Shown here one piece after another: positions 1 through 64,000 of a DNA stretch of 64,000 nucleotides. The notes under the pieces are model-generated. The model was not told the DNA's origin. It searched no databases and worked only from the letters and a program-made list of their open reading frames with translations. Source of the DNA: Sneathiella chinensis. GTDB taxonomy: Bacteria; Pseudomonadota; Alphaproteobacteria; Sneathiellales; Sneathiellaceae. The position numbers and the translations under genes were made by a program. The DNA lies in the NCBI RefSeq assembly GCF_012720115.1, contig NZ_VNWN01000004.1:124001-188000 (forward strand). Direction: 5' to 3'. Numbering within the stretch: position 1 is the first letter of the stretch; every line of letters begins with the position of its first letter.

Positions 1-547
1 GCTCCACCAGCGGGAAGGTGACGCCGGAATAGACGGTTTCCCCCCAGCCGAACCCAAGGCCTTCCCACAACATGCGCATGACCTTGGCCACGTTGGAATT
101 GGCATCCGGGTCGGACGCGCCCCGGCCAACCACGACCAGCATGGTTTCATGAAGGGGGACATCCCCGCCCGCAGCGTCCAGTGCCTCGCGGATACGCTCC
201 CCGGCGGCGCGGACCATTTTAAGGTCAATACCAAGTTCCCGCCCGTAGGAAATCTTCAGACCCTCATGCTGCGCCGCATAGGTATTCAGGACGGAGGGAA
301 TGTCGTTCTTGGCGTGACCGGCGGCAAACAGCATGCCCGGCACCGCCAGAATATGCTGGTGTCCACTTTCCCGCAGGCGGTCAAGACCATCACGGATAAT
401 CGGGGTGGCAAATTCCAAAAAGCCAGAGTCAACCTCATATTGCGGCAGGCGTTCGGCAATCCCGCGGGCCACGGCGGCGAATTCCGTCACGGCGCCTTCA
501 TCCCGGCTTCCGTGCCCGCAAACCATTACGCCAACTTTTTCAGTCAT
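1..547 (-). CDS. cbiX: CbiX-like sirohydrochlorin cobaltochelatase (3' end cut by window edge)
   Basis: Translated from ATG at 547 on the minus strand; the frame stays open to base 1, so the C-terminus lies outside. The N-terminus has the chelatase motif HGSRDEGA at residues 12-19, and further on PGMLFAAGHAKNDIP, whose His matches the second metal-binding His of CbiX. The family inserts Co2+ into sirohydrochlorin or a related early corrinoid without ATP. It is divergent from cbiB (119 bp apart) and lies in the cobalamin cluster. Because CobN, the late aerobic chelatase, is also present, its exact metal or substrate here is uncertain. Family assignment is firm; specificity is inferred. Confidence 0.85.
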   Translation of the reverse strand, partial: MTEKVGVMVCGHGSRDEGAVTEFAAVARGIAERLPQYEVDSGFLEFATPIIRDGLDRLRESGHQHILAVPGMLFAAGHAKNDIPSVLNTYAAQHEGLKISYGRELGIDLKMVRAAGERIREALDAAGGDVPLHETMLVVVGRGASDPDANSNVAKVMRMLWEGLGFGWGETVYSGVTFPLVE

Positions 548-665
548 TTCTTGCTCCACTTCCGGCCGGGAGTTCTTCCGGCATTAGACAATCCCGTTCT
601 TGTCGGGGATGAGGGGACGCCAGAATGCGGTTGACCTTGAAAGGGGCTGGCTGCATTTTGGCGGC

Positions 666-1670
666 ATGTTGTTTGATGTTCAGGTTTTGCTCGGCAGACT
701 TTCCGATCCCGCTACGCTGGCCGTGGCGGTTTTTGCATTGGACTGCCTGATCGGCGACCCGGCAGCGCTGTACCGCCGTATCTGGCATCCGGTTGTTGTT
801 ATCGGAAAGCTGATCAGCCTGTTCGAACAGGCGTTGAACCGACCGGTCTGGTCCAATCCGGCCCGCTTTACCGCGGGTCTGGTCACCACCTGTTGTGTTG
901 TATCCCTTGCCTTCTGGGTGGGGATGGGCGCGGTTCAGGTGACCCACTGGTTGCCAGAAACGATTGTCCTGCTTGTCCTTTTTGCCAGCAGTCTTGTGGC
1001 ATGGCGCGGCCTGCAGGACGGGGTTGCCCGGGTTGAGGCGGACTTGCGCCTTTCCTTGCAGGACGGGCGTGTGGCGGTCAGTCATATCGTGGGCCGGGAC
1101 CCGGCCAGTCTGGATGAAAGCGGTGTCAGCCGTGCCGCCATCGAAAGCCTGTCCGAGAATTTCTCGGACGGGACCACGGCCCCGCTGTTCTGGTTCCTGT
1201 TGCTGGGGCTTCCCGGCCTGCTGGCCTACAAGGCGGTGAATACGCTGGACAGCATGATCGGGCACCGGTCGGACCGGTACGAATATTTCGGCAAGGCCGC
1301 GGCCCGTCTGGATGATGTGGTCAATTTTGTACCCGCGCGCCTGACCGGCTTTCTGATTGTACTCGCCGCGTGGGTGACGCCGGGGGCCCATGGCAGCGCG
1401 GCGCTGCGGGGCCTGTTTCGGGATGCCGCCCATCACAAAAGCATCAATGCCGGTTGGCAGGAAGCGGCCATGGCCGGGGCGCTGGGCGTTGCGCTGGCGG
1501 GGCCGCGCCAATATGGCGGGACGCTGGTTGACGATGTCTGGATGAACCCGGAAGGCTGCAAAACCGCAAGTGCCGACGATATCCGCCTTGCCCTCAAGAT
1601 ATATCGGATGTGCGGTATTCTGCTGTTTATTCTGCTGGCCGGGATTGCGCTGGTTCATCTGCTCACCTGA
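666..1670 (+). CDS. cbiB: Adenosylcobinamide-phosphate synthase CbiB/CobD
   Basis: A 334-residue polytopic membrane protein of the CbiB family (CobD in alphaproteobacterial naming). It joins adenosylcobyric acid to aminopropanol or its phosphate. Family features seen: DCLIGDP near residue 28, the SHIVGRD segment, ESLSENFSDG, a central membrane stretch followed by KAVNTLDSMIGH, and the late NPEGCKTAS-type segment. I chose ATG 666 because the family usually starts just before the LxDCLIGDP region; an upstream in-frame ATG at 600 would add 22 untypical residues. Its 3' end overlaps the convergent cobQ by 8 bp. Confidence 0.93.
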   Translation: MLFDVQVLLGRLSDPATLAVAVFALDCLIGDPAALYRRIWHPVVVIGKLISLFEQALNRPVWSNPARFTAGLVTTCCVVSLAFWVGMGAVQVTHWLPETIVLLVLFASSLVAWRGLQDGVARVEADLRLSLQDGRVAVSHIVGRDPASLDESGVSRAAIESLSENFSDGTTAPLFWFLLLGLPGLLAYKAVNTLDSMIGHRSDRYEYFGKAAARLDDVVNFVPARLTGFLIVLAAWVTPGAHGSAALRGLFRDAAHHKSINAGWQEAAMAGALGVALAGPRQYGGTLVDDVWMNPEGCKTASADDIRLALKIYRMCGILLFILLAGIALVHLLT

Positions 1671-3135
1671 TCCTTTCGGCGATTTCCAGCATCCGGTCGA
1701 TCCGGGTGTGGGCTTCAAGATGGGCGGCCAGATCATCAAGGGCCTGTTCCACACCGGCATCGAAACTGTCCAGAAGCGGGGCGTCTGACCCGGTACGGTG
1801 CAGAAAGGCATGACGAAAGGCGTCATTGGCAAACAGACCGTGCAAATAGCACCCCATGACCCGCCGGTCCTTGGAAATGGCTCCGTCAGAGCCGGATTCA
1901 AGCTGCAGGAAGGGGGCTTTCAGGGCCGGGCCGGTGCATTCCCCCACATGCATGTGGTATCCCTGAACGGATGTGCCGGACAGGGTTTCCGTTCCCCCTT
2001 CCATCAGAAGCTTTTTCGAGCCGGTCAGCGTGGTCGTGAAATCCAGCAGTCCCAACCCTTCCACCTCGCGGAGGGAGCCTTCGATCCCGTCCGGGTCATG
2101 GAGGCGGCGGCCCAGCATCTGATAGCCACCACAGATGCCGACAAGGGTTCCCCCCTGCCTGACATGGGCGTGAATATCGATGTCCCAGCCCTGATCCCGC
2201 AGGAAGATCATGTCGGCAAGCGTGGCCTTTGAGCCGGGCAGGATGATCACATCCATCCCCGCCGGGATGGGGGTGCCGGGGCGGATCATTTCCACCTGAA
2301 CCGAGGGTTCCGCAAACAGCGGGTCGAAATCGTCGAAATTGGCAATCCGGGACAGGACGGGGATGGCGATCCTGACCGCGTCCCCGCCCCGCTTTCTGGC
2401 GGGCAGGGAGGCGGCATCCTCTGGCGGGAGCTTGCTGGCATCGTTGAAGAACGGCACCACGCCCATAGTCTCCATGCCGGTTTGTTCCGTAATAATGGTC
2501 AGGCCATCGTCGAACAGGCTGACATCACCGCGAAACTTGTTGACCAGATATCCTTTGGTGCGGTTTTTTTCACTGCCCGACAAAAGACTATAGGTGCCGA
2601 CCAGTTGGGCAATGACGCCGCCGCGGTCGATATCGCCGGTCAGGATAACGGGGATATCCGCCGCTTCGGCAAATCCCATATTGGCAATATCATTCTTGCG
2701 AAGGTTTACCTCGGCCGGGCTGCCCGCGCCTTCGATCAGGACAATATCGGCGCTGCCGGCAAGGCGGTGGAAACTTTCCAGCACCCGGTCCAGAAGGGTA
2801 TGTTTCAGGTCCTGATACTGCCGGGCCTTTACGTTGCCGACCATTTGCCCCTGCACGATGACCTGAGCCCCCACATCGGTTTGCGGTTTCAGCAGAACCG
2901 GGTTCATGTCATTGAGAAGCGGGGTCCGCGCCGCCCGGGCCTGCAGGGCTTGCGCGCGGCCGATCTCGCCGCCTTCACTGGTGACCGCCGCATTGTTGGA
3001 CATGTTCTGCGGCTTGAACGGCATGACCCTGAGGCCCCGATTGCTGAGGGCACGGGCCATCCCCGCGACAAGCAGGGACTTGCCAACGTCGGAGCCGGTG
3101 CCCTGTATCATCAGGGCTTTCGGGTGGGGTGCCAT
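1663..3135 (-). CDS. cobQ: Cobyric acid synthase (glutamine-hydrolysing)
   Basis: A 490-residue CobQ that amidates four carboxylates (b, d, e, g) of adenosylcobyrinic acid a,c-diamide, using ATP and glutamine. The N-terminal dethiobiotin-synthetase-like domain begins with the ATP-binding loop QGTGSDVGKS (residues 11-20). The C-terminal class I glutamine amidotransferase domain has its nucleophile Cys335 in GICGGYQMLG and a downstream CYLHGLF His. Length is usual for the family. It is the last gene of the cobW-cobN-cobO-cobQ operon, starting 2 bp after the cobO stop, and ends convergently against cbiB. Confidence 0.96.
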   Translation of the reverse strand: MAPHPKALMIQGTGSDVGKSLLVAGMARALSNRGLRVMPFKPQNMSNNAAVTSEGGEIGRAQALQARAARTPLLNDMNPVLLKPQTDVGAQVIVQGQMVGNVKARQYQDLKHTLLDRVLESFHRLAGSADIVLIEGAGSPAEVNLRKNDIANMGFAEAADIPVILTGDIDRGGVIAQLVGTYSLLSGSEKNRTKGYLVNKFRGDVSLFDDGLTIITEQTGMETMGVVPFFNDASKLPPEDAASLPARKRGGDAVRIAIPVLSRIANFDDFDPLFAEPSVQVEMIRPGTPIPAGMDVIILPGSKATLADMIFLRDQGWDIDIHAHVRQGGTLVGICGGYQMLGRRLHDPDGIEGSLREVEGLGLLDFTTTLTGSKKLLMEGGTETLSGTSVQGYHMHVGECTGPALKAPFLQLESGSDGAISKDRRVMGCYLHGLFANDAFRHAFLHRTGSDAPLLDSFDAGVEQALDDLAAHLEAHTRIDRMLEIAERIR

Positions 3136-3137
3136 GA

Positions 3138-3770
3138 TTAGAACTCGATTCCGACCTGAGCCTTCACGCCGGAGCGGAAGGGATGCTTGATCTGGGTCAT
3201 TTCGGTGACCAGATCGGCGGCATCAATCAGTTCGTCCTTGGCGTTGCGGCCGGTGACAACCACATGCAGCTTTTCAGGCTTGTTCTTCAGGAATTCAACG
3301 ACCTTGTTAAGATCAAGGCTGTCATAACGGAGAACAATATTCAGTTCATCCAGAATGATCATGTCAAATTCCGGGGTGTCGCTGCGGCAGGCCTCGATCA
3401 TGGCAGTGGATTTCTCCCACGCCTTTTCTGCGGCTCGGATATCGCGCTCCCGGTCCTGTGTTTCCCATGTGAAACCCTCGCCCATGGTGTGGATTTCGAT
3501 ATTGTCGGGGAAGGCCTCAAGAACCTTGCGCTCGCCGGTTTCCCACTTGCCTTTGACAAACTGGACCACGCCCACCTTCATGTCATTGCCGATGGCGCGG
3601 GCGGCAAGCCCGAAGGCCGCCGTGGATTTCCCCTTGCCCTTGCCCGTATGAACAATCAGCAGGCCTTTTTCGATGGTTTTCGTGGCCAGCATCTTGTCCC
3701 GTGCGGCTTTCTTCTTGCGGGCTTTCTCATTGGCGCGCTCCAGCTCTTCGGGGCTCAGTTTCCTATCCAT
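3138..3770 (-). CDS. cobO: Cob(I)yrinic acid a,c-diamide adenosyltransferase CobO
   Basis: A 210-residue CobO/BtuR/CobA-type ATP:corrinoid adenosyltransferase, which makes the Co-carbon bond to 5'-deoxyadenosine. A charged N-terminal helix is followed by the P-loop HTGKGKGKST at about residues 41-50, then VQFVKGKWETGE and the Walker-B-like IILDELN, all typical of the family. The ATG overlaps the end of cobN by 8 bp, so translational coupling is likely. It lies in the riboswitch-led operon. Confidence 0.95.
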   Translation of the reverse strand: MDRKLSPEELERANEKARKKKAARDKMLATKTIEKGLLIVHTGKGKGKSTAAFGLAARAIGNDMKVGVVQFVKGKWETGERKVLEAFPDNIEIHTMGEGFTWETQDRERDIRAAEKAWEKSTAMIEACRSDTPEFDMIILDELNIVLRYDSLDLNKVVEFLKNKPEKLHVVVTGRNAKDELIDAADLVTEMTQIKHPFRSGVKAQVGIEF

Positions 3771-6700
3771 GTGCTGTCTCCGCTTTCAAGGCCTCTATCT
3801 GGCCATATAGACTGTTCCTTCGAGGGGACCAGAGGCCGCGTTCAATGGCCTCCTGAAACCTGTCGATCATGTCCTGCAGGGCGTCGGGGTTGTTGTCCCG
3901 GATGAAGTCCCGCACGGTCTCGTCACCGATATAGGCATCGAACAGGGCCTCGAAATGGTGATCTTTAACCGCATGGGCCGTCGCCGCAAAGGCAAACAGG
4001 TAATCGACAGTTGCGGACATTTCAAAGGCCCCCTTGTATCCGTGGCGCATCACGCCCTCGATCCATTTGGGGTTGGCGGCGCGGGCCCGGACGACCCTGC
4101 CGATTTCCGCTTCCAGTGTCCTGATTTTCGGGCTTTCCGGACGGGAATGGTCGTTGTGGTAAACGGACGGCTGCGATCCCGTCACATGCCGGATGGCCGC
4201 TGTCACGCCGCCCTCGAACTGGTAGTAATCGTCACTGTCCAAAAGGTCGTGTTCCCGGTTGTCCTGATTGTGAACCACCGCATCAATCCGGCCAAGCCGC
4301 CGTGTAAACACATCATGGGCGGCCTTGCCATCCGCACCGGCACCATAGGCATACCCACCCCATGCGATATAGGCGCGGGCAAGATCGCCCTCATCGGACC
4401 ATCCTTTTTCGTCAATCAGGGCCTGCAGCCCCGCCCCATAGGCGCCGGGCTTTGATCCGAACAGGCGGTAGGACGCCCGGCGTTCCGCCTCGGCCTGATC
4501 CAGCCCGTCCTGAAGCAGAAGGGTGGTATCCTCTGCCACACGGGCGGCCAGCGGATTGGTGGCGGGATCCTCATCCAGCTTGGCGACGGCGCGGGCCGCG
4601 CTGTCAAACAGGGCCATTTGCTGGGGAAAAGCATCGCGGAAAAAGCCGGACACCCGCAAGGTCACGTCCACCCGTGGCCGGTCCATGATGGAGGCAGGCA
4701 GGATTTCAAAACCGACCACCCGGTTGGAAGCCGTGTCCCATTTGGGGCGAACCCCCATCAGGGCAAGGGCCTGCGCAATATCATCGCCGCCCGTCCGCAT
4801 GTTGGCGGTGCCCCACGCACTCAGGATCATGGATTTGGGCCATTCGCCATGTTGCTGGCGATAGTGGCGGATCAGCATGTCGGCGGATTTCCAGCCCAGT
4901 GTCCATGCGGTAGGCGTGGGAACGGCCCGGCTGTCGACCGAGAAGAAATTCCGCCCCGTTGGCAGGACATCGTTTCGCCCACGGGTCGGGGCACCGGACG
5001 GGCCGGGGGCGACAAACCGCCCGGCAAGACCTGTCAGAAGGCCATTTATTTCTGCCCGCCCGCATTGTTCAACCACGGGACGCAGGTGGTTGTCGATGCC
5101 GTCAAGAACGGCTTGGGTCTGTTTCCATTCCGGTTGGGCCTGCCGTGCCCCTGAAACAAGGTCAGCGGCCAGTTCTTCAAGACGTTCAACCGTATCGCCA
5201 TTGGTGCGCCAGCGGCCCGCATCGTTGTTCAATGCCGCAGGCTGTGGCCCGGCCCAAGGGTCGCCCAACCGGCAATCCAGCGGGTCAAACTCAAACTCTG
5301 ATCCCAGTGCAAGGTCTTCGGCCAAGGCCCGGATGAGCGAGGCATCCTTGCCCTTGCCGTCATTGCGGGGGATGCGAACAAGGGCGACTAGAAGGTCCAC
5401 CAGCAGCCGACCTGCCGGGGCCTGACCAAAGACATGCAACCCGTCGCGGATTTGCAGCTCCTTCAATTCGCACAGGTAATTGTCCAGCTTGGACAGTTGC
5501 TCTTCTTCCTCGTCATTGGCGCTGATGCCGCAGTCGATATCCACACCGGATATCTGGGTCAGTTCCAGAATTTGCTGCCGCAACAGGCGGATACGCCGGG
5601 GGTCCACACCGGCTGCCTCGTAATATTCGTCGACCAGCCGTTCCAGATCGGCCAGCGGGCCATAGCTTTCCGCACGGGTCATGGGCGGTGTCAGATGGTC
5701 AATGATCACGGCGGCGGCGCGGCGCTTCGCCTGCGTCCCCTCGCCGGGGTCGTTGACAATGAACGGGTAGATATGGGGGGTCGGGCCAAACACGGCCTCG
5801 GGGAAGCAGGTTTCCGACAGGGCCAGCGATTTCCCCGGCAACCATTCCATATTCCCGTGCTTGCCCATATGCACGATGGCGCCGACCTTTTGGAGGGTGG
5901 TCAACCAGATATAGAAGGCAAAATATCCGTGCGGCGGGACAAGGTCGGGATCGTGATAGCTGGAGACGGGGTCAATGTTATATCCGCGTGCCGGCTGTAT
6001 CCCGACAATGACCTTGCCAAAGGAAATCAGCGAAAGATGGAACGCCCCCTCATGGAAGAAGGGATCCCTTTCAGGATCGCCCCAGCGGGCGGAAACCTGT
6101 TCCCGGACCGAGGGCGGCAATGCCTCGAAGGCCTTCAGATAGTCGGGCAGGGACAGGCGGATATCACTGATCCGGGATTTTCCCTCGTTTCGGTCATTGG
6201 TGGGGCCGGATAAAAGCCGGTCAATCAGGTCGTTCCCGGTTTCGGGAATGCCGGAAATGTCATATCCCGCCTTGGCAAGCGCCGTCATGACCTCGATGGT
6301 GCCCGCGGGCGTATCAAGGCCGACACCATTGCCGATCCGGCCGTTTTTGTTGGGGTAATTGGCAAGGACAAGGGCAATGGCCCTGTCTTCGGCAGGGGTA
6401 TTTCTCAGGCGTGCCCAGTTGGCGGCCAGAGCCGCCACAAAGCGGATGCGGTCCGGCACGCTTTTATAGGCGACGATGCTGGTTTCCGTCTCCCCGTCAA
6501 AACCGGCATCAGCCTTGAAGGATACGGCCCGGCTCAGGACCCGGCCATCCACTTCCGGCAGGGCCACATTCATGGCGATATCGCGGGCGGAAAGACCTCT
6601 GATACCATTGCGCCATCCGTCTTCATTGCCGCCAGAGAAAATCACCTGCAGGACCGGGCAGTCGGCCCCGTCAAACGGGGTTTCCTTGCGCTGCCCGGAC

Positions 6701-7518
6701 GGGCTGGAAACGGCAAAGCCGGTGGCGTTCAGAATGACCGACGGGGTCGTTTCAGTCAGAAGTTCCGTGACGATCCCCGCCGAAACCGGGTCTTTCAGGC
6801 TGGTCACATAGAGCGGCAGCGGGTTGAGGCCCCGATCCGCCAGCGCGCTGATCAGGTCGTCAACGGGCGCAAGGTTGTTCGCCTGATAGAGGGCGCGGTA
6901 AAACACGATGGCGCAGACGGCCCCATCCGGTTGCCAGCGGTCCCGTATCAGGTCGAGGCCGGGGGTGGTCAGGCCCGGCCAGTAAAGACCGGCTTTCAGA
7001 AGCGGTCGGGGTTCCTGCCAGTTGGCGGGGCCACTAATCAGGAAGTGACAGTATTTCAGGGCCTGCCGGTAATTCTCTGCGCCGCCTTCCACCAGATATT
7101 GCCACAGACGATGGCTGTCTTCACGGGGCAGGGTGTTCAGGCCGGTCAGTTCCTCGTCGGGTTGATCGTCTCCCGGCAGGAAGGCCAGCTTGATCCCGTT
7201 CCGGCGGCAGCATTCGGTGATCTGCTCCACACCATAGGGCCAGTAATTCACGCCGCCCAGCAGGCGGATGACAACCAGTCGGGCCTGACTGATGATTTCT
7301 TCCACATAGATATCAACGGACAGGTTGTGCGCAAGCTGCATGTTGTTGGCAAGACGCAACGAGACGTCGAAACCCTCCAGGTCCCGGCGGGCGACCGCCA
7401 GGCTGGAAAGTTCCGTATCGGCGGCGGACAGGAAGACAATATCGCCCGGACTTTGTCCCAGATCGACAGCTTCAGACCCGTCCGTAATGGTGCCGGGAGT
7501 TGCGGCCAGCAGGTGCAT
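3763..7518 (-). CDS. cobN: Cobaltochelatase subunit CobN
   Basis: A 1251-residue CobN, close to the usual size for the large subunit of the ATP-dependent aerobic cobaltochelatase that inserts Co2+ into hydrogenobyrinic acid a,c-diamide. Recognisable family segments include YHDPDLVPPHGYFAFY, HMGKHGNMEWLPGK, and near the C-terminus ATVDYLFAFAATA. CobN works with the AAA+ pair CobS and CobT, which are not in this window and must lie elsewhere if the aerobic path operates. It starts 2 bp after the cobW stop and overlaps cobO. Confidence 0.97.
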   Translation of the reverse strand: MHLLAATPGTITDGSEAVDLGQSPGDIVFLSAADTELSSLAVARRDLEGFDVSLRLANNMQLAHNLSVDIYVEEIISQARLVVIRLLGGVNYWPYGVEQITECCRRNGIKLAFLPGDDQPDEELTGLNTLPREDSHRLWQYLVEGGAENYRQALKYCHFLISGPANWQEPRPLLKAGLYWPGLTTPGLDLIRDRWQPDGAVCAIVFYRALYQANNLAPVDDLISALADRGLNPLPLYVTSLKDPVSAGIVTELLTETTPSVILNATGFAVSSPSGQRKETPFDGADCPVLQVIFSGGNEDGWRNGIRGLSARDIAMNVALPEVDGRVLSRAVSFKADAGFDGETETSIVAYKSVPDRIRFVAALAANWARLRNTPAEDRAIALVLANYPNKNGRIGNGVGLDTPAGTIEVMTALAKAGYDISGIPETGNDLIDRLLSGPTNDRNEGKSRISDIRLSLPDYLKAFEALPPSVREQVSARWGDPERDPFFHEGAFHLSLISFGKVIVGIQPARGYNIDPVSSYHDPDLVPPHGYFAFYIWLTTLQKVGAIVHMGKHGNMEWLPGKSLALSETCFPEAVFGPTPHIYPFIVNDPGEGTQAKRRAAAVIIDHLTPPMTRAESYGPLADLERLVDEYYEAAGVDPRRIRLLRQQILELTQISGVDIDCGISANDEEEEQLSKLDNYLCELKELQIRDGLHVFGQAPAGRLLVDLLVALVRIPRNDGKGKDASLIRALAEDLALGSEFEFDPLDCRLGDPWAGPQPAALNNDAGRWRTNGDTVERLEELAADLVSGARQAQPEWKQTQAVLDGIDNHLRPVVEQCGRAEINGLLTGLAGRFVAPGPSGAPTRGRNDVLPTGRNFFSVDSRAVPTPTAWTLGWKSADMLIRHYRQQHGEWPKSMILSAWGTANMRTGGDDIAQALALMGVRPKWDTASNRVVGFEILPASIMDRPRVDVTLRVSGFFRDAFPQQMALFDSAARAVAKLDEDPATNPLAARVAEDTTLLLQDGLDQAEAERRASYRLFGSKPGAYGAGLQALIDEKGWSDEGDLARAYIAWGGYAYGAGADGKAAHDVFTRRLGRIDAVVHNQDNREHDLLDSDDYYQFEGGVTAAIRHVTGSQPSVYHNDHSRPESPKIRTLEAEIGRVVRARAANPKWIEGVMRHGYKGAFEMSATVDYLFAFAATAHAVKDHHFEALFDAYIGDETVRDFIRDNNPDALQDMIDRFQEAIERGLWSPRRNSLYGQIEALKAETAHG

Positions 7519-7520
7519 GA

Positions 7521-8555
7521 TTAACCCTGCAGGAAGCGGGTAATGGCGTTGGCATCCAGACCATGTTCGCCAATCACGACAAGGCGGCTGCTCCGGGGCT
7601 CATCCGTGTTCCATTCCCGGTCGAAATAATGCTGGATCCGGTTGCCGACGCCCTGCACCACAAGGCGCATATCCTTGCCTTCAAGGGCGATGAACCCCTT
7701 AATGCGCAGAATGCCATGATCCTCGATGGCGGTTTTCAGTTTGCTGACCAGTTCCTCAATCGAGGTGGGGTTGGGCAGTTCCAGAACAAAGCTGTCGAAA
7801 TCGTCATGTTCGTGGTCGTCCTCGCCGTCGTGGTGGGACTTGCGGATATCAAGATCGTCTTCCGCGGCGGCACCAATGCCAAGCAGGACAGCACTGTCAA
7901 TCAGGCCGTGGCTGGCCTTCACCAGCTTGACGGAGGGGCGCAAGCGGGCCCGGATTTCAGCGGTTGCCGTCTCAAGGCCCGGTTCGTCCAGCAGGTCCGA
8001 CTTGTTCAGGATGACAAGATCGGCGCAGTTGATCTGGTCCTCGAACAGTTCCTCAAGCGGGCTGTCATGATCCAGATTTTCATCCGCCTCGCGCTGGGCC
8101 TGAACCGCATCAGGATTGCTGGCGAACAGACCATCCCGATAGGCGGGGCCATCAATCACCGTGACAACACCGTCAACGGTCACCTGTGTGCGCACTTCCG
8201 GCCAGCCAAAGGCCCGGACAAGCGGCTTGGGAAGGGCAAGGCCGGATGTCTCGACAATGATGTGGTCGGGCCGGTCAGGCCGGTCCAGAAGGGACTGGAT
8301 GGTGGGCAGGAAGTCATCAGCCACGGTACAGCAGATGCAGCCGTTGGCCAGTTCCACGATATCCTCTTCGCTGCAGTTCTCATTGCCGCAGCCTTTCAGA
8401 ACCTCGCCATCCACGCCAAGGTCACCAAATTCGTTGATAATCAGCGCCAGGCGCTTGCCATTGGCATTTTCAATCAGGTTGCGGATCAGGCTGGTTTTGC
8501 CTGCACCCAGAAAACCGGTAATGACGGTCGCGGGAATTTTTTGGGTCATGGTCAT
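7521..8555 (-). CDS. cobW: CobW-type GTPase metallochaperone of the cobalamin operon
   Basis: COG0523/CobW family G3E GTPase. From ATG 8555 it has 344 residues: P-loop GFLGAGKTS near residue 13, the metal site GCICC, a guanine-specificity NKSD, an acidic His-rich linker (HHDGEDDHEHDD) and the C-terminal CobW domain. CobW is thought to supply Co2+ to the chelatase. An AGGA lies 9 bp before ATG 8555. The frame is open upstream to an ATG at 8690 that has GGAGG 3 bp ahead; that start would add 45 residues, Pro-rich and carrying CLCH. I prefer 8555 on family length. First gene after the cobalamin riboswitch. Confidence 0.93.
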   Translation of the reverse strand: MTMTQKIPATVITGFLGAGKTSLIRNLIENANGKRLALIINEFGDLGVDGEVLKGCGNENCSEEDIVELANGCICCTVADDFLPTIQSLLDRPDRPDHIIVETSGLALPKPLVRAFGWPEVRTQVTVDGVVTVIDGPAYRDGLFASNPDAVQAQREADENLDHDSPLEELFEDQINCADLVILNKSDLLDEPGLETATAEIRARLRPSVKLVKASHGLIDSAVLLGIGAAAEDDLDIRKSHHDGEDDHEHDDFDSFVLELPNPTSIEELVSKLKTAIEDHGILRIKGFIALEGKDMRLVVQGVGNRIQHYFDREWNTDEPRSSRLVVIGEHGLDANAITRFLQG

Positions 8556-8714
8556 TGGAAACAGTCCTGACGTTGGGGGAGGGGATGAGGCAATAGCAGG
8601 AGGGACCGCGCCTGACGGGTCAGGGCGATAGGAAACAGGGTGGCAGAGACACTGCCGGTCTTGTGGACTGCGTGTTGGCAAGTCATCCATGATCCTCCGT
8701 CATGTGGTGTTATT

Positions 8715-8880
8715 GTCGGGGATGGCAGGTCTCCTGGCTTGCAAATGGCATCTGTGCCGGCCTTCCCGAAAATCTTCAGTGGCGAGTGGCAAAGACTAGT
8801 TGCTTACAGTTGCGGGGACAGCTGCGGAATTGATCAAGGATCGCACCGCATTCCCTTTTTAATCCCGAAATTCGGGAACC
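8715..8880 (-). promoter_or_regulatory. Cobalamin riboswitch (B12 element) upstream of cobW
   Basis: Read on the minus strand, this leader contains the conserved blocks in order: GGGAA followed by GCGGTGCGA, then CCGCAGCTGTCCCCGCAACTG, then GCCACTG, GGGAAGGC, and the B12 box AGCCAGGAGACCTGCC near 8722-8738. Such elements bind adenosylcobalamin and lower expression of the downstream operon, here cobW-cobN-cobO-cobQ. The expression platform between 8714 and the cobW start was not resolved by eye; sequestration of the GGAGG near 8693 is a possibility. Confidence 0.93.
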
Positions 8881-8994
8881 ATCGGTGACGGACGCTACGG
8901 ATGTTGGAGGATTCTGTCAATTCAATAAGTGACAACAGGGGGTCTTTTGCCTATTTTCCCAAGTTCCGTATTTTTCCTGTTCAGGAGGACAGTC

Positions 8995-9411
8995 ATGCCC
9001 CCATTCCATCTGGCTTTTCCGGTCATGAATATCGAGGATACCCGCCGTTTCTACGTGGATATTCTGGGATGCAAGGTCGGTCGTGAGGCTGAAAAATGGA
9101 TTGATTTCGATTTTTTTGGCCACCAGATTTCCGCCCATGTGAAGCCTGAGCAATGCGAAGCCGTTGAAACCAACGCGGTGGATGGGGACAATGTGCCGGT
9201 ACGCCATTTCGGGGCAGTTCTGGAATGGTCCGACTGGGAAGCCCTGCGTGACAAGGTCGCTGCCAGCGGTACCGCCTTCCTGATTGAACCCCGTATCCGG
9301 TTTGAAGGGCAGGCAGGCGAACAGGGGATCTTTTTCCTGCATGATCCGTCCGGGAATGCGATGGAATTCAAGACCTTCAAGAATATGGACAGCCTGTTCG
9401 ACCGGGGCTAA
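8995..9411 (+). CDS. VOC/glyoxalase-family protein
   Basis: A 138-residue single-unit vicinal-oxygen-chelate protein (glyoxalase/bleomycin-resistance fold). It starts PPFHLAFPV, with the metal-ligand-type His early, has NIEDTRRFYVDILGC, and ends with FFLHDPSGNAMEFKTF, the usual Glu-containing last strand. ATG 8995 is preceded by AGGAGG at the right spacing. These proteins are metal-dependent lyases, isomerases or dioxygenases; the substrate cannot be told. It sits between the riboswitch and cobC, convergent with cobC (4 bp overlap). No link to cobalamin is apparent. Confidence 0.82.
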   Translation: MPPFHLAFPVMNIEDTRRFYVDILGCKVGREAEKWIDFDFFGHQISAHVKPEQCEAVETNAVDGDNVPVRHFGAVLEWSDWEALRDKVAASGTAFLIEPRIRFEGQAGEQGIFFLHDPSGNAMEFKTFKNMDSLFDRG

Positions 9412-10445
9412 AGACGCGGCAGAATTTCCTCAAGCGCTGTTTCAAGACGGCGCCAGTCCCGTTCGCTTCCCGGCAGGCCAAATCGCAAGAATTGCGGGCG
9501 TTCCGGGAACGGGCGGATGAGGATATGACGCGTGCACAGGGCGTCAAAAATTGTGGCAGCATGGTGTGTCTCGACCAGTGTGAACAGGTCCGTGCCGCCA
9601 ACCGGTGTCATCCACTGATTATCCAGAAGGGTGGCAAGGCGCGTGCGGCTTTCTGCAAGCTGTTGCCGGGTTGCGGTGATCCATGGCGTGTCTGACAGGG
9701 CCGTTTTTCCGGCGAAGGCAGCGATGCCGCTGACGGCCCAAGGGCCAAGATGCTCGCGTATTGTGCGGATCAGGGCCGGGTCCCCCATGGCAAAGCCAAG
9801 CCGAAGCCCCGCCAAACCAAAGAATTTTCCGATGGATTTCAGGATGACAGTGCCCGGAAGGGGCGGCACACCTGCCAGACTGTTTTCCGGCATGACGTCC
9901 ATGAAAGCCTCGTCAATGATGGTCCAACCGCCCTTTTCGGCCTGTGTTTTGGCAACGGCCTGCAAGGCGGGGATCGGAACAAGGCGGCCATCCGGGTTGT
10001 TGGGATTGACGATCACGGCTACATCCGTGTCCCTGCCGATTTGATCAAGGGTGCCGCGTTCGGTGACATGGTGGCCCCCGCGCCGCCAGCAGGTGCCATG
10101 TTCCGCATAGGTGGGGCCCAGAATATCAACGCGGGACATGGGGCGCAGAAGGGGAAGCAGTTGCAGGGCGGCTTGTGTTCCCGGAAGGGCGACCAGATCT
10201 GCCTCGTCATGCAGGGAGTAATAGCGCCTTGCGGCAGATAGCAGGGCGTCTTCCAGATCGCTTTCCGGCAGGCGATGCCAGACTTTCTCGGGGCAGTCGG
10301 GGATAGGGTAGGGCACCGGATTGATGCCGGTGCTGAGGTCCAGCCAGCCATCCGGGCCCTGTCCATAAAGGCCCTTGGCATGGGCAAGGTCGCCGCCATG
10401 ATACACATCCCGGTTATAGGAATTGGGGGCAGGGCGGTCTGGCAT
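9408..10445 (-). CDS. cobC: L-threonine-O-3-phosphate decarboxylase-like PLP enzyme (CobC; CobD of Salmonella)
   Basis: A fold-type I PLP enzyme, 345 residues from ATG 10445. It has YHGGDLAHAKGLYG and LDLSTGINPVPYP near the N-terminus, the NPNNPDG motif, and KSIGKFFGLAGLRLGF with the PLP Lys. This pattern is that of threonine-phosphate decarboxylase, which makes aminopropanol phosphate for the cobalamin nucleotide loop; histidinol-phosphate aminotransferases are relatives. ATG 10445 has AAGGA 8-9 bp upstream; GTG 10493 and ATG 10481 lack one. The nearby cbiB product would use its output. Confidence 0.87.
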   Translation of the reverse strand: MPDRPAPNSYNRDVYHGGDLAHAKGLYGQGPDGWLDLSTGINPVPYPIPDCPEKVWHRLPESDLEDALLSAARRYYSLHDEADLVALPGTQAALQLLPLLRPMSRVDILGPTYAEHGTCWRRGGHHVTERGTLDQIGRDTDVAVIVNPNNPDGRLVPIPALQAVAKTQAEKGGWTIIDEAFMDVMPENSLAGVPPLPGTVILKSIGKFFGLAGLRLGFAMGDPALIRTIREHLGPWAVSGIAAFAGKTALSDTPWITATRQQLAESRTRLATLLDNQWMTPVGGTDLFTLVETHHAATIFDALCTRHILIRPFPERPQFLRFGLPGSERDWRRLETALEEILPRL

Positions 10446-10622
10446 CGCAAAGATCCTTGGTTTGTTTTTCTTGTCGTTCATCAGGTGGGGCACACGGCCC
10501 TTTCATACTGAATTCCGGTTGCAGCGCAACGGATAAGCATGACATTTTCGCATTAAGGCCATAAAGTGCCCGGAGAAAACTGTCAAAAGTTGACCCTGTC
10601 TTTTTACAGAAGGAATGGATGC

Positions 10623-11408
10623 GTGCCGAAAGAGAAGACCCGAATTGCGACGACAGGCCTGATCAAACGGTTCGATGGAAAGAACGCGCTGGACGGGGTT
10701 GATCTTGAGGTGCGCGACGGCGAGATTTTGACCCTGATTGGTCCGTCCGGATCGGGCAAGACGCTTCTGTTGAAAACCATTCTGGGGCTGGTCACACCCG
10801 ATGCCGGTGAGATTGAGGTCGGGGGCGAGGCTGTTCTGTCCCTGTCCGGGGCGGAACGGGACGAATATCTGAAACAGTTCGGCATCCTGTTCCAGCGGTC
10901 CGGCCTGTTCGATGGTATGCCCGTCTGGGAGAATATCGGGTTTCGTCTGCTTCAGAAATCAGGGGCCAGCCGGAAAGAGGTGCGCGAGGCCGCAATTGAA
11001 AAATTGCGGGCTGTCGGTTTGTCCCCGGATGTCTGTGATCTCTATCCCGCTGAATTGAGCGGTGGCATGCAGAAACGGGTGGGGATCGCCCGGGCCCTTG
11101 CCGGGGACCCGTCGATCCTGTTTCTCGATGAACCAACGGCCGGGCTGGACCCGATCATGAGCAATGTGATCAATGACCTGATCTTGCAGAATGTGCGTGA
11201 TCTTGGCAGCACCGTCATCGCGGTGACCAGCAACCTTGTAACGGCGCGGCGGATCTCTGACCGGATTGCCATGCTGCATGAGGGGCGGGTAGTCTGGTGC
11301 GGCGATGTGGATGCGGTGGAGCAATCGGATAATCCCTATCTTGACCAGTTCTGGCACAAACGAAAAGACGGACCGATCCAAATGCCGGTTTCCTCGCTGA
11401 CCTTCTGA
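10623..11408 (+). CDS. Orphan MlaF/Ttg2A-like ABC ATPase with altered H-loop
   Basis: A 261-residue ABC nucleotide-binding protein of the phospholipid/organic-solvent (MlaF) type. Walker A GPSGSGKT, Q-loop, signature ELSGGMQKR and Walker B ILFLDEPTAGLDP are intact. The H-loop reads VIAVTSNLVTA, where relatives have a SHD or THD triplet, so the switch His is replaced by Ser (codon about 11226-11231). No MlaE permease or MlaD lipid-binding gene adjoins it. GTG 10623 is chosen for the AAGGA upstream; a GTG at 10566 would add 19 residues. With the missing His, hydrolysis may be weak, or the protein may act as a regulator or partner. Confidence 0.85.
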   Translation: MPKEKTRIATTGLIKRFDGKNALDGVDLEVRDGEILTLIGPSGSGKTLLLKTILGLVTPDAGEIEVGGEAVLSLSGAERDEYLKQFGILFQRSGLFDGMPVWENIGFRLLQKSGASRKEVREAAIEKLRAVGLSPDVCDLYPAELSGGMQKRVGIARALAGDPSILFLDEPTAGLDPIMSNVINDLILQNVRDLGSTVIAVTSNLVTARRISDRIAMLHEGRVVWCGDVDAVEQSDNPYLDQFWHKRKDGPIQMPVSSLTF

Positions 11409-11409
11409 C

Positions 11410-11439
11410 GGGTCCGCGGCCTCACAGGCGCGGGGACCC
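11410..11439 (+). terminator. Hairpin after the orphan ABC ATPase gene
   Basis: GGGTCC (11410-11415) pairs with GGACCC (11434-11439), with further G-C pairing inside. It lies directly after the stop codon of the ATPase gene and before the next gene at 11484. No U-run follows, so it is a weak terminator candidate or an RNA 3' end. Confidence 0.4.
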
Positions 11440-11483
11440 AGCCGTCATGAGGGCTGTACCGCCAGACAGCCATCGGAAATATC

Positions 11484-12221
11484 ATGACGGAAAAAACCGA
11501 CCTTCCAGAAGACGTGGATCGGGCGCTTCAACCGCGCCCGAATTTGCGATGGGCGGATAGCCAGCGTTTCATGTCGCCGTGGGGAAAATCCGTTTTCATT
11601 GATAATGCGGCCAGCCGCCGGTTCTGGTCTGAATTATATCATGAGGAAGAAGAGGTCCGGCTTTTGCTGCGGGACCATCTGGAAAAAAGGATCGCGGGCT
11701 GCCCGTCGGCGAATATTCGTTTCTGGCTGTCAGAATTCGATTTCATGGCCCGGTTGCTGCCCGCGGAACACATGATCCATTATGCCCCGTCCTTTGTCCG
11801 GCTGGCGCTGGGCATGCCCCGGAAAATGGTCCTGTGCCGACGCATGGCCGTGCGGCGGTATCTGGATGGCAGAAGTCCTGAAAAACACCGCTTAATGGAA
11901 CGGGAAGAGCGAAAGTTCATTCGCGCCAGCGTCCTCTTTTATTCCGGGCAGAGGTTGTTTGAAATGGCGGAACAGTTTTGTGGTCTGATGCAGGTTTCGG
12001 GGGACCAGTCCCGGCAGGCATCGCAGCGCCGCGTCGCCCTGTATGTTCGGTCCCTGCAACTGTTGACGGACGAGGAGATATGCCGCTGGTTTATCAGCGA
12101 GGATGATTACCGAACGGAACTGGAGTTTCTGAGGGATCAGTGCCGCTATCTGAAAATGACGGCGGCCATGATTTTCGGTATTTCAAGAACACGCCTGACA
12201 GAGTTCCAGAAGGGGGAATAG
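11484..12221 (+). CDS. Conserved-looking protein of unknown function
   Basis: A 245-residue protein that I do not recognise. It is soluble, with no signal peptide or membrane segment, rich in Arg, Glu and aromatic residues, and apparently mostly helical. Notable stretches are RWADSQRFMSPWGKSVFIDNAASRRFW (split across residues 23-48), EEEEVRLLLRDHLEKR, and a C-terminal half with many Arg-Arg pairs. It follows the ABC ATPase in the same direction, 75 bp downstream beyond a hairpin, so it may be a separate unit. Codon use resembles its neighbours, which supports a real gene. Confidence 0.75.
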   Translation: MTEKTDLPEDVDRALQPRPNLRWADSQRFMSPWGKSVFIDNAASRRFWSELYHEEEEVRLLLRDHLEKRIAGCPSANIRFWLSEFDFMARLLPAEHMIHYAPSFVRLALGMPRKMVLCRRMAVRRYLDGRSPEKHRLMEREERKFIRASVLFYSGQRLFEMAEQFCGLMQVSGDQSRQASQRRVALYVRSLQLLTDEEICRWFISEDDYRTELEFLRDQCRYLKMTAAMIFGISRTRLTEFQKGE

Positions 12222-12279
12222 GAAACGGGTAAGTCCGTTCCTGTCCCCAATCCCCCCGCTGGATCATTACATGTCAGGA

Positions 12280-13047
12280 TTACAAGGCTGGCAGGCCAAC
12301 CCGCTGGCGGAGTTCTTCGTCGCGAACGGAAAGTTCCTGTCCGGCGAGGTCAGCCGCATCATCGCTGCACAGCCATGTGATGGCGGCGGCCGGTTCGTTG
12401 GCGGGGAACAGGTTTTCCCGTGGCATCTGGCTGACCCGGTTGATACCGGAAGAGCGGATCAGGCCCTGCATGTCGGTATCAACGGTGCCGGGGCCAAAGC
12501 CATAAACGCGAACGCCTTTTTCTGCGGCTTCCAGTGCGGTGGCGCGGGTCAGCATGTAAACCCCTGCCTTACCGGAGCAATAGGCACTCCACCCTTCCAG
12601 CGGGTTGTGTGCCGCCCCGGAAGAGACGTTGATGATAATGCCGGAAGACTGCTTGTAGAAATGCGGCAGGACGGCGCGAATGCCGTTATAGACGCCAACC
12701 AGATTGACGGAAATATTCCGGGCCCAGTCTTCAGGATCGGTGTCCTCGATCAGGGCGATCGGATCGATAATGCCCGCATTGTTGACGATGGCGTCAATCC
12801 GGCCATAGCGTTCCAGCGTGTCGGCAACCAGCTTTTCGACCGCCTCGAAGGAGGAGACATCACAGCCAACAGCAAAGGCTTCGCCGCCGTTGTTGCCGAT
12901 GGTTTCCAGAATGTCGCTGCAGGACGCGGCATTGCGTGCGCTGAGTGCGAGACGGGCACCTTGTGCGGCCATTTCGTGGGCGACTGCTGCCCCGATACCG
13001 CGGCTGGCGCCTGTGATGATTACGACTTTATCCTTGAGTGATGTCAT
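12280..13047 (-). CDS. Short-chain dehydrogenase/reductase (SDR family)
   Basis: A 255-residue classical SDR. The N-terminal nucleotide-binding motif is TGASRGIG (residues 13-20), followed by CDVSS, NNAG (about 90-93), the catalytic Ser in INVSSGA, and YCSGK as the active-site YxxxK. The later PGTVDTDM segment fits the family. The Arg in SARN after strand 2 suggests NADP(H) preference. The substrate cannot be told; the gene stands alone, convergent with the unknown gene before it. Confidence 0.88.
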   Translation of the reverse strand: MTSLKDKVVIITGASRGIGAAVAHEMAAQGARLALSARNAASCSDILETIGNNGGEAFAVGCDVSSFEAVEKLVADTLERYGRIDAIVNNAGIIDPIALIEDTDPEDWARNISVNLVGVYNGIRAVLPHFYKQSSGIIINVSSGAAHNPLEGWSAYCSGKAGVYMLTRATALEAAEKGVRVYGFGPGTVDTDMQGLIRSSGINRVSQMPRENLFPANEPAAAITWLCSDDAADLAGQELSVRDEELRQRVGLPAL

Positions 13048-13103
13048 ACCCGTATGCCCTTTTTTACTGTATTCGTGTTTTTCTATACCCTTCAGGGGCG
13101 GTC

Positions 13104-13667
13104 CTAGAAAGAAGAATTTGGTTGTTGCAGGAAATCAGCTTCTTCCGGGGTGGAACTCCGACCGAGGGTTTGGTTCCGGTGCGGGAAACGCCCAAACCGT
13201 TTGATAATCTCCAAATGCCGGACGGCAAAATCGATGCTGGATTCATCGGAAAATTCCCGAAACAGCGCAACCGAGTATTCCTGATCGGACAAGTCCTCAC
13301 TATGTTCGAAGGGCAGGATTGCGAAATTCCGCTTGAAGGCGGGAAGGCCTTGGGAATATCCCTCCCGGATCATGTGACGGGCGATCTCTCTGGCCTTGGC
13401 ATCGGCGGAAAAGGCCTTGGGGCTATCCCGAAACATGTTTCTGGAAAACTGGTCAAACAGCAGGATCAGGGCCAGGCACCCGTTCATGCTGGTGGCCCAG
13501 GAAAGGTAGTCGCCATTGACGGCCTTCTCGAAATCATCCAGGAAGCGATCCCGGATTTCCTGATCGAAGGCCTCATTTTTCTGAAACCATTCCGGGCGAT
13601 TTTCCCCATGATCGGGATGGTCTTCGGGAAGAAACCAGAAATCGAGTATTTCCGAGATTTTGGACAT
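13104..13667 (-). CDS. DUF924 family protein
   Basis: A 187-residue DUF924 protein (TPR-like helical family of unknown role). Family signatures: ILDFWF near the N-terminus, WFQKNEAFDQEIRDRF, the LILLFDQFSRNMFRDSPKAF stretch, LPFEHSEDLSDQEYS, and HLEIIKRFGRFPHRN near the C-terminus. I chose ATG 13667 because the family starts a few residues before DFWF; the open frame goes on to 13718. It is monocistronic and divergent from the lipoprotein gene at 13783. Confidence 0.88.
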   Translation of the reverse strand: MSKISEILDFWFLPEDHPDHGENRPEWFQKNEAFDQEIRDRFLDDFEKAVNGDYLSWATSMNGCLALILLFDQFSRNMFRDSPKAFSADAKAREIARHMIREGYSQGLPAFKRNFAILPFEHSEDLSDQEYSVALFREFSDESSIDFAVRHLEIIKRFGRFPHRNQTLGRSSTPEEADFLQQPNSSF

Positions 13668-13782
13668 GGAAAGCGGCCCCTGTCTGTTGCCGGTTAATCT
13701 TAGCGCAACCATATGCAACTATCCTGTATTGTCAAAGTCAGTCTGTTGTCCGGCACAGGACGTACCGGAAAAGGAAGCAAGC

Positions 13783-14055
13783 ATGAGACGCAACATTTCG
13801 ATGAAAAAGGACAGGATGGGTCTTCTGTTCCTGTCAGGCCTTCTTCTTCTTTTGTCAGCCTGTGAGGAGGTCTCGCAAGAGGAGTTTCTGGCGAAGGTCG
13901 GAAACAGGACCAGCCCGGACGCCATTTCGGAAGCCGTGGGGAAACCGGACAAGATTGAACAGGATGGGGCCATGGCGCTGTGGCGGTATTCGACGGATCG
14001 GGGGGATGTCTGTTACGCGGTGACAGGGCAGATCGCCCTTCGCATGATGTGCTGA
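13783..14055 (+). CDS. Small secreted lipoprotein, BamE/SmpA-like pattern
   Basis: A 90-residue protein. AAGGAAG precedes ATG 13783. The N-terminus is basic, then hydrophobic LLFLSGLLLLLSAC, giving a lipobox (LSAC) at about residues 25-28, so signal peptidase II processing is likely. The mature part has GNRTSPDAISEAVGKPD followed by ALWRYSTDRG, reminiscent of the G-x-P...W-x-Y pattern of BamE/SmpA-fold lipoproteins; this likeness is weak. Two Cys near the C-terminus (DVCYAV and MMC) could form a disulphide. It may be cotranscribed with the protease gene that follows. Confidence 0.75.
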   Translation: MRRNISMKKDRMGLLFLSGLLLLLSACEEVSQEEFLAKVGNRTSPDAISEAVGKPDKIEQDGAMALWRYSTDRGDVCYAVTGQIALRMMC

Positions 14056-14082
14056 TCCGGTTCGGGCGGGATTGTGTCTTTG

Positions 14083-14871
14083 ATGGCTTTATTGCGTGTG
14101 ACCGTGGTTTTGGTGGGGGCCTTTCTGGCTATGGTCGGATCGGCGCAGGCCACCCAACCGATGAAGAACGGTATTCTTCAGGCTCCCCTTGGTATCAAGG
14201 GGAAGGATGACCGCTCCCCGGTGGATATTACCGCCTTTCCGTGGCGAACCATCGGTCGGGTCAACCGGTCCGGCAATTTTTGTACAGGCATTCTTGTTGC
14301 CGAAGATCAGGTCCTGACGGCGGCCCATTGTTTCTGGAACAAGCGCACAAAACGGTGGAGCGGGGCAACGGAATTTCATTTTGTCGCCGGGTATGACAAG
14401 GGGCGGTATGCGGGGCATGCCCGGGGGCTTCGATATCGGACGGCCTTTGCGGCCCTGCCGGATCTGTCTGTACAGCCGTTGCCACGGGACAAGGACTGGG
14501 CGGTATTGACGCTGGACAAGCCCTTGGGGAAGACCTTTGGTTTTGCCGAGGTATCCCGCCGCCGCCTGTCAGAGGATGCACTCGCAACCGCTGATCTGGT
14601 GCAGGCAGGATACAGCCGGGATTATTCCCATATTCTGACGGTTCATGAAAAATGCCGGATAACCCACACAGCAAGACTGGATAAAGGGCAGGCACCGATC
14701 TATTTTCATCAGTGCGATGCCACAAACGGGGATTCCGGTTCGCCCATTTTTGTGAAGGATGGGGCAGGGTATCGCCTGATTGGCTTGCATTCTGCCACGG
14801 CGCGTCTGAAAACCGGCGAGGTCAGTGGGCTTGCCATCCCCAGTTCCGTATTTTACCCGTATCTCAAATAA
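14083..14871 (+). CDS. Secreted trypsin-like serine protease (S1 family)
   Basis: About 262 residues with a Sec signal peptide ending near GSAQA. The mature protein carries the full chymotrypsin-fold triad: His in VLTAAHC, Asp in KDWAVLTLD, and Ser in NGDSGSP. FCTGILVAEDQVLTAAHC is the classic strand before the His. Expected location is the periplasm or outside. The start is either ATG 14083 or GTG 14074, three codons earlier; GGGCGGG lies close upstream. It follows the lipoprotein gene by 27 bp. The substrate is unknown. It lies 260 bp before the adhesin-like region, but there is no evidence of a link. Confidence 0.87.
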   Translation: MALLRVTVVLVGAFLAMVGSAQATQPMKNGILQAPLGIKGKDDRSPVDITAFPWRTIGRVNRSGNFCTGILVAEDQVLTAAHCFWNKRTKRWSGATEFHFVAGYDKGRYAGHARGLRYRTAFAALPDLSVQPLPRDKDWAVLTLDKPLGKTFGFAEVSRRRLSEDALATADLVQAGYSRDYSHILTVHEKCRITHTARLDKGQAPIYFHQCDATNGDSGSPIFVKDGAGYRLIGLHSATARLKTGEVSGLAIPSSVFYPYLK

Positions 14872-15134
14872 TTCCTGATTGTCCGCCAGCAAGGGGAAGG
14901 CGAGGGCCTGTATCCCTGAAAAGGGTGGGAATTATTGTATAAAATTTACATAAAAAAGAATTAAAATCTTAACAAGTACCTCATATGGGGGATGTTTTGT
15001 CCCCCGGCTTGTATTAGCTTCAACCCTGCTTGATTGAGGTAACAACAGAAAAGACAGAAGCGGGGATCGGGATTTCTATCCGGTAAGGGTTTGAGGTTTC
15101 CGAGGTCGTTTCAGCAAACAACAGGTCAGGAACA
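14872..15134. other. AT-rich intergenic region with a G5/C5 hairpin
   Basis: This gap is AT-rich around 14935-14980. It contains an inverted repeat GGGGGA (14987-14992) / TCCCCC (15000-15005) with a 7-nt loop, which may be an RNA 3' end or 5'-leader structure. The reading frame of the next gene is closed upstream by a stop at 15084-15086. I see no gene here. Confidence 0.5.
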
Positions 15135-15671
15135 GTGTCCGATCGGGAGCGCATGGATGACATGCCGGGAATGCCCGGATCCGCTACAACAAAACAGATT
15201 GTTGTAAATAAGGGGGATGTTGTTCCGCTTGATGTAAGTGCGCCTGATAACGCCGATTTTATTACATCGGGGCAGGATTTGATTATCACGGTCGAGGCAA
15301 ACAGGGTTGTGCTGAAAGGCTTCGCGGGAATGGCTGATTTGCCAGACCCCCCTTCGTTGCAGTTTCAGGATGGCAAGGCATATTCAGCAGTGGATGTCCT
15401 GAAATGGACGGCTGAGTTCAAGGGTATTGATTTCATGTCAGACTCACAAGATGACCTGGTAGATCTGGATGCTTTGTTTGATATGCTGAACATCGCCGTC
15501 CGGGACGGGGTGGATGCCCTGGATTATGTCGCGGATGCAGCCGGGAACGGCGGCGTCCTTATTGTCAGGAATGACGCCTTGGCGGAGAGCGGTGTCTCTT
15601 CCAGTCTGGACGATCTTGGCGGGCCAATCTCCGATCTTGTGGATGATCCTTACAAGGCGGATGAGTCCTAG
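15135..15671 (+). CDS. Stand-alone protein resembling the N-terminal (retention-type) module of giant T1SS adhesins
   Basis: A 178-residue acidic protein with no signal peptide. Residues 20-90 (KGDVVPLDV, GQDLIITVEANRVVLKGF, PPSLQFQDGK) follow the pattern I know from N-terminal regions of large type I-secreted adhesins: a short beta-domain with V-x-L-x-G-[FY] followed by Pro and a D-G turn. DAAG at residues 134-137 loosely resembles the [TAP]AAG sites cut by LapG. There are no repeats and no obvious C-terminal secretion signal. The start is GTG 15135 (AGGA upstream) or ATG 15153. It ends at a strong terminator beside the LapG/exporter operon. It may be a truncated remnant, a decoy or a regulator. 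The assignment is inference. Confidence 0.55.
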   Translation: MSDRERMDDMPGMPGSATTKQIVVNKGDVVPLDVSAPDNADFITSGQDLIITVEANRVVLKGFAGMADLPDPPSLQFQDGKAYSAVDVLKWTAEFKGIDFMSDSQDDLVDLDALFDMLNIAVRDGVDALDYVADAAGNGGVLIVRNDALAESGVSSSLDDLGGPISDLVDDPYKADES

Positions 15672-15708
15672 CCGATACAGCAGAATTTTAATCAGGACAG
15701 TCTGATGC

Positions 15709-15741
15709 AAAAAAGGGCCCGCAGATGCGAGGCCCTTTTTT
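15709..15741. terminator. Bidirectional intrinsic terminator
   Basis: AAAAAAGGGCC (15709-15719) pairs with GGCCCTTTTTT (15731-15741). The U-run is good on both strands. It serves the 178-residue gene on the plus strand and the Cache-PAS-HD-GYP gene (ending 15770) on the minus strand. Confidence 0.9.
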
Positions 15742-15769
15742 GTTTCCGGTGACATCACCCTTGGCGGGA

Positions 15770-17836
15770 TCAGGAGGGATTTTTGTCCTGCTCCAGCGAG
15801 TTTCTGAAATCCTCTCCTTCGGGGGACTGCAGGAAGTCGTCCAGTGCGGCGACCACATCCTGATCATACCGGTGTGGATTGCTGCGGAAGACTTCCATGG
15901 CTTCCTCAACGGAAACCTCCTGCCGGTAAGAGCGGGGGGAAATCCGGGCAATCAGGATATCGGCCATGCCCAAAATCCGGGCGGACATGGCAATTTCTTC
16001 CCCTTCAAGCTGTTTCGGGTATCCGGTCCCATCCTTGCGTTCATACATCTGGGCGACGGCCTCGACGATGGGGGCGTCCACTTCCATTTCCGCCAGAATG
16101 GACTCGGCGCTGGCCACATGCCCCCGCATGATGTCCATTTCCTCGTCGGTCAGGCGTCCGTCTTTTGTACGGATTTCCGACGGGATCGAGATTTTACCGA
16201 TCTGGGACAGGTTGGCGCCGGTTGCAATCGCCTGCCGGGTTTCTGTGGGAAGATCCATGACACGGGCGACATTGTTGGCCAGAACGCTCATCCGATGGGA
16301 ATGGTTGGCAAGATAGGGGTCGTTTGCCTCCAGCATGCGAACCAGAACCGAAATGGTTTTCTGACCCAGCCGTTCCTTCATCCGCTGGTGCTCGATAAAG
16401 TCCGTGATGTCACCGGCCACGGTGACGATCCCCATGAACAGTCCCTCGTCATCCATCAGGCGGGATTTTTCGATCCGCAGAATGCGGGTGCCATTATCGG
16501 TCTCCACTTCCATGATGGTATTCTGGGTCTGCTCGGTATCCAGAACCACCTGATTGAGGTCCCCCATGGCACGGGCGGCCTTCTCGCCAAACAGGTCGCG
16601 GTCGGTCTTGCCAGCAATGGACTGAACCGGGAAATTGACAAACCGGGCAAGTGACGGATTGGCATAGACATAGCGCCCGGCCGTATCGGTCAGTCCGATC
16701 AGGTCATCGATGGTGTTGTTGATGCTGCCAAGCAGGCGGCGCTGGGCGTTGATCTTATGGGCCAGTTCCTTGTATTGCTCGGCCATGGCCTTGTTGTTCT
16801 GGCTGCGCAGGGTCAGCCAGATGGCCGCAAGGATACTGAGAATGACCAGCACGGTGCTGACCGCAACGATCCATATGCCAACAGAATATCGCTCCAGCGG
16901 CTCCAGAGCCTCTTTCTCATGAATGCCTTGGGTGATGACCCAGTTGGTATTGCCAAGTTGCACGCCGACAGAATAGAGAGGGCCGTTTGTGGTTGAGATA
17001 TCCCGAAGCGCAAAGCGGGTGAAATCCGCTGTCATGCCGCTGGCTGGCTGTTTGGAGAAATAGGTCTCGGACTTGCTGTCCGCCATAAAGAACCGGTCGC
17101 CGTCCCGCTGGAACAGCCAGGTTTCTTCTCCTTCCATGGACAGGGCGGAAGGGCGGAGAAGTTCCTCGATCTTTTCGCGGGCAGAAACCGTCATGACCAT
17201 AATCCCGACGACGGCGGGGTTGGCCCCGGCCGCACTCTGCGCCTCAAGGATGGGAACCAGAAAATCAATCAGCAGGTCTTTTCCGCTCTCGCGGGCATTG
17301 ACGGCGGCAATCTCTGTCTGGCTGTAGTGCCGGACGGCAAGGTCCCGCTGTTCATCCGTCAGGGACGGTGATCCGGTGGACGCCAGATAGGCCCGGCCAT
17401 TGCGGCCAATGACATAGGCGGCGACCACGTTGTTCTGTTCGACAAAACTTGAGATGGCATTTTGCATGTAGGGAAGCTGGTTGGCCAGCGGGCGGGGCAG
17501 TTCCGCACTGTCAGACCGGTTGACCTCGTCTGCGAACAGGCGGAACAGGGGATGGCTGGCAATCTGGGAAGCCTTGCGCCCGGTGCTGTCAATCCAGGTG
17601 GTCATGACCTCGTTCTTGCCGGCAGCGGTGATCTCCTCGCGGGCCTGCAATTCGGCAAGCAGTTCCTCTTTCGCGTTCTGGATTGCAAAATCGGCTGTGA
17701 AATAGGCCCCAAGCGACAGAAGAACGGCAATCAGAATACCGATCCGAAGCGGTGTCCGAAAAGACGAAGAACGCTCCTTGGGAGCTTCCCTGGACATGAT
17801 ATTGTTCAGTTCAAGGTTTGCGGTTAGTTCAGTCAT
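15770..17836 (-). CDS. Membrane sensor: Cache-like periplasmic domain, PAS, degenerate HD-GYP (sensor 1)
   Basis: 688 residues from ATG 17836. TM1 about 31-49, a periplasmic Cache-like domain about 55-315, TM2 about 319-344, PAS about 370-485 and an HD-GYP-type domain about 495-650. In that domain HSHRM (His512) and RGH (His573) remain, and the later Asp626 and GTGYP are present. But the HD pair is SQ (residues 544-545, NLSQIGK) and the HH of HHE is replaced (MYERKDG), so phosphodiesterase metal sites are incomplete. The ATG overlaps the end of the preceding LapG-like gene by 8 bp. A c-di-GMP-binding receptor controlling LapG, as LapD does, is my inference. Alternatives are a residual enzyme or an unrelated signal sensor. 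Confidence 0.85.
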   Translation of the reverse strand: MTELTANLELNNIMSREAPKERSSSFRTPLRIGILIAVLLSLGAYFTADFAIQNAKEELLAELQAREEITAAGKNEVMTTWIDSTGRKASQIASHPLFRLFADEVNRSDSAELPRPLANQLPYMQNAISSFVEQNNVVAAYVIGRNGRAYLASTGSPSLTDEQRDLAVRHYSQTEIAAVNARESGKDLLIDFLVPILEAQSAAGANPAVVGIMVMTVSAREKIEELLRPSALSMEGEETWLFQRDGDRFFMADSKSETYFSKQPASGMTADFTRFALRDISTTNGPLYSVGVQLGNTNWVITQGIHEKEALEPLERYSVGIWIVAVSTVLVILSILAAIWLTLRSQNNKAMAEQYKELAHKINAQRRLLGSINNTIDDLIGLTDTAGRYVYANPSLARFVNFPVQSIAGKTDRDLFGEKAARAMGDLNQVVLDTEQTQNTIMEVETDNGTRILRIEKSRLMDDEGLFMGIVTVAGDITDFIEHQRMKERLGQKTISVLVRMLEANDPYLANHSHRMSVLANNVARVMDLPTETRQAIATGANLSQIGKISIPSEIRTKDGRLTDEEMDIMRGHVASAESILAEMEVDAPIVEAVAQMYERKDGTGYPKQLEGEEIAMSARILGMADILIARISPRSYRQEVSVEEAMEVFRSNPHRYDQDVVAALDDFLQSPEGEDFRNSLEQDKNPS

Positions 17837-18542
17837 CGCGTGGTTTCTCCGTCGCGCCGGCAATCTCGGTTGCCTCATTGGCTACATGCGCCCATCGGGT
17901 GGTTTCGTTCACCGAATAGAACGGCACGTAATATTTGACATTCTTTTCCTGCTGGACCGTGTCATTCTGGGAATCCAGAACCAGACGGCGGCCATTTTCC
18001 CGGACATACAGGATGGTGTGGTTCTGGCCGCGCAACACGTCGCTTGTCACAACGATGCGCATATTGGCAACGGGCACACCCAGCTCTTTCAGGCTGATAT
18101 ATTTCATGATTGCGAAATCTTCGGAATCGCCGCCGTTGGTGATGAATTCCAGCGGGCTGGCCCAGTAATCCGCGTGGCCATAATTCTCCATGTCGGACAC
18201 ATGGCGCCACTTGTTGATGAACCTGTTGATCTCGCGAAGTTGGGTGGAACGCTCGGCCTCGGTCAGTTCCTGGATTTTGGCCCGCCACAGGGTCATCTGT
18301 TGCGAGGCGCATTTCTGGATGTCCTGATCACACAGGCGGGCGGCCCGGTCGCTTTTCTTGAAATCGCCAATCACCCTTGTCCATTGCGGCAGGGCCTGCA
18401 AATCCCGCGAAGGGATTTCGACCGTACCGAACAGGCCGTCCGGCGGCGGAATATCCGCCATCGTGTTGGCCTGCGCGGACCCTGCCATCAGCAGGGACGC
18501 GGCAAGGGCAAAGGGAAGAAGTGTCGCTGATAGGGGCATCAT
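17829..18542 (-). CDS. LapG-like transglutaminase-fold protease homologue with Cys-to-Ser change
   Basis: 237 residues of the bacterial transglutaminase-like cysteine proteinase family (LapG type), with a signal peptide ending near GSAQA. The active-site region reads GGDSEDFA where the family has GDCED: the nucleophile is Ser140 (TCC, 18123-18125). His175 (QNHTILYV) and Asp190 (RLVLDSQ) are kept at the same spacing as in the second copy at 24777-25433. LapG cuts adhesins in the periplasm to release them. This copy is probably inactive as a Cys protease; it may bind substrate or sensor, or be a slow Ser enzyme. It overlaps the HlyD-type gene by 4 bp (ATGA) and sensor 1 by 8 bp, so the operon is tightly coupled. 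Confidence 0.87.
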   Translation of the reverse strand: MMPLSATLLPFALAASLLMAGSAQANTMADIPPPDGLFGTVEIPSRDLQALPQWTRVIGDFKKSDRAARLCDQDIQKCASQQMTLWRAKIQELTEAERSTQLREINRFINKWRHVSDMENYGHADYWASPLEFITNGGDSEDFAIMKYISLKELGVPVANMRIVVTSDVLRGQNHTILYVRENGRRLVLDSQNDTVQQEKNVKYYVPFYSVNETTRWAHVANEATEIAGATEKPRDD

Positions 18543-19879
18543 CTTTCCTTCAAGGCGTTGTCGCGGGTTTTCAGGATCGGCTTCAGGATGTAGTCCAGAA
18601 CGGATTTCTGTCCGGTCAGGGTATCCACGGACGCCACCATACCCGGAATGATCGGGTAGGTTTCATCGCCGCGCTTCAGATAGTTCTGCTCGGTGCGGAC
18701 AATGATCTTGTAGAAGCTGTCGCCGGTCTGCTCATCCACGGTGGTGTCGGCGCTGATCCGTTCCAGCTCGGCAGGTAACCCGCCATAGATGGAATAGTCA
18801 TAGGCCGTGATCTTGACGGTTGCCTTCTGTCCGGGGCGCAGGAAGGCGATATCGGACGGACGGATGCGGGCCTCTACCAGAAGAGAATCCTCAATCGGGA
18901 CAATTTCCACAATATCCTGTCCGGGCTGTACCACGCCGCCGATGGTTGAAATTTTCAGGTCCTTGACCGTCCCTTTTACCGGGGAGCGGACATCAGTCCG
19001 TACAACCCGGTCGCGGGCGGCCAGAATGGTCTGGCGGATGGCCTCAAACTCGGCCCGGGCGGTGCTCAGTTCCTGCGATGCAATACTGCGGAAGTTGAGG
19101 ATCTTTTCCTCGATCCTCTGGTTGGCTTCCTGCAGGGCGCCCTTGGCCCGGGGCAGGGCAAGCTGTGACGCGGAAATCTGGCCTTTCAGGTCATTGGCTT
19201 CCCGTTTCAGTTTCAGCAACTGAACCTTCGGAACAATGCCTTTCACGGCAAGGGGTTCGGTGATGGAAAGCTCTTCATTAACCAGAGCAAAGCTGGACCG
19301 CAGCTGGTTCAGGCGTCCGTTGATTTCGGCAATTTCCTGCTGGCGTTGCTGGGCCTGCTGGCGGAGGATGGCAATCTGTGACTGCAATTCCGCCTGCCGG
19401 GCGTTGTACAGGTTCTGTTCACGGACACTGATCTCGGCGCCTTCGGCAATCAGTTCCGGCGGAAAGGTAATGCCGGTCCCTTCGGCTTCTGCCTTGAGGC
19501 GGGCAATCCGGCCCATCAGGTTCAGGTAATTGGATTCAATCTCGCCAAAGCGGGCAGAAAAGCCGGTATCGTCGATGCGGAGCAGAATCTGGCCTTTCTC
19601 GACCGTTTCCCCTTCCCGCACCAGAAGTTCCTTCAGGATGCCGCCTTCCAGATTCTGGATGACCTGCACCTGACTGGACGGGATGACCTTGCCATCGCCG
19701 CGGGTGACTTCATCCAGAATGGCATTGTCCGCCCAGATATAGGCGGAAATGAAAAAGGCCACGATCCCGATCAGCAACAGGAAGGAACGCGGGTTGGGTC
19801 CCTGCATTTTTGCCGCCATCACATCCGAGGCAAAATCGGAATCGCTCCACTCAGCGTTGTTGGACATTTGCTTTTCCAT
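18539..19879 (-). CDS. Type I secretion membrane fusion protein (HlyD/LapC-like)
   Basis: 446 residues. A cytoplasmic N-terminus of about 30 residues is followed by one membrane helix (FLLLIGIVAFFISAYIWA) and GKVIPSSQVQVIQNLEGGIL, the standard HlyD biotinyl-lipoyl half-motif. Then come a long coiled coil with Gln-rich helices (about 150-300) and the C-terminal beta-barrel part with RTEQNYL and IIPGMVASVDTLTGQKSVLDYILKP (split motif typical of HlyD). It links the ABC exporter to TolC in the periplasm. Alternative start ATG 19867. Second gene of the exporter-LapG-sensor operon, starting just after the ABC gene. Confidence 0.95.
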   Translation of the reverse strand: MEKQMSNNAEWSDSDFASDVMAAKMQGPNPRSFLLLIGIVAFFISAYIWADNAILDEVTRGDGKVIPSSQVQVIQNLEGGILKELLVREGETVEKGQILLRIDDTGFSARFGEIESNYLNLMGRIARLKAEAEGTGITFPPELIAEGAEISVREQNLYNARQAELQSQIAILRQQAQQRQQEIAEINGRLNQLRSSFALVNEELSITEPLAVKGIVPKVQLLKLKREANDLKGQISASQLALPRAKGALQEANQRIEEKILNFRSIASQELSTARAEFEAIRQTILAARDRVVRTDVRSPVKGTVKDLKISTIGGVVQPGQDIVEIVPIEDSLLVEARIRPSDIAFLRPGQKATVKITAYDYSIYGGLPAELERISADTTVDEQTGDSFYKIIVRTEQNYLKRGDETYPIIPGMVASVDTLTGQKSVLDYILKPILKTRDNALKER

Positions 19880-19887
19880 CGTCTTCG

Positions 19888-22257
19888 TTACCCCTGCTGC
19901 GCTTTTTGAGGCGCCTGACTTGTCCGGTCGGCCTTGCGACCGATCTTCAACACTTCATCCCGTGGTCCGTCTGCAACCACCTTGCCGTTTCCAAGAACGA
20001 TAATCCGGTCCACCAGCGAGAACAGGGATGTCCGGTGAGTGACCAGAATAAGGGTCTTGTCCTTGCTGAAATCCTTCAACCGGCTGATGAAACGACGTTC
20101 GGAATTGAGGTCCATGGAACTGGTCGGTTCATCAAACATCAGGATGGGCGGGTTGGGCAGCAGGGAACGGGCGAGGCCCATACACTGGCGTTGGCCGCCT
20201 GACAGGGTGGCGCCCTTTTCGCCGACCTGAAGGTCATATCCGTGCGGATGCCGGCTGATAAAGTCATGAACACCGGCCAGCTTGGAGGCGCGCAGGACCA
20301 TGTCGTCATCGGCCTGTGGGTGGCCCATAGTGATATTCTGGCGCACGGTCCCCTGAAACAGGACGATATCCTGCATCACACTACCGATAGAGCGGCGAAT
20401 GTCGGACGGGTCAATTTGTCGGATATCGGTGCCATCGATCAGGACCGCGCCTTCATCCGGTTCGTACAGGTTGATCAGCAGCCGGGAAATGGTGGTCTTG
20501 CCGGACCCGACCGGCCCGATAATGCCCACCTTTTCCCCCGCCCGGATCTTGAACGATACATTGGAAAGGGCCGGCAGTTCTGTTCCCGGATATTTGAAGG
20601 TTACGTCCTTGAACTCCACATCGCCCTGAATGTTGGGGCGGCTGAGTTGCCGTTTTTCCGCAGCCCGTTCCACCGGCAGGGCCATGATCTGGTTCAGACC
20701 CTTGAGGGCGACCATGGCCTGATTGAGCCGGGTCAGAAGACCGGCAATCTGACCCAGGGGGGCCATTGTCCGTCCGGTCAGGATGGTACAGGCAATCAGG
20801 GCACCGATCGTGATGTTGGTATCCGGCTGTGTCATCAGCGTGACGCCATAGATAACCACAAGGATGGTGACCAGTTGCATGACGGCGGCCGACAGGTTGA
20901 TGCTGAGGCTGGCAAAGAAGCGGGAGGTTACGCTGGTCTTGGCGGTCTGCCCGACGAAGCGTTCCCATTCTTTTTGCATATGGCCTTCAACGCCGAGACT
21001 CTTGACAGTATCAAGGGCCGAGATGGTCTCGATAATGACGCCATGCTTTTGGGAGTTCTCGTCGGAGTTTTGGGAAACCGCCCGGCGCAGCGGCCATTGC
21101 AGGGCCAGCCCGATGCCGATCACCACCGGAATGGCGACGGCGGGAACAACCACAAGGGGGCCACCAATCAGATAGATGATGAACAGGAAGACGCCGAGGA
21201 ACGGCAGGTCAACCAGTGCGGTGATGGTGGCAGAGGTAAAGAAATCCCGTAAGGATTCAAATTCCCGAAGATGGTTGGCAAACGCCCCGGCAGAGGCGGG
21301 CCGGGCCTTGACCTGAAGGTTGAGGACCTGTTCGAAAATCCGGCTGGACAGAAGCACGTCGGCCCGTTTGCCCGCATTGTCCACGAAATAGGATCGCAGG
21401 GATTTCAGGATCAGGTCAAAACCGATCACCGTAATGATACCAAACGCCAGAACCCAAAGGGTTTCAAGGGCCTTGTTGGGGACCACCCTGTCATAGACAT
21501 TCATGATGAACAGGGGGCTGGCAATGGCAAAGCTGTTGATCAGGAAGGCGGCCAGAATCACCTGAAGATAAGTTGGCCAGAACTGGCGCAGGGTTCCCCA
21601 GAACCACGAGCCCTTGCGTTCCTGCAAACTTTCGTCCCGATCGACGCGGAACTTGAAGCCGGGTCGGACAAATATGGCATACCCGGCGTAAATCTTTTCC
21701 AGTTCCGCAAGGGGCAGGGTTTGGGACCCTTCGCCGGTCTCCGGGAAAATGACGACGGCCTTGTCGCCCTTCCGCTCCAGCAGGATACAGGCGCGCCGCC
21801 CTCGAATCAGCAGGACGGTTGGCAGGACCACTTCCGGAATCTTGTCCAACTTGCGGTTGGTGATCCGGGCACTGATGCCAACGCGCTGGGCGGCCCGGAC
21901 AAACAGGTCCGGTGTCAGGCAATTATCTTCCAGCGGCATGCCATAGATCAGGGCTTCAGGCGTGCGGGGGTCCTCGAAAACCTTGGTCAGGGCGACAAGG
22001 CAGCCCAGCAACGGATCATGGTCCGACTTGGCGACACTGGACAGTTCAACCTGCCAATCCCCGGAGGCGTCCTCGCTGGCCGGGGCGTCCTTCTGGCCAC
22101 CTTGCGCAGCGGCCTGCTTCAGGGATTGAAGGGCTTGCTCCCGAAAGGAACGCTCCGGCGAGGGAGACGATTGCTCCTTGTCCCTCACAGTCTCCGTCCC
22201 CGAGGAGAGTGATTCCTTTTCCAGAATGGAATCTGTTTTCTTACCATTTGTCGTCAT
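19888..22257 (-). CDS. Type I secretion ABC exporter with C39-like domain (LapB-like)
   Basis: 789 residues from ATG 22257 (GGA upstream; a GTG at 22278 is also possible). An N-terminal acidic linker of about 75 residues precedes a C39-peptidase-like domain (about 80-210). Where active C39 peptidases have their Cys, this domain reads DNCLTPDLF, which looks degenerate as in LapB and HlyB. A six-helix ABC membrane domain (about 240-520) and an ATPase domain follow: Walker A GPVGSGKTT, signature LSGGQRQ, Walker B ILMFDEPT, and H-loop THRTSL. It would export a large RTX or Lap-type adhesin. First gene of a minus-strand operon and divergent from tolC. No adhesin is encoded here. Confidence 0.94.
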   Translation of the reverse strand: MTTNGKKTDSILEKESLSSGTETVRDKEQSSPSPERSFREQALQSLKQAAAQGGQKDAPASEDASGDWQVELSSVAKSDHDPLLGCLVALTKVFEDPRTPEALIYGMPLEDNCLTPDLFVRAAQRVGISARITNRKLDKIPEVVLPTVLLIRGRRACILLERKGDKAVVIFPETGEGSQTLPLAELEKIYAGYAIFVRPGFKFRVDRDESLQERKGSWFWGTLRQFWPTYLQVILAAFLINSFAIASPLFIMNVYDRVVPNKALETLWVLAFGIITVIGFDLILKSLRSYFVDNAGKRADVLLSSRIFEQVLNLQVKARPASAGAFANHLREFESLRDFFTSATITALVDLPFLGVFLFIIYLIGGPLVVVPAVAIPVVIGIGLALQWPLRRAVSQNSDENSQKHGVIIETISALDTVKSLGVEGHMQKEWERFVGQTAKTSVTSRFFASLSINLSAAVMQLVTILVVIYGVTLMTQPDTNITIGALIACTILTGRTMAPLGQIAGLLTRLNQAMVALKGLNQIMALPVERAAEKRQLSRPNIQGDVEFKDVTFKYPGTELPALSNVSFKIRAGEKVGIIGPVGSGKTTISRLLINLYEPDEGAVLIDGTDIRQIDPSDIRRSIGSVMQDIVLFQGTVRQNITMGHPQADDDMVLRASKLAGVHDFISRHPHGYDLQVGEKGATLSGGQRQCMGLARSLLPNPPILMFDEPTSSMDLNSERRFISRLKDFSKDKTLILVTHRTSLFSLVDRIIVLGNGKVVADGPRDEVLKIGRKADRTSQAPQKAQQG

Positions 22258-23186
22258 TTGCGTATCCAAACCGGACACCGTACCGGCCTGTCAGGGCGGT
22301 CGCCTGCTGTTGCTGGCGGCACTGACATGGGCGCGGTATGCAGTATCCTTCTTTTCCAATATTCAGCCCGGAGTGGTGCAGGTGAGTGCACATACCCGGT
22401 GCCGGTTCCCCCAAAAGTAGCTGCGCAGTACAATTCTTGCCGGATGATCAGGTCCGGCCTTCTGCCTCAATAGAATGCGGATTTGGTGAAAATCGTATTA
22501 ACGTCTCCGTTGTTTCACTCGAAATATCGCCAATTTATAAAAAAATAATCCGTCAATTTCTCGCTTTAATGGTATTCCCCCGTCGGTTTTGAAGGGGGAC
22601 GCCCTCGCAATACAACTGTATCTTGGGCCGGATCACTCATTAAATACAACAAAATTAACCATAAATATATGGGTCCGCTATGGGGGCGTCTTTCGTGGGG
22701 CGGCATACCCATAAGGAGATTTATGTTGTTTTGTTTTCTTGGTATGAGGGTTTTTGGTTTCAAGGGTGCGAAAACCATGCCCTTGAAATGATGTAACAAT
22801 TTTATTAAAAACGATTCTATCGATTTAAGTCGCTGAAAATGCTTCTCTTCTTGTGCCAGGTGCAAGAAGGGTAGGGGTGTTTTGGGAGAACAGCTCCGGC
22901 CGTTGGGTGGGGTATGGTCTCCCGGTGGGGACTGTGAGGAGACGGGTTTCTTTTGTGTTGCGATTGAGCCACACAGCGCAGAAACACTGGGGAATATGTG
23001 CTGTGTGACACTAAAATGGGTTGTTTTCGCGCCCGGTGTGTGGGTAAATTTTGTCGAATTTGTTAAATGTATAAACGATTGTTGTTTGACATAAACTTGT
23101 TTTGCGAGTACTCGGTGGGGCAACATTCAAGCGTATTGGGTACCAGAAAACTACAAACGATATTACTTTAAATGTGGGAGAGGGGC
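22258..23186. other. Long AT-rich intergenic region between divergent exporter and tolC genes
   Basis: This roughly 930-bp gap is clearly more AT-rich than its surroundings, especially 22480-22840 and 23040-23170. It should hold the promoters of both divergent units. It contains a 22-codon ORF with a good Shine-Dalgarno (22723-22791) and an inverted repeat at its 3' end (22758-22788). A TTGACA-like hexamer at about 23086 could be a -35 for tolC. A long open frame on the minus strand (22566-23126) has no family likeness and Pro/His/Ser-rich composition, and I do not call it. Confidence 0.6.
22723..22791 (+). CDS. Possible 22-residue leader ORF
   Basis: ATG 22723 has AAGGAG 4 bp upstream; the frame runs 22 codons to TGA at 22789-22791. 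The peptide is hydrophobic at the start (MLFCFLGMRVFGF) and basic at the end. A perfect 9-bp inverted repeat TTTCAAGGG/CCCTTGAAA (22758-22766 / 22780-22788) covers its last codons. This could be a leader peptide with an attenuator-like hairpin in front of tolC. It could also be chance in AT-rich DNA. Confidence 0.25.
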   Translation: MLFCFLGMRVFGFKGAKTMPLK

Positions 23187-24527
23187 ATGATGTCCAGATT
23201 GTCAGCGAGTAGCACGCGCAGGGTTGTTACGGCGAGTGTTATGGCGACAGTGCTTGGAAGTATTGCAGTTTCTGCGCCGGTTCATGCCGGTTCCTTGGCC
23301 GAAGCTGTACAGAGTACCGTGATGAATTATCCGGAAATTGGCGAGGCGTCCGCAAACCGCCGTGCCATTGACCAGGAACTCGAGCAAGCACACGGCCTTT
23401 ACTATCCTTCCATTGATCTTGCCGCCGGGGGTGGTAAGGAATGGACGGATACGGTTTCTATCGATGACAAGTGGCTGACCCGAACCGAGGGCAGCATCTC
23501 ATTGACACAAACCCTTCTGGATTTTGGCGCCCGCGAAGCCGAGGTTGAACGTCAGTCCGCCCGTGTCGATGGCGCCGCCTACCGGGTTCGGGAACGGGCC
23601 GAGGCCATTGGCCTTGACGCAGTTCAGGCCTATCTGGATGTTCTCCGCAATCTGGAAATTGTGAACCTTGCGACGGAAAATCTTGAAATTCACAAACGCA
23701 CGCTGAAGGAAATCAACGACCGCGTTGATGCCGGACAGAGTGGTGTCGGGGATGTCCAGCAGACGGAAGCCCGTGTTGCCGCCGCCGAGGACACCCTTGT
23801 CGAGACAATGCGTCAGCTTGATAACGCAGAGATCGCGTATCGCCGCATTGTCGGGGAAGCCCCGATGAATCTCGAACTGCCGGAATTCAATGACGGTGTT
23901 CTGCCCGCCAATCTGGAAGACATCATCACAATCGGTCTGGAAAGCAACCCGGATATCCGCTTTGCTCGTTCCGACCTGAAAACTTCCGAAGCCGAAATCA
24001 AGGCTGCCGAAGCCAACTTCTACCCGACCGTTAATCTGGAACTGGATGCAAACGCCAATAACGATACGGACGGTGTGAAGGGACATAACGACGATTTCAC
24101 CGCGATGGTTCGTCTGCGTTACAACCTGTACCGCGGTGGTATCGATCTGGGCCGTCAGCGGGAAGCGGTTGAGCGTAAGTCCGAAACCCAGCAACGTGTT
24201 GCCCGCTTTGAACGTCTGGTCGAAGAGGAAATCCGCCAGAGCTGGAGCTCTCTGGCCCGCTCGCAAGGCCGTGCCGCAGCGCTAAGCGATCAGGTTGTTG
24301 CCAACGGTCAGGTGGCTTCCACTTACCGTCAGGAATTCCAGATCGGACAGCGGGACCTGCTGGATATGCTGGATGCGGATAATGAACTGTTCAACTCCCG
24401 GACAAGTCTGGCAACGGTTGAATATTCCGTTCTGTTCGCGAAATACCGCCTGCTGGCAACTATGGGTCGTCTGAACAGCACATTGGGCGTAACCCTGCCA
24501 GAGGAAGCCTTGCCGAATAACAGCTAA
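23187..24527 (+). CDS. TolC-family outer membrane channel (LapE-like)
   Basis: About 446 residues. A signal peptide ends near APVHA, followed by SLAEAVQSTVMNYPEIGEASANRR, the normal start of a TolC-family protein. Two outer-membrane-factor repeats follow, with long periplasmic helices rich in Gln/Ala/Glu and LRYNLYRGGIDLGRQREA in the second. It forms the outer-membrane exit for the type I exporter encoded divergently. I prefer ATG 23187, preceded by GGGAGAGG; ATG 23172 is in frame upstream. A strong terminator follows. Its separate promoter suggests independent control from the exporter operon. Confidence 0.95.
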   Translation: MMSRLSASSTRRVVTASVMATVLGSIAVSAPVHAGSLAEAVQSTVMNYPEIGEASANRRAIDQELEQAHGLYYPSIDLAAGGGKEWTDTVSIDDKWLTRTEGSISLTQTLLDFGAREAEVERQSARVDGAAYRVRERAEAIGLDAVQAYLDVLRNLEIVNLATENLEIHKRTLKEINDRVDAGQSGVGDVQQTEARVAAAEDTLVETMRQLDNAEIAYRRIVGEAPMNLELPEFNDGVLPANLEDIITIGLESNPDIRFARSDLKTSEAEIKAAEANFYPTVNLELDANANNDTDGVKGHNDDFTAMVRLRYNLYRGGIDLGRQREAVERKSETQQRVARFERLVEEEIRQSWSSLARSQGRAAALSDQVVANGQVASTYRQEFQIGQRDLLDMLDADNELFNSRTSLATVEYSVLFAKYRLLATMGRLNSTLGVTLPEEALPNNS

Positions 24528-24548
24528 GGCGTTCTTTACGAACACTGA

Positions 24549-24582
24549 AAAAGGCCGTCCCTTGCAGGGGCGGCCTTTTTTG
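24549..24582 (+). terminator. Intrinsic terminator of tolC
   Basis: AAGGCCGTCCC (24551-24561) pairs with GGGGCGGCCTT (24567-24577) over a short loop and is followed by a T-run. It lies 22 bp after the tolC stop. The A-run upstream would also let it act for a minus-strand transcript leaving the second LapG-like gene. Confidence 0.9.
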
Positions 24583-24776
24583 CTTTGTAGGGATGAGAGG
24601 GTGAGTGTCGGGGCGACAAGGGGCCGCTCAGCATGGCTGTGGCTGTATGGCTGTTGGCTGCGCTGCTGTGCTGCCGTGCCTTTGCATGACTGTGGGACGC
24701 AGGGTTACAGGGGGGCGGAATATCGGATTGACCGGATGGTGAAACTGTCCGGTTGTCGGGGGCGGGGAAGGCGGGG

Positions 24777-25433
24777 CTAGTTGACAGCCGGCTTGTGGCG
24801 CCACCATCCCAATTCGTTGACCGAGTAGATGGGGCGGTAATGCTTGATTCGCTTGGCATCCACAACCAGTCCGATCTGATTGTCCAATATCATCTGTTTT
24901 CCATCCAGTTCAACAGCAAGAATGGCATGGGCAATTCGCAGGTTCATATCCTGCAGGACAACGATTTTCATCTCTTCCGCCTTCCAGCCAAGCGCCCGGA
25001 GGGTGAAGTATTTTACGATGGCGTAATCCTCGCAATCGCCAAAGCGGGCAAAGAATTCCCGCGGGATTTCCCAGTAATCCTTTACCCCCCAGTTGATGGG
25101 GTCGAGGATATAGCGAAAGAGGTTGATGTAGGTGTTGACGCGTTCCAGTTGTTTGGCCTTGGGGGCGTCCTGCAACTCCTCAATCAGTTCTTCCCACTTC
25201 TTGTAGGCACAGGCGTTAAGCTGGCCGGAATCACAGTTTCCGGGGCGTTCCTTGTAGGTGTCCAGCACCTTTTGCCATTTGGGAAAGGGCTTCAGGTCTG
25301 TATAGGCGATTTCCCGAAACCCGAAGATGCCGTTTGCCGAGGCGTGGGGCGGTGCCACAAGGACACTCAGCCCGAAGGCCAGGGCCGACGAGAAAAGCAG
25401 CAATCGCGATTTTGGATGGTTGCGCTTTTTCAA
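24777..25433 (-). CDS. lapG: LapG-like periplasmic cysteine protease (catalytic residues intact)
   Basis: 218 residues of the bacterial transglutaminase-like cysteine proteinase family, with a signal peptide to about residue 33 (APPHASA). The catalytic residues are present: Cys134 in FGDCEDYA, His169 in RIAHAILAV and Asp184 in MILDNQ. The DCED setting also supplies the Asp/Glu side chains that bind Ca2+ in characterised LapG. The expected action is cleavage of a large adhesin near its N-terminus in the periplasm, releasing it from the cell surface. It is divergent from sensor 2 (225 bp between starts). Compared with the copy at 17829-18542 this is the likely active enzyme. Confidence 0.9.
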   Translation of the reverse strand: MKKRNHPKSRLLLFSSALAFGLSVLVAPPHASANGIFGFREIAYTDLKPFPKWQKVLDTYKERPGNCDSGQLNACAYKKWEELIEELQDAPKAKQLERVNTYINLFRYILDPINWGVKDYWEIPREFFARFGDCEDYAIVKYFTLRALGWKAEEMKIVVLQDMNLRIAHAILAVELDGKQMILDNQIGLVVDAKRIKHYRPIYSVNELGWWRHKPAVN

Positions 25434-25588
25434 AACGGCCCCTGTTACAATCTCCGGTATGGTCTTTTCTATATCAGGGCGTAAAAAATGTCCGCAAGCC
25501 TGTATCAGAAGACTATTCTGTAAACCGATTAAGAAATATTAACATTCCTTGTGTTCTATTCACATTTTTGTCAGTAAGACAATTGGAA

Positions 25589-25607
25589 ACAGTGGTTTAC
25601 AGTGGTT
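25589..25607 (+). repeat. Tandem 10-bp direct repeat in the lapG/sensor 2 intergenic region
   Basis: ACAGTGGTT occurs at 25589-25597 and again at 25599-25607, a 10-bp period equal to one DNA turn. It is about 50 bp before the start of sensor 2, where a regulator could bind. No known consensus is recognised. Confidence 0.35.
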
Positions 25608-25658
25608 GTATCCCATGGATAGCACGGACTTTACGGTATAGCGAATTGGAACAGGCGC

Positions 25659-27785
25659 ATGGCTGATATCGATAACGAGTTAGAAGAAAGGGGCAAGGTA
25701 AACCGCACCCTTTGGTTTTCAGCAGTTATTCTGCTTGCGGTCGTGGTGGCTGGCGTCTGGGGAACTGTTGCGTTTGTTGACAAACAACGCGAGAGGGAAC
25801 TTCAGAACTGGGAAATCAGGCTGGGGATCGTTGCCAATCACCGCAAGGAAAGTGTGGACAACTGGCTGGCCGAGCAGAAAAAGACCATTGCCTCACTGGC
25901 GGAGAATGCGTCCCTTCAGGTTTACCTGACCCAACTGGTTCTTGAGACAAGCGAGAATGGTAGTGAGATTTCTTCCGTGCCGGAAGCAGGCTATCTGATC
26001 AATCTTCTGAACAACCAGGCGGTGATTAGTGGTTTCTGGGAGCCGGAAGAGCCGGAGGTTCGTGCCAATGTGGCGCGGCCGGGGCGGGCCGGGATTGGCC
26101 TGACAGACCGGACCGGGCGCCTGCTGGTGTCCAGCGGCAGTATGCCGCCCATGAACCCGGCGATCCGGGCCGCACTGGCGGAGGCGGATGCCGGGGTTTC
26201 AGCCACAATCGATGTTTATGAAGGATTGAGCGGCGAGCCGACCATGGGCTTTGTTCATCCCGTCTTTGCGGTCCAGCAGGATGGGGACAAGGATAATGTG
26301 ATCGGCTTTATTGTCGGGATCCGCACCATATCGAATTCCCTGTTTCCGTTGCTGATCCAGCCGGGCGATACCCTGAAGACCGGGGAAACCTTTCTGGTCC
26401 GCGAAGATAACGGCCTGATTGAATATATTTCACCGCTGGCCGACGGCACATCGGCCCTGAAGCGGACGTTAAGCGGGGATGATCGGTTGGCGGCGGCCTT
26501 TGTGGTTGGCAAGCCCGGCGGTTTTGCAATCCTGAACAACTATCTTGGCGAAGAGGTTCTGGTGACCGGGCGCAAGATCAACGAAGCGCCGTGGTATCTG
26601 GTGCGCGAGGTCAGCACCCATGAGGCCCTGTCGGAAACCAACAACCGCCTGAATGTGATGCTGGGGGTCTTCCTGCTGCTGATCATCGGGGTCAGTGGCA
26701 CCCTTGTTGCGGTCTGGCGTCACGGGACGTCTCTTCGGGCGGCGGAACTGGCGCGTAAATACAAGGCAACGGCCGAGCATTTACGGGAAAAATCCGAATT
26801 TCTGCGGGTGGTGACCGACCAGCAACCCACCTCCATTGCCGTGTTCGATAAGGACAACCATTATACATTTGCCAACCGGATCGCGGCGGCCGACGCGGAT
26901 ATCGATCAGGATGAACTGATCGGCCGGAAGATCACCTCCATTCTGGGGAAAGAGACCTCTGCCAAGGTGCGTTCCATGTTGGATACGGCCCGTCAGGAAA
27001 ACACCCAGATTTCCGATGTGGTGACATTGGAGGACGAGGGGCGGCCCCGGGTGTTCAAGTCGGACATCATCCCGCTTCGGATAAACCAGAAAGACCCGGA
27101 AAGTGTTCTGGCTGTCATGCAGGATATTACGGATGTGGTTGCCGAGCGGCAGCGGCGCGAAAGTATGCTGCGCAGTCTGGTGTCCACACTGGTGGCCTTC
27201 GTGGACAAGCGCGACCCCTATTCGTCGAACCAGTCAAGGCGGGTGGCCGAAGTCGGGGTTGCCATTGCCGAGGAACTGGGGGCGTCTGACAAGGTTATCC
27301 AGACCGTTGATATTGCCGGGAACCTCATGAATATCGGTAAAATTCTTGTTCCTGTTTCTATCCTGACCAAGACAGGGGAACTGACCGATCAGGAAATGGA
27401 AGCCGTTCGGGATAGCCTCTATTCCAGTGCGGACCTTCTGGAAGGGGTCAAGTTCGACCTGCCGGTTGCCGAAACCCTGCGGCAGTTGCAGGAGCATTGG
27501 GATGGCAGCGGCCAACCCCGTGGCCTGTCCGGGATGGCCATCAACGAGCCCGCCCGTATCATCGCGGTTGCAAACGCGTTTGTTGGTATGGTCAGCCCGC
27601 GGTCTTACCGTCAGGCACTGGATATGAGCAAGGCGATCGAGATCCTGATGGACGGGGCGGACAAGCGCTTTGACCGGAAACCCGTCAGTGCGCTGATCAA
27701 CTATCTCGATAACAAGGGGGGCCGGGAACGTTGGTCCCACTTCGCGGAGATGCCGGAAGATTTGTCTGCGGAAAATGATGAATAA
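25659..27785 (+). CDS. Membrane sensor: Cache-like periplasmic domain, PAS, degenerate HD-GYP (sensor 2)
   Basis: 708 residues: TM1 17-40, a periplasmic Cache-like domain about 45-325 (GLTDRTGRLLVSSG within), TM2 331-353, PAS about 378-497 and an HD-GYP-type domain about 505-690. Every metal ligand position is changed: NQSRRV has Gln525 for His, NLMNIGK has Met-Asn (557-558) for HD, RDSLYS has Ser586 for His, QLQEHWDG lacks the HH, and IAVANAF has Asn639 for Asp. GYP itself reads GQP. It should be catalytically dead. Same architecture as sensor 1 and divergent from the intact lapG. A nucleotide-binding LapD-like role is inferred. A terminator follows. Confidence 0.87.
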   Translation: MADIDNELEERGKVNRTLWFSAVILLAVVVAGVWGTVAFVDKQRERELQNWEIRLGIVANHRKESVDNWLAEQKKTIASLAENASLQVYLTQLVLETSENGSEISSVPEAGYLINLLNNQAVISGFWEPEEPEVRANVARPGRAGIGLTDRTGRLLVSSGSMPPMNPAIRAALAEADAGVSATIDVYEGLSGEPTMGFVHPVFAVQQDGDKDNVIGFIVGIRTISNSLFPLLIQPGDTLKTGETFLVREDNGLIEYISPLADGTSALKRTLSGDDRLAAAFVVGKPGGFAILNNYLGEEVLVTGRKINEAPWYLVREVSTHEALSETNNRLNVMLGVFLLLIIGVSGTLVAVWRHGTSLRAAELARKYKATAEHLREKSEFLRVVTDQQPTSIAVFDKDNHYTFANRIAAADADIDQDELIGRKITSILGKETSAKVRSMLDTARQENTQISDVVTLEDEGRPRVFKSDIIPLRINQKDPESVLAVMQDITDVVAERQRRESMLRSLVSTLVAFVDKRDPYSSNQSRRVAEVGVAIAEELGASDKVIQTVDIAGNLMNIGKILVPVSILTKTGELTDQEMEAVRDSLYSSADLLEGVKFDLPVAETLRQLQEHWDGSGQPRGLSGMAINEPARIIAVANAFVGMVSPRSYRQALDMSKAIEILMDGADKRFDRKPVSALINYLDNKGGRERWSHFAEMPEDLSAENDE

Positions 27786-27787
27786 AC

Positions 27788-27818
27788 GGAAAAAGCGCCC
27801 TTTGAGGCGCTTTTTTTA
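27788..27818 (+). terminator. Intrinsic terminator of sensor 2
   Basis: AAAGCGCC (27792-27799) pairs with GGCGCTTT (27806-27813) over a short loop, followed by a T-run. It lies immediately after the sensor 2 stop and upstream of the convergent LuxR-type gene, which it could also serve. Confidence 0.9.
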
Positions 27819-27854
27819 TAGCAGGCAGTTCCGGGAGATAGGGAGGGCGCGCCC

Positions 27855-28877
27855 TTACAGAATGGGCGTCGCCTGCAGGGCAGCAGGGCCGGTCAGGATC
27901 AGCTTGACCAACTCGCTTTGACGGCTTGTATCGGTTTTACGGAAGACCTGCCGCAATTGGGAACGGACGGTGTGCATGCTGACCCCCCATTCCTCGGCAA
28001 GGTCATCCAGCTTGTGCCCATTGGTCAGCCCCAGTGTCAGGCGCCCTTCCGCTGGCGTCAGGCCATAGAGACGGCAGATGGTGTCCACGGACAGGGTCAC
28101 CGGTTCTGACGGGTCGGAAACGAACAGCACGGCCCCCTTGCCGGCGATCCCGGTACCAATGGGGGCCACCATGGCGGTAAGCGGGGCATCGCGGTTGCTG
28201 CGGGTGATGGACATGGCAAAGTCACTGTCGCCCGAGGCATCCTGTTCCTTTAGTAGGGCATTTTCCAGCAATTCGCCGAGCAATTTGTTTTCTGACGGCA
28301 CCTCGGCGCGGCAAATGCGGTCCCGGTCCAGGATCAGGCCGTCCCCGGCATCCAGAAACCCCTTCGCCTTGTCATTGAAAAAGAGAACCTGCGCCTCGGA
28401 GGTGACCAGAATGACACCCATGGGCAGGCGGTTCAGGACTGCGGTTGCGGATTCAAGAAGCCCCTCTGAGGGTTTTGCCGGTCCCTGTCCGCGCTGGCGT
28501 TCAATGGCGTTGATCAGGCTTCTCGCCATGCCGGAGCTGGTAAGTTGGCTGCGGATCAGAAAATCCTGCGCCCCGTGCCGAATGGCGGGGTGACCGACAT
28601 TTTCCTCATCTTCCGTCAGCAGAACAACGGGGATTGCCGGAAACGTTTTTCGCAAGGATTGCAGTTTTTCAAGGCCGTCCCCGTTGAGCAAATCGCCATC
28701 CAGAAGAAAAATATCGGCGTTGCCGGGGTCCTGTTGGTTGATCAGGGCGGTTATGTCCGTGACATGATGCAGGTCGAAGTCTGGCTTCTTGATGTTGGAA
28801 AAAAGCCATCCCATCTGTTGGGCATCGCCTTCCTTGTCTCCAACAAACAGGACTTTTGCATTTAAGATAGTACTCAT
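27855..28877 (-). CDS. Receiver-like / PAS-like / LuxR-type DNA-binding regulator
   Basis: 340 residues from ATG 28877. The N-terminal receiver-like domain has the phospho-acceptor-like Asp in FLLDGD. The acidic pocket is reduced (LFVGDKEGD instead of two acids) and the usual Lys is Arg (FLIRSQ). A middle PAS-like part (about 150-260: GVILVTSEAQVLFFNDKAKGF) leads to a GerE/LuxR HTH at the C-terminus (LTPAEGRLTLGLTNG, then WGVSMHTVRSQLRQVFRKT). It probably does not use classic phosphorylation. It is convergent with sensor 2 and may regulate the neighbouring adhesin genes; the target is unknown. A TTG at 28913 is an alternative start. Confidence 0.85.
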   Translation of the reverse strand: MSTILNAKVLFVGDKEGDAQQMGWLFSNIKKPDFDLHHVTDITALINQQDPGNADIFLLDGDLLNGDGLEKLQSLRKTFPAIPVVLLTEDEENVGHPAIRHGAQDFLIRSQLTSSGMARSLINAIERQRGQGPAKPSEGLLESATAVLNRLPMGVILVTSEAQVLFFNDKAKGFLDAGDGLILDRDRICRAEVPSENKLLGELLENALLKEQDASGDSDFAMSITRSNRDAPLTAMVAPIGTGIAGKGAVLFVSDPSEPVTLSVDTICRLYGLTPAEGRLTLGLTNGHKLDDLAEEWGVSMHTVRSQLRQVFRKTDTSRQSELVKLILTGPAALQATPIL

Positions 28878-28918
28878 CTTGTGCGCCGACTCTTTGATCT
28901 TCCTGTCACTCAAATAAC

Positions 28919-28939
28919 TTCAGGATTTTTTATCCTGAA
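28919..28939. promoter_or_regulatory. Inverted repeat upstream of the LuxR-type gene
   Basis: TTCAGGAT (28919-28926) and ATCCTGAA (28932-28939) form a perfect 8-bp inverted repeat with a T5 spacer, 42 bp upstream of ATG 28877. It could be an operator, perhaps for autoregulation, or a 5'-leader hairpin. Confidence 0.4.
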
Positions 28940-29168
28940 AGCCCGTTAATCCGATTGCCTTTTGACTTTCACATTTTCTTCCAAGCGCTTATCGTCGGGC
29001 GCGTTGGAACAGCCAGTACCCTACGTGGGAAAGGTGAAACATTTAATAACAATGAACCATGATTTTTGATCAATGATCCCTTAAACGTTTACATAATAGT
29101 TACATTTGAAACAAACAATTTTCGTCAATTCGGCGGGAAGTGTCAATTTTGCCATAAGGTTTAATACT

Positions 29169-29747
29169 GTGCCGCCCAAGAAACAGACCCACTATACATA
29201 CATTTCCTTTAACAAACCTTTCGGCGTTCTCAGTCAATTTACCAGCGAGGGGGGACATCCCGCCCTTTCCGGGTTTGATTTGCCGAAGGAGGTTTACGCG
29301 GCTGGCCGCCTTGATCGGGATAGTGAGGGGCTTCTTGTCCTTTGTAATGATGGTCGCTTTATCAAGAAACTGCTTGATCCGGAATTTGCCCATCCCCGGA
29401 CCTATTGGGCACAGGTAGAAGGAATCCCGGATGAAAAGGCGCTTCAGGCGTTGCGAAGCGGACCGGTTATCAAGGGATACAAGTGCAAGCCCTGCAAGGC
29501 GACCCTGCTGGCCCCGCAACCGGACGTACCGCAGAGAAATCCCCCGATCCGTGAACGAAAGGAAATCCCCACAAGCTGGCTGGAACTGACCCTGACAGAA
29601 GGCAAGAACCGGCAGGTCAGACGTATGACTGCCGCCGTGGGGTTTCCGACCTTGCGTTTGATCCGGGTGGCCATCGGCAACCTGAAACTGGGCGATCTGG
29701 AGCCGGGCTCATGGCGCGCCATCCGCCGCGAAGACATCCTGCCCTGA
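29169..29747 (+). CDS. rluE: RluE-like rRNA large-subunit pseudouridine synthase
   Basis: 193 residues from GTG 29169, which has AAGG 8-9 bp upstream. RsuA/RluE-family enzymes convert U to pseudouridine in rRNA. The start YISFNKPFGVLSQFT and the catalytic Asp in GRLDRDSEGLLVL are diagnostic; GKNRQVRRMTAAVGFPTLRLIR completes the C-terminal family motif. There is no S4 domain, as in RluE, which acts on 23S U2457 in E. coli. An upstream TTG at 29106 would lengthen it by 21 residues but lacks a Shine-Dalgarno. Confidence 0.88.
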   Translation: MPPKKQTHYTYISFNKPFGVLSQFTSEGGHPALSGFDLPKEVYAAGRLDRDSEGLLVLCNDGRFIKKLLDPEFAHPRTYWAQVEGIPDEKALQALRSGPVIKGYKCKPCKATLLAPQPDVPQRNPPIRERKEIPTSWLELTLTEGKNRQVRRMTAAVGFPTLRLIRVAIGNLKLGDLEPGSWRAIRREDILP

Positions 29748-29796
29748 CAGGGAGGAAGGGCCTTCGCGGCAGGCGCGTTCCAAATCGGGGACAGGA

Positions 29797-30621
29797 TCAG
29801 TGGGCGAACAGCACGGGCGCTGTCATGTGATCCAGGATTTCCTGTGTGGCACCCCCCAGAATCATTTCCCGGATACGGCTGTGGCCATAGGCGCCCATCA
29901 CCAGCATGTCGGCACTGTAATCCACAAGGGAATCCAGCATCGCATTGCCGGCACTGACATCTTTCCAGTGTCCCACCTTGCATTCCGCCTTCACGCCGTG
30001 GCGTTCCAGATGGGCAAGCATGGCCGCGTCCGGACCGCTTTGGTCCTTGGAAGGGTTGATGCTGAGCAGGGTGACCTTCTTTCCTGCTTTCAGGAAGGGC
30101 ATGGCTTCATGAATGGCCCGGGATGATTCCCGTGTGTTGTTCCAGCCAACCAGAATATGGTCGCCAAAATTCTTGAAATTCCCGGCATAGGGGATCGCAA
30201 GGATCGGCCGCGCACAACTGACGACCAGATCGTTGATCAGGGTCAGATAGGGGGCGGATTCGGATTTTTGCGGATCGACCTGTCCAACCACCACAAGGTC
30301 GGCTGTCAGCGCATATTTATTCACCACATCGGGGGCATAGCCTTCCTCGATAATGACGCTGACAGGGACATTGACGCGGGCGGCCAGTTCTTCCAGCTTG
30401 GCCTTGCAGGCCAGCGCTTTCTTGTTTTCCAGTTCCAGCGTCTGTTCCGTATATTCCGGAGGGATGTAGCCCATGAAAGACGTGGGTGGTGTAATGGGTG
30501 GGATGGAATAGACACCGACCAAAGCAGCATTGTTTTGTGTGGCGATACCCAGTGCCGCCTCCACTCTGCTGTCAAGATTTTCGTCACTCGCGAGATGCAA
30601 CAGGATCGTTTTTATAGACAT
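29797..30621 (-). CDS. Tandem universal stress protein (UspA family)
   Basis: 274 residues with two Usp domains. The C-terminal one keeps the ATP-binding pattern GAYGHSRIREMILGG (G-2x-G-9x-G type). The N-terminal one ends with DLVVVGQ and ARPILAIPYAG and is less conserved. Tandem Usp proteins in alphaproteobacteria are commonly induced by low oxygen or starvation. A near-consensus FNR/FixK-like half-palindrome is about 70 bp upstream (30691-30704). It is monocistronic. Confidence 0.9.
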   Translation of the reverse strand: MSIKTILLHLASDENLDSRVEAALGIATQNNAALVGVYSIPPITPPTSFMGYIPPEYTEQTLELENKKALACKAKLEELAARVNVPVSVIIEEGYAPDVVNKYALTADLVVVGQVDPQKSESAPYLTLINDLVVSCARPILAIPYAGNFKNFGDHILVGWNNTRESSRAIHEAMPFLKAGKKVTLLSINPSKDQSGPDAAMLAHLERHGVKAECKVGHWKDVSAGNAMLDSLVDYSADMLVMGAYGHSRIREMILGGATQEILDHMTAPVLFAH

Positions 30622-30690
30622 TTTGAGCCCTCTTTTTGTGCGAATTGAACCGTTATTATTAAAAATTACACGCTGTCAGGTCCAATCTGT

Positions 30691-30704
30691 TTGATCTGGA
30701 ACAA
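30691..30704. promoter_or_regulatory. FNR/FixK-like site upstream of the usp gene
   Basis: TTGAT-CTGG-AACAA matches TTGAT-N4-ATCAA at nine of ten positions. It lies 70 bp before the usp start and about 185 bp before the nitroreductase start. Usp genes are often FNR-type targets. No regulator gene of that type is in the window, so this rests on the motif only. Confidence 0.35.
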
Positions 30705-30888
30705 GTTTTTGCAAAAAACCTTATAAACTGTGAAGGATGTAAAAGCATGATGCAAGGGGATTAGGCCATTCGGGACAGGAAGGGAGCCCGGAACCGGTGC
30801 AGCCCCGGAAAATCCGATAGTTTTTGCACCGCCGTCCGGTTAAGGTGTGCCCGGACTTCAGTTTCAGGTATTTCAGGATAGACACGTC

Positions 30889-31458
30889 ATGGACGCATTG
30901 ACCGCACTGTTTACACGCAAATCCGCTGCGGCGCTGACGGAACCGGCCCCGGACGAGGGGGAACTTCGGGAAATGTTCCGGGCCGCAGTCAGGGCACCGG
31001 ACCATGGGGCCATCCGTCCCTGGCGATTTATTGTGTTCAGGGGGGAGAGCCGGGCCGATCTTGGGGCCATCCTGAAAGACTGTGCCCGGAAGTCTGATCC
31101 CGCCGCGACGGAGGCGGCCCTTGAAAAGGCCGCGCTGAAACCGTTTCGCGCGCCGCTTGTCATCGCCGTGATTGCAACTGTTTGCGATCATCCGAAGGTT
31201 CCAGCCATTGAGCAGGTGATTTCCGCTGGCGCCGCCGCACAGAATATCATGCTGGCGGCCCATGCCATGGGGTTCGCCGGAATTTGGCGAACCGGTGCCC
31301 CCTGTTATGACGAAAGTGTCCGGGGTGCGCTTGGGGTCGCGGGAGAGGATCAGATCGTCGGCTTTCTGTATCTGGGGTCCGCCCGCACGGTGCCGCCCCT
31401 GCCGGACTGCGACCCGGATGCGTTTGTTGAATACTGGGAAACGGCGGGCAGGTCTTAA
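30889..31458 (+). CDS. Nitroreductase family protein (YdjA-like)
   Basis: 189 residues, FMN-dependent nitroreductase fold. The N-terminus MDALTALFTRKSA is followed by EMFRAAVRAPDHGAIRPWRF, the typical FMN-phosphate-binding stretch of the YdjA subgroup. GAAAQNIMLAAHAMGFAGIW in the middle and FLYLGSA near the end also fit. These small enzymes reduce nitro compounds or quinones with NAD(P)H; the physiological substrate is unknown. ATG 30889 is preceded by AGGATAG; a GTG at 30847 is an unlikely earlier start. Confidence 0.88.
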   Translation: MDALTALFTRKSAAALTEPAPDEGELREMFRAAVRAPDHGAIRPWRFIVFRGESRADLGAILKDCARKSDPAATEAALEKAALKPFRAPLVIAVIATVCDHPKVPAIEQVISAGAAAQNIMLAAHAMGFAGIWRTGAPCYDESVRGALGVAGEDQIVGFLYLGSARTVPPLPDCDPDAFVEYWETAGRS

Positions 31459-31489
31459 TTTTTACACAATCCTGACGGTGAATTGCTTG

Positions 31490-31501
31490 CAGTGATCACT
31501 G
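31490..31501. promoter_or_regulatory. 12-bp perfect palindrome upstream of the Skp-like gene
   Basis: CAGTGATCACTG is a perfect palindrome 66 bp before the Skp-like start. It may be an operator in that promoter. No known consensus is recognised, and a 12-bp palindrome can arise by chance. Confidence 0.25.
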
Positions 31502-31567
31502 GTGATTTGTTAGTTTAACCGAAGTTTTGAACACGGCTGTGTCGTCAAATTTGATTGGGGTAATTCT

Positions 31568-32137
31568 TTGCTGAAAAAAATGAAACTGCTTGCGTGCCTG
31601 TCTCTTGTGTCGCTGGCAATAGGTGCAACCGATATTAATCATGCAAACGCGCAAGGGACCCCGCCGGCCGCCAAGGTTGCCGTTGTTGATGTGATCAAGG
31701 TTCTGAACGAGTCCGAGCCGTGGAAAAAAGCCCGTGAAGAGATCAAGGCCCGGACAGACGAGGTCCAGAATGACCTGAATACCCGGGGCAAGGATATCAA
31801 GGCCCGCAGCGAGGAACTGGATCGGCAGAAGGCCATTCTGGCACCGGATGTCTTTCAGACACGACGCGGGGAACTGGCGAAGGAAATGCAGTCCTTGCAG
31901 CGGGAAGCGCAGATTTCCAACAACAAGCTGAACAATGTGTTGAACGAGATCCGGTTGCGTCTTCGCGGGGTCATTGTCCAGATCGCGGCGAAGGTTTCCA
32001 CCGAACGGGGCATGAATATCGGTTTTGACCGGGCGGATGTAATCTATTTCGGGGACCAGATGGATATCACCGACGAGGTTCTGAAGCGGTTCAATGCGTC
32101 AGATACCAAGATCGAGATTACTGTCGACAAGCAGTAA
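31568..32137 (+). CDS. OmpH/Skp-family periplasmic chaperone
   Basis: 189 residues: a signal peptide ending near INHANA, then VAVVDVIKVLNESEPWKKAREEIKAR, a long charged coiled-coil section and IGFDRADVIYFGDQMDITDEVLKRFN at the end. This is the OmpH/Skp pattern: a trimeric chaperone escorting outer membrane proteins through the periplasm. It is not next to bamA or lpxD as skp usually is, so it may be a paralogue with a special client. Start TTG 31568 (GGGG upstream) or ATG 31580. A hairpin terminator follows. Confidence 0.85.
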   Translation: MLKKMKLLACLSLVSLAIGATDINHANAQGTPPAAKVAVVDVIKVLNESEPWKKAREEIKARTDEVQNDLNTRGKDIKARSEELDRQKAILAPDVFQTRRGELAKEMQSLQREAQISNNKLNNVLNEIRLRLRGVIVQIAAKVSTERGMNIGFDRADVIYFGDQMDITDEVLKRFNASDTKIEITVDKQ

Positions 32138-32146
32138 ACGCACAGC

Positions 32147-32180
32147 AAGGCGAGGGGTCAAATCCTCGCCTTTAGTTTTT
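32147..32180 (+). terminator. Terminator of the Skp-like gene, overlapping the end of add
   Basis: AAGGCGAGG (32147-32155) pairs with CCTCGCCTT (32164-32172), followed by TTTAGTTTTT. It serves the Skp-like gene on the plus strand, and its right arm encodes the last codons of the convergent adenosine deaminase gene. Confidence 0.85.
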
Positions 32181-33123
32181 CTTTCAGTTCTTCGTCACAG
32201 AAAGCCGCATCCAGTGCATTTCGGGTAATGGTCTGCAGGTCTTTCAGGTCCAGGTTCGCCGCTTTGGCCACACGGTCATATTCCTTGCCAATGCTTGTCG
32301 CGAAGAAGGGCGGGTCATCAGAATTCAGGGTGACAATGCAGCCCGCTTCCATGAAGTCCCGGAACGGGTGGGTTTGGTAATCCTGAAACAGACCGGTGGC
32401 AATATTGCTGCCGGGGCAAAGTTCCAACGGGATTTTCCGGTCCGCCAGTTCCTCAACCAGTAGCGGGTCCTCCCCCGCCCGGACGCCATGTCCGATCCGG
32501 CTGACAGGCAGGGCATCCAGTGTGGCGCGAATGCTTTCCGGTCCGCCAAATTCCCCCGCATGATTGGTTGTCTGATATCCGGCGGCATGAACCAGATCAA
32601 AGGCGGGTTTGAAATCGGTAGGCTGATACTGGGCTTCGTCGCCGCCCATTCCGAACCCGACAACATAGGGGTGCGGGTTTTCCGTAAAGGCGCGGGCAAT
32701 GTTCATGGCCCTGCCCGGCCCAAGATGCCGCACACAGGTTACGATAACCCGGCCTTCAATCTGGAAATCCCGGCGGGCGTCATCAATGCCGGCAGCAATC
32801 CCGTCGAGATGATCCGTATAGCTGATCCCGGCCTCTGCCGCATGGTCGGGGGATGAAAAAGTCTCCACATAGAGGACATCCTCAAGGGCGCAGCGGCGAA
32901 GATAATCATAGGTCACCGCCCGGTAATCATCCTTTGATCGAATAGCGGCGGCGGCCTTGTCATAGCAGGACAGGAAGTCCCAGAAATCCGTCCAGGCGAA
33001 TTCCCCGTCGGACTTGAAGGTGGACGGGTCCAGGTTGGCTCCGTTGCCTGCGGCCAGCTTTTTCACAAGGGCCGGGGTTGCCGTCCCTTCCAGATGGACA
33101 TGAAGTTCGGCTTTTTTGACCAT
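32158..33123 (-). CDS. add: Adenosine deaminase family protein
   Basis: 321 residues. The zinc motif HVHLEG sits at residues 8-13 (KAELHVHLEGT); later come HAGEFGGPESI, RIGHGVRAGEDP, and SLNSDDPPFF with the catalytic Asp pair. The family hydrolyses adenosine or deoxyadenosine to inosine or deoxyinosine; some relatives act on adenine. In this operon, which feeds nucleosides to PNP, adenosine deaminase fits best. ATG 33123 is 2 bp after the deoB stop. Last gene of the long nucleoside operon. Confidence 0.9.
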   Translation of the reverse strand: MVKKAELHVHLEGTATPALVKKLAAGNGANLDPSTFKSDGEFAWTDFWDFLSCYDKAAAAIRSKDDYRAVTYDYLRRCALEDVLYVETFSSPDHAAEAGISYTDHLDGIAAGIDDARRDFQIEGRVIVTCVRHLGPGRAMNIARAFTENPHPYVVGFGMGGDEAQYQPTDFKPAFDLVHAAGYQTTNHAGEFGGPESIRATLDALPVSRIGHGVRAGEDPLLVEELADRKIPLELCPGSNIATGLFQDYQTHPFRDFMEAGCIVTLNSDDPPFFATSIGKEYDRVAKAANLDLKDLQTITRNALDAAFCDEELKEKLKARI

Positions 33124-33125
33124 GA

Positions 33126-34334
33126 TTATTCCACGAACGAGGTGCCTTGCCGCAAAGCAGGCAGGCCCAGATGGCTGGCAATGGATTGTCCGATATCGGC
33201 AAAGGTGTCCCGCTCGCCGATGAAACCGGACGGGTGGGTGCGGGAAAACCCGACAATGGGAACGACTTCCCGTGTGTGGTCGGTTCCGGTCCATGTGGGA
33301 TCGCAGCCATGATCCGCGGTCATCAACAGTAGGTCGTCTTCCTGCAGGCGGTCCAGAAGTTCGGGCAGGCGGGCGTCGAATTCCTCCAGTGCCTGGGCAT
33401 ACCCGGCCACATTCCGCCGGTGGCCGTAGGACTGGTCAAAATCAACAAAGTTGGTAAAGACGAGCGAGCCGGGGGTCGCCCGGTCAAAGGCTGCCAGCGT
33501 GGCATCGAACAGGGCCATGTTGCCCGCGGCCTTGACCACTTCCCCTGTGCCCTGATGGGCGAAGATATCACCAATCTTGCCAACGGAAATGACCTGACGG
33601 CCAGCCCCTGTCATTACGTCAAGAAGGGTTGGTTCTGGCGGGGGGACGGCAAGGTCCTTGCGGTTGGGGGTTCGCTCGAAGGTGCCGGGCTCCCCGATGA
33701 AGGGGCGGGCGATGACCCGGCCGATATCCAGCACATCGACAAGCTTGCGGGCCTCTGCGCAGAGGTCATAAAGACGTTGGAGCCCGAAGGTTTCCTCATG
33801 GGCCGCGATCTGCAGCACACTATCCGCGGAGGTGTAGAGGATGGGCCGACCGGTCTCCATATGCTCCTGTCCGAACCGTTCGATAATCTCGGTCCCGGAG
33901 GCATGGCAATTCCCAAGGAAGCCGGGAAGGTTGCAGACCTGTTTCAGGGTCTCGGTCAGGGCGCGGGGGAAGCAGGGGACTGTTTTCGGGAAATATCCCC
34001 AATCAAACAGGACCGGAACCCCGGCCATTTCCCAATGCCCCGATGGGGTGTCCTTGCCTTTGCTGAGTTCCTGTGCGTATCCGTAAATTCCGGTGGGCGT
34101 TACCCCGTTGCTGACAGGACCGCCGGTCTTGGCACGGTGGGCGGCATGAAGACCCAGTCGTTCCAGATTGGGCAATTCAAGCGGGCCGGTGCGGTGTTCA
34201 TTGTCCGCCTTGCCGGCGCGGGCGGCCTCCATGATATGGCCGAAGGTATCCGCGCCCTGATCACCGAACTGGTCCGCGTCCCGTGCGGCCCCTAGTCCAA
34301 AGCTGTCCAGAACCAAAAGGATCGCTCTGCTCAT
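33126..34334 (-). CDS. deoB: Phosphopentomutase
   Basis: 402 residues, an alkaline-phosphatase-superfamily metalloenzyme that interconverts (deoxy)ribose 1-phosphate and 5-phosphate. Start [17 protein letters not shown] carries the first metal-binding Asp; later [23 protein letters not shown], and [19 protein letters not shown] are DeoB signatures. Length is standard. It overlaps the deoA end by 4 bp. In the pathway it takes the sugar 1-phosphates from PNP and DeoA to DeoC. Confidence 0.97.
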
Positions 34335-35668
34335 ATATCCTCCTTTGTCAGTCGGTCGCGAATGACAGATGTTTGTTTTGGCGCCTCGTCCACAAGTGTG
34401 ATGGCCGCCAGAATACGGCGCTCGGCCGCATCGGCCTGATTTTCGGTGCGGGCAATGATGGTTGCAACCGGTTGCCGGGGACCCGTCTTGAAGCCGATCC
34501 CTTTCAGGTTGGTCAGGCCCACGCCATAGTCAATGCTGTCGCTGGCCTTGTGGCGTCCTCCGCCAAGGTCCATGACGGCAACGCCCATCTCGCGGGTGTC
34601 GATCTTGCCGATATATCCCCGGCGAGGGGCAAACACATCCCGCCGGATCGGGGCCAGTGGCAGATGGGCGTCCGGATTGGTCATCAGGTCGCGGGGCCCG
34701 CCCAGTGCGGCCACCATCTGGGCAAATTTCTCGGCGGCGGTTCCGCTGGCAAGGGCCCCCTTGATGGCAAGGGGCGCTGTCGTCCGGTCCATGATCCCCG
34801 ACAGCACCAGCATTTCCGAACACAGCCCGACCACGACTTCCAGCAGGCGAGGGTCCACATTACGGCCCATCAGGAAGTCAATGCTTTCGCGGACCTCAAT
34901 GGCGTTGCCGGCGGTATGGCCGAGAACCTCGTCCATGTCGGTCAGCAAGGCTGTGGTTGGCATCCCGGCCCCATTGGCAACCGTGACGATACTTCTGGCC
35001 AGTTCCTCGGCATCGGCATAATCCGGCTTGAACGCGCCGGAGCCGAATTTCACATCCATCACAAGGGCATCCAACCCGGCGGCCAGTTTCTTGGAAAGAA
35101 TGGACGCGGTGATCAGGGCGATGCTTTCGACCGTGGCCGTGACATCCCGGGTGGCATAAAAACGCCGGTCCGCCGGGGCAAGATCGGATGTTTGCCCGAT
35201 AATGGCGCAGCCCACATGCTTGACCACGCGGGTCAGAAGGTCCGGGTCCGGGGCGGTGTTGTATCCGGGCACGCTGTCCAGCTTGTCCAGCGTGCCGCCC
35301 GTATGCCCCAGCCCACGGCCGGAGATCATGGGAACCGCCCCGCCGCAGGCCGCCACAACAGGGGCAAGGATCAGGCTGACCTTGTCACCCACACCGCCGG
35401 TGGAGTGTTTATCGACCACCGGGCGTCCAAGATCCGCGTGGGACCAGTCCATCACATCACCTGAATGCACCATGGCGCGGGTCAGCCAGATCCGTTCGTC
35501 CATGGACATGTCCCGAAAGAAGACCGCCATGGCAAAGGCGGCAATCTGTCCTTCGGAAATGCTGTCATCCGTGATGCCGCGGACCATGAACTGTATTTCC
35601 TGTTCCGTCAGTGGCTGTCCATCCCGCTTTTTGCGGATGATCTCCTGAGGAAAATAGGTGTCTTTCAT
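34331..35668 (-). CDS. deoA: Thymidine phosphorylase
   Basis: 445 residues from ATG 35668 (a further ATG lies four codons upstream at 35680). DeoA splits thymidine or deoxyuridine with phosphate. The glycosyltransferase family 3 pattern is clear: [30 protein letters not shown] with the phosphate-binding residues, [15 protein letters not shown], and [12 protein letters not shown]. The C-terminal PYNP domain is present. It lies in the operon between the ALDH gene and deoB. Confidence 0.97.
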
Positions 35669-35676
35669 GGCAGAAT

Positions 35677-38064
35677 TCACTCCCCGTAGGGTATCCAGAT
35701 ATTCTTGACCTGTGTGGCGTGGCGAAGATAGTCCCGTCCTTCGCCCTGTTCCGGGTCAAACCAGTTTCTTTGCCTGCCGTGACAGGTCCAGATACGTTTC
35801 ATGTTGCCGGTGGAAGCGGCTTCCGCAGTGGCCGCGCCCTCCTTTTCTGGGCCGAAATACCAGACGGATTTGACATCATCATGACTGGCCAGCGTTTTCG
35901 ACAGGTCATCCCGTTTACCGGTGATAATGTTGAAAACCCCGGCGGGGACGTCGGATGTTTCCAGAACCTGATAGAAATCGGTTGCCGTCAACGGGTGCCG
36001 TTCCGAAGGCACAAGAACAATGCGGTTCCCCATGGCAATCGCGGGGGCGGCCAGCGATATCATGGACAGCAGCGGGTTTTCATCGGGGCAGATAATCCCG
36101 ATGGTCCCGATGGCTTCCTTCATGGCAAGCGTGACGCCCCGAAGCGGCGGGGTATGGATGCTGCCTTCATATTTATCCGCCCAAGCGCCGTAGCTGAACA
36201 GCCGGGACAGGGTGGCGTCAACCTCTTGCCGGGCCTGTTCAGGGGAGACCCCGGTTGTTTCTGTCAGACGGCGGGCGAATTCATCCCGCCGTGTTTCCAG
36301 ATTTTCTGCCAGATAATACAGCACCTGTGCCCGGTTATGGGCCGATGTGCCGGTCCAGCCGGTGGCCTTGCGGGCGGCCTCGACCGCATTGCGGATATCC
36401 TTGCGGCTGCCCCAGCCCACCTCGGCGATCTTGTCGCCGCTGGCGGACAGGACGGGCAGGCTGTACCCATTGTCCGGGCGGGCCTGTTTTCCGCCCACAT
36501 AAAGCTTGGCGGTGCGGTCCAGCGAGGCCAGCGGGGACGCGGTGGTCGCCCCGCTCTGTTCGGCGGTAGCGGTGGTCTGATAGGCGGGCAGGGTGTTTTC
36601 GAAGCGGGGCTTCAAAACCTCCATCATGCCTTCAAGGCCACCCTCGCGGCTAAAGCCGGATTCCCGGTTTCCGCCAAATCCGCAGGCCGCATCAAACTGG
36701 TTGGTGGAGTTGATCCAGACAACACCGCAGTCCAGCTTCGGCGCCACATCAAGGGCAAGGTTGATATTCTCGCTCCAGATCGAGGCGGCAAGACCATACC
36801 GGGTATTGTTGGCGATCTTGATGGCCTCGTCCGGGGTGCGGAATGTCATGACCACGACCACGGGACCAAAGATTTCTTCCTGTGCGATGGTGGCGGCGGG
36901 GGCCACATTGGTGAACAGGGTCGGGGGATAAAAACATCCTTCCTTGGGCACTGCCCAGCCGGGTTGCCACAATTCGGCCCCTTCGGCCTGACCTTTTTCA
37001 ACAAGGGTCTGGATGGTTTGCAATTGGACGGGCGCGACGATCGCCCCCATATCAATACACTTGTCCAGCGGATCCCCAAGGCGCAGGGTTTCCATACGGG
37101 CCTTCAGCTTGGCGATTATTCGGTCGCTAATCCCTTCCTGCACCAGCAGGCGGGACCCGGCGCAGCAGACCTGCCCCTGATTGAACCAGATGGCGTCAAC
37201 AACCCCTTCAACGGCACTGTCCATATCCGCATCGTCAAACACGATGAACGGCGATTTTCCGCCAAGCTCCAGCGTCAGGTGCTTGCCGGAGCCAGCGGTT
37301 GCCGCGCGAATTCGGCGTCCCACCTCGGTCGAGCCTGTAAAGGCGATCTTGTCCACATCCTTGTGGCCGACGATCAATTCACCCGTGGCGCCGTCACCGG
37401 TAACGATATTCACCACCCCGTCCGGCAGTCCGGCATCCTTGCAGATTTCCGCAAAGCAGAGGGCCGTTAGCGAGGTAAATTCGGCTGGCTTCAGAACGAC
37501 CGTGTTGCCCGCCGCGATGGCCGGGGCAATTTTCCACGCCAGCATCAACAGGGGGAAATTCCACGGGATGATCTGTCCGATGACCCCCATGGGGCTGTAT
37601 CCGGCCAGTTCGCTACCCTGCAACTGTGCCCAGCCGGCATGATGATAGAAATGCCGGGCAACCAGCGGAATATCGATATCCCGTGTTTCCCGAACGGGTT
37701 TGCCGTTATCAAGGCTTTCCAGTACGGCAAGCAGGCGGGCGTTGCGCTGGATGGCACGTGCGAGGGAATAAAGGTGGCGCGCCCGGCCATGTCCGCCAAG
37801 GGTCGCCCAGTCGCCCTGCGCCTTGCGGGCGGCGGCAACGGCGGCATCCACATCCGATGCGTCGGCTGCCGCGATTTCGGCAAGGGCTTCGCTGGTCGCG
37901 GGATTGGTGCTGGTGAACCATTGGCCGGATGCAGGCGGGGTCCAGCCGCCGTCCACAAACAGTCCGAACCGGCCCTTGTGGCTGGCAATCCAGTCAAGGG
38001 CGATTTCCCTGCTTTCAGGGGCGGGGCCATAGTCCATGCTGTCAAAAATCTCTGAAATGCTCAT
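35677..38064 (-). CDS. Double-domain aldehyde dehydrogenase (ALDH16 type)
   Basis: 795 residues with two ALDH units. The first (about 30-485) is complete: VIGQIIPWNFPL, GSTEVGR, catalytic Glu266 in LTLELGGK and Cys300 in NQGQVCCAGSR. The second (about 505-795) is shorter, has the NAD-domain-like pattern (AIGTIGIICPDENPLLS) but no catalytic Cys motif. This layout is that of ALDH16 proteins, whose second domain is structural. It lies directly downstream of deoC, which releases acetaldehyde and glyceraldehyde 3-phosphate, so acetaldehyde oxidation is its likely job (inference). 12 bp from deoA. Confidence 0.93.
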   Translation of the reverse strand: MSISEIFDSMDYGPAPESREIALDWIASHKGRFGLFVDGGWTPPASGQWFTSTNPATSEALAEIAAADASDVDAAVAAARKAQGDWATLGGHGRARHLYSLARAIQRNARLLAVLESLDNGKPVRETRDIDIPLVARHFYHHAGWAQLQGSELAGYSPMGVIGQIIPWNFPLLMLAWKIAPAIAAGNTVVLKPAEFTSLTALCFAEICKDAGLPDGVVNIVTGDGATGELIVGHKDVDKIAFTGSTEVGRRIRAATAGSGKHLTLELGGKSPFIVFDDADMDSAVEGVVDAIWFNQGQVCCAGSRLLVQEGISDRIIAKLKARMETLRLGDPLDKCIDMGAIVAPVQLQTIQTLVEKGQAEGAELWQPGWAVPKEGCFYPPTLFTNVAPAATIAQEEIFGPVVVVMTFRTPDEAIKIANNTRYGLAASIWSENINLALDVAPKLDCGVVWINSTNQFDAACGFGGNRESGFSREGGLEGMMEVLKPRFENTLPAYQTTATAEQSGATTASPLASLDRTAKLYVGGKQARPDNGYSLPVLSASGDKIAEVGWGSRKDIRNAVEAARKATGWTGTSAHNRAQVLYYLAENLETRRDEFARRLTETTGVSPEQARQEVDATLSRLFSYGAWADKYEGSIHTPPLRGVTLAMKEAIGTIGIICPDENPLLSMISLAAPAIAMGNRIVLVPSERHPLTATDFYQVLETSDVPAGVFNIITGKRDDLSKTLASHDDVKSVWYFGPEKEGAATAEAASTGNMKRIWTCHGRQRNWFDPEQGEGRDYLRHATQVKNIWIPYGE

Positions 38065-38073
38065 TGCCAGTCC

Positions 38074-39060
38074 TTACGCCATCGGGTGACGGAAATCCGC
38101 GGAGTAGCGGCCGGTTACATAATGTTCAAGTTGCCGCTCGATATCACCGAGCAGGCTGGAAGCGCCAATGCGGAACAGATCCGGTTGCAGCCAGTCCAGC
38201 CCCAGTTCTTCTTTCATCATGATCTGATAGTTCAGAACATCCTTTGCGGTACTGATCCCGCCCGCGGGCTTGTACCCGATCTTGCAACCGGTCCTGTCCT
38301 GATAGTCCCGAATGGCGCGGATCATGACCAGACTGACCGGCAGGGTTGCGTTCACGCTTTCCTTGCCGGTGGAGGTCTTGATGAAATCGGCCCCGGCCAT
38401 CATGGCGATGATGCTGGCCTTGGCCACATTCCGCAAGGTGACCAGATCACCGGTGCCCAGAATTGCCTTCATATGGGCATCGCCGCAGGCCTCCCGAAAG
38501 GCCTTCACTTCGTCATAGAGGGCTTTCCAGTTGCCGGTCAGCACATGCCCGCGGGTAATGACAATATCAATTTCCGTGGCTCCGGCGGCAACGGAGGCTT
38601 CAATCTCGCGAAGGCGCAGGTCCAGCGGGGTCAGGCCGGCTGGAAAACCGGTGGAGACAGCGGCAACGGGAATACCGCTGCCAGCAAGGGCCTCGACCGC
38701 GGTTTCCACCATGGTGTGATAGACGCAGACGGCGCCGGTGGTCAGGCCCCGCTCGCTCATGCCAAGGGCCTCCAGAATGTCGGGACGCACGGGCTGGCGG
38801 GCCTTGGCGCAAAGACGTTTTACCCGCCCCGCGGTGTCATCTCCGCTCAAGGTGGTCAGGTCGATGCAGGAAATGGCTTTTAGAAGCCACGCCGCCTGAT
38901 ACTCCTTCTTGACGGTTCTTCTGCCGCCAAGGGTGGACGCCCGGCGCTCCACGGCGCTCAGGTTCACGTGAATATCCTCGACCGCGTCAAGGCTGAACGG
39001 CATACCGGGGTTGCGGTCCTCCCCGTGCCCCGGCGTCTTGAATTTACTGACCGTTGCCAT
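38074..39060 (-). CDS. deoC: Deoxyribose-phosphate aldolase
   Basis: 328 residues, the longer proteobacterial DeoC type. It cleaves 2-deoxyribose 5-phosphate to acetaldehyde and glyceraldehyde 3-phosphate. The Schiff-base Lys is in DFIKTSTGK; the second Lys is in KIGYKPAGGI; EIDIVITRG carries the Asp. The start ATG lies inside the end of the PNP gene (17-bp overlap), and ALDH16 follows after 9 bp, so the three are certainly cotranscribed. Confidence 0.96.
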   Translation of the reverse strand: MATVSKFKTPGHGEDRNPGMPFSLDAVEDIHVNLSAVERRASTLGGRRTVKKEYQAAWLLKAISCIDLTTLSGDDTAGRVKRLCAKARQPVRPDILEALGMSERGLTTGAVCVYHTMVETAVEALAGSGIPVAAVSTGFPAGLTPLDLRLREIEASVAAGATEIDIVITRGHVLTGNWKALYDEVKAFREACGDAHMKAILGTGDLVTLRNVAKASIIAMMAGADFIKTSTGKESVNATLPVSLVMIRAIRDYQDRTGCKIGYKPAGGISTAKDVLNYQIMMKEELGLDWLQPDLFRIGASSLLGDIERQLEHYVTGRYSADFRHPMA

Positions 39061-39913
39061 CGGCCCCCTCCTTCAAATGTGCTTTCAGCAATTCGCGTTT
39101 CAGGGTTTCGAGAAAAATGATCACCAGTTTTTCCAGATCCTCTGCGGCCAGCTTGGCGCAATCAAGGGTTTGCTGGTGGCTGAGCTCCGTTTTGCTGAGA
39201 CCGGCAACCAGATTGGTGATGTTGGAGATGGCGGCGACCCGAAGGCCGCAGTGGCGGGCCACCAGAACCTCGGGCGTGGTGGACATGCCGACGGCATCCG
39301 CCCCAAGAACGCGGAAGGCCCGGATTTCCGCCGGGGTTTCAAAATTCGGCCCCAGATAATGCAGATACACCCCTTCGGACAGCGGAATGTCCAACTCCTC
39401 GGCGATGGCCTTGAAATGGGCCCGCAAGGTGGGGTCATAGGCGTCGGTCATGGGGAAAAAGCGGGGCCCGAACCGGTCGTCATTCTCGCCAACCAGTGGA
39501 TTGCGGCCCGTCAGGTTGATATGGTCGCTGATCAGCATCAGGCTGCCCGGACCGGCGCTTTCATGAAAACTGCCCGCGGCGTTGGTGACCAGCAAAATGT
39601 CAATGCCCAGCAGCTTCATGGTGCGGACCGGAACGGCAAGGTCTTCCGGGTTGCCCCCTTCATAAAGGTGAATACGCCCCTTCATGCAGACCACGGGCAT
39701 ACCCCCAAGGCGGCCCAGAATGAGCTGCCCGTCATGGCCTTCAACGGTTGATCTTGGAAAATCGGGAATATCGTCGAAACCGATGGTTACGACCGCGTCG
39801 ATTTTCTCGGCCAACCCGCCAAGGCCCGAGCCCAGTATGATGCCGACACGAGGGGTGAAACCCGGTGCGGTGTTCTTGATGAACTCCGCAGCCTTATATG
39901 GATCCAAAGCCAT
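39044..39913 (-). CDS. punA: Purine-nucleoside phosphorylase (trimeric PNP family)
   Basis: 289 residues. PNP/MTAP-superfamily features: GIILGSGLGGLAE (phosphate loop), GRIHLYEG, VTNAAGSFH, YLGPNFETPAEIRAFRVLGADAVGMST with the purine-binding Glu, and SNITNLVAG with Asn. It splits inosine, guanosine and deoxy forms with phosphate; xanthosine use is possible. It overlaps the permease gene upstream by 1 bp and deoC downstream by 17 bp. A charged C-terminal tail is present (KAHLKEGADGNGQ). Confidence 0.95.
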   Translation of the reverse strand: MALDPYKAAEFIKNTAPGFTPRVGIILGSGLGGLAEKIDAVVTIGFDDIPDFPRSTVEGHDGQLILGRLGGMPVVCMKGRIHLYEGGNPEDLAVPVRTMKLLGIDILLVTNAAGSFHESAGPGSLMLISDHINLTGRNPLVGENDDRFGPRFFPMTDAYDPTLRAHFKAIAEELDIPLSEGVYLHYLGPNFETPAEIRAFRVLGADAVGMSTTPEVLVARHCGLRVAAISNITNLVAGLSKTELSHQQTLDCAKLAAEDLEKLVIIFLETLKRELLKAHLKEGADGNGQ

Positions 39914-40884
39914 TATCTTTCCTTGATGTAAGGCACGCCAATCGATTTTGGCGGATTTGCCTTGCCGACGAAACCGGCAAGCAGGAGAACGGTAAGAATA
40001 TAGGGGAGTGCCTGAATGAATTGTACCGGAATTACACCAACAATGGGCAATTCAACCCCTTGCAGGCGCGCCTGAACGGCATCGGTGAAGGCAAAGAGCA
40101 GGCAGGCAAACAGGGTCGGAACAGGCTTCCATTTTCCGAAGATCAAGGCGGCAAGGGCAAGATATCCCTTACCCGCCGTCATTTCCCGAATGAATCCGGC
40201 CCCATGCGCCGTGGAAAGATAGGATCCGGCAAAGCCACACAGAATGCCAGTTACCGCAAGGGCCTTGTAGCGCATGAGTTCAACCGAGATACCGGCGGTA
40301 TCGACCGCATGGGGGTTTTCCCCGACAGCCCGAACCCGCAACCCGAAACGGGTCTTATACAGGATATAGGCGACCAGCGGCACAGAGGCCGCCGCACAAT
40401 AAACCAGAATATTATGGCCCGAGATCAGTTCGGCATAGGTATAGCCGATGACGGGAATTTCCCGCACCGCATCGGCAAAGGGCAGGGTGATGGGCTGGAA
40501 ACGGGCGTCTCCGCTCAAGGAAGGGGTTTGGCCGCCCTGATGAAACCACGCGATCGCCAGTGTGGGCGTCAGGCCGGAAACCATGATGTTGATGGCCATG
40601 CCGGACACCACCTGATTACCCTTGTGAGTGACACAGGCATAGGCATGGAGGGAGGAGAGCGCAAGGGAGGTAACAACCCCGGCACACAGGCCAAGCCATG
40701 CGGACCCCGCCGCCGAGGAGGCCGCCGCAGCGGCAAAGGCCGCCCCCAGCATTTTCCCTTCCAGCCCGATGTCGACCACGCCGGACCGCTCCGAAAACAT
40801 GCCCGCCATGGCCGCAAGGACAAGGGGCGTTGCCACACGGAAAGTGGCATCCAGCAGAAGGATAATGATCTGGAAAAGTTCCAT
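39913..40884 (-). CDS. Nucleoside ABC transporter permease (second subunit)
   Basis: 323 residues, BPD_transp_2 family, about nine membrane helices, including RVATPLVLAAMAGMFSERSGVVDIGLEGKML (split, residues 15-45), the hallmark of BmpD/NupQ/YufQ-type permeases. It forms the channel with the preceding permease for nucleoside uptake with the BMP-type binding protein. 3 bp from the first permease; overlaps PNP by 1 bp. Confidence 0.93.
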   Translation of the reverse strand: MELFQIIILLLDATFRVATPLVLAAMAGMFSERSGVVDIGLEGKMLGAAFAAAAASSAAGSAWLGLCAGVVTSLALSSLHAYACVTHKGNQVVSGMAINIMVSGLTPTLAIAWFHQGGQTPSLSGDARFQPITLPFADAVREIPVIGYTYAELISGHNILVYCAAASVPLVAYILYKTRFGLRVRAVGENPHAVDTAGISVELMRYKALAVTGILCGFAGSYLSTAHGAGFIREMTAGKGYLALAALIFGKWKPVPTLFACLLFAFTDAVQARLQGVELPIVGVIPVQFIQALPYILTVLLLAGFVGKANPPKSIGVPYIKER

Positions 40885-40887
40885 CTT

Positions 40888-42006
40888 TTATGCCTCCGCT
40901 GTTGCTGTGGCCTTGCGGCGCTTGAACAGGCTTTCAATGCGGGGACGGAACATATGCTCCAATGCCCCTGAAAACAGGATGATCAATCCCTGGATCACAA
41001 TCACCATTTCCCGGTTGATGGTCTTCATTTCAAAGGCCAGTTCCGATCCCCCCTGATAGAGGGCGCCAAACAGCAGGGCCGCCAGAAAGATGCCAACCGG
41101 ATGGTTGCGCCCCATCAGCGCCACGGCGATACCGACAAAGCCAAAGCCGCCACTGAAATCCAGAATGAGCCGATGATGGACGCCCAGGACCTCGTTGACA
41201 CCGACAAATCCGGCCAGCGCCCCTGAAATGACCATGGCAAGAATGATGTTCCGGGCCGGGGAAATTCCGGCATAGCGGGCGGCGGTTTCATTTTGCCCGG
41301 TCACACGGATTTCATAGCCCCAGCGGGTATGCCACATGAAATAATAGAAGGCCCCGCTCAGGATCAACGCGAAGAAGAAGGACAGGTTCAGCGGCGTGTT
41401 GGGGAAGGGCAGGAAATCATGGAGGTAGGGAAGCCATGTAAATTCGGCAAATTCACGGCTTTCCGGTGACTGTCCGCCCGGCGCGATCAGGATTTCCACC
41501 AGAAGGTAGGTCATGATCGAGGCGGCGATGAAATTGAACATGATGGTCGTGATGACGATATGACTGCCCCGCCGCGCCTGCAGATAGGCCGGGACATAGG
41601 CCCAGAAACCGCCGAACAGGGCCGCCGCGAAAATGGCCAGCGGGATCACCATCCATCCCGGCATGAAATCCAGGTAGAGCGCGGCCAAGCCGACCCCGAG
41701 CCCGCCAATCAGGGCCTGTCCCTCAGCGCCGATATTGAACAGGCCGCAATGGAAGGCAATGGCCACCGCAAGGCCGGTAAACACAAAGTTGGTGGTGTAA
41801 TAAAGGGTATAGCCAATGGCATCGGGATAGCCGAAGGCGCCATAGATCAGCACCTCCAGAGCCTGCAGCGGGTCATCCCCCACAATCAGGATCACGGCGC
41901 CGGACAGGATAAAGGCTGCCAGCAGGTTGACCAGCGGGATCAGGATCAGATTGACCCAGGCCGGAACTTTTGCAGGAGCCCCGAATTTTGCTGTTGCGTC
42001 CGACAT
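40888..42006 (-). CDS. Nucleoside ABC transporter permease (first subunit)
   Basis: 372 residues, BPD_transp_2 family (NupP/YufP type), with about ten membrane helices. A cytoplasmic N-terminus precedes LILIPLVNLLAAFILSGAVILIVG; AFHCGLFNIGAEGQALIGGLGVG is the family signature. The C-terminus is basic (RIESLFKRRKATA). It overlaps the ATPase gene stop by 1 bp. Partner of the second permease and the twin ATPase in the inner membrane. Confidence 0.93.
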   Translation of the reverse strand: MSDATAKFGAPAKVPAWVNLILIPLVNLLAAFILSGAVILIVGDDPLQALEVLIYGAFGYPDAIGYTLYYTTNFVFTGLAVAIAFHCGLFNIGAEGQALIGGLGVGLAALYLDFMPGWMVIPLAIFAAALFGGFWAYVPAYLQARRGSHIVITTIMFNFIAASIMTYLLVEILIAPGGQSPESREFAEFTWLPYLHDFLPFPNTPLNLSFFFALILSGAFYYFMWHTRWGYEIRVTGQNETAARYAGISPARNIILAMVISGALAGFVGVNEVLGVHHRLILDFSGGFGFVGIAVALMGRNHPVGIFLAALLFGALYQGGSELAFEMKTINREMVIVIQGLIILFSGALEHMFRPRIESLFKRRKATATAEA

Positions 42007-43574
42007 TATGCTACCGTTTCGTCCTGTTGTGCATGGGGGGAGCCGTTCTTTTCGCGGATGCCGGCCATCATCAGGCCAAGCCGGGTTTCATCGGCATCCC
42101 GCGCATCCAGTTCGCCAACGATTTCACCATCAAACATGACGGCGATCCTGTCGGACAGGGACATGACCTCGTCGATCTCAACAGACACGACCAGAATGGC
42201 CGCCCCGGCATCCCGCATCCGGATCAGCTGGTTATGAATGAATTCGATGGCGCCGATATCCACACCGCGGGTCGGCTGACCGACCAGCAGGACATCCGGT
42301 TTCTGTTCCATCTCCCGCGCCAGAACCAGTTTCTGCTGGTTGCCGCCGGAAAAACCGGACGCCTGCAAATGGGGATTGGGGGGGCGGACATCAAACTTTC
42401 GGATATATTCCTCGCAGGTGGAGATCATGGCCGCATGATCAAGGGTTGTCCCCTTGTTGTAAGCCGGCAGGTCATGATAGCCGAGGATGGTATTTTCATT
42501 GGCGGAAAAAGACAGCACCAGACCGGAGCGGTGCCTGTCTTCGGGCACATGCCCAAGTCCGATTTTCCGCAAGTCACGGGCATTGAATTTTTTGCTGTGG
42601 GTGATGTCCTCATCCTTGAAGATCACCTGTCCCGAGGTTGGCTTCCGGGTTCCGCCCAGAACTTCCAGAAGCTCGGACTGACCGTTGCCGGATACCCCGG
42701 CAATGCCAAGAATTTCACCGGCCCGGATATCAAGGGTGACATCCTTCAGGCGCTGCACGCCGTCGGCATCCACATAATTCAGGTTGCGGGTCTGCAGGAT
42801 GGCCTTGCCGGGATGGGCATCGGTCTTTTCGACCTGTAACAGGACGCTGCGCCCGACCATCAGTTCGGCCAGATGTTCGCGGTTTGTGTCTTTTGTGGCC
42901 ACATGGGCGACCATCTCGCCGCGCCGCATGACCGAGACATTGTCCGTGATTGCCATGATTTCCCGCAATTTGTGGGTAATCAGGATCACGGTCTTTCCCT
43001 GTTCGCGAAGGGTGCTGAGAATACGGAACAGATGGTCGGCCTCTTGCGGGGTCAGGACCCCTGTGGGCTCGTCCAGAATCAGGATTTCCGCGCCCCGGTA
43101 CAGGGCTTTCAGGATTTCAACCCGTTGTCGCAGGCCCACCGGAAGGTCGCCGACAATGGCGTCCACATCGATTTCCAGGCTGTATTCCTGTTCCAGGCGC
43201 TGCAACTCCTTGCGGGCCTTGGCAAGGCCCTGATCAAGGCGGGCACCGCCCTCCACACCCAGAATGATATTTTCAAGAACCGTAAACGTATCGACCAGCA
43301 TGAAATGCTGGTGGACCATGCCAATACCTGCCTTGATGGAGGCTTGGGGATTGTCGATCCGGCATTCCTGTCCGTTTACAAAAATCTGGCCTTCATCGGC
43401 CTGATAGAAGCCATACACGATACTCATCAGTGTTGACTTGCCGGCACCGTTCTCGCCGATGATGCCATGGATGGTGCCGCGGTCCACGGACAGGGAGATA
43501 TCCCTGTTTGCGTGGACCGGACCAAACCATTTGTTGACGCGGCGCAGCTCAAGCGCCGTGTTATGTGAAGTCAT
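42006..43574 (-). CDS. Nucleoside ABC transporter ATP-binding protein (two ABC domains)
   Basis: 522 residues with two fused nucleotide-binding domains (NupO/YufO, RbsA-like). Domain 1: Walker A GENGAGKST near residue 38, signature PVGLRQRVE, Walker B LILDEPTGVLTP. Domain 2: GVSGNGQSE in place of a full Walker A, signature FSGGNQQKL, and a Walker B of LLVGQPTRGVDIG with Gln instead of Glu. This asymmetry is usual for the family: only the first site hydrolyses well. It energises nucleoside import with the two permeases. Confidence 0.95.
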   Translation of the reverse strand: MTSHNTALELRRVNKWFGPVHANRDISLSVDRGTIHGIIGENGAGKSTLMSIVYGFYQADEGQIFVNGQECRIDNPQASIKAGIGMVHQHFMLVDTFTVLENIILGVEGGARLDQGLAKARKELQRLEQEYSLEIDVDAIVGDLPVGLRQRVEILKALYRGAEILILDEPTGVLTPQEADHLFRILSTLREQGKTVILITHKLREIMAITDNVSVMRRGEMVAHVATKDTNREHLAELMVGRSVLLQVEKTDAHPGKAILQTRNLNYVDADGVQRLKDVTLDIRAGEILGIAGVSGNGQSELLEVLGGTRKPTSGQVIFKDEDITHSKKFNARDLRKIGLGHVPEDRHRSGLVLSFSANENTILGYHDLPAYNKGTTLDHAAMISTCEEYIRKFDVRPPNPHLQASGFSGGNQQKLVLAREMEQKPDVLLVGQPTRGVDIGAIEFIHNQLIRMRDAGAAILVVSVEIDEVMSLSDRIAVMFDGEIVGELDARDADETRLGLMMAGIREKNGSPHAQQDETVA

Positions 43575-43591
43575 GACAGAAAGAGCGCTCT

Positions 43592-44578
43592 TTACTGGGC
43601 CATATAGTCAGTGACTTTGATCTTGCCGGCGATGATGTCGGCACGGGCCGCTTCCAGCTTGTCGATCACTTCCTGTGACAGGACACCCTTGTTATGCTCG
43701 TCGAGGGCATAGTTCACGCCGCCTTCCTTCAGACCGAGAACCTTGATGCCCGGCTGCCATGTGCCGGCCTTGGCGTTGGCAAAGGCTTCCATGACGGCAA
43801 CATCCACACCCTTGGTCATGGAGGTCAGCATGGTGCCCGGATGCAGGTAGTTCTGGTTGCTGTCAACGCCAATGGCAAATTTTCCGGCATCCTTGGCGGC
43901 CTGATAGACCCCGATGCCGGTGCCGCCTGCTGCGGCGTAAACAACATCCGCGCCGCGATCAAACTGGCTTTTGGCAAGCTCGCCGCCCTTTGTCGGGTCG
44001 TTCCATGCGGCCGGTGTGGTGCCGGTCATGTTCTGGAAAACTTCGGCGTTGGGGTTGGCATATTTTGCACCTTCAACATAGCCGAGGGCAAATTTCCGGA
44101 TCAGCGGAATATCCATGCCGCCAACGAAACCGACCTTACCGGTCTTGCTGGTCAGGGCTGCGGCCATGCCGACAAGGAAGGATCCTTCATGCTCCTTGAA
44201 GATGATGGACTGCACGTTGGGCAGGTCCACGACCATGTCCACGATGGTGAATTTTGTATCCGGGAATTCCTTGGCGGCCTTCTCGACGGCTGAGGCCTGC
44301 GCAAACCCCATGGCAACAATGATGGATGCGCCCTTGCGCGCCATGCGTTTCATGGCCTGTTCACGCTGGGATACCTGCGTGACTTCAAATTCCATGTAAT
44401 CGATGCCGGTGTCCTTCTTGAAGGCTTCGGCGCCGTTATAGGCGGCTTCGTTGAAGGATTTGTCAAACTTGCCGCCCATGTCAAAGACGATGGCGGGCTT
44501 GAATTCGTCAGCCTGGGCCATGCCTGTGGTGACGACTGCCGCTGCCGCAATGGCGGCAAGCGCAAAACGTTTAATCAT
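43592..44578 (-). CDS. BMP-family periplasmic nucleoside-binding protein
   Basis: 328 residues with a Sec signal peptide ending near GMAQA. BMP/Med family: IVFDMGGKFDKSFNEAAYNGAE near the start, VGMAAALTSKTGKVGFVGGMDIPLIRKF in the middle, VVYAAAGGTGIGVYQAA and IGVDSNQNYL after it. There is no lipobox, so it is a soluble periplasmic protein. These proteins (PnrA-like) bind purine nucleosides, which agrees with the operon. First gene of the operon; a nested palindrome lies 67-102 bp upstream and looks like its operator. Confidence 0.94.
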   Translation of the reverse strand: MIKRFALAAIAAAAVVTTGMAQADEFKPAIVFDMGGKFDKSFNEAAYNGAEAFKKDTGIDYMEFEVTQVSQREQAMKRMARKGASIIVAMGFAQASAVEKAAKEFPDTKFTIVDMVVDLPNVQSIIFKEHEGSFLVGMAAALTSKTGKVGFVGGMDIPLIRKFALGYVEGAKYANPNAEVFQNMTGTTPAAWNDPTKGGELAKSQFDRGADVVYAAAGGTGIGVYQAAKDAGKFAIGVDSNQNYLHPGTMLTSMTKGVDVAVMEAFANAKAGTWQPGIKVLGLKEGGVNYALDEHNKGVLSQEVIDKLEAARADIIAGKIKVTDYMAQ

Positions 44579-44644
44579 CTGGTGTCTCCCTGTTCGAGAT
44601 CGTACCGGCTCCCCCGGAAGCCGACTATCTTCATTTATCAGCTA

Positions 44645-44680
44645 GCAATAAAGCTGACCAACTGGTCAAGAATTTATTGC
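44645..44680. promoter_or_regulatory. Nested palindromic operator candidate upstream of the nucleoside operon
   Basis: The inner pair TGACCA (44655-44660) / TGGTCA (44663-44668) is a perfect 6-bp inverted repeat with a 2-bp centre. An outer pair GCAATAAA (44645-44652) / TTTATTGC (44673-44680) surrounds it. It lies 67-102 bp before the BMP-protein start. The inner TGGTCA half-sites resemble those bound by GntR/FadR-type repressors. No such regulator gene is in the window. Confidence 0.55.
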
Positions 44681-44806
44681 ATATCTCAAGTATATGACCC
44701 AATTTTCCGGTCTTCTAGAAAATTAAGCCCCCATTCATAGCAAAAGCTGTGTTTCTTGGGTAAATTATATATATAAAAGACAAATTTTGAGAAGGTAGCG
44801 AAGATT

Positions 44807-45013
44807 ATGGCTAACAAGAGCGAGAGTTCCGTCGATATCAAGGCGCAGGTGGAAGACATGTTGTCCGGGCGTAAGGGATTTGCCAATTCCAAGCGCCTCC
44901 GCAAGAGCGGAATCGCCGGATACAAGGCATGGCTTGAGGAAAAACTGGCGTTGCAACTGGCCGCCGGGCAGACCGACCCCAGAAAACAGAAGAGAAAATC
45001 CCGCAACGGGTAA
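44807..45013 (+). CDS. Small basic protein of unknown function
   Basis: A 68-residue ORF. ATG 44807 has AGAAGG about 14 bp upstream, rather far. The protein is soluble and charged: an acidic N-terminal part (SSVDIKAQVEDMLSG), GIAGYKAWLEEKLALQL in the middle, and a Lys/Arg-rich tail (RKQKRKSRNG). It may fold as two short helices. It is followed by a strong 13-bp hairpin and then the 192-residue exported protein on the same strand. I do not recognise a family. Confidence 0.5.
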   Translation: MANKSESSVDIKAQVEDMLSGRKGFANSKRLRKSGIAGYKAWLEEKLALQLAAGQTDPRKQKRKSRNG

Positions 45014-45020
45014 GACGGGC

Positions 45021-45054
45021 GTCCCTGTCCGGGCGTTCTGACCCGGACAGGGAC
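45021..45054 (+). terminator. Strong hairpin between two unknown genes
   Basis: GTCCCTGTCCGGG (45021-45033) and CCCGGACAGGGAC (45042-45054) pair perfectly over 13 bp with an 8-nt loop. It lies 8 bp after the stop of the 68-residue gene and 26 bp before the next start. There is no T-run, so it may stabilise or attenuate a shared mRNA rather than terminate it. Confidence 0.6.
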
Positions 45055-45079
45055 CCAACCAGAAGGCTGGAGATTTCCA

Positions 45080-45658
45080 ATGTCCAGAAGGCTTCAATAT
45101 CAGAGACTGCCGTTTGTTCTCCTGCTGATCCTGTGTGCCGTATCGGGGGCCGCACGGCCCACCCTCGCTGAGGGGCATTCGGTCCTGATCCTGGCCGGAC
45201 CGGATACAGAACAAGGCCTCCTTGCCGGGACCCTGTATCGGACCGTTGCCGAAAGAATTGCCGATCATCTTGAAAAGGCAGGATTTGAAGCCCTGCAGAA
45301 TGGTCCTTCAAAGGAGGGGGCGCCGCCCATTGACGGGGGCGCGGATGATCAGGCGCTGCTGGATCAGGTGCGCCAGTCCCCGTATCTGAATGCCGATTAT
45401 GTGACCGCCCTGACCATTATCGCCGACATGGCCCTGGTGGAGGAGGGGACCCATATCCAGGTTCGGATCAAGGGACGGATGCTGCGGGTCAAGACGGGGG
45501 ATGTGCTTGCCCGCTTTGATTTACCGGTTCCCAATGACCTGCTGGCGCCGCCCTCTTGCAATATCCGGTGCCTTGCCGGTTTTCTGGAAGACAATACTGC
45601 CGCCCTTGCCGATGGTTTGGGGCAGGTTCTCGCCGAACGCCTGACGCGTCAGAAATGA
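45080..45658 (+). CDS. Exported protein of unknown function
   Basis: 192 residues. The N-terminus (basic, then LPFVLLLILCAVSGAARPTLA) is a Sec signal peptide with cleavage likely near TLA-EG. The mature part starts HSVLILAGPDTEQGLLAGTLYRTVAERIADHLEKAGFEA and has two Cys (PSCNIRCL) that could pair. I see no known motif; the alternation of AERIADHLEKAGFE and VTALTIIADM hints at an alpha/beta fold of the type found in periplasmic or lipoprotein assembly factors, which is speculative. It ends just before the convergent C45-type gene. Confidence 0.7.
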   Translation: MSRRLQYQRLPFVLLLILCAVSGAARPTLAEGHSVLILAGPDTEQGLLAGTLYRTVAERIADHLEKAGFEALQNGPSKEGAPPIDGGADDQALLDQVRQSPYLNADYVTALTIIADMALVEEGTHIQVRIKGRMLRVKTGDVLARFDLPVPNDLLAPPSCNIRCLAGFLEDNTAALADGLGQVLAERLTRQK

Positions 45659-45676
45659 TCCTGCCCGAGGGGGCGC

Positions 45677-46783
45677 TTACATCAACAGATGACAGGCATA
45701 GCCGTTTCGGTCAGGCGGGCCGTCGGAAATTTCCATGCTTTTCTGGTCCAGATTCAGGATAACCGAGGCAATGGTAACCGTTCTGGCTTCTTCCGGTTCC
45801 AACTCGCTGGCGGATCGGCAAATGGCCTTGGGGCCACCGAAGGTGTCTTTCAGGGCCGTTTTGGCCATTTCCGCGTCCCATTTATCTCCCTGCTGGCGGA
45901 TCAGGCGCTCCAGACGCGGGGAGCGATACAGGCTGCAGGGGGCAAGCCGTTCAAAATCGGAAACAATGCCGTCCTTGCTGATGAACAGGTTGCCGTGGGT
46001 CACCAGCCCGTTTTGGGGATAGAGGGTGTGAACCACGCGGGAGGAGGTTTCAAGATTGAGGACCTCGCCGCCTTTTTGCCCCACGACCCAGTTGGTCGAA
46101 CAGACCCGGTCGGTGGACACAATCACTTTCAGGGCACTGTCCAGTGTCCGGCTTCGCAGGATATCCCGTACCCGCATGTGGAAGGGGCGGTGATGTAGCT
46201 CCTCGCCGTCCCCGTGGGCGGACAGGCCATTGACACACAGGCCAATGCCTTCCTCGTTCAGGCCGATCATGCCGCACACAATTCCGGCCTGTGTCAGCAC
46301 CATATAGGTGGGATGTTCGTCCGACCGCACACGCAGCAGGCACATATTCCCGAGCAGCCCTTCCAGCCAGTCCCAGTTCTGGCCCATCAGCGTTTCGCCG
46401 CTTGTGGTGTATTCTGGCTGCATCCCGAAGGATGTGCAGCCTTCGGGCTCGTGACTTGGGATGGTGTTCAGCGCCGCAGCTTCGCTGGTATACAGGCTGT
46501 AGCTGAGTTCGTAGCGGGCGTTCAGCATGGCAATATCCGAAAGGGCCACCCCTGCGCCTTCCGCAATGCCCTGCATTTCCTCGAAATATTCCGGGTCATG
46601 ACGGCGGAACCGCTCCGCCCATTTTTCGGCTTCTGCCGAAATCCTCTCCCGCGTGGCACCGCCCAGCAGAAACCGGTTCCGATAGGTCTGGATATTGCTG
46701 TGGATGCTTTTTGCCATTTGCTCTCCGTGCTGGCGTCCGCGGCTCAGGGCCGGTCCGGAAAGGTCAAGAACGGGAATGGGCAT
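45677..46783 (-). CDS. C45-type Ntn hydrolase (acyl-CoA:6-APA acyltransferase / acyl-amide hydrolase family)
   Basis: 368 residues from ATG 46783 (MPIPVLDLSG). The family is autoproteolytic: cleavage before Cys116 in PEGCTSFGM would make Cys the N-terminal nucleophile. The flanking pattern is typical: GRQHGEQMAKSI near the start, IAEGAGVALSDIAMLNARYEL before the Cys, MGQNWDW after it, and GMIGLNEEGIGLCVNGLS. Members hydrolyse or transfer acyl groups on amides such as N-acyl amino acids, acyl-homoserine lactones or penicillins. The substrate here is unknown. It is divergent from upp. Confidence 0.83.
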   Translation of the reverse strand: MPIPVLDLSGPALSRGRQHGEQMAKSIHSNIQTYRNRFLLGGATRERISAEAEKWAERFRRHDPEYFEEMQGIAEGAGVALSDIAMLNARYELSYSLYTSEAAALNTIPSHEPEGCTSFGMQPEYTTSGETLMGQNWDWLEGLLGNMCLLRVRSDEHPTYMVLTQAGIVCGMIGLNEEGIGLCVNGLSAHGDGEELHHRPFHMRVRDILRSRTLDSALKVIVSTDRVCSTNWVVGQKGGEVLNLETSSRVVHTLYPQNGLVTHGNLFISKDGIVSDFERLAPCSLYRSPRLERLIRQQGDKWDAEMAKTALKDTFGGPKAICRSASELEPEEARTVTIASVILNLDQKSMEISDGPPDRNGYACHLLM

Positions 46784-46931
46784 GGGGCCTCCTGTTATCG
46801 TTTTATCGTTGTTTTTATTCTCTTGTTCGGGTTGATCTTGGCGTTTGTTGATACATGTTGCAAAGACAAACTTGCCCCGGACGTTTCGCTGGCTATATTC
46901 TGGCCTCGAAATCAACAACAGGTAATATGCA

Positions 46932-47582
46932 ATGGCAACGGATCCCAGATTCCCAAATCTGCAAATTCTTGATCACCCGCTGATCGTTCACAAGCTCAGT
47001 CACATGCGAAACAAGGTGACATCAACAAAGACCTTTCGGCAACTGCTGAAAGAGATTGCCCTGTTGATGGGATATGAGATCACCCGCAACATGCCCATGA
47101 CCACCGAACAGATCGAAACCCCGATCTGCCCCATGTCCGCGCCGGTTCTGGAAGGCAAGAAAGCCGCCATTGTCCCGATTCTTCGGGCTGGGCTGGGGAT
47201 GGCGGATGGTTTGCTGGAACTGATGCCGGCGGCCCGTGTCGGACATATCGGCATGTACCGCGACCCGGAAACCAAGCGTCCCGTGGAATATCTGCGCAAG
47301 CTGCCGTCTGCGGGCGAGCGTTCCTTCATTCTGGTGGACCCGATGCTGGCAACCGGTTACTCGGCCGCCGCTGGGGTGGATGTACTGCTGGATCACGGCG
47401 TGGAAGTGGACAGAATCAGCTTCATGGCGCTGGTCGCCGCCCCGGAAGGGGTGCAGGTGATGCTCGACAAACATCCCGAGATCAAGGTCTATGTGGCCGG
47501 TCTGGACGAAAAGCTGAACGAGAAAGCCTATATCGTTCCGGGTCTCGGTGATGCCGGGGACCGCCTTTACGGCACGCTCTGA
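46932..47582 (+). CDS. upp: Uracil phosphoribosyltransferase
   Basis: 216 residues, type I phosphoribosyltransferase turning uracil and PRPP into [32 protein letters not shown] is the normal start; PRPP-binding loop [12 protein letters not shown] and uracil-binding [17 protein letters not shown] at the C-terminus are conserved. It complements the deo operon: uracil freed from deoxyuridine by DeoA can be salvaged here. A hairpin terminator follows at 47593-47643. Confidence 0.97.
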
Positions 47583-47592
47583 CGAAAAAGAA

Positions 47593-47643
47593 CCTCCTGA
47601 AACCAAAAAGACCCCGGTGGCTAATCCGGGGTCTTTCAGGAGG
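47593..47643. terminator. Two-tier inverted repeat terminator between upp and the Cys-rich ORF
   Basis: The inner stem AAAGACCCCGG (47607-47617) / CCGGGGTCTTT (47626-47636) is flanked by an outer pair CCTCCTGAAA (47593-47602) / TTTCAGGAGG (47634-47643). On the minus strand the inner stem is followed by a five-T run, on the plus strand by only three. It therefore fits termination of a minus-strand RNA best and upp second. The outer arms carry Shine-Dalgarno and anti-Shine-Dalgarno-like sequence. Confidence 0.85.
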
Positions 47644-47672
47644 GAGACTTAATCAAACCGAATGTTTTCTGC

Positions 47673-47798
47673 CTAGCATCCGGTGCAGTTACAGGGAAAG
47701 CAGGACCGTGGTTCAGACATTCGCGCCTGCCGCCGTTTCCGGACTGCGTCGTAAAAGCCCGGCAACAAAGTCAGCAAACTGTATCTTATCCGGATCAT
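47673..47798 (-). CDS. Small ORF with Cys-rich C-terminus (CxxCxCxxC)
   Basis: A 41-residue ORF that is easily missed. ATG 47798 has GGAGGG 4-5 bp upstream. The N-terminal part is hydrophobic and basic (IRIRYSLLTLLPGF, then VRKRRQAR); the last 9 residues are CFPCNCTGC, directly followed by TAG. A second in-frame ATG at codon 27 would give a 15-residue peptide. It lies downstream of hemF on the same strand (151 bp away), and the terminator beyond it has its better T-run on this strand. The role is unknown: a metal-binding peptide or a Cys/metal-responsive leader are possibilities. Confidence 0.5.
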   Translation of the reverse strand: MIRIRYSLLTLLPGFYDAVRKRRQARMSEPRSCFPCNCTGC

Positions 47799-47949
47799 GA
47801 TCCCTCCGAACTGCGATTAATTCCTGTTCGACAACAGTATGATGCTGCAGCGCCGAAGCCAACAAAAACCATTGTGCGCTGCATCACAGAACGGGGCGAA
47901 TACAAATTCAATCAGGGTTTACGTAAGGTGAGAGGCCCCTTTTCCGGGT

Positions 47950-48801
47950 TCAGGGCCACTTCACCTCTGGTGGCAGGGACATGAGAATGGCTTCGGTGTT
48001 GCCCCCGGTTTTCAGGCCGAAGGTTGTGCCCCGGTCATACAGAAGGTTGAACTCCACATACCGGCCCCGGCGGACAAGCTGATGTTCCCGCTGCTCCGGG
48101 GTCCATTCCCGGTTCATGTGTCGCCGGACAATCTGGGGGTAAATGTCCCGGAAGGCGCGGCCTACATCCTGTGTGAAGGCGAAATCCGCTTCCCAGTCCG
48201 TGTTTAGCTTGTCGTAGAAAATGCCGCCAACACCCCGCGGTTCATTGCGGTGGGGCAGGAAGAAATAGTCATCGCACCATTTCTTGAAGTCCGGGTAATA
48301 ATTCGGGTCATGGGCATCACATGCCTTTTTCAGGGCGCCGTGAAAGTCAGCGGTGTCCTGATCGTTTGGAGACATGGGGGTCAGGTCGGCCCCGCCGCCA
48401 AACCACGATTGTCCGGTGACGATATGGCGGGTGTTCATGTGAACGGCCGGCACAAGCGGAGACCGCATATGGGCGACCAGTGAAATGCCGCTGGCCCAGA
48501 ACTGTCCCGAGGCTTCGGTGCCGGGAATGCTTTTGCGAAATTCCTCTGAGAACTCCCCGTGAACGGTGGAGATATTGACGCCTACCTTCTCGAAAACCCG
48601 GCCTTTCATGACGGACATCTCGCCGCCACCGCCGCCCGGCCTGTCCCATGTGGTCACTTCGAACTGACCCGGGGGAAGGTCGCTGTGCATGCCGGTCAGT
48701 TCCTGCTCCAGTGTCTCGAAGCTGGTGCGGATCTGGTCTCGAAGGGTGCGGAACCAGAGGGCAGCCTGTTCCTTGCGCTGTTCGGTCAGTTCAGTTGTCA
48801 T
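47950..48801 (-). CDS. hemF: Oxygen-dependent coproporphyrinogen III oxidase
   Basis: 283 residues from ATG 48801. HemF decarboxylates two propionates of coproporphyrinogen III with O2 in haem synthesis. The signatures are [87 protein letters not shown], and VKWP at the C-terminus. Each is present and length is normal. The frame extends far upstream (to 49008) but that part overlaps trmL and is not coding. It starts 4 bp after the trmL stop. Confidence 0.97.
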
Positions 48802-48805
48802 GGGT

Positions 48806-49276
48806 TTATCTGTCTTTCTGTTCTTGCCGGGGAAAGGCGCCGGTCTGGCGCAAGCCTTCTCCCAGAACCATGGAGGCCGCGATGGCCACGTTGACGGACC
48901 GCATCCCCGCTTGCATGGGAATCGTAACCCGTGCATCTGCCCGCTGGTGGACCTCTTCGGGAACGCCAACACTTTCCCGGCCCAGCAGAAGGATGTCATC
49001 GGGGCCAAAGTTGAAATCCGTATAGGGAAGATCGGTTTTGGTGGTCAGCAGGACCAGCCGGGCGTTGGTCTCGCTTTTCAGGAAGGCATCCCAAGAGCTG
49101 TGCCGGGTGACATCCGCCATTTCGGAATAGTCCATGACCGATCTTTTCAGGTCGCGGGCCCCAAATGGAAAACCACAGGGTTCGATAATATGCACAGGAA
49201 CACCCATGCAGGCCCCAAGCCTGAGAAGGGTTCCCACATTGGGGGCAATATCGGGTTGATAGAGGGCCAGTTTCAT
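48806..49276 (-). CDS. trmL: tRNA (cytidine(34)-2'-O)-methyltransferase TrmL
   Basis: 156 residues, SPOUT-fold RNA methyltransferase that modifies the wobble base of tRNA-Leu isoacceptors. Pattern: [30 protein letters not shown] near the N-terminus, [22 protein letters not shown] as the SAM-knot motif, and [17 protein letters not shown] at the end. It forms an operon with hemF and is divergent from petA (149 bp). Confidence 0.95.
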
Positions 49277-49425
49277 GGGGGCGACTTAATAACATTATGG
49301 CAACAAATTCAAAGCAAAACTGCTACTTATTGCCACAATCACCGCTTTCGGGCTGGACAATCGCCGTTTTAGGTGACAAAAAGCCTTCGCTAGAGATTTG
49401 TTTTTTGGAAACCTGGGGAAGTTAA

Positions 49426-49953
49426 ATGACTACTACCACCCCTGTAGAAGAAGACGGCGTTAAGCGCCGCGACTTTCTATATATTGCCGCAGGTGGCGTT
49501 GGCGCCGTGGGGACTGCTATGGCAATCTGGCCTTTTGTCGACCAGATGAATCCGTCTGCTGACGTTTTGGCGCTCTCGACAACCGAGGTTGATCTTGGTG
49601 CCATCGAGGTAGGCTCTGAAATCACCGCTGTTTGGCAGGGTAAGCCGGTCTTTGTCCGGCATCGGACTGCTGACGAGATCGCAGCCGCAGAGCGGGACGA
49701 CACCGCAAACCTGCCCGATCCGCAGGCAGATGCCGACCGTGTTATCAAGCCGGAATGGCTGATCATGCTGGGTGTTTGTACCCACCTTGGTTGTGTTCCG
49801 TTGAAGGAATCAGGGGACTTTAACGGATGGTTCTGTCCGTGCCACGGTTCCCACTACGATACTTCCGGACGTATCCGTAAAGGCCCCGCGCCATTGAACT
49901 TGCCGGTTCCGCCATACGAGTTCCTTGACGACACCACTGTGAAAATCGGCTAG
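49426..49953 (+). CDS. petA: Ubiquinol-cytochrome c reductase Rieske iron-sulfur subunit
   Basis: 175 residues. The N-terminus has a twin-arginine signal ([12 protein letters not shown]) that stays as a membrane anchor. The [2Fe-2S] ligands are in CTHLGC and CPCHGSHYD, as in all Rieske proteins. It passes electrons from ubiquinol to cytochrome c1 in complex III. First gene of the petABC operon; petB follows after 11 bp. Confidence 0.98.
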
Positions 49954-49964
49954 GGGGAAAAATA

Positions 49965-51203
49965 ATGTCATTTCAACCAAAAAACCCGATGGTCAAATGG
50001 GTTGAGCATCGCCTGCCGATCGTCGGCATGGTGCATCATGCCCTGTATGATTATCCGACTCCGAAAAACCTGAGCTACTGGTGGACATTTGGTTCACTGG
50101 CCGGTTTCATGCTGGTCGTGCAGATCATTACCGGTATCGTCCTGTCCATGCATTACACACCGCATGTGGATCTCGCGTTCAACAGCGTTGAGCATATCAT
50201 GCGTGACGTGAACTATGGCTGGCTGCTGCGCTACATGCATGCCAACGGCGCATCCATGTTCTTCATCGTTGTGTATCTCCACATTTTCCGTGGTCTGTAT
50301 TACGGGTCCTACAAGGCACCGCGCGAACTGCTGTGGTGGCTGGGTCTGGTCATCTTCCTGCTGATGATGGCAACGGCCTTCATGGGTTACGTGCTTCCGT
50401 GGGGACAGATGAGCTTCTGGGGTGCGACCGTTATTACCAACCTGTTTGGTGCAATTCCGGTTGTCGGTGACACCATTGTGACCTGGCTCTGGGGTGGTTT
50501 CTCTGTCGATAACCCGACACTGAACCGTTTCTTCAGCTTGCACTACCTGCTGCCGTTCGTGATCGTTGGTGTGGTTATCCTGCACATCTGGTCACTGCAC
50601 ACCAACGGGTCCAACAACCCGACAGGTCTGGACCTGAAAGAAAAATCAGACAGCATTCCGTTCCATCCTTATTACACAATCAAGGATCTGTTCGGTCTGG
50701 CTGTATTCCTGATCTTCTTCTCAGCCTTCCTGTTCTATGCTCCGAACTATCTCGGTCACCCGGACAACTACATTCCGGCCAACCCGCTGGTAACACCTGC
50801 GCATATCGTTCCTGAATGGTACTTCCTGCCGTTCTACGCGATCCTGCGGGCGGTTCCCGACAAGCTGGGCGGTGTTCTGCTGATGTTTGGTGCGATCGCT
50901 ATCCTGTTCCTGCTGCCTTGGCTGGACCGGAGCCGGATTCGCTCTGCGCGCTTCCGTCCGATCTACAAGCAACTCTTCTGGATCTTTGTCGCAGACTGCA
51001 TCCTGCTCACCTATATCGGTGGCAAGCCGGCAGAAGGCGCCTACATCCTCTGGGGTCGTATCGCAACGATTTACTACTTCGTTCATATCCTGATCCTGCT
51101 TCCGCTGGTGGGGCTGTTCGAGAAACCGAAACCGCTACCGGCCAGTATTTCAGAAGATGTTCTCGCCAAGAAAGGTTCCGCAGGGGAGGCAAGCAATGCT
51201 TAA
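49965..51203 (+). CDS. petB: Cytochrome b of the bc1 complex
   Basis: 412 residues with eight expected membrane helices. The two His pairs for haems bL and bH lie in helices B and D (for example [33 protein letters not shown]); [13 protein letters not shown] carries the conserved PEWY of the quinol-oxidation site. Length is typical for alphaproteobacterial cytochrome b. The petC start overlaps its end by 8 bp. Confidence 0.98.
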
Positions 51204-51963
51204 ACTTATCAAGTCTTTGAGTGCTGCTGCTCTTCTCTCAGTAGTGGCCATCTCCGGTGCGCATGCTGCCGGTGCGGCAATCGAGTACAAGTCTGTCGAC
51301 TGGTCCCATGAAGGTCCGTTTGGCACCTATGACCGCGCTGCTGCGCAGCGTGGTCTGCAGGTCTACCGCGAAGTCTGCGCAGGCTGTCACAGCCTGGAGC
51401 AGGTCTCCTTCCGGACACTGGCCGATCTTGGCTTCACTGAAGACGAGATCAAAGCCATTGCCGCCGAAGGCACCTACATGGATGGACCGAACGACGAAGG
51501 CGACATGTTCGAACGTGCGGGCAAGCCTTTTGACAAATTCCCGAGCCCCTTTGCCAATGAAAAAGCGGCACGGGCGTCAAATGGTGGTGCTTTCCCGCCG
51601 GACCTGTCCCTGATTGTCAAGGCGCGTCCAGGTTTCGAAAACTATCTCTACTCACTGCTGACCGGCTATGAGGACGCACCTGAGGATCACAAACTTCCTG
51701 CAGGTATGGCCTATAACGCCTACTTCGCTGGCCACAACATTGCCATGCCGGCCCCGCTGGCTGAAGACGGTGTTGAGTACGCGGACGGTACCAAGGCTTC
51801 TGTCGACCAGATGGCAAAAGACGTCACAGTCTTCCTTGCCTGGGCTGCAGAACCCAAACTGGAAGAACGCAAGAATATGGGTCTGAAAGTGATCCTGTTC
51901 CTGCTGCTTCTGGGCGGTATCTTCTACGCTGCCAAGCGTAAGGTCTGGTCCGATCTTCACTGA
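51196..51963 (+). CDS. petC: Cytochrome c1
   Basis: 255 residues from ATG 51196; the open frame upstream to 51157 lies inside petB. A Sec signal peptide ends near ISGAHA. Haem c attaches at CAGCHS; the distal Met is probably in [14 protein letters not shown]-terminal membrane anchor ([19 protein letters not shown]) holds it in the inner membrane facing the periplasm. It passes electrons to soluble cytochrome c. Last gene before a terminator. Confidence 0.97.
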
Positions 51964-51990
51964 TCTGGATGACCGGACAACCAACAATCA

Positions 51991-52018
51991 AGGGCGCCTC
52001 GATGGGCGCCCTTTTTTG
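51991..52018 (+). terminator. Intrinsic terminator of petABC
   Basis: AGGGCGCC (51991-51998) pairs with GGGCGCCCT (52004-52012), with a T-run directly after. It lies 27 bp after the petC stop. Confidence 0.93.
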
Positions 52019-52087
52019 TTGCCTGCACAGCCGCTTTTAAGTTTGCAGCCTGATCCATTGGCGATAAAACCCTAGAAGACAGTCAGT

Positions 52088-52978
52088 ATGGAGGACGTTA
52101 AATTGCCAGAGGAAAAACCGGTCATCGGTATTATCGGCGGCAGCGGTGTGTATGATCTGGAAGGTCTTGAGGACACACGCTGGGAAACGGTGACCTCTCC
52201 GTTCGGAGCGCCGTCTGACCAGATCCTGCGCGGCCGGCTGGGCGAGGTGGAGATGGTCTTCCTGCCGCGTCATGGCAGGGGGCACAGGCTGGCTCCGTCA
52301 GAGATCAATTACCGGGCCAATATCGATGCCCTGAAGCGGGCCGGTGTGACCGAGATCGTGTCGGTCAGTGCATGCGGCTCCTTCGAGGAGCGCCTTGCCC
52401 CCGGGACCTTTGTGATTGTGGACCAATTCATTGACCGGACATTTGCCCGCGAAAAAAGCTTCTTTGGAACGGGTCTGGTTGCCCATGTGAGCATGGCCGA
52501 CCCTGTCTGTTCCCGTCTTGGGGACGCATTGGAGGGGGCCGCGGCTGCGAAAGGCATACCGGTGGTACGCGGGGGAACCTATCTGGCGATGGAGGGACCG
52601 CAATTCTCCAGCCGGGCGGAATCCGAGCTGTACCGGAGCTGGAATTGTCAGGTCATTGGCATGACCAATATGCCGGAAGCCAAACTCGCACGGGAAGCAG
52701 AATTGTGTTATGCTACTGTAGCGATGGTAACTGATTACGATTGTTGGCATCCGGATCATGAGAATGTGGACGTATCTGCCGTGATACGTGTTTTGACTGG
52801 GAATGCGGAAAATGCCCGCTCCCTTGTCAGGCACGTTGCGCCTGTTTTGGGGCAGCGCCGCGAGGCCTGCGCTGCCGGGTGCCACCATGCTCTGGACAAT
52901 GCCCTGATCACCGCGCCTGAGGTCCGGGACCCCGAGGTCCTTGCCAGACTGGACGCCGTTGCCGGACGAGTATTATAG
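52088..52978 (+). CDS. mtaP: S-methyl-5'-thioadenosine phosphorylase
   Basis: 296 residues. GIIGGSGVYDLEGLEDTRWE at the start, FLPRHGRGHRLAPSEINYRANI, YLAMEGPQFSSRAES, and GMTNMPEAKLAREAELCYATVAMVTDYDCWH are MTAP signatures. It splits methylthioadenosine from polyamine or other SAM-dependent reactions into adenine and methylthioribose 1-phosphate. Adenine then goes to Apt, encoded 18 bp downstream. PNP is a relative, but the motifs favour MTAP. Confidence 0.95.
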   Translation: MEDVKLPEEKPVIGIIGGSGVYDLEGLEDTRWETVTSPFGAPSDQILRGRLGEVEMVFLPRHGRGHRLAPSEINYRANIDALKRAGVTEIVSVSACGSFEERLAPGTFVIVDQFIDRTFAREKSFFGTGLVAHVSMADPVCSRLGDALEGAAAAKGIPVVRGGTYLAMEGPQFSSRAESELYRSWNCQVIGMTNMPEAKLAREAELCYATVAMVTDYDCWHPDHENVDVSAVIRVLTGNAENARSLVRHVAPVLGQRREACAAGCHHALDNALITAPEVRDPEVLARLDAVAGRVL

Positions 52979-52996
52979 AAACGCAGGATAAGTAAC

Positions 52997-53524
52997 GTGG
53001 ATATCAAAACAGTTATACGAACCATTCCCAACTACCCGAAAGACGGGGTGATGTTCCGGGATATTACAACACTTTGGCAGGATGCTGCAGGACTGCGCAC
53101 GGCCATTGACCAGCTTGTCTGGCCTTATGCGGGGGTTCGTATCGACAAGGTCGCCGGGATCGAGGCGCGGGGGTTTGTACTGGGGGGGGCGATTGCCCAC
53201 CAGCTCAGTGTCGGGTTCGTGCCCGTCCGCAAGCAGGGGAAGCTGCCTGCCGCCACCATCGGCGAGGAATATGATCTTGAATATGGCACGGATATTGTCG
53301 AGATTCATGAGGATGCCATAAAAGAAGGCGAGAATATTCTTCTCGTCGATGACCTGATCGCAACCGGCGGTACGGCCGAAGCGGCGATCAAGCTGATCCG
53401 CCGGGCTGGCGGAACGGTGGTCGGTGCCGCATTTGTCATTGATTTGCCCGACCTTGGCGGGCGTGCACGTGTCGAGAATATGGGAGTGAATGTTCGGACG
53501 CTGTGCGAATTTGAAGGCGACTAA
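52997..53524 (+). CDS. apt: Adenine phosphoribosyltransferase
   Basis: 175 residues with a GTG start. Family signatures: [41 protein letters not shown], and the PRPP loop [14 protein letters not shown]. It makes AMP from adenine and PRPP. It follows mtaP closely, so the pair salvages the adenine of methylthioadenosine. The glyoxalase-like gene follows after 21 bp. Confidence 0.97.
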
Positions 53525-53545
53525 CTAGAAAAAAGGATACCTGTC

Positions 53546-54403
53546 ATGCCCCACAATATTGTTGGTCTGGACCATACTCTGATTGGTGTTTCAAACCTTG
53601 AGGACGCACGGGAGACCTATCAGCGTCTGGGCTTTACCGTCTCGCCGCGCGGGTCCCATATTGGCTGGGGCACGGCCAATTACTGCATCATGTTCCCGGA
53701 TGACTATATCGAGTTGCTGGGCATCGTGAACGCGGATCTGGACAGCAATGGGCTGGACAGGCTTCTGGAAGAGCGGGGCGAGGGGTTGCTGGGGTTGGCC
53801 CTTGCCACAGACAATGCAGAGGCCACCCACCAGTCCCTGACGCAGGAAGGCTTGGCCCCTGCACCCGTTGCCGACCTGAAGCGCCAATTGGAACTGGAAA
53901 GCGGTGCGGTAACCCCGGAATTCAAGCTGGTCCGCTTGCGGACGGAAGGGATGCCCCAGCACAGTTTGTTCTTCTGTCATCACCTGACCCCAGACCTGAT
54001 CCGTCAGGCGGACTGGATGGTTCATGACAATGGCGCGGACCATATTGCGTCGCTGGTGGTTTTGGTGGATAACCCGACCGAACTCCGGGAATATTATACC
54101 CGTCTATGCGGTGTTATTAACGTGACCCAGACGGACAGTACCCTGACCGTGCAAATTGGCCGTCTGAAGCTGATCTTTGTAAATGACAAGGATCTGGACC
54201 TGCTGTATCCGGGCCTGACCATTGATGAAGACTGGCCCGAATTCCCTTATCTGCTGGCCATGACAGTGGCGGTGAAGGATCTGGAGGAAACGGGCGCCTA
54301 TCTTGAAAAGGCAGGCGTACAGGCCCAGAAGATTGCCAATGGCAGCCTTAGAATTCACCCAAAAGATGCCTGCGGTGTTCTTCTTGAATTCAGTCGGGCC
54401 TGA
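53546..54403 (+). CDS. Glyoxalase-like (VOC superfamily) protein
   Basis: 285 residues of the Glyoxalase_3/VOC type with two units. LDHTLIGVSNLEDARETYQRLGFTVSPRGSHIGWGTANYCIMFPDDYIELLGIV (residues 8-60) is the classic first unit. The second begins about residue 155 (NGADHIASLVVLV) and ends with ACGVLLEFSRA. Relatives may be dioxygenases, hydrolases or lactoylglutathione-lyase-like enzymes. It lies in the mtaP-apt operon, but no link to methionine salvage is known to me. A palindrome follows. Confidence 0.8.
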   Translation: MPHNIVGLDHTLIGVSNLEDARETYQRLGFTVSPRGSHIGWGTANYCIMFPDDYIELLGIVNADLDSNGLDRLLEERGEGLLGLALATDNAEATHQSLTQEGLAPAPVADLKRQLELESGAVTPEFKLVRLRTEGMPQHSLFFCHHLTPDLIRQADWMVHDNGADHIASLVVLVDNPTELREYYTRLCGVINVTQTDSTLTVQIGRLKLIFVNDKDLDLLYPGLTIDEDWPEFPYLLAMTVAVKDLEETGAYLEKAGVQAQKIANGSLRIHPKDACGVLLEFSRA

Positions 54404-54422
54404 TCTGACCCCTACTTGATCT

Positions 54423-54442
54423 GTGCCGCCTGCAGGCGGCAC
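54423..54442. terminator. Short GC palindrome between convergent genes
   Basis: GTGCCGCC (54423-54430) and GGCGGCAC (54435-54442) form a perfect 8-bp stem with a TGCA loop. It sits between the stop of the glyoxalase-like gene and the convergent stop of the dienelactone hydrolase gene. It could end both transcripts, though the T-run is poor. Confidence 0.55.
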
Positions 54443-55105
54443 TCAACTTTCTGAAAGAAATTGCATGCTGCGGTCAAGGGCCAGCTTGGCCGCCGCAGCG
54501 TTGTAACTGCTCCGCTTGTCGCAGTTGAACCCGTGCTGGGCCTGATAGATATAGGTCCTGACCTCGGGATGGGCGTTCATGATGGTATCCACATCGGTCA
54601 TGGGGATGGCATGATCCTGATCCCCGAAATGCAGCATGGTCGGAATTTGGGGTTTCTGGTCGATAAGGCCGATTATCCCGCCCCCGTAATAGCCAATGGC
54701 CTTGGCAAAGGCCGGGAGGTTGCAGGCCGCGAGATAAGCCAGCCGACCACCCCAGCAATAGCCGATACAGGAGACCGAGCCCACGTCCGCAATGGTCTGG
54801 CGGGCGGCCTCGATATCCAGCAGGGCATCCTCATCGCGGATGCTGTTCTTCAGGCGAATGCCCTCTTTCATCCCCGCCTCGTCGTAACCAAGGTCAACAT
54901 TGCGTTGTTCCCGGTCAAACAGGGCCGGGGCGATGGCGGTGTAGCCGTGGGAGGCGAAGCGGTTGCACACATCCTGAATATGGCCGTTGACGCCAAAGAT
55001 TTCCTGCAGGATGACCACACCGCCTTTCGGGGTACCGGCTGCAGGGGAAAGATAGGCTTGTAACCTGTGCCCATCGGCTGCGCTGATTTCAATCATCTTT
55101 CCCAT
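54443..55105 (-). CDS. Dienelactone hydrolase family protein
   Basis: 220 residues, alpha/beta-hydrolase. The nucleophile is Cys in CIGYCWGGRLA, with Asp in HFGDQDHAIP and His in YQAQHGFNC, the Cys-Asp-His triad of dienelactone hydrolases. VVILQEIFGVNGHIQDVCNRFASHGY is the usual N-terminal stretch. It could act in aromatic breakdown or as a general esterase. No aromatic-degradation genes are nearby, so the substrate is open. The NfeD gene is 13 bp upstream on the same strand. Confidence 0.9.
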   Translation of the reverse strand: MGKMIEISAADGHRLQAYLSPAAGTPKGGVVILQEIFGVNGHIQDVCNRFASHGYTAIAPALFDREQRNVDLGYDEAGMKEGIRLKNSIRDEDALLDIEAARQTIADVGSVSCIGYCWGGRLAYLAACNLPAFAKAIGYYGGGIIGLIDQKPQIPTMLHFGDQDHAIPMTDVDTIMNAHPEVRTYIYQAQHGFNCDKRSSYNAAAAKLALDRSMQFLSES

Positions 55106-55118
55106 TGCAGGTCTCCTT

Positions 55119-55580
55119 TTACTTTTTTGGTTCCACGATCAGCAGAATGCCGTCCACGCCGGTAACGGTGACGGTGCCGCCCGCAGGCATGTCCGGGCCG
55201 GATACGGACCACTGGGTATCATCTACATGGATTTTACCCCGACCATTGACAATGGCCTCGGTCAGGTTGAAGTTCCGCCCCACATACTGGGCCCCCCGTT
55301 GGTTCAGCTTGAGGTTATCCTCAACACCGGGTTTCTTGCGAAGCAGGCCCTTGACCACCACGATACTGACAACCGAGAAAAGGGCGAACAGGGTCCATTG
55401 ATATTCCCAGGGCAGGGACGGGAAGGCCAGCACGATAATGCCGACCAGCCCGGCGGAAATCCCCAGCCAAAGCAGGACAAAGGTCGGGGCAAAGATTTCC
55501 AGGATCACAAACAGGATCGCAAGGGCCCACCACCCCCAATAGCTGAGGTCGGCAACCCATTGAATGGCGCTTTCAAGCAT
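55119..55580 (-). CDS. NfeD family membrane protein
   Basis: 153 residues: two or three membrane helices near the N-terminus (LSYWGWWALAILFVILEIFAPTFVLLWLGISAGLVGIIV across two) and a C-terminal OB-fold domain (RGKIHVDDTQWSVSGPDMPAGGTVTVTGVDGILLIV). NfeD proteins accompany SPFH/stomatin proteins and help form membrane microdomains or control proteases. Here it lies 5 bp after the SPFH gene, the standard pair. It acts in the inner membrane. Confidence 0.92.
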   Translation of the reverse strand: MLESAIQWVADLSYWGWWALAILFVILEIFAPTFVLLWLGISAGLVGIIVLAFPSLPWEYQWTLFALFSVVSIVVVKGLLRKKPGVEDNLKLNQRGAQYVGRNFNLTEAIVNGRGKIHVDDTQWSVSGPDMPAGGTVTVTGVDGILLIVEPKK

Positions 55581-55585
55581 GACGG

Positions 55586-56566
55586 TTACTCGCTGCTGGG
55601 GACGCTGCCGGTGGATCGCGTACCAGACGAGCCGCCCGTGTTATTATTGCCAAAAACTTCCTTGGCAATGCTGCCAATGCCGCCAAGGCTGCCGATAAGG
55701 GCGCTGGCTTCCATGGGCATGAGGACAACCTTGGAGTTGCGGGCAGACCCGATTTCCTTCATGGCTTCCACATATTTCTGGGCAACGAAGTAGTTGATGG
55801 ACTGCATGTCGCCCTTGGCGATGGCTTCGGACACATCCAGGGTTGCCTTGGCTTCCGCCTGCGCCAGACGCTCGCGGGCCTCGGCGTCACGGTAGGCGGC
55901 CTCACGGCGTCCTTCCGCTTCAAGGATCGCGGATTTCTTCTCACCTTCCGCTTTCAGGATTTCAGCCTGACGGAAGCCTTCTGCCTCAAGAACCACGGCC
56001 CGTTTTTCCCGTTCCGCCTTCATCTGGCGGGCCATGGCCTCGACAAGGTCAACAGGCGGGGTGATGTCTTTAATCTCGACACGGGTGACCTTGATCCCCC
56101 ACGGGGTAGAGGCCTGATCGATGACATGGAGAAGCCGGACATTGATGTCGTCACGGTTGCTGAGGGCGTTGTCCAGATCCATGGAGCCAAGGACGGTTCT
56201 CAGGTTGGTCTGGGCAAGGTTCTGGACAGCACGTTCCAGATCACGAACCTCATAGGCGGCCTTCGCGGCATCCAGCACCTGATAGAACAGGACACCGTCT
56301 ACCTCGACCATGGCGTTGTCACGGGTAATGACTTCCTGTGTGGGGATGTCGAGGACCTGTTCCATCATGTTCAGGCGGGCCCCAATACGGTCCACGAAAG
56401 GCAGGATCAGGCCCAGACCCGGCGCCAGGCTTCTGGTGTAGCGGCCGAACCTTTCAACGGTGAATTGGGAGCCTTGCGGCACCACGGTAACACCCATAAA
56501 GACGACGACGAGTGCGAATATAACCAGAAGAATAACAACAATTGCGAAACCGGACAGGAAATCCAT
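55586..56566 (-). CDS. SPFH/stomatin-like membrane protein (QmcA type)
   Basis: 326 residues from ATG 56566. A single N-terminal membrane helix (FAIVVILLVIFALVVVFMG) is followed by an SPFH domain (VPQGSQFTVERFGRYTRSLAPGLGLILPFVDRI over residues 32-65) and a coiled coil rich in Ala/Glu (QMKAEREKRAVVLEAEG). A Gly/Ser-rich end with NNNTGG follows. It forms large oligomers and works with NfeD and FtsH-type proteases. The ATG at 56581, five codons upstream, is less likely. Confidence 0.93.
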   Translation of the reverse strand: MDFLSGFAIVVILLVIFALVVVFMGVTVVPQGSQFTVERFGRYTRSLAPGLGLILPFVDRIGARLNMMEQVLDIPTQEVITRDNAMVEVDGVLFYQVLDAAKAAYEVRDLERAVQNLAQTNLRTVLGSMDLDNALSNRDDINVRLLHVIDQASTPWGIKVTRVEIKDITPPVDLVEAMARQMKAEREKRAVVLEAEGFRQAEILKAEGEKKSAILEAEGRREAAYRDAEARERLAQAEAKATLDVSEAIAKGDMQSINYFVAQKYVEAMKEIGSARNSKVVLMPMEASALIGSLGGIGSIAKEVFGNNNTGGSSGTRSTGSVPSSE

Positions 56567-56774
56567 CCTTCTCTCCCCCAAATAAAGGTAACGTGAAAAT
56601 ATGCCTTATGATACCACAAATGAGAGGGCGGTCGAGAAGATAAGGCTCTGAAACCGTTACAGGTTTTTGTCAGACTTCTATCAGGGGAAAGTGAGGGTGG
56701 GCCAATCGGGCCATTTGTCCGGAGGGGAGCGATGCGTCAGACCGTCCGGAAAATTCTTGAAAAAGGGAGATGCA

Positions 56775-56804
56775 CTGTATTGGAGGCCGGAACCTCCAAT
56801 ACAG
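56775..56804. terminator. 12-bp hairpin after ychF
   Basis: CTGTATTGGAGG (56775-56786) and CCTCCAATACAG (56793-56804) pair perfectly with a 6-nt loop. It lies 10 bp past the ychF stop, on its 3' side. A weak T-rich stretch (TCTCCCTTTTTC) follows on the minus strand 7 bp later. Terminator or mRNA-stabilising structure. Confidence 0.6.
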
Positions 56805-56814
56805 AAAAGCTGGT

Positions 56815-57912
56815 TTAGTTCGCGAAACGGAAATGCAGGACATCCCCGTCCTGAACCACATATTCCTTGCCTTCCAGACGCATCTGGCCGGCGTCCTTGG
56901 CACCCGCTTCACCGTTATGGGTGACATAGGCGTCATAGGCGATGGATTCAGCGCGGATAAAGCCTTTTTCAAAGTCGGTATGGATCACACCGGCGGCCTG
57001 CGGGGCCTTCGTCCCGGCGGTAATGGTCCATGCCCGGCATTCCTTGGGGCCCACCGTGAAATAGGTAATCAGGTCCAGAAGTTTGTATCCGGCCTTGATG
57101 ATCCGGCCAAGACCGGTTTCATTCAATCCCAGATCGGACAGGAACTCGGCGCGTTCCTCGTTATCAAGCTGGGCGACCTCTGCCTCGATGGCGGCGGAAA
57201 TAACAACGGATTCCGCGCTTTCGGCCTTGGCTTTTTCTTCCACGCGGGCAGACAGTTCGTTGCCGCTGGCAGCGCTGTCCTCGTCCACGTTGCAGACATA
57301 AAGGATCGGCTTGGAGGTCAGCAGTTGAAGGTTGCGGAAGGCCCGCTTTTCATCGTCCTGCAGTTCAACCATGCGGGCCGGTTTGCCGTCGCGCAGAACC
57401 ACCAGTGCCTTGTCGATCAGGGCCTGTGTCTGGATGGCTTCCTTGTCGCCGCCCTTGATTTTCTTGGCTAGGTTTTCCGCGCGCCGTTCCAGACTTTCCA
57501 GATCGGCCAGCATCAGTTCCGTTTCAATGGTTTCGGCATCTGAAAGGGGATCGACCTTGCCATCCACATGGGTGATGTCGTCATTTTCAAAGCAGCGAAT
57601 GACCTGGATAATGGCGTCCACTTCGCGGATATGGGACAGGAACTTGTTGCCAAGACCTTCCCCGCTGGCGGCACCGCGAACCAGTCCGGCGATGTCGACA
57701 AATTCAAGCTGGGTCGGGATAATTTCCTTGGAACCGGCGATGGCCGCCAGTTTTTCCATACGCTCGTCCGGGACCGGAACCTGACCGGTGTTTGGCTCGA
57801 TAGTACAGAACGGGTAGTTTTCCGCAGCGGCCTGCGCCGTTTCGGTCAGAGCATTGAAGAGGGTGGATTTGCCGACATTGGGCAACCCAACGATCCCACA
57901 TTTAAAGCCCAT
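56815..57912 (-). CDS. ychF: Ribosome-binding ATPase/GTPase YchF
   Basis: 365 residues from ATG 57912. The G1 motif [15 protein letters not shown] is at residues 8-22, followed by the Obg-like G3 [20 protein letters not shown]; the G4 motif is changed to NVDE, which explains the ATP preference of YchF. The C-terminal TGS domain ([15 protein letters not shown]) is typical. It overlaps the end of pth by 11 bp, the normal pth-ychF order. A role in translation and stress is known for the family. Confidence 0.97.
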
Positions 57913-58525
57913 TGCCAGTCTCCTTACCTTTTGGTTGGGCCCCGCTTTTCTTTTTCGGCGGTGCCGTGTCCAATGCAATCTTGTTCATAAAACCAGCGTC
58001 ATCCCCGCGGATCATAAGCTCGATATTCCGGGCGACACTGTCGATAATGGTATCGGCGATCTTGCGTTCCTCTTTCGAGAAATCCTTGAGCACATAGCCG
58101 GATACAAGGGCCTTGTCCCCCGGATGGCCAATGCCAAGACGAACACGCTGGAAGTTTTTCCCCATATGGGCATCAATGGAACGGATGCCGTTATTGCCCC
58201 CGTGACCACCGCCGGTTTTAACCCGGACTTTCCCCATGGGCAGGTCAAGTTCGTCATGCAGGACAATAATATCTTCGGGGGGTATTTTGTAGAAACGGGC
58301 GGCCTCACCAACGGAGCGGCCGGACTCGTTCATATAGGTTGTTGGCTTCAGGGCCAGAACCTTTTCATTTCCAATGCGCCCTTCTGCGACAAGACCTTGA
58401 AAGCGGATCTTCTCGGGCCCAAAGGAATGGCGGCGGATGATCTCATCCACCGCCAGAAATCCATAATTATGCCGATTATCAGCATATCCCTTGCCGGGGT
58501 TGCCGAGGCCAACCAGCAGAATCAT
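57902..58525 (-). CDS. pth: Peptidyl-tRNA hydrolase
   Basis: 207 residues. [20 protein letters not shown] is the N-terminal signature with the catalytic His in [19 protein letters not shown] with Asn, and [28 protein letters not shown] (split) with the second Asn and Asp, follow. It frees stalled tRNAs from peptides. The basic C-terminal tail ([14 protein letters not shown]) is longer than in E. coli. It starts 14 bp after the rplY stop and ends inside ychF. Confidence 0.97.
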
Positions 58526-58539
58526 TGATCATTCCAATC

Positions 58540-59163
58540 TTATTCTTCGCCGGCTTCTTCTTCGCCTTCACCTTCGTCGGCTGCGTCGCCCGCACCACCG
58601 CTTGGTGCAGCAATCGTAGCAACGGTGAAGTCACGATCGGTGATTGTCGGCTCGGTGCCCTTCGGCAGGGTGAAGTTGGAGATGTGTACGGAATCGCCGA
58701 TATCGAAGGCAGACAGGTCGATTTCGATTGTTTCCGGGATGTTTCCAGCCGGAACCATCAGTTCAACTTCGTGACGAACAACGTTCAGGACGCCGCCGCG
58801 AACCAGACCCTTACAGGCGTCTTCGTTCAGGAAGGTAACCGGAACCATGACGGCAATCTGGGATTTCGCGGAAACACGCAGGAAGTCGACGTGAACCGGA
58901 GTGTCCTTAACCGGGTGCAGCTGCAGGTCACGCGGAAGAACGTTGTGTTTGTCCTTGCCAACCTGAACAGTGTAGATGGTGGACAGGAAAGAGCCGGTAT
59001 TCAGGACTTTGACAAGTTCCTTGGTTTCCAGAGAGATGGAAACAGGGTCTTTCTTGTCACCATAAATAACAGCAGGGGTCCGGCCTTCACGACGAAGTGC
59101 ACGGGAGGTCCCCTTTCCAACCCGGTCGCGCTTTTCAGCGATCAAAGTTACATTTTCGCTCAT
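58540..59163 (-). CDS. rplY: 50S ribosomal protein L25 (CTC/TL5 form)
   Basis: 207 residues from ATG 59163, preceded by [39 protein letters not shown] is the 5S-rRNA-binding domain; the second beta-domain ([15 protein letters not shown]) marks the two-domain CTC type. An acidic tail ([12 protein letters not shown]) is typical of alphaproteobacteria. It is part of prs-rplY-pth-ychF. A strong hairpin lies in its leader. Confidence 0.96.
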
Positions 59164-59186
59164 TACTTTTCTCCTATTAACGAGCA

Positions 59187-59208
59187 ACACCGGGAGAACT
59201 CCCGGTGT
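59187..59208. promoter_or_regulatory. Perfect hairpin between prs and rplY
   Basis: ACACCGGGAG (59187-59196) and CTCCCGGTGT (59199-59208) form a 10-bp stem with almost no loop. It lies 24 bp before the rplY start on the minus strand, upstream of its AGGAG. It may partly terminate prs transcripts or shape rplY translation; no T-run follows. Confidence 0.55.
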
Positions 59209-59260
59209 CTGGTTGACGTGTGCCTCCAGGGGTGCCCACGCCGGGAAATCCTGTTCGCTT

Positions 59261-60196
59261 TTAGTCGAACAGGCTGGAAACAGATGTTTCCATTGAAATA
59301 CGTTTCATTGCCTCACCCAGCAGGGGGGCAACTGAAATCTGGCGCATCTTGTCGGAGACCTTGAAGGCTTCCGTTGCCAGAATACTGTCTGTTGTGACCA
59401 TTTCATCAAGGGCAGAGCCGTCAATACGGGCGATGGCACCGCCGGACAGCACACCGTGCGTCACGTAACCCACAACGCGCTTGGCCCCTTTTTCCATCAG
59501 GGCATTGGCAGCATTGCAAAGGGTTCCGGCGCTGTCGACAATGTCGTCTACCAGAATACAGGTCTGGCCTTGCACGTCCCCGATGATATTCATCACTTCG
59601 GAAACACCGGCCTTTTCACGGCGCTTATCAACGATCGCGAGATTTGCGTCAAGCCTTTTGGCGAAGGCACGGGCCCGAACCACACCGCCCACATCAGGGG
59701 AAACAATCGTGATATCGCCGCCACGGCCATAATGTTCCTCAACATCGGGAACGATGACGGGCGCGGAAAACAGATTGTCGGTCGGAATATCGAAGAAGCC
59801 CTGGATCTGGCCTGCATGCAGGTCCATGGTCAGAACACGGTCGGCGCCGGCTGTGGTGATCAGGTTGGCGACCAGTTTGGCGGAGATCGGGGTTCTGGGT
59901 CCCGGTTTCCGATCCTGCCGGGCATAGCCGAAATAGGGCAGGACAGCAGTGATTCGTTTTGCAGAGGCACGTTTCAGTGCGTCAATGCAGACCAGCAGTT
60001 CCATCAGGTGGTCGTTTGCCGGATACGATGTCGGCTGGATAAGGAAGAGGTCCTCACCGCGAACATTTTCGTGAATTTCCACGAAAATTTCCATGTCCGA
60101 GAAACGACGGACGGCTGCGTCCGTTAAGGGAAGATCGAGATATTTTGCAACAGCTTCAGCCAAGGGGCGATTACTGTTTCCCGCAAGCACTTTCAT
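59261..60196 (-). CDS. prs: Ribose-phosphate pyrophosphokinase
   Basis: 311 residues. [20 protein letters not shown] begins a class I PRPP synthase; [45 protein letters not shown] (catalytic loop), [18 protein letters not shown] and the PRPP loop [17 protein letters not shown] are conserved. It makes PRPP from ribose 5-phosphate and ATP, which serves Upp and Apt encoded in this same window. First gene of prs-rplY-pth-ychF. Confidence 0.98.
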
Positions 60197-60354
60197 ATGA
60201 ACGGTCCTTAGGCCAATAAAGGGCTCTGTTCAATCAAACAACAAAGCGTACCGGGCATTGCAAAATGCGGGCTCGGCAGCGGGCGGAACTTACCAAGGGG
60301 TAACAGTTCTGTAAACTTTTTATACGCCTGTTTTTGCCCTGATTTATGTTTATT

Positions 60355-61212
60355 TCAGCTTTTTTTTCGAAAAAACTCCGGTTCAGCTTCCCTGAGTAGT
60401 TTCAGGACCCCCCGCGCGCCACCTTTGGCAACGGCAATGGCCACTTCACCCCACGGACCGTTCAGGGTTCCGGCCCTGATTCTGTTCCTTTGTTCAACCT
60501 TGCCAATGAATTCGCCATTTCGGCGTTCCAGTTGCCAGCGGATTGTCACCACCTGCGTGCCGCCCATGGGTTTTGTCAGGTCAACCTGACCCTTGACGAC
60601 ATAATTGGCCGTCCAGATGTCCGGTTTTACATCAATGCCGTAGGCCGCAATTTCATCCTGCATGGCAGCAGACAGGGATTCTGACGCATCGCCGGGGGCG
60701 GCGGGCAGAACCGGAATGAACAGGGCCGGGGTTTGCATCTGGTCGAAATTGATGCCGGATCCCCCTAGCATGATATCGATTTCACTGGCGGATTTCAGGA
60801 TCACATCCCGATGATCCGGTTCCTCGAATAGGGGGCCGGGAAGGATGTCCCCGATCTTCTGGCTGGTGATCAGGCCGGACGGGCGTCCTTGCGGGTCCAG
60901 GATTTCCCATTCGACAAAGGCCGCATTCTTTTCAAGAAAAACGCGGCTGATAACAGAATAGCGGTTCTCTACAGCCTCGCCGGTAAAGGCGGCAATACCA
61001 AGTTCCTGAAGCTGATCCGCAAGATCGGTGGGCAGGTCTTCGGGGCCATTTTCTGTCGGGGCGATATAGAGAGAGGCGCGGGGGCCGGGTGCCGCGCTCC
61101 ATGTGGCCTTGGCCTCGGGCTGGAAGGGGCGTTCAAGGGGCTGGCAGGCGGCCAGAAAAGCCATCGCCATTGCCGACGCAAGAAGTCCGTAATGTTTCAA
61201 TCTACAGGGCAC
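60355..61212 (-). CDS. Putative lipoprotein of unknown function
   Basis: About 285 residues. A signal peptide (GLLASAMAMAFLAAC) with lipobox LAAC at about residues 20-23 implies lipid attachment. The mature part is soluble; repeated short motifs (TKPMGGTQVVTIRWQLERRNGEFIGKVEQRNRI, residues 214-246) suggest a beta-rich fold. The start is uncertain: GTG 61212, or TTG 61200, which begins one base after the stop of a 21-residue hydrophobic ORF. Family not recognised; it lies downstream of pgeF, 138 bp away, on the same strand. Confidence 0.7.
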   Translation of the reverse strand: MPCRLKHYGLLASAMAMAFLAACQPLERPFQPEAKATWSAAPGPRASLYIAPTENGPEDLPTDLADQLQELGIAAFTGEAVENRYSVISRVFLEKNAAFVEWEILDPQGRPSGLITSQKIGDILPGPLFEEPDHRDVILKSASEIDIMLGGSGINFDQMQTPALFIPVLPAAPGDASESLSAAMQDEIAAYGIDVKPDIWTANYVVKGQVDLTKPMGGTQVVTIRWQLERRNGEFIGKVEQRNRIRAGTLNGPWGEVAIAVAKGGARGVLKLLREAEPEFFRKKS

Positions 61213-61267
61213 AGGTCGCTAGTAATCCCAACAGGCACAAGAAAAGAAAAATCACCAAATGCGGCAT
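61202..61267 (-). CDS. Possible 21-residue hydrophobic ORF upstream of the lipoprotein gene
   Basis: ATG 61267 has AGAGGA about 6 bp upstream. The 21 codons encode an almost wholly hydrophobic peptide (VIFLFLCLLGLLATCAL) ending at TAG 61202-61204. TTG 61200 of the lipoprotein follows one base later; GTG 61212 would overlap. Either a membrane micropeptide or a coupling leader that sets lipoprotein translation. Small size keeps confidence low. Confidence 0.3.
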   Translation of the reverse strand: MPHLVIFLFLCLLGLLATCAL

Positions 61268-61349
61268 GGTTGGTCCTCTATGGTCAACGTCAGGGGAGCC
61301 GGGTAGACCCTAAGCGAAATCGGGGATTAAAATCAATGTGAATATGTGC

Positions 61350-62114
61350 CTATTCCACCAAGGCGATTGCGGAAAGTTGACGACCGTAATCTGGCTCACA
61401 CCGCTTGGTGGTCCTCCGATAGCTGAAAAAATCCTCTTCATCGGTAAAGGTATCGCGGCAAATCCGGTCCGCATACCCAATTTCCAGACGTTGCAGTTGG
61501 GCCAGAACCAGACCGGTCAGGTCGAACAGGTAATGACCCGGTGCTGCCGATCGGGTGAAAAAGGGGCCGACAGGGAAGTCGAGGGCCTTGAAGTGATCCG
61601 GGAATTCGGGGCCAACCTCATAGGATGGCTGCTGGATGGCGGGGCCGACAATGGCGCGAATATTTTCCCGTTTGGCCCCGAGGCTGACCATGGCCTCGAC
61701 CACATTGGCGGAAATGTTGCCGCACGCCCCTTTCCAGCCGGAATGGGCCGCGCCAATCACGCGGGCGGTGGGATCGGCAAACAGCACCGGAACACAATCG
61801 GCTGTCAGGATGCCAAGGGCGATGCCGGGCCGATCGGTCACAAGGGCGTCGGCCTTTTCCGGGCCTGTCTGTTCCTTGCCGCGGGACAGGGTGACCACAT
61901 CGGCACTATGCACCTGATGGACTCCGACCAGATTTTTTCCCGAAAGGCCAAGGCGCTGCATGGCAATATTGCGGTTTTCAAGAACCCGGTCAGGAAGGTC
62001 GTCAGAACCAAGGCCGCAGTTCAGGCCGCGATAGATACCCTCGGACACGCCGCCTTCGCGGGTGAAGAAACCATGGGTCAGTCCGTCTTGCTCAAGTGCG
62101 GCATGTGTGATCAT
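61350..62114 (-). CDS. pgeF: Peptidoglycan editing factor PgeF (polyphenol oxidase/laccase-domain family)
   Basis: 254 residues of the DUF152/YfiH family. GFFTREGGVSEGIYRGLNCG near the N-terminus, LVGVHQVHSADVV with His, TADCVPVLFADPTARVIGAAHSGWKGACGNI with Cys and His of the Zn/catalytic site, and AIVGPAIQQPSYEVG are all family-typical. PgeF removes peptides with L-Ser in place of L-Ala from peptidoglycan precursors. It starts 1 bp after the methyltransferase stop, as in other alphaproteobacteria (lgt-midA-pgeF). Confidence 0.93.
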   Translation of the reverse strand: MITHAALEQDGLTHGFFTREGGVSEGIYRGLNCGLGSDDLPDRVLENRNIAMQRLGLSGKNLVGVHQVHSADVVTLSRGKEQTGPEKADALVTDRPGIALGILTADCVPVLFADPTARVIGAAHSGWKGACGNISANVVEAMVSLGAKRENIRAIVGPAIQQPSYEVGPEFPDHFKALDFPVGPFFTRSAAPGHYLFDLTGLVLAQLQRLEIGYADRICRDTFTDEEDFFSYRRTTKRCEPDYGRQLSAIALVE

Positions 62115-62115
62115 C

Positions 62116-63195
62116 TTATTCCTCGAAACCGGCGGGTGGGGCGGTCATTCCGGCATGGAATGTCAGAGCCTTGAACAGGGTTCCCATTTCCTCGGCGCTG
62201 ACCAGCCGGCGGTGATCTGACCGCAATTTGTCGGCTTGCTCCGTGGTGGCATTCCGGAGCAGGGTGAGGACGCGGGCCTCGATGCCCAGACGTTCCAGAA
62301 ACCGTCCCTGTGTGGTAATCGGCGCCGCAATGCAGCCTGCTTTCTGCGCTGCTTGGGCCAGATCCTGAAAATGAACATGGGCTGTCAGGTCCGCCGTGCC
62401 GGGGGCGGCAAGCGGGTCCGTGAAACGGTGGTCTTTCAGGGCTTGGAAACTGTCGCCAAAACGATCCTGCAACGGGCCATAGTCAAGGACCAGAGCAGCC
62501 CCCCGGTTCGCGGTGATGGTCTGTCCCATTCGGGTGACAATTTGCGCTGCTTCCGGGTTGATTTCAAAAACAGTCCCATCCGTCAGGGTCGCGGGGTCGG
62601 GAAGACCGTGTTCATCCGGGGATGGGATGGCCGCCCCAAGACAATAGGCAAACCCGTCGCCGTCCGTTGTGACCAGACGTTCATGCCATTCGCCGCCAAG
62701 GATTTCATATTGGCGGATCGGCAGGGCATCGAAGAATTCATTGGCAATATAGAGAACCGGTGCATCCCCAAGGTCGGGCAGTTCGGTGTGCCAGTTCAGG
62801 GTCGGGTGCTTTACCCGGTCTTTCTGAATGCGGGTCAGGCGGGCACTGGTCTCGACCATATGGACGGAGGCAGCCTTCAGAAAGTCGGGGACAATCCGCG
62901 CACTTCTGAGGGCATCCGCCATCAGGGTGCCGTTGCCGGGGCCAAGTTCCACAAGGTGAAAGCGGGACGGAGCCCCCAGCTTGGCCCAGCAATCCACACA
63001 CCAGAGGCCGATCAACTCCCCAAACATCTGGCTGATTTCCGGGGCGGTGATAAAATCGCCCTGCTGCCCGAACGGGGTTGCAGATTGATAATATCCATGC
63101 GCCGGATGGGACAGGCTTTCCTGCATGAATGTGTACAGGGACAGGGGGCCGTCAGACTGAATGCGTGCTTTCAGGATGTCGGCAAGGGCGCTCAT
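62116..63195 (-). CDS. MidA/NDUFAF7-like SAM-dependent methyltransferase
   Basis: 359 residues. SLYTFMQESLSHPAHGYYQSATPFGQQGDFITAPEISQMFGELIGLWCV near the start and LVELGPGNGTLMADALRSA as the SAM loop are the pattern of the MidA family (human NDUFAF7 methylates an Arg of complex I subunit NDUFS2). In bacteria the target is uncertain; an equivalent role on NuoD is possible. It overlaps the end of lgt by 4 bp and is followed by pgeF. Confidence 0.9.
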   Translation of the reverse strand: MSALADILKARIQSDGPLSLYTFMQESLSHPAHGYYQSATPFGQQGDFITAPEISQMFGELIGLWCVDCWAKLGAPSRFHLVELGPGNGTLMADALRSARIVPDFLKAASVHMVETSARLTRIQKDRVKHPTLNWHTELPDLGDAPVLYIANEFFDALPIRQYEILGGEWHERLVTTDGDGFAYCLGAAIPSPDEHGLPDPATLTDGTVFEINPEAAQIVTRMGQTITANRGAALVLDYGPLQDRFGDSFQALKDHRFTDPLAAPGTADLTAHVHFQDLAQAAQKAGCIAAPITTQGRFLERLGIEARVLTLLRNATTEQADKLRSDHRRLVSAEEMGTLFKALTFHAGMTAPPAGFEE

Positions 63196-64000
63196 GCTTT
63201 TACATTCTTCGGCCGGAGGATCAGATACAGGCCGATGACGATCATGGGCAGGGACAGAAGCTGCCCCATGGTCGTGCCGCCGGCAAGGAAACCAAGATGG
63301 GCGTCCGGTTGGCGGAACAGTTCGACAAAGCCGCGCGCCGCCGCATATCCCACCAGAAACAGACCGGTCAGCACGCCCGGCTTATCCGCGAGCGAGGTTC
63401 GGCGCACCCAAAGCAGGATGGCGAACAACAGGGCCCCTTCCAGCAAGGCTTCGTAAAGCTGGCTGGGATGGCGGGGCAGGGGGCCGCCGTTGGGGAATAC
63501 CATGGCCCACGGCACATCACTTGTCCGGCCGAACAGTTCCCCGTTGATAAAGTTGGCGATCCGCCCGAAAAATAGGCCGACGGGCGCTACCAGTGACAGC
63601 ATGTCCGCAAGGGCCAGCGTCGGGATATCCCGTTTTCTGCAGAACAGGAAGGCCGCGACCACAACCCCCAGAAATCCGCCGTGGAAGGACATGCCGCCCT
63701 GCCAGACCATCAGGATTTCCGACGGGTTTGCGAAATAGAAGGCGGGTTTGTAAAACAGCACATATCCCAGTCGTCCGCCCAGAACAACGCCAAGGGTGGC
63801 CCATACAAGGAAGTCATCCACATCTTTGACCGAAACGGCGGATCCGGGGGCCGCCGCAAAGCGCATCATCAGCCGCCACCCGATGACGAGGCCGGCAATA
63901 TAGGCCAGGGCGTACCACCGAATGGCAAACGGCCCGATCTGAAGCAGAACCGGGTCGATTTCGGGGAAGGCCAGGGCGAGAAACTGTGTAGAAAATGTCA
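63192..64000 (-). CDS. lgt: Prolipoprotein diacylglyceryl transferase (start just outside the window)
   Basis: The frame is open to the window end; its first two visible bases TG look like the end of an ATG whose A is base 64001, giving about 270 residues. ALAFPEIDPVLLQIGPFAIRWYALAYIAGL, WQGGMSFHGGFLG (catalytic His), GRIANFINGELFGR (Lgt signature), and HPSQLYEALLEGALLF are diagnostic. It is an inner-membrane enzyme that adds diacylglycerol to the lipobox Cys; the lipoproteins in this window would be its substrates. It overlaps the methyltransferase gene by 4 bp. Confidence 0.97.
   Translation of the reverse strand, partial: TFSTQFLALAFPEIDPVLLQIGPFAIRWYALAYIAGLVIGWRLMMRFAAAPGSAVSVKDVDDFLVWATLGVVLGGRLGYVLFYKPAFYFANPSEILMVWQGGMSFHGGFLGVVVAAFLFCRKRDIPTLALADMLSLVAPVGLFFGRIANFINGELFGRTSDVPWAMVFPNGGPLPRHPSQLYEALLEGALLFAILLWVRRTSLADKPGVLTGLFLVGYAAARGFVELFRQPDAHLGFLAGGTTMGQLLSLPMIVIGLYLILRPKNVKA

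Follow-up and report, generated by a model that had tools for sequence, protein, structure and literature searches.

The genome of Sneathiella chinensis encodes, within a type 1 exporter operon, a LapG-fold protein (LapG') with serine (Ser140) at the position of the catalytic cysteine, and its gene, lapG', is under strong purifying selection. The gene was analysed in a window of 64,000 nucleotides (contig NZ_VNWN01000004.1, positions 124,001 to 188,000), which also holds a second copy with the cysteine. The preferred reading, with a probability of roughly 0.55, is that lapG' is a catalytically dead, exporter-linked LapG/DvhG paralogue in a Dvh-type c-di-GMP/adhesin circuit, whose product would be periplasmic and would bind the neighbouring sensor 1. 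A sequence-only reading of the same DNA had noticed the serine and had lacked the frame of a Dvh-type circuit with a dead paralogue, in which the locus is now placed by the resemblance of both neighbouring sensors to DvhD. S. chinensis is a marine bacterium, and a LapG-type enzyme cuts the surface adhesin loose.

Organization of the locus

Genes and residues of the locus, in window coordinates:

15153..15671, forward: small conserved gene; in S. chinensis its product joins a retention-like module to a T1SS C-terminal signal
15770..17836, reverse: sensor 1, DvhD-like dCache-PAS-degenerate HD-GYP receptor (DvhD structures 9rc0, 9rbz, 9rc2)
17829..18542, reverse: lapG', exporter-linked LapG/DvhG-fold putative pseudo-protease, 237 aa (PF06035, E=1.3e-20)
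17973..17975, reverse: Asp190 of lapG', former triad (alignment)
18018..18020, reverse: His175 of lapG', former triad (alignment)
18120..18122, reverse: Glu141 of lapG', calcium-ligand position, kept in the window copy (alignment)
18123..18125, reverse: Ser140 codon TCC, at the catalytic Cys position of lapG' (alignment of all copies)
18126..18128, reverse: Asp139 of lapG', calcium-ligand position, kept in the window copy (alignment)
18539..19879, reverse: HlyD-type membrane fusion protein of the type 1 exporter (TIGR01843, E=3.5e-125)
19888..22278, reverse: LssB/LapB-type ABC exporter with C39-like N-terminal domain (TIGR03375, E=1.7e-285; Peptidase_C39, 2e-5)
23172..24527, forward: TolC-type outer membrane channel (TIGR01844, E=2.2e-91)
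24777..25433, reverse: active-type LapG (Cys copy), TTG start (motif GDCEDYA in all genus copies)
25032..25034, reverse: catalytic Cys134 codon TGC of the Cys copy (sequence)
25659..27785, forward: sensor 2, second DvhD-like PAS-degenerate HD-GYP receptor (9rc0, E=2.5e-43)

Four bases are shared between lapG' and hlyD (stop/start at 18539-18542), and eight between lapG' and sensor 1 (sensor 1 ATG at 17836; lapG' stop at 17829-17831). Because of these overlaps, hlyD, lapG' and sensor 1 are probably translationally coupled, with the ABC gene just upstream, which supports the earlier proposal of cotranslation with the exporter. The N-terminus of the lapG' product is signal-peptide-like. Only two PF06035 genes were found in the genome, lapG' and the Cys copy, both above the Pfam cut-off. 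The gene order sensor1-lapG'-HlyD-ABC / TolC-lapG-sensor2, with the two copies about 6.5 kb apart, was seen in all Sneathiella loci assembled far enough and in the sister genus (G025). A gene for a trypsin-like serine protease with a signal-peptide-like N-terminus (14074-14871, forward) adjoins the locus.

Classification and active site

The AF2 model of lapG' has a core pLDDT of >90, and its best Foldseek match was the LapG of L. pneumophila (4fgq, E=4.7e-12); fold and BTLCP profile (PF06035, C93) thus both assign the protein to the family. When compared with active BTLCPs, it lacks the catalytic Cys, whereas His175, Asp190 and the calcium ligands D139 and E141 are present. Against NCBIfam NF045674 (LapG equivalog, cut-off 320 bits) lapG' scored 89.9 bits and the Cys copy 84.9 bits; with both so far under the cut-off, the two copies are regarded as LapG-fold relatives, not as gammaproteobacterial LapG.

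Re-reading of the 237-aa gene confirmed Ser140 in GGDSEDFA (TCC) and, in the second copy, Cys134 in FGDCEDYA (TGC). The identical spacing of the other triad residues held as well, with 35 residues from the nucleophile position to His and 15 from His to Asp in both copies.

Among characterized relatives, the C192S variant of HvyA, an alphaproteobacterial BTLCP of Caulobacter, is produced and exported yet has no function (PMC4241560), LapG C135A leaves LapA uncut (PMC3032545), and DvhG is inactive as C317A and also as D316A/E318A, which affects the equivalents of the calcium-ligand positions 139 and 141 (PMC13090378). LapG' is read as non-proteolytic because these mutants are inactive. For the window's LapG' taken alone we infer as much, its calcium ligands, His and Asp being kept; as nothing but the Cys is missing from its catalytic and calcium-ligand residues, residual hydrolase activity is conceivable for this protein.

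Conservation and selection

LapG-like matches occurred in 26 of 26 genomes of the order, and the exporter-linked copy is present in the assembly of 25. G017 showed the Cys copy only, in an assembly that is 56% complete. The family search returned the exporter-linked copy only in G009, G011 and G024, and the Cys copy only in G013, where the exporter-linked copy is interrupted by a contig end.

At the nucleophile position, the 29 near-full-length exporter-linked sequences of the clade that contains lapG' had serine (26), threonine (1), proline (1) or alanine (1) and never cysteine, whereas cysteine was found in 102 of 102 active homologues, a difference beyond chance that supports the pseudo-protease proposed in the sequence-only reading. 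The question raised there, whether Ser is fixed in homologues beside HlyD-type genes, is answered in part: the residue is always other than Cys, but Ser is not invariant. The occurrence of Cys in close relatives, named there as a refutation, was not observed in any exporter-linked copy of the clade. A sequencing error at the Ser140 codon is ruled out by the fixation of non-Cys residues in relatives.

Sneathiella falls into two halves by the motif around this position: one half, joined by the early-branching members of the second, has GDSED, the remaining Sneathiella have mostly GGSRD, GRSRD or GGSKD, and G025 has GDPLD. Other alphaproteobacterial lineages have GDSED (L087-L089), GGSEN (L091), GDTVD (L092) and GGAEA (L094). 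In the Cys copy all genus members share one motif (see the list above). The 31 columns that are at least 95% conserved in the 102 active homologues were scored in the 29 Cys-less sequences. Clear losses (fraction kept) were C140 (0), Y114 (0.10), Y126 (0.38), A176, the residue beside His175 (0.43), and D125 (0.52); the calcium-ligand positions D139 and E141 were kept at 0.66 each, i.e., each is gone in about one third of the clade. Retained at 100% were the structural columns W54, C71/C78, W86, N106, N110, W127, P130, G138, K147, D168, D190, Y205, P207 and W217, and most of the remaining columns were at or near 100%. The triad His is kept in all of these copies except L051 (Gln).

Pairwise dN/dS was about 0.03-0.11 for lapG' and 0.04-0.08 for the Cys copy; exceptions were the pairs L087-L089 and L088-L089 among three near-identical MAG sequences, with dN/dS of 0.5-0.6 at very low dS (0.08). 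No internal stop was found in the family match of any of the genus copies. A decaying pseudogene is ruled out by the low dN/dS and the intact reading frames. That the nucleophile was lost and the gene is yet held by selection suggests that LapG' acts by binding, not by cutting.

Origin of the exporter-linked copy

A tree in which the motif columns were masked divided the LapG-like proteins into clade 1, linked to the exporter, and clade 2, linked to sensor 2 (split support 100/99), which rules out that the Cys copy was duplicated in tandem recently. The Cys-less members form one clade inside clade 1 (bootstrap/SH-aLRT 84/90). Elsewhere in clade 1, several families have an intact GDCED and the order ABC-HlyD-LapG-sensor1 (L174, L176, L179-L183, L188, L193). 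Since the other clade-1 members are intact Cys proteases and the dead ones are a single clade, the nucleophile was most likely lost once. As judged from this tree, the sequence-only reading of the two copies has to be corrected: the Ser copy is the ancestral exporter-linked copy, with catalysis lost, and the Cys copy belongs to a separate, old clade linked to sensor 2.

Where the clade-1 copy is live, most genomes show no clade-2 copy. Lineages with the dead copy generally have one (adequately assembled Sneathiella, G025, G407, G410, G411); a sensor2-type copy was not found in G406, G408 and G409, which are MAGs of related lineages and possibly incomplete. Coexistence alone does not kill the protease, as G172 and G349 hold live copies of both clades.

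Other apparently dead BTLCPs were encountered, with Asp (G203), Ser plus His-to-Arg (G168/G266), Glu (G411) or Arg (G032); Cys-less BTLCP genes are located at L178:8109-8885, L255, L261 and L205. The Asp variant of G203 (L178) adjoins a DvhD-like sensor and has no ABC or HlyD match within the 18 kb examined; a live copy is found at another place in G203.

Receptors

Sensor 1 matched the DvhD structures 9rc0 (PAS-HD-GYP, E=1e-53), 9rbz (3.6e-44) and 9rc2 (periplasmic dCache, 3e-12). Its HD motif is SQ, exactly as in DvhD, and several canonical c-di-GMP-site residues align (GYP Tyr620, Arg649, Tyr651); DvhD itself binds c-di-GMP without hydrolysis (PMC13090378). In sensor 2 only the cytoplasmic part was matched by 9rc0 (2.5e-43) and 9rbz. 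Sensor 2 (25659-27785) has GQP for GYP and MN for HD, and its c-di-GMP binding may differ from that of sensor 1. The earlier reading of the neighbouring sensors is accordingly amended to DvhD-type (degenerate HD-GYP) receptors. The PF16448 profile (LapD_MoxY_N) had no match in the genome, and control sequences were likewise unmatched.

Mean distances were 0.575 for lapG' and 0.72 for sensor 1, vs 0.365 and 0.394 for the Cys copy and sensor 2, so that the first pair evolves 1.6-1.8 times faster than the second. After removal of the exporter signal, the residual rates of lapG' in 15 related taxa correlated best with those of sensor 1 (0.51; Cys copy 0.12); this correlation is modest, and suggestive only, sensor 1 being equally correlated with other locus genes.

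Candidate substrate and small gene

A 2488-aa RTX adhesin, unlinked to the locus, is encoded on contig C12 of the same genome (L270:3221-10684) and was found through T1SS C-termini. Its N-terminal part has a BapA-prefix-like retention module (residues ~1-104; the matches are weak and do not reach the cut-off), together with a helix-like stretch and the sequence NPDLVAPAAGG. As this is the layout described for DvhG substrates (PMC13090378), L270 is a candidate, and a likely, substrate of the active LapG. NF033682 (LapA retention family), tried as a route to the adhesin, gave sub-cut-off matches only, and the one inspected was a FecR-like domain. A second large T1SS substrate with a TIGR03661 C-terminus lies at the end of contig C18 (L099:5463-10658) of the same genome and runs off the contig on its N-terminal side. 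Adhesin N-termini of subclade 2 (L290, L292-L299) have P[EQ]AG or PASG instead of PAAG, the presumed cleavage motif; in this Sneathiella subclade the calcium ligands are gone from most of the dead LapG copies.

The small gene (15153-15671, forward) is convergent with sensor 1 and also occurs at 21 Sneathiella loci (e.g., L043:1073-1477, L052:13200-13634); it was not found near active clade-1 loci or the relatives L087-L094. Its C-terminus carries the T1SS signal motif of RTX adhesins, V[DN]LDALFDxL...DES. In most species the frame (90-145 aa) holds hardly more than this signal; in S. chinensis it adds a retention-like module and a helix-like stretch but no [TAP]AAG site. Its product may act on the exporter as a plug, as bait or in regulation.

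Proposed role and alternatives

In the preferred reading, LapG' would enter the periplasm and bind the DvhD-like sensor 1 as a non-cutting partner. By binding sensor 1 and/or the retention module of the adhesin it would oppose the active LapG as shield or competitor; sensor 1 would set its action according to c-di-GMP, and sensor 2 would control the active LapG. Adhesin, sensor 1, sensor 2 and HlyD are all candidate partners. A more specific form of this proposal, which we hold to be somewhat doubtful, is that LapG' and sensor 1 are a pseudo-protease/receptor pair in the exporter, a c-di-GMP-set shield of the retention module against the cell's own releasing protease; retention would then be decided by two opposing LapG paralogues, not by sequestration of one, and in S. 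chinensis the mini-protein of the neighbouring small gene, which has no [TAP]AAG site, could be a non-cleavable bait for this pair.

LapG' may instead act on the sensors only, as a ligand or co-receptor of sensor 1 (or 2) that completes the signal or fills the site so that active LapG stays free, with the adhesin untouched. We consider this a tentative alternative: sensor 1 is the neighbour of lapG' at all assembled loci, the rates of both exceed those of the lapG/sensor2 pair, the clade-1-specific residues R171 and R216 are shared by dead and active members alike, and the losses sit at the active and calcium sites, as expected where substrate cutting is irrelevant, but sensor and substrate surfaces, which partly overlap in DvhG models (PMC13090378), are inseparable here. 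That lapG' is flanked by hlyD and the sensor in the exporter operon, and that the dead C39-like domain sets a precedent (PMC8277102), would also suit a periplasmic chaperone or exporter subunit that acts on HlyD/TolC in export or folding, outside the release circuit. Such a role is rather unlikely, as a c-di-GMP-type sensor is also paired with lapG' in every assembled locus and the Asp variant of G203 adjoins a sensor with no ABC or HlyD match in the 18 kb examined.

A serine hydrolase with active Ser140, perhaps of altered specificity, is suggested by the retained His and Asp and by the prevalence of serine (26/29). It is nevertheless quite improbable, given the Thr, Ala and Pro at the same position, the loss from roughly one third of the clade of calcium ligands required for activity, the Gln in place of His in L051, and the loss of HvyA function by the same Cys-to-Ser change (PMC4241560). 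The relaxed active-site columns are what a relic, a non-functional passenger in the operon, would show; with purifying selection in most pairs, no stop in the family match of genus copies and conservation across an order, this can nearly be dismissed.

Relation to known systems and implications

The locus resembles the Dvh system of Desulfovibrio vulgaris (PMC13090378) in its T1SS and in a BTLCP gene beside a dCache-PAS-degenerate HD-GYP receptor with HD changed to SQ (here sensor 1); the Dvh adhesin, a large protein that has a retention module, a targeting helix and a [TAP]AAG site, has its counterpart in L270, on a different contig from the operon. Unlike Dvh, the Sneathiella locus holds two LapG-type/receptor pairs, one with a protease that appears dead, and no long adhesin gene; the main text of PMC13090378 does not mention duplicat-, paralog- or serine. 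With Lap of Pseudomonas fluorescens (LapA/LapG/LapD) it shares a periplasmic BTLCP protease, a T1SS, a retention-module adhesin and control by a c-di-GMP receptor. However, LapD combines a LapD/MoxY periplasmic domain with GGDEF-EAL, whereas the Sneathiella receptors are of the HD-GYP type, and P. fluorescens has a single LapG. HvyA of Caulobacter crescentus is likewise an alphaproteobacterial BTLCP, with its Cys-to-Ser variant tested and inactive (PMC4241560), but acts on capsulation and requires its triad. In HlyB-type exporters a dead peptidase, the C39-like domain (CLD), keeps hold of the type 1 exporter substrate (PMC8277102); unlike LapG' it is cytoplasmic, fused to the ABC protein and of another peptidase family, so that the likeness is an analogy only.

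The literature searched, with many subscription papers outside its scope, contained no account of a pseudo-protease in the LapG family, and to our knowledge LapG' would be the first one. Cutting is the known output of LapG circuits, hence the interest of a dead member. The locus would extend the recently described Dvh architecture, with its HD-GYP receptor, to alphaproteobacteria, in exporter-linked and stand-alone forms. The same operon with a live or an apparently dead protease in related alphaproteobacteria would amount to a natural dead-mutant experiment on non-cutting roles of LapG.

Follow-up and report, generated by a model that had tools for sequence, protein, structure and literature searches.

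The 41-residue open reading frame (ORF) directly downstream of hemF in Sneathiella chinensis is, as judged from its evolutionary conservation, a real gene that encodes a new and hitherto unannotated micropeptide. With it, Sneathiella gains a genus-wide family of unannotated micropeptides whose thiol tail is conserved. We see an about even chance that the single-gene unit works as a dual-function RNA, serving both as the mRNA of the micropeptide and as a regulatory RNA under a CRP/FNR-type regulator.

The micropeptide gene and its conservation in Sneathiella

The window, that is, the whole stretch of 64,000 nucleotides of S. chinensis DNA analysed here (genome G000), carries the peptide gene on the minus strand. 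The features of the locus are as follows, where unit-1 denotes an additional unit of sister genomes described below.

47950 to 48801, minus strand: hemF, the constant upstream neighbour (PF01218, E 7.4e-97)
47873 to 47888, minus strand: CRP/FNR-type dyad TGTGATGCAGCGCACA (GTGAY-N6-[GT]CACA) upstream of the peptide
47857 to 47862, minus strand: -35-like TTGGCT, 17-nt spacing
47834 to 47839, minus strand: -10-like TACTGT, a TANNNT at a fixed distance from the dyad
47802 to 47807, minus strand: Shine-Dalgarno (SD) sequence GGAGGG, three bases 5' of the ATG
47673 to 47798, minus strand: ORF of the 41-aa micropeptide, with a conserved MxRxRY start, a variable helix and a C-terminal CxxCxC(xxC)
47739 to 47762, minus strand: hairpin CCGGGC-TTTTACGACGCA-GTCCGG within the ORF, 15/15 nt common to the unit-1 RNA of G016
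47638 to 47647, minus strand: C/U-rich, SD-complementary TCTCCCTCCT, located past the stop codon and ahead of the terminator; type-C unit-1 RNAs have the homologous tail TTCCCTCC
47607 to 47636, minus strand: intrinsic terminator AAAGACCCCGG-ATTAGCCA-CCGGGGTCTTT with a T tract to 47605, homologous to the unit-1 terminators of G016, G004, G006 and G011

The first-pass annotation of this DNA had described 41 codons starting with an ATG at 47798 behind GGAGGG, located downstream of hemF and ending in CFPCNCTGC (CxxCxCxxC) immediately before the stop, all of which we could confirm; the peptide reads MIRIRYSLLTLLPGFYDAVRKRRQARMSEPRSCFPCNCTGC (41 aa, start ATG, stop TAG). Because chance ORFs of such a size are common (within 8 kb, 100 ORFs of 30 aa or more were listed), the ORF alone is unremarkable, and its conservation therefore decides. 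We found hemF in all 24 genomes of the genus, and in 21 of them the next conserved ORF, just 3' of hemF, encodes a homologous peptide of 37-41 residues with the pattern M[VI]R[FYI]RY...PCxxCxC. In the remaining three genomes (G002, G008 and G016), the hemF contig stops after 227-466 nt. The peptide of G016 was found on a separate contig (L002), which extends the family to 22/24 genomes, and the promoter dyad is still visible just past hemF in G002 and G008. The match to the G008 hemF (L042) is interrupted by a single TGA, which may reflect a sequencing error or a pseudogene. An SD-like purine-rich stretch precedes the ATG in the 22 family members, and the gene is present in a single copy in G000, where the second match (E 0.52) is noise.

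The search among relatives, proposed earlier as a check of the micropeptide idea, supported it, as the homologues in the 22 Sneathiella genomes differ by coding-type substitutions. Pooled over all pairs of the 22 members, pN/pS was 0.28 for codons 1-11, 0.81 for the middle part and 0.19 for KPCHGCxC, for which 15 close pairs gave 0.09; silent sites are near saturation in many distant pairs, and the close-pair values therefore matter most. These ratios indicate that purifying selection acts on codons 1-11 and the Cys motif and not on the middle; the gene is thus protein-coding, with constraint at both ends. Such protein-level selection on the ORF is also what a dual-function sRNA should display. 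No sequence in the 22-member alignment deviates at M1, R3, R5, Y6 or the first Cys. By our count by eye, the full CxxCxC is present in 15/22 members, each of the other 7 is without one of the three conserved Cys, and all keep at least two motif Cys. Thus, the first Cys of the pattern noted in the window (22/22) and, for the larger part, CxxCxC recur in relatives, but the fourth, terminal Cys is private to the window peptide, occurring in no other member by the same count.

Judged by the searches outside the genus, the peptide family looks confined to Sneathiella. A peptide search of 40 relatives returned weak, consistent full-length matches within the same genus, and a profile search of 385 class genomes recovered the five sampled genus members (E below 1e-14), with nothing better than E 0.002 beyond the genus, where the match has an internal stop. 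The hemF loci of other genera (n=26) contained no Cys-tailed small ORF within the 535-900 nt read downstream. Of the 22 database stretches with the KPCHGCxC-type DNA pattern, 11 come from Sneathiella or the matching alphaproteobacterial MAG, and the M.R.RY start is absent from all 11 others. We found no relative of the peptide in Pfam, NCBIfam or PDB, the top scores being E 0.039 for NCBIfam and E 0.11 for Pfam (each in 1/22 members) and E 1.1 for PDB, and rejected membership in a known protein family for want of a credible match.

Promoter, transcript tail and the second unit of sister genomes

Comparison of the upstream regions indicates that the peptide gene has its own conserved promoter of CRP/FNR type. 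The dyad GTGA[CT]...CACA together with a TANNNT -10 was found by script in 21/21 loci with a readable upstream region. Fifteen loci had a dyad-to--10 distance of exactly 33 nt and six one of exactly 21 nt, by a script that permitted 20-22 and 32-34 nt only and with which a free alignment of the upstream regions agrees. All 15 promoters of the 33-nt type have TTGG or TTTA at the 17-nt -35 position. The 21-nt type has no -35 match, which would place its dyad near -41.5, where class II activators classically bind. The exact TGTGAYNNNGCGCACA occurs only once in G000. This genome encodes a CRP homologue (L205), whose residues 24-210 align to Escherichia coli CRP (E 3.3e-20) and whose recognition helix reads RETVAR versus RETVGR in the E. 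coli protein (RETVxR). With a dyad at a fixed distance from the -10 and a CRP homologue in the genome, as expected of a CRP-dependent promoter, we infer that the peptide gene is under CRP control. We saw no wider CRP regulon in G000, because TGTGA-N6-TCACA, with one palindromic site, is no commoner than the reversed-pattern control, and a general CRP regulon sharing the site was therefore rejected.

The terminator begins 36 nt past the stop codon in the window and 24-92 nt past it in 20/22 loci by script, those of G014 and G015 being missed by the script and seen by eye. In the window, the terminator was missed by a consensus scan and picked up by our own script; it is bidirectional and common to the peptide gene and the convergent upp. 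The minus strand has the longer T tract (TCTTTTTGG, compared with TCTTTCAGG on the plus strand), in agreement with the earlier reading that it is the better terminator on the strand of the ORF. The locus thereby has its own promoter and intrinsic terminator, as a dual-function sRNA should, both recognisable in its sequence. With the terminator left out, the transcript folds only slightly better than shuffled sequences (z -1.57). In the one-unit genomes represented by loci L032, L033, L037, L038, L040, L041, L044 and L046, a conserved 3'UTR stretch between stop and terminator ends in (A)AATACAGA(C/T), which suggests RNA-level constraint in those genomes.

Ten Sneathiella genomes have an extra unit (unit-1), with no shared ORF, between hemF and the peptide gene. 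The hemF-to-peptide distance in these genomes is about 390-490 nt (466 nt on the contig in G016), and unit-1 lies in these first 390-490 nt past hemF (loci L034, L039, L043, L045, L048, L049, L051, L052, L053 and L054). Its promoter has the dyad and TTGG at the -35 position in all ten, with a -10-like TA at 32-33 nt in eight (all except G005 and G023). The dyad of unit-1 is TGTGA-N6-TCACA in 6/10 genomes and TGTGA-N6-GCACA in 4/10, sequences that mark the dyad of the peptide gene, too, as CRP-type. Unit-1 ends in its own terminator, beyond which the peptide gene follows in 9/10 genomes, the G016 peptide being on another contig. The cores of nine of the ten (G014 was left out) folded better than dinucleotide shuffles, though only slightly in G004, with z values of -4.4 (G018), -4.1 (G007), -6.3 (G009), -6.3 (G005), -1.0 (G004), -2.8 (G011), -3.6 (G006), -3.3 (G016) and -3.2 (G023). 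The common fold plan combines a long, interrupted helix and an inner hairpin with an internal loop on the 5' side that is rich in C/U (CCCUCC or CCCCUCCCC). In 8/10 unit-1 sequences we found C/U runs, 7 nt or longer and containing CTCC or CCTC, with a mean unpaired probability of 0.23-1.0, and between the two closest sequences 5/38 pairs are changed on both sides and none is broken. On these predicted folds, unit-1 is a structured RNA gene with C/U-rich SD-complementary loops. Rfam had no family match for the ten unit-1 loci, only sub-threshold chance-level scores; the window locus likewise gave only sub-threshold chance-level matches and none at gathering level, and a known RNA family was rejected for it. 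A two-sequence covariance model of unit-1 (R1) missed the window and most of the other unit-1 RNAs; as it mainly recovers its own two members, it was set aside as too narrow.

The 3' end of the window transcript resembles unit-1. Its 3'UTR with the terminator matches the 3' end of the G016 unit-1 at 84% over 72 nt (E 1.6e-12), and the tail matches G004 at 88% over 51 nt, G011 at 83% over 41 nt and G006 at 81% over 73 nt. Against 200 shuffles, the four type-C genomes gave z values of 22.8, 16.9, 19.5 and 14.4 for the tail with the terminator and of 7.9, 6.1, 4.2 and 7.7 for the 36-nt part without it. Type-B and type-D unit-1 reached at most 4.0 with the terminator and, in 6/6 cases, at most 2.8 without it, which points to little or no homology once the terminator is omitted. 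The promoter part of the window resembles 4/10 unit-1 genes (z 5.5-6.9). The hairpin within the ORF, the loop of which has a mean unpaired probability of 0.87, finds a match of clear significance in only 1/10 unit-1 RNAs; the type-C relatives of the G016 unit-1 share the loop (T/A)ACGACGC. Given the 3' homology, the peptide ORF of the window would therefore be on a transcript with the tail of the small RNA.

A conceivable alternative, to which we give somewhat less than an even chance, is that the gene produces only the peptide from a monocistronic micropeptide mRNA, and that the 3' likeness stems from shared ancestry of the terminator region, with no RNA function in trans. Selection is plainly on the protein. 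The C/U-rich motif before the terminator was found in 19/20 cases versus 7.8 expected from mononucleotide shuffles, but its enrichment in peptide-gene terminators (11/18) over other terminators of the fetched loci (11/28) is not significant (p 0.23), as this explanation would have it. The 3'UTR also pairs no better with its own SD (mean -10.8 kcal/mol) than swapped partners do (-11.1 kcal/mol), and we rejected intramolecular SD/anti-SD pairing for this lack of specificity. However, the homology extends past the terminator to the stop codon over 36 nt in the four type-C genomes (z 4.2 to 7.9), and ten genomes keep a unit with a related promoter that specifies a structured RNA without a shared ORF, both of which speak against a gene for a peptide alone.

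If the single-gene unit is a dual-function RNA, its own CRP/FNR-type promoter would drive a transcript of about 225 nt, which would be translated into the 41-aa micropeptide. The tail of this transcript, consisting of the C/U-rich SD-complementary stretch and the terminator homologous to the small RNA of sister species, would be the RNA arm and probably acts by base pairing at the ribosome-binding sites of its target mRNAs. Its targets would depend on CUCCCUCC and not on the start codon. At a later stage, a tandem duplication may have given rise to an upstream copy that lost the ORF and became the structured anti-SD sRNA, and to a downstream copy that kept the peptide. In the hemF tree (GTR+F+G4, four outgroups), the window genome is placed outside all other Sneathiella (UFBoot 92), the ten two-unit genomes form one clade (UFBoot 86) and the other one-unit genomes another (UFBoot 72); these supports are moderate. 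Moreover, no simple deletion converts the order promoter-RNA-terminator-promoter-ORF-terminator into promoter-ORF-RNA tail, whereas the two-unit form results if the window form is duplicated in tandem and the first copy then loses the ORF. Because of the hemF tree and this gene-order argument, we take the window form, with caution, as ancestral. That the window has an ancestral CRP-controlled dual-function RNA, whose peptide and anti-SD sRNA jobs were split by tandem duplication in the sister clade, is a tentative proposal.

Possible roles of the peptide

The peptide combines a basic start, a short amphipathic helix and a thiol-rich C-terminus, and the probable role of its Cys motif is to bind either a partner protein or a soft metal. 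Structure prediction for the G022 member, taken in place of the window peptide, gave a helix at residues 3-24 (pLDDT about 72), and the hydrophobic moments of the peptide helix are high, as would fit a helix that lies on the membrane surface or binds a partner while the thiol tail stays free. Since the Cys motif and the N-terminus are the most conserved parts, a thiol role, either metal or redox, is plausible. A narrower version, in which the micropeptide handles soft metals or heme, with a helix-anchored CxxCxC (plus His) that binds copper, iron or heme in connection with hemF, seems to us rather doubtful. The conservation of the motif, the helix with its hydrophobic moment and the constant hemF neighbour (21/24) fit such a role, but a strict three-Cys metal site is hard to reconcile with the 7/22 members that lack one Cys. 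Furthermore, in the long-gap genomes hemF is followed by a terminator of its own, the region upstream of the peptide is without a recognised metal-type operator, and the protein family and structure databases provided no relative. A thiol or metal role is compatible with a dual-function RNA, of which it would be the peptide arm.

It is very improbable that the peptide is the precursor of a modified peptide (RiPP) of the methanobactin kind. The conserved N-terminus and Cys-rich C-terminus resemble a leader and a core, and the core SCFPCNC of the window resembles the methanobactin core. However, no modification gene is adjacent, the Cys spacing is variable, and MNIO enzymes (PF05114) are encoded in 8/24 genomes of the genus and absent from G000, whereas the peptide is present in 22/24; a methanobactin/MNIO-type precursor was rejected on this distribution. 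In G011 (C1:1877899-1877943, L052/L056), the peptide profile has a weak match at chance level (E 0.26) about 650 nt from the MNIO gene of that genome, which is probably a coincidence.

Least probable of all is the earlier suggestion of a Cys- or metal-sensing leader peptide, which the short ORF, the terminal Cys codons and the downstream hairpin might recall, because the terminator 36 nt past the ORF and the convergent upp on the opposite strand leave no downstream gene to control. In addition, upp was not found near hemF in 11/24 genomes, whereas the peptide stays where the flanks are readable. On this gene order the leader was rejected, unless the unit acts by read-through antisense to upp. 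In the copper-responsive CruR (DUF2946) of Bordetella, the upstream ORF is the first in an operon and stalling controls the downstream gene (PMC9426467). CruR shares with the Sneathiella peptide a small ORF with a CXXC-type motif, but the Sneathiella ORF has 41 aa, no DUF2946 match and, at the window locus, no regulated downstream gene on the same transcript.

Comparison with known small RNAs

Alphaproteobacteria have sRNAs with C/U-rich anti-SD loops as well as loci that combine a small protein and an sRNA, such as CcaF1/CcsR. Unit-1 resembles the former by its unpaired C/U-rich loops in a structured RNA, and the Sneathiella locus resembles CcaF1/CcsR in that a small protein gene is joined to an RNA. 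Unlike CcaF1/CcsR, the Sneathiella peptide is not a DUF1127 protein by Pfam, and neither unit-1 nor the window locus matches an Rfam family. In the open-access literature searched, we found nothing on small proteins of Sneathiella, only unrelated work on Sneathiella and sRNA, nothing on dual-function RNA in alphaproteobacteria together with gene duplication or subfunctionalization, and only plant and animal work on hemF and Cys-rich small ORFs.

Among the closest designs is VcdRP of Vibrio cholerae, which has a CRP site 5' of the -35, a 306-nt transcript with a 29-aa ORF, a C-rich pairing stretch 3' of the ORF near the RNA end, a Rho-independent terminator and repression of vcdRP by CRP (PMC8672173). 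The Sneathiella locus likewise has the CRP site upstream of the -35 and a C/U-rich stretch between stop and terminator, with a transcript of about 225 nt instead of 306 and an ORF of 41 aa instead of 29. Differences from VcdRP are the Cys tail of the Sneathiella peptide, for which we claim no sequence relation, the site positions, which would suggest activation rather than repression, and the separation of RNA and ORF into adjacent units in ten sister genomes. SgrS/SgrT of enterobacteria is summarised in the same source as having the small ORF upstream and the base-pairing part distal (PMC8672173). It parallels the Sneathiella order of ORF first and pairing part distal, and in both systems RNA and ORF are conserved to different degrees. 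Some species lost the ORF of SgrS/SgrT and kept the RNA, whereas one Sneathiella clade kept both on separate transcripts.

If the Sneathiella unit is indeed a dual-function RNA, the CRP-controlled design known from gammaproteobacteria would reach an alphaproteobacterium. Related species would then have the same peptide and RNA functions either fused or split in two adjacent units, a natural experiment on the evolution of dual-function RNAs in which their origin and resolution would be directly testable. Elsewhere in the window, at 8707-8898 on the minus strand, we observed a cobalamin riboswitch (RF00174, 120 bits).
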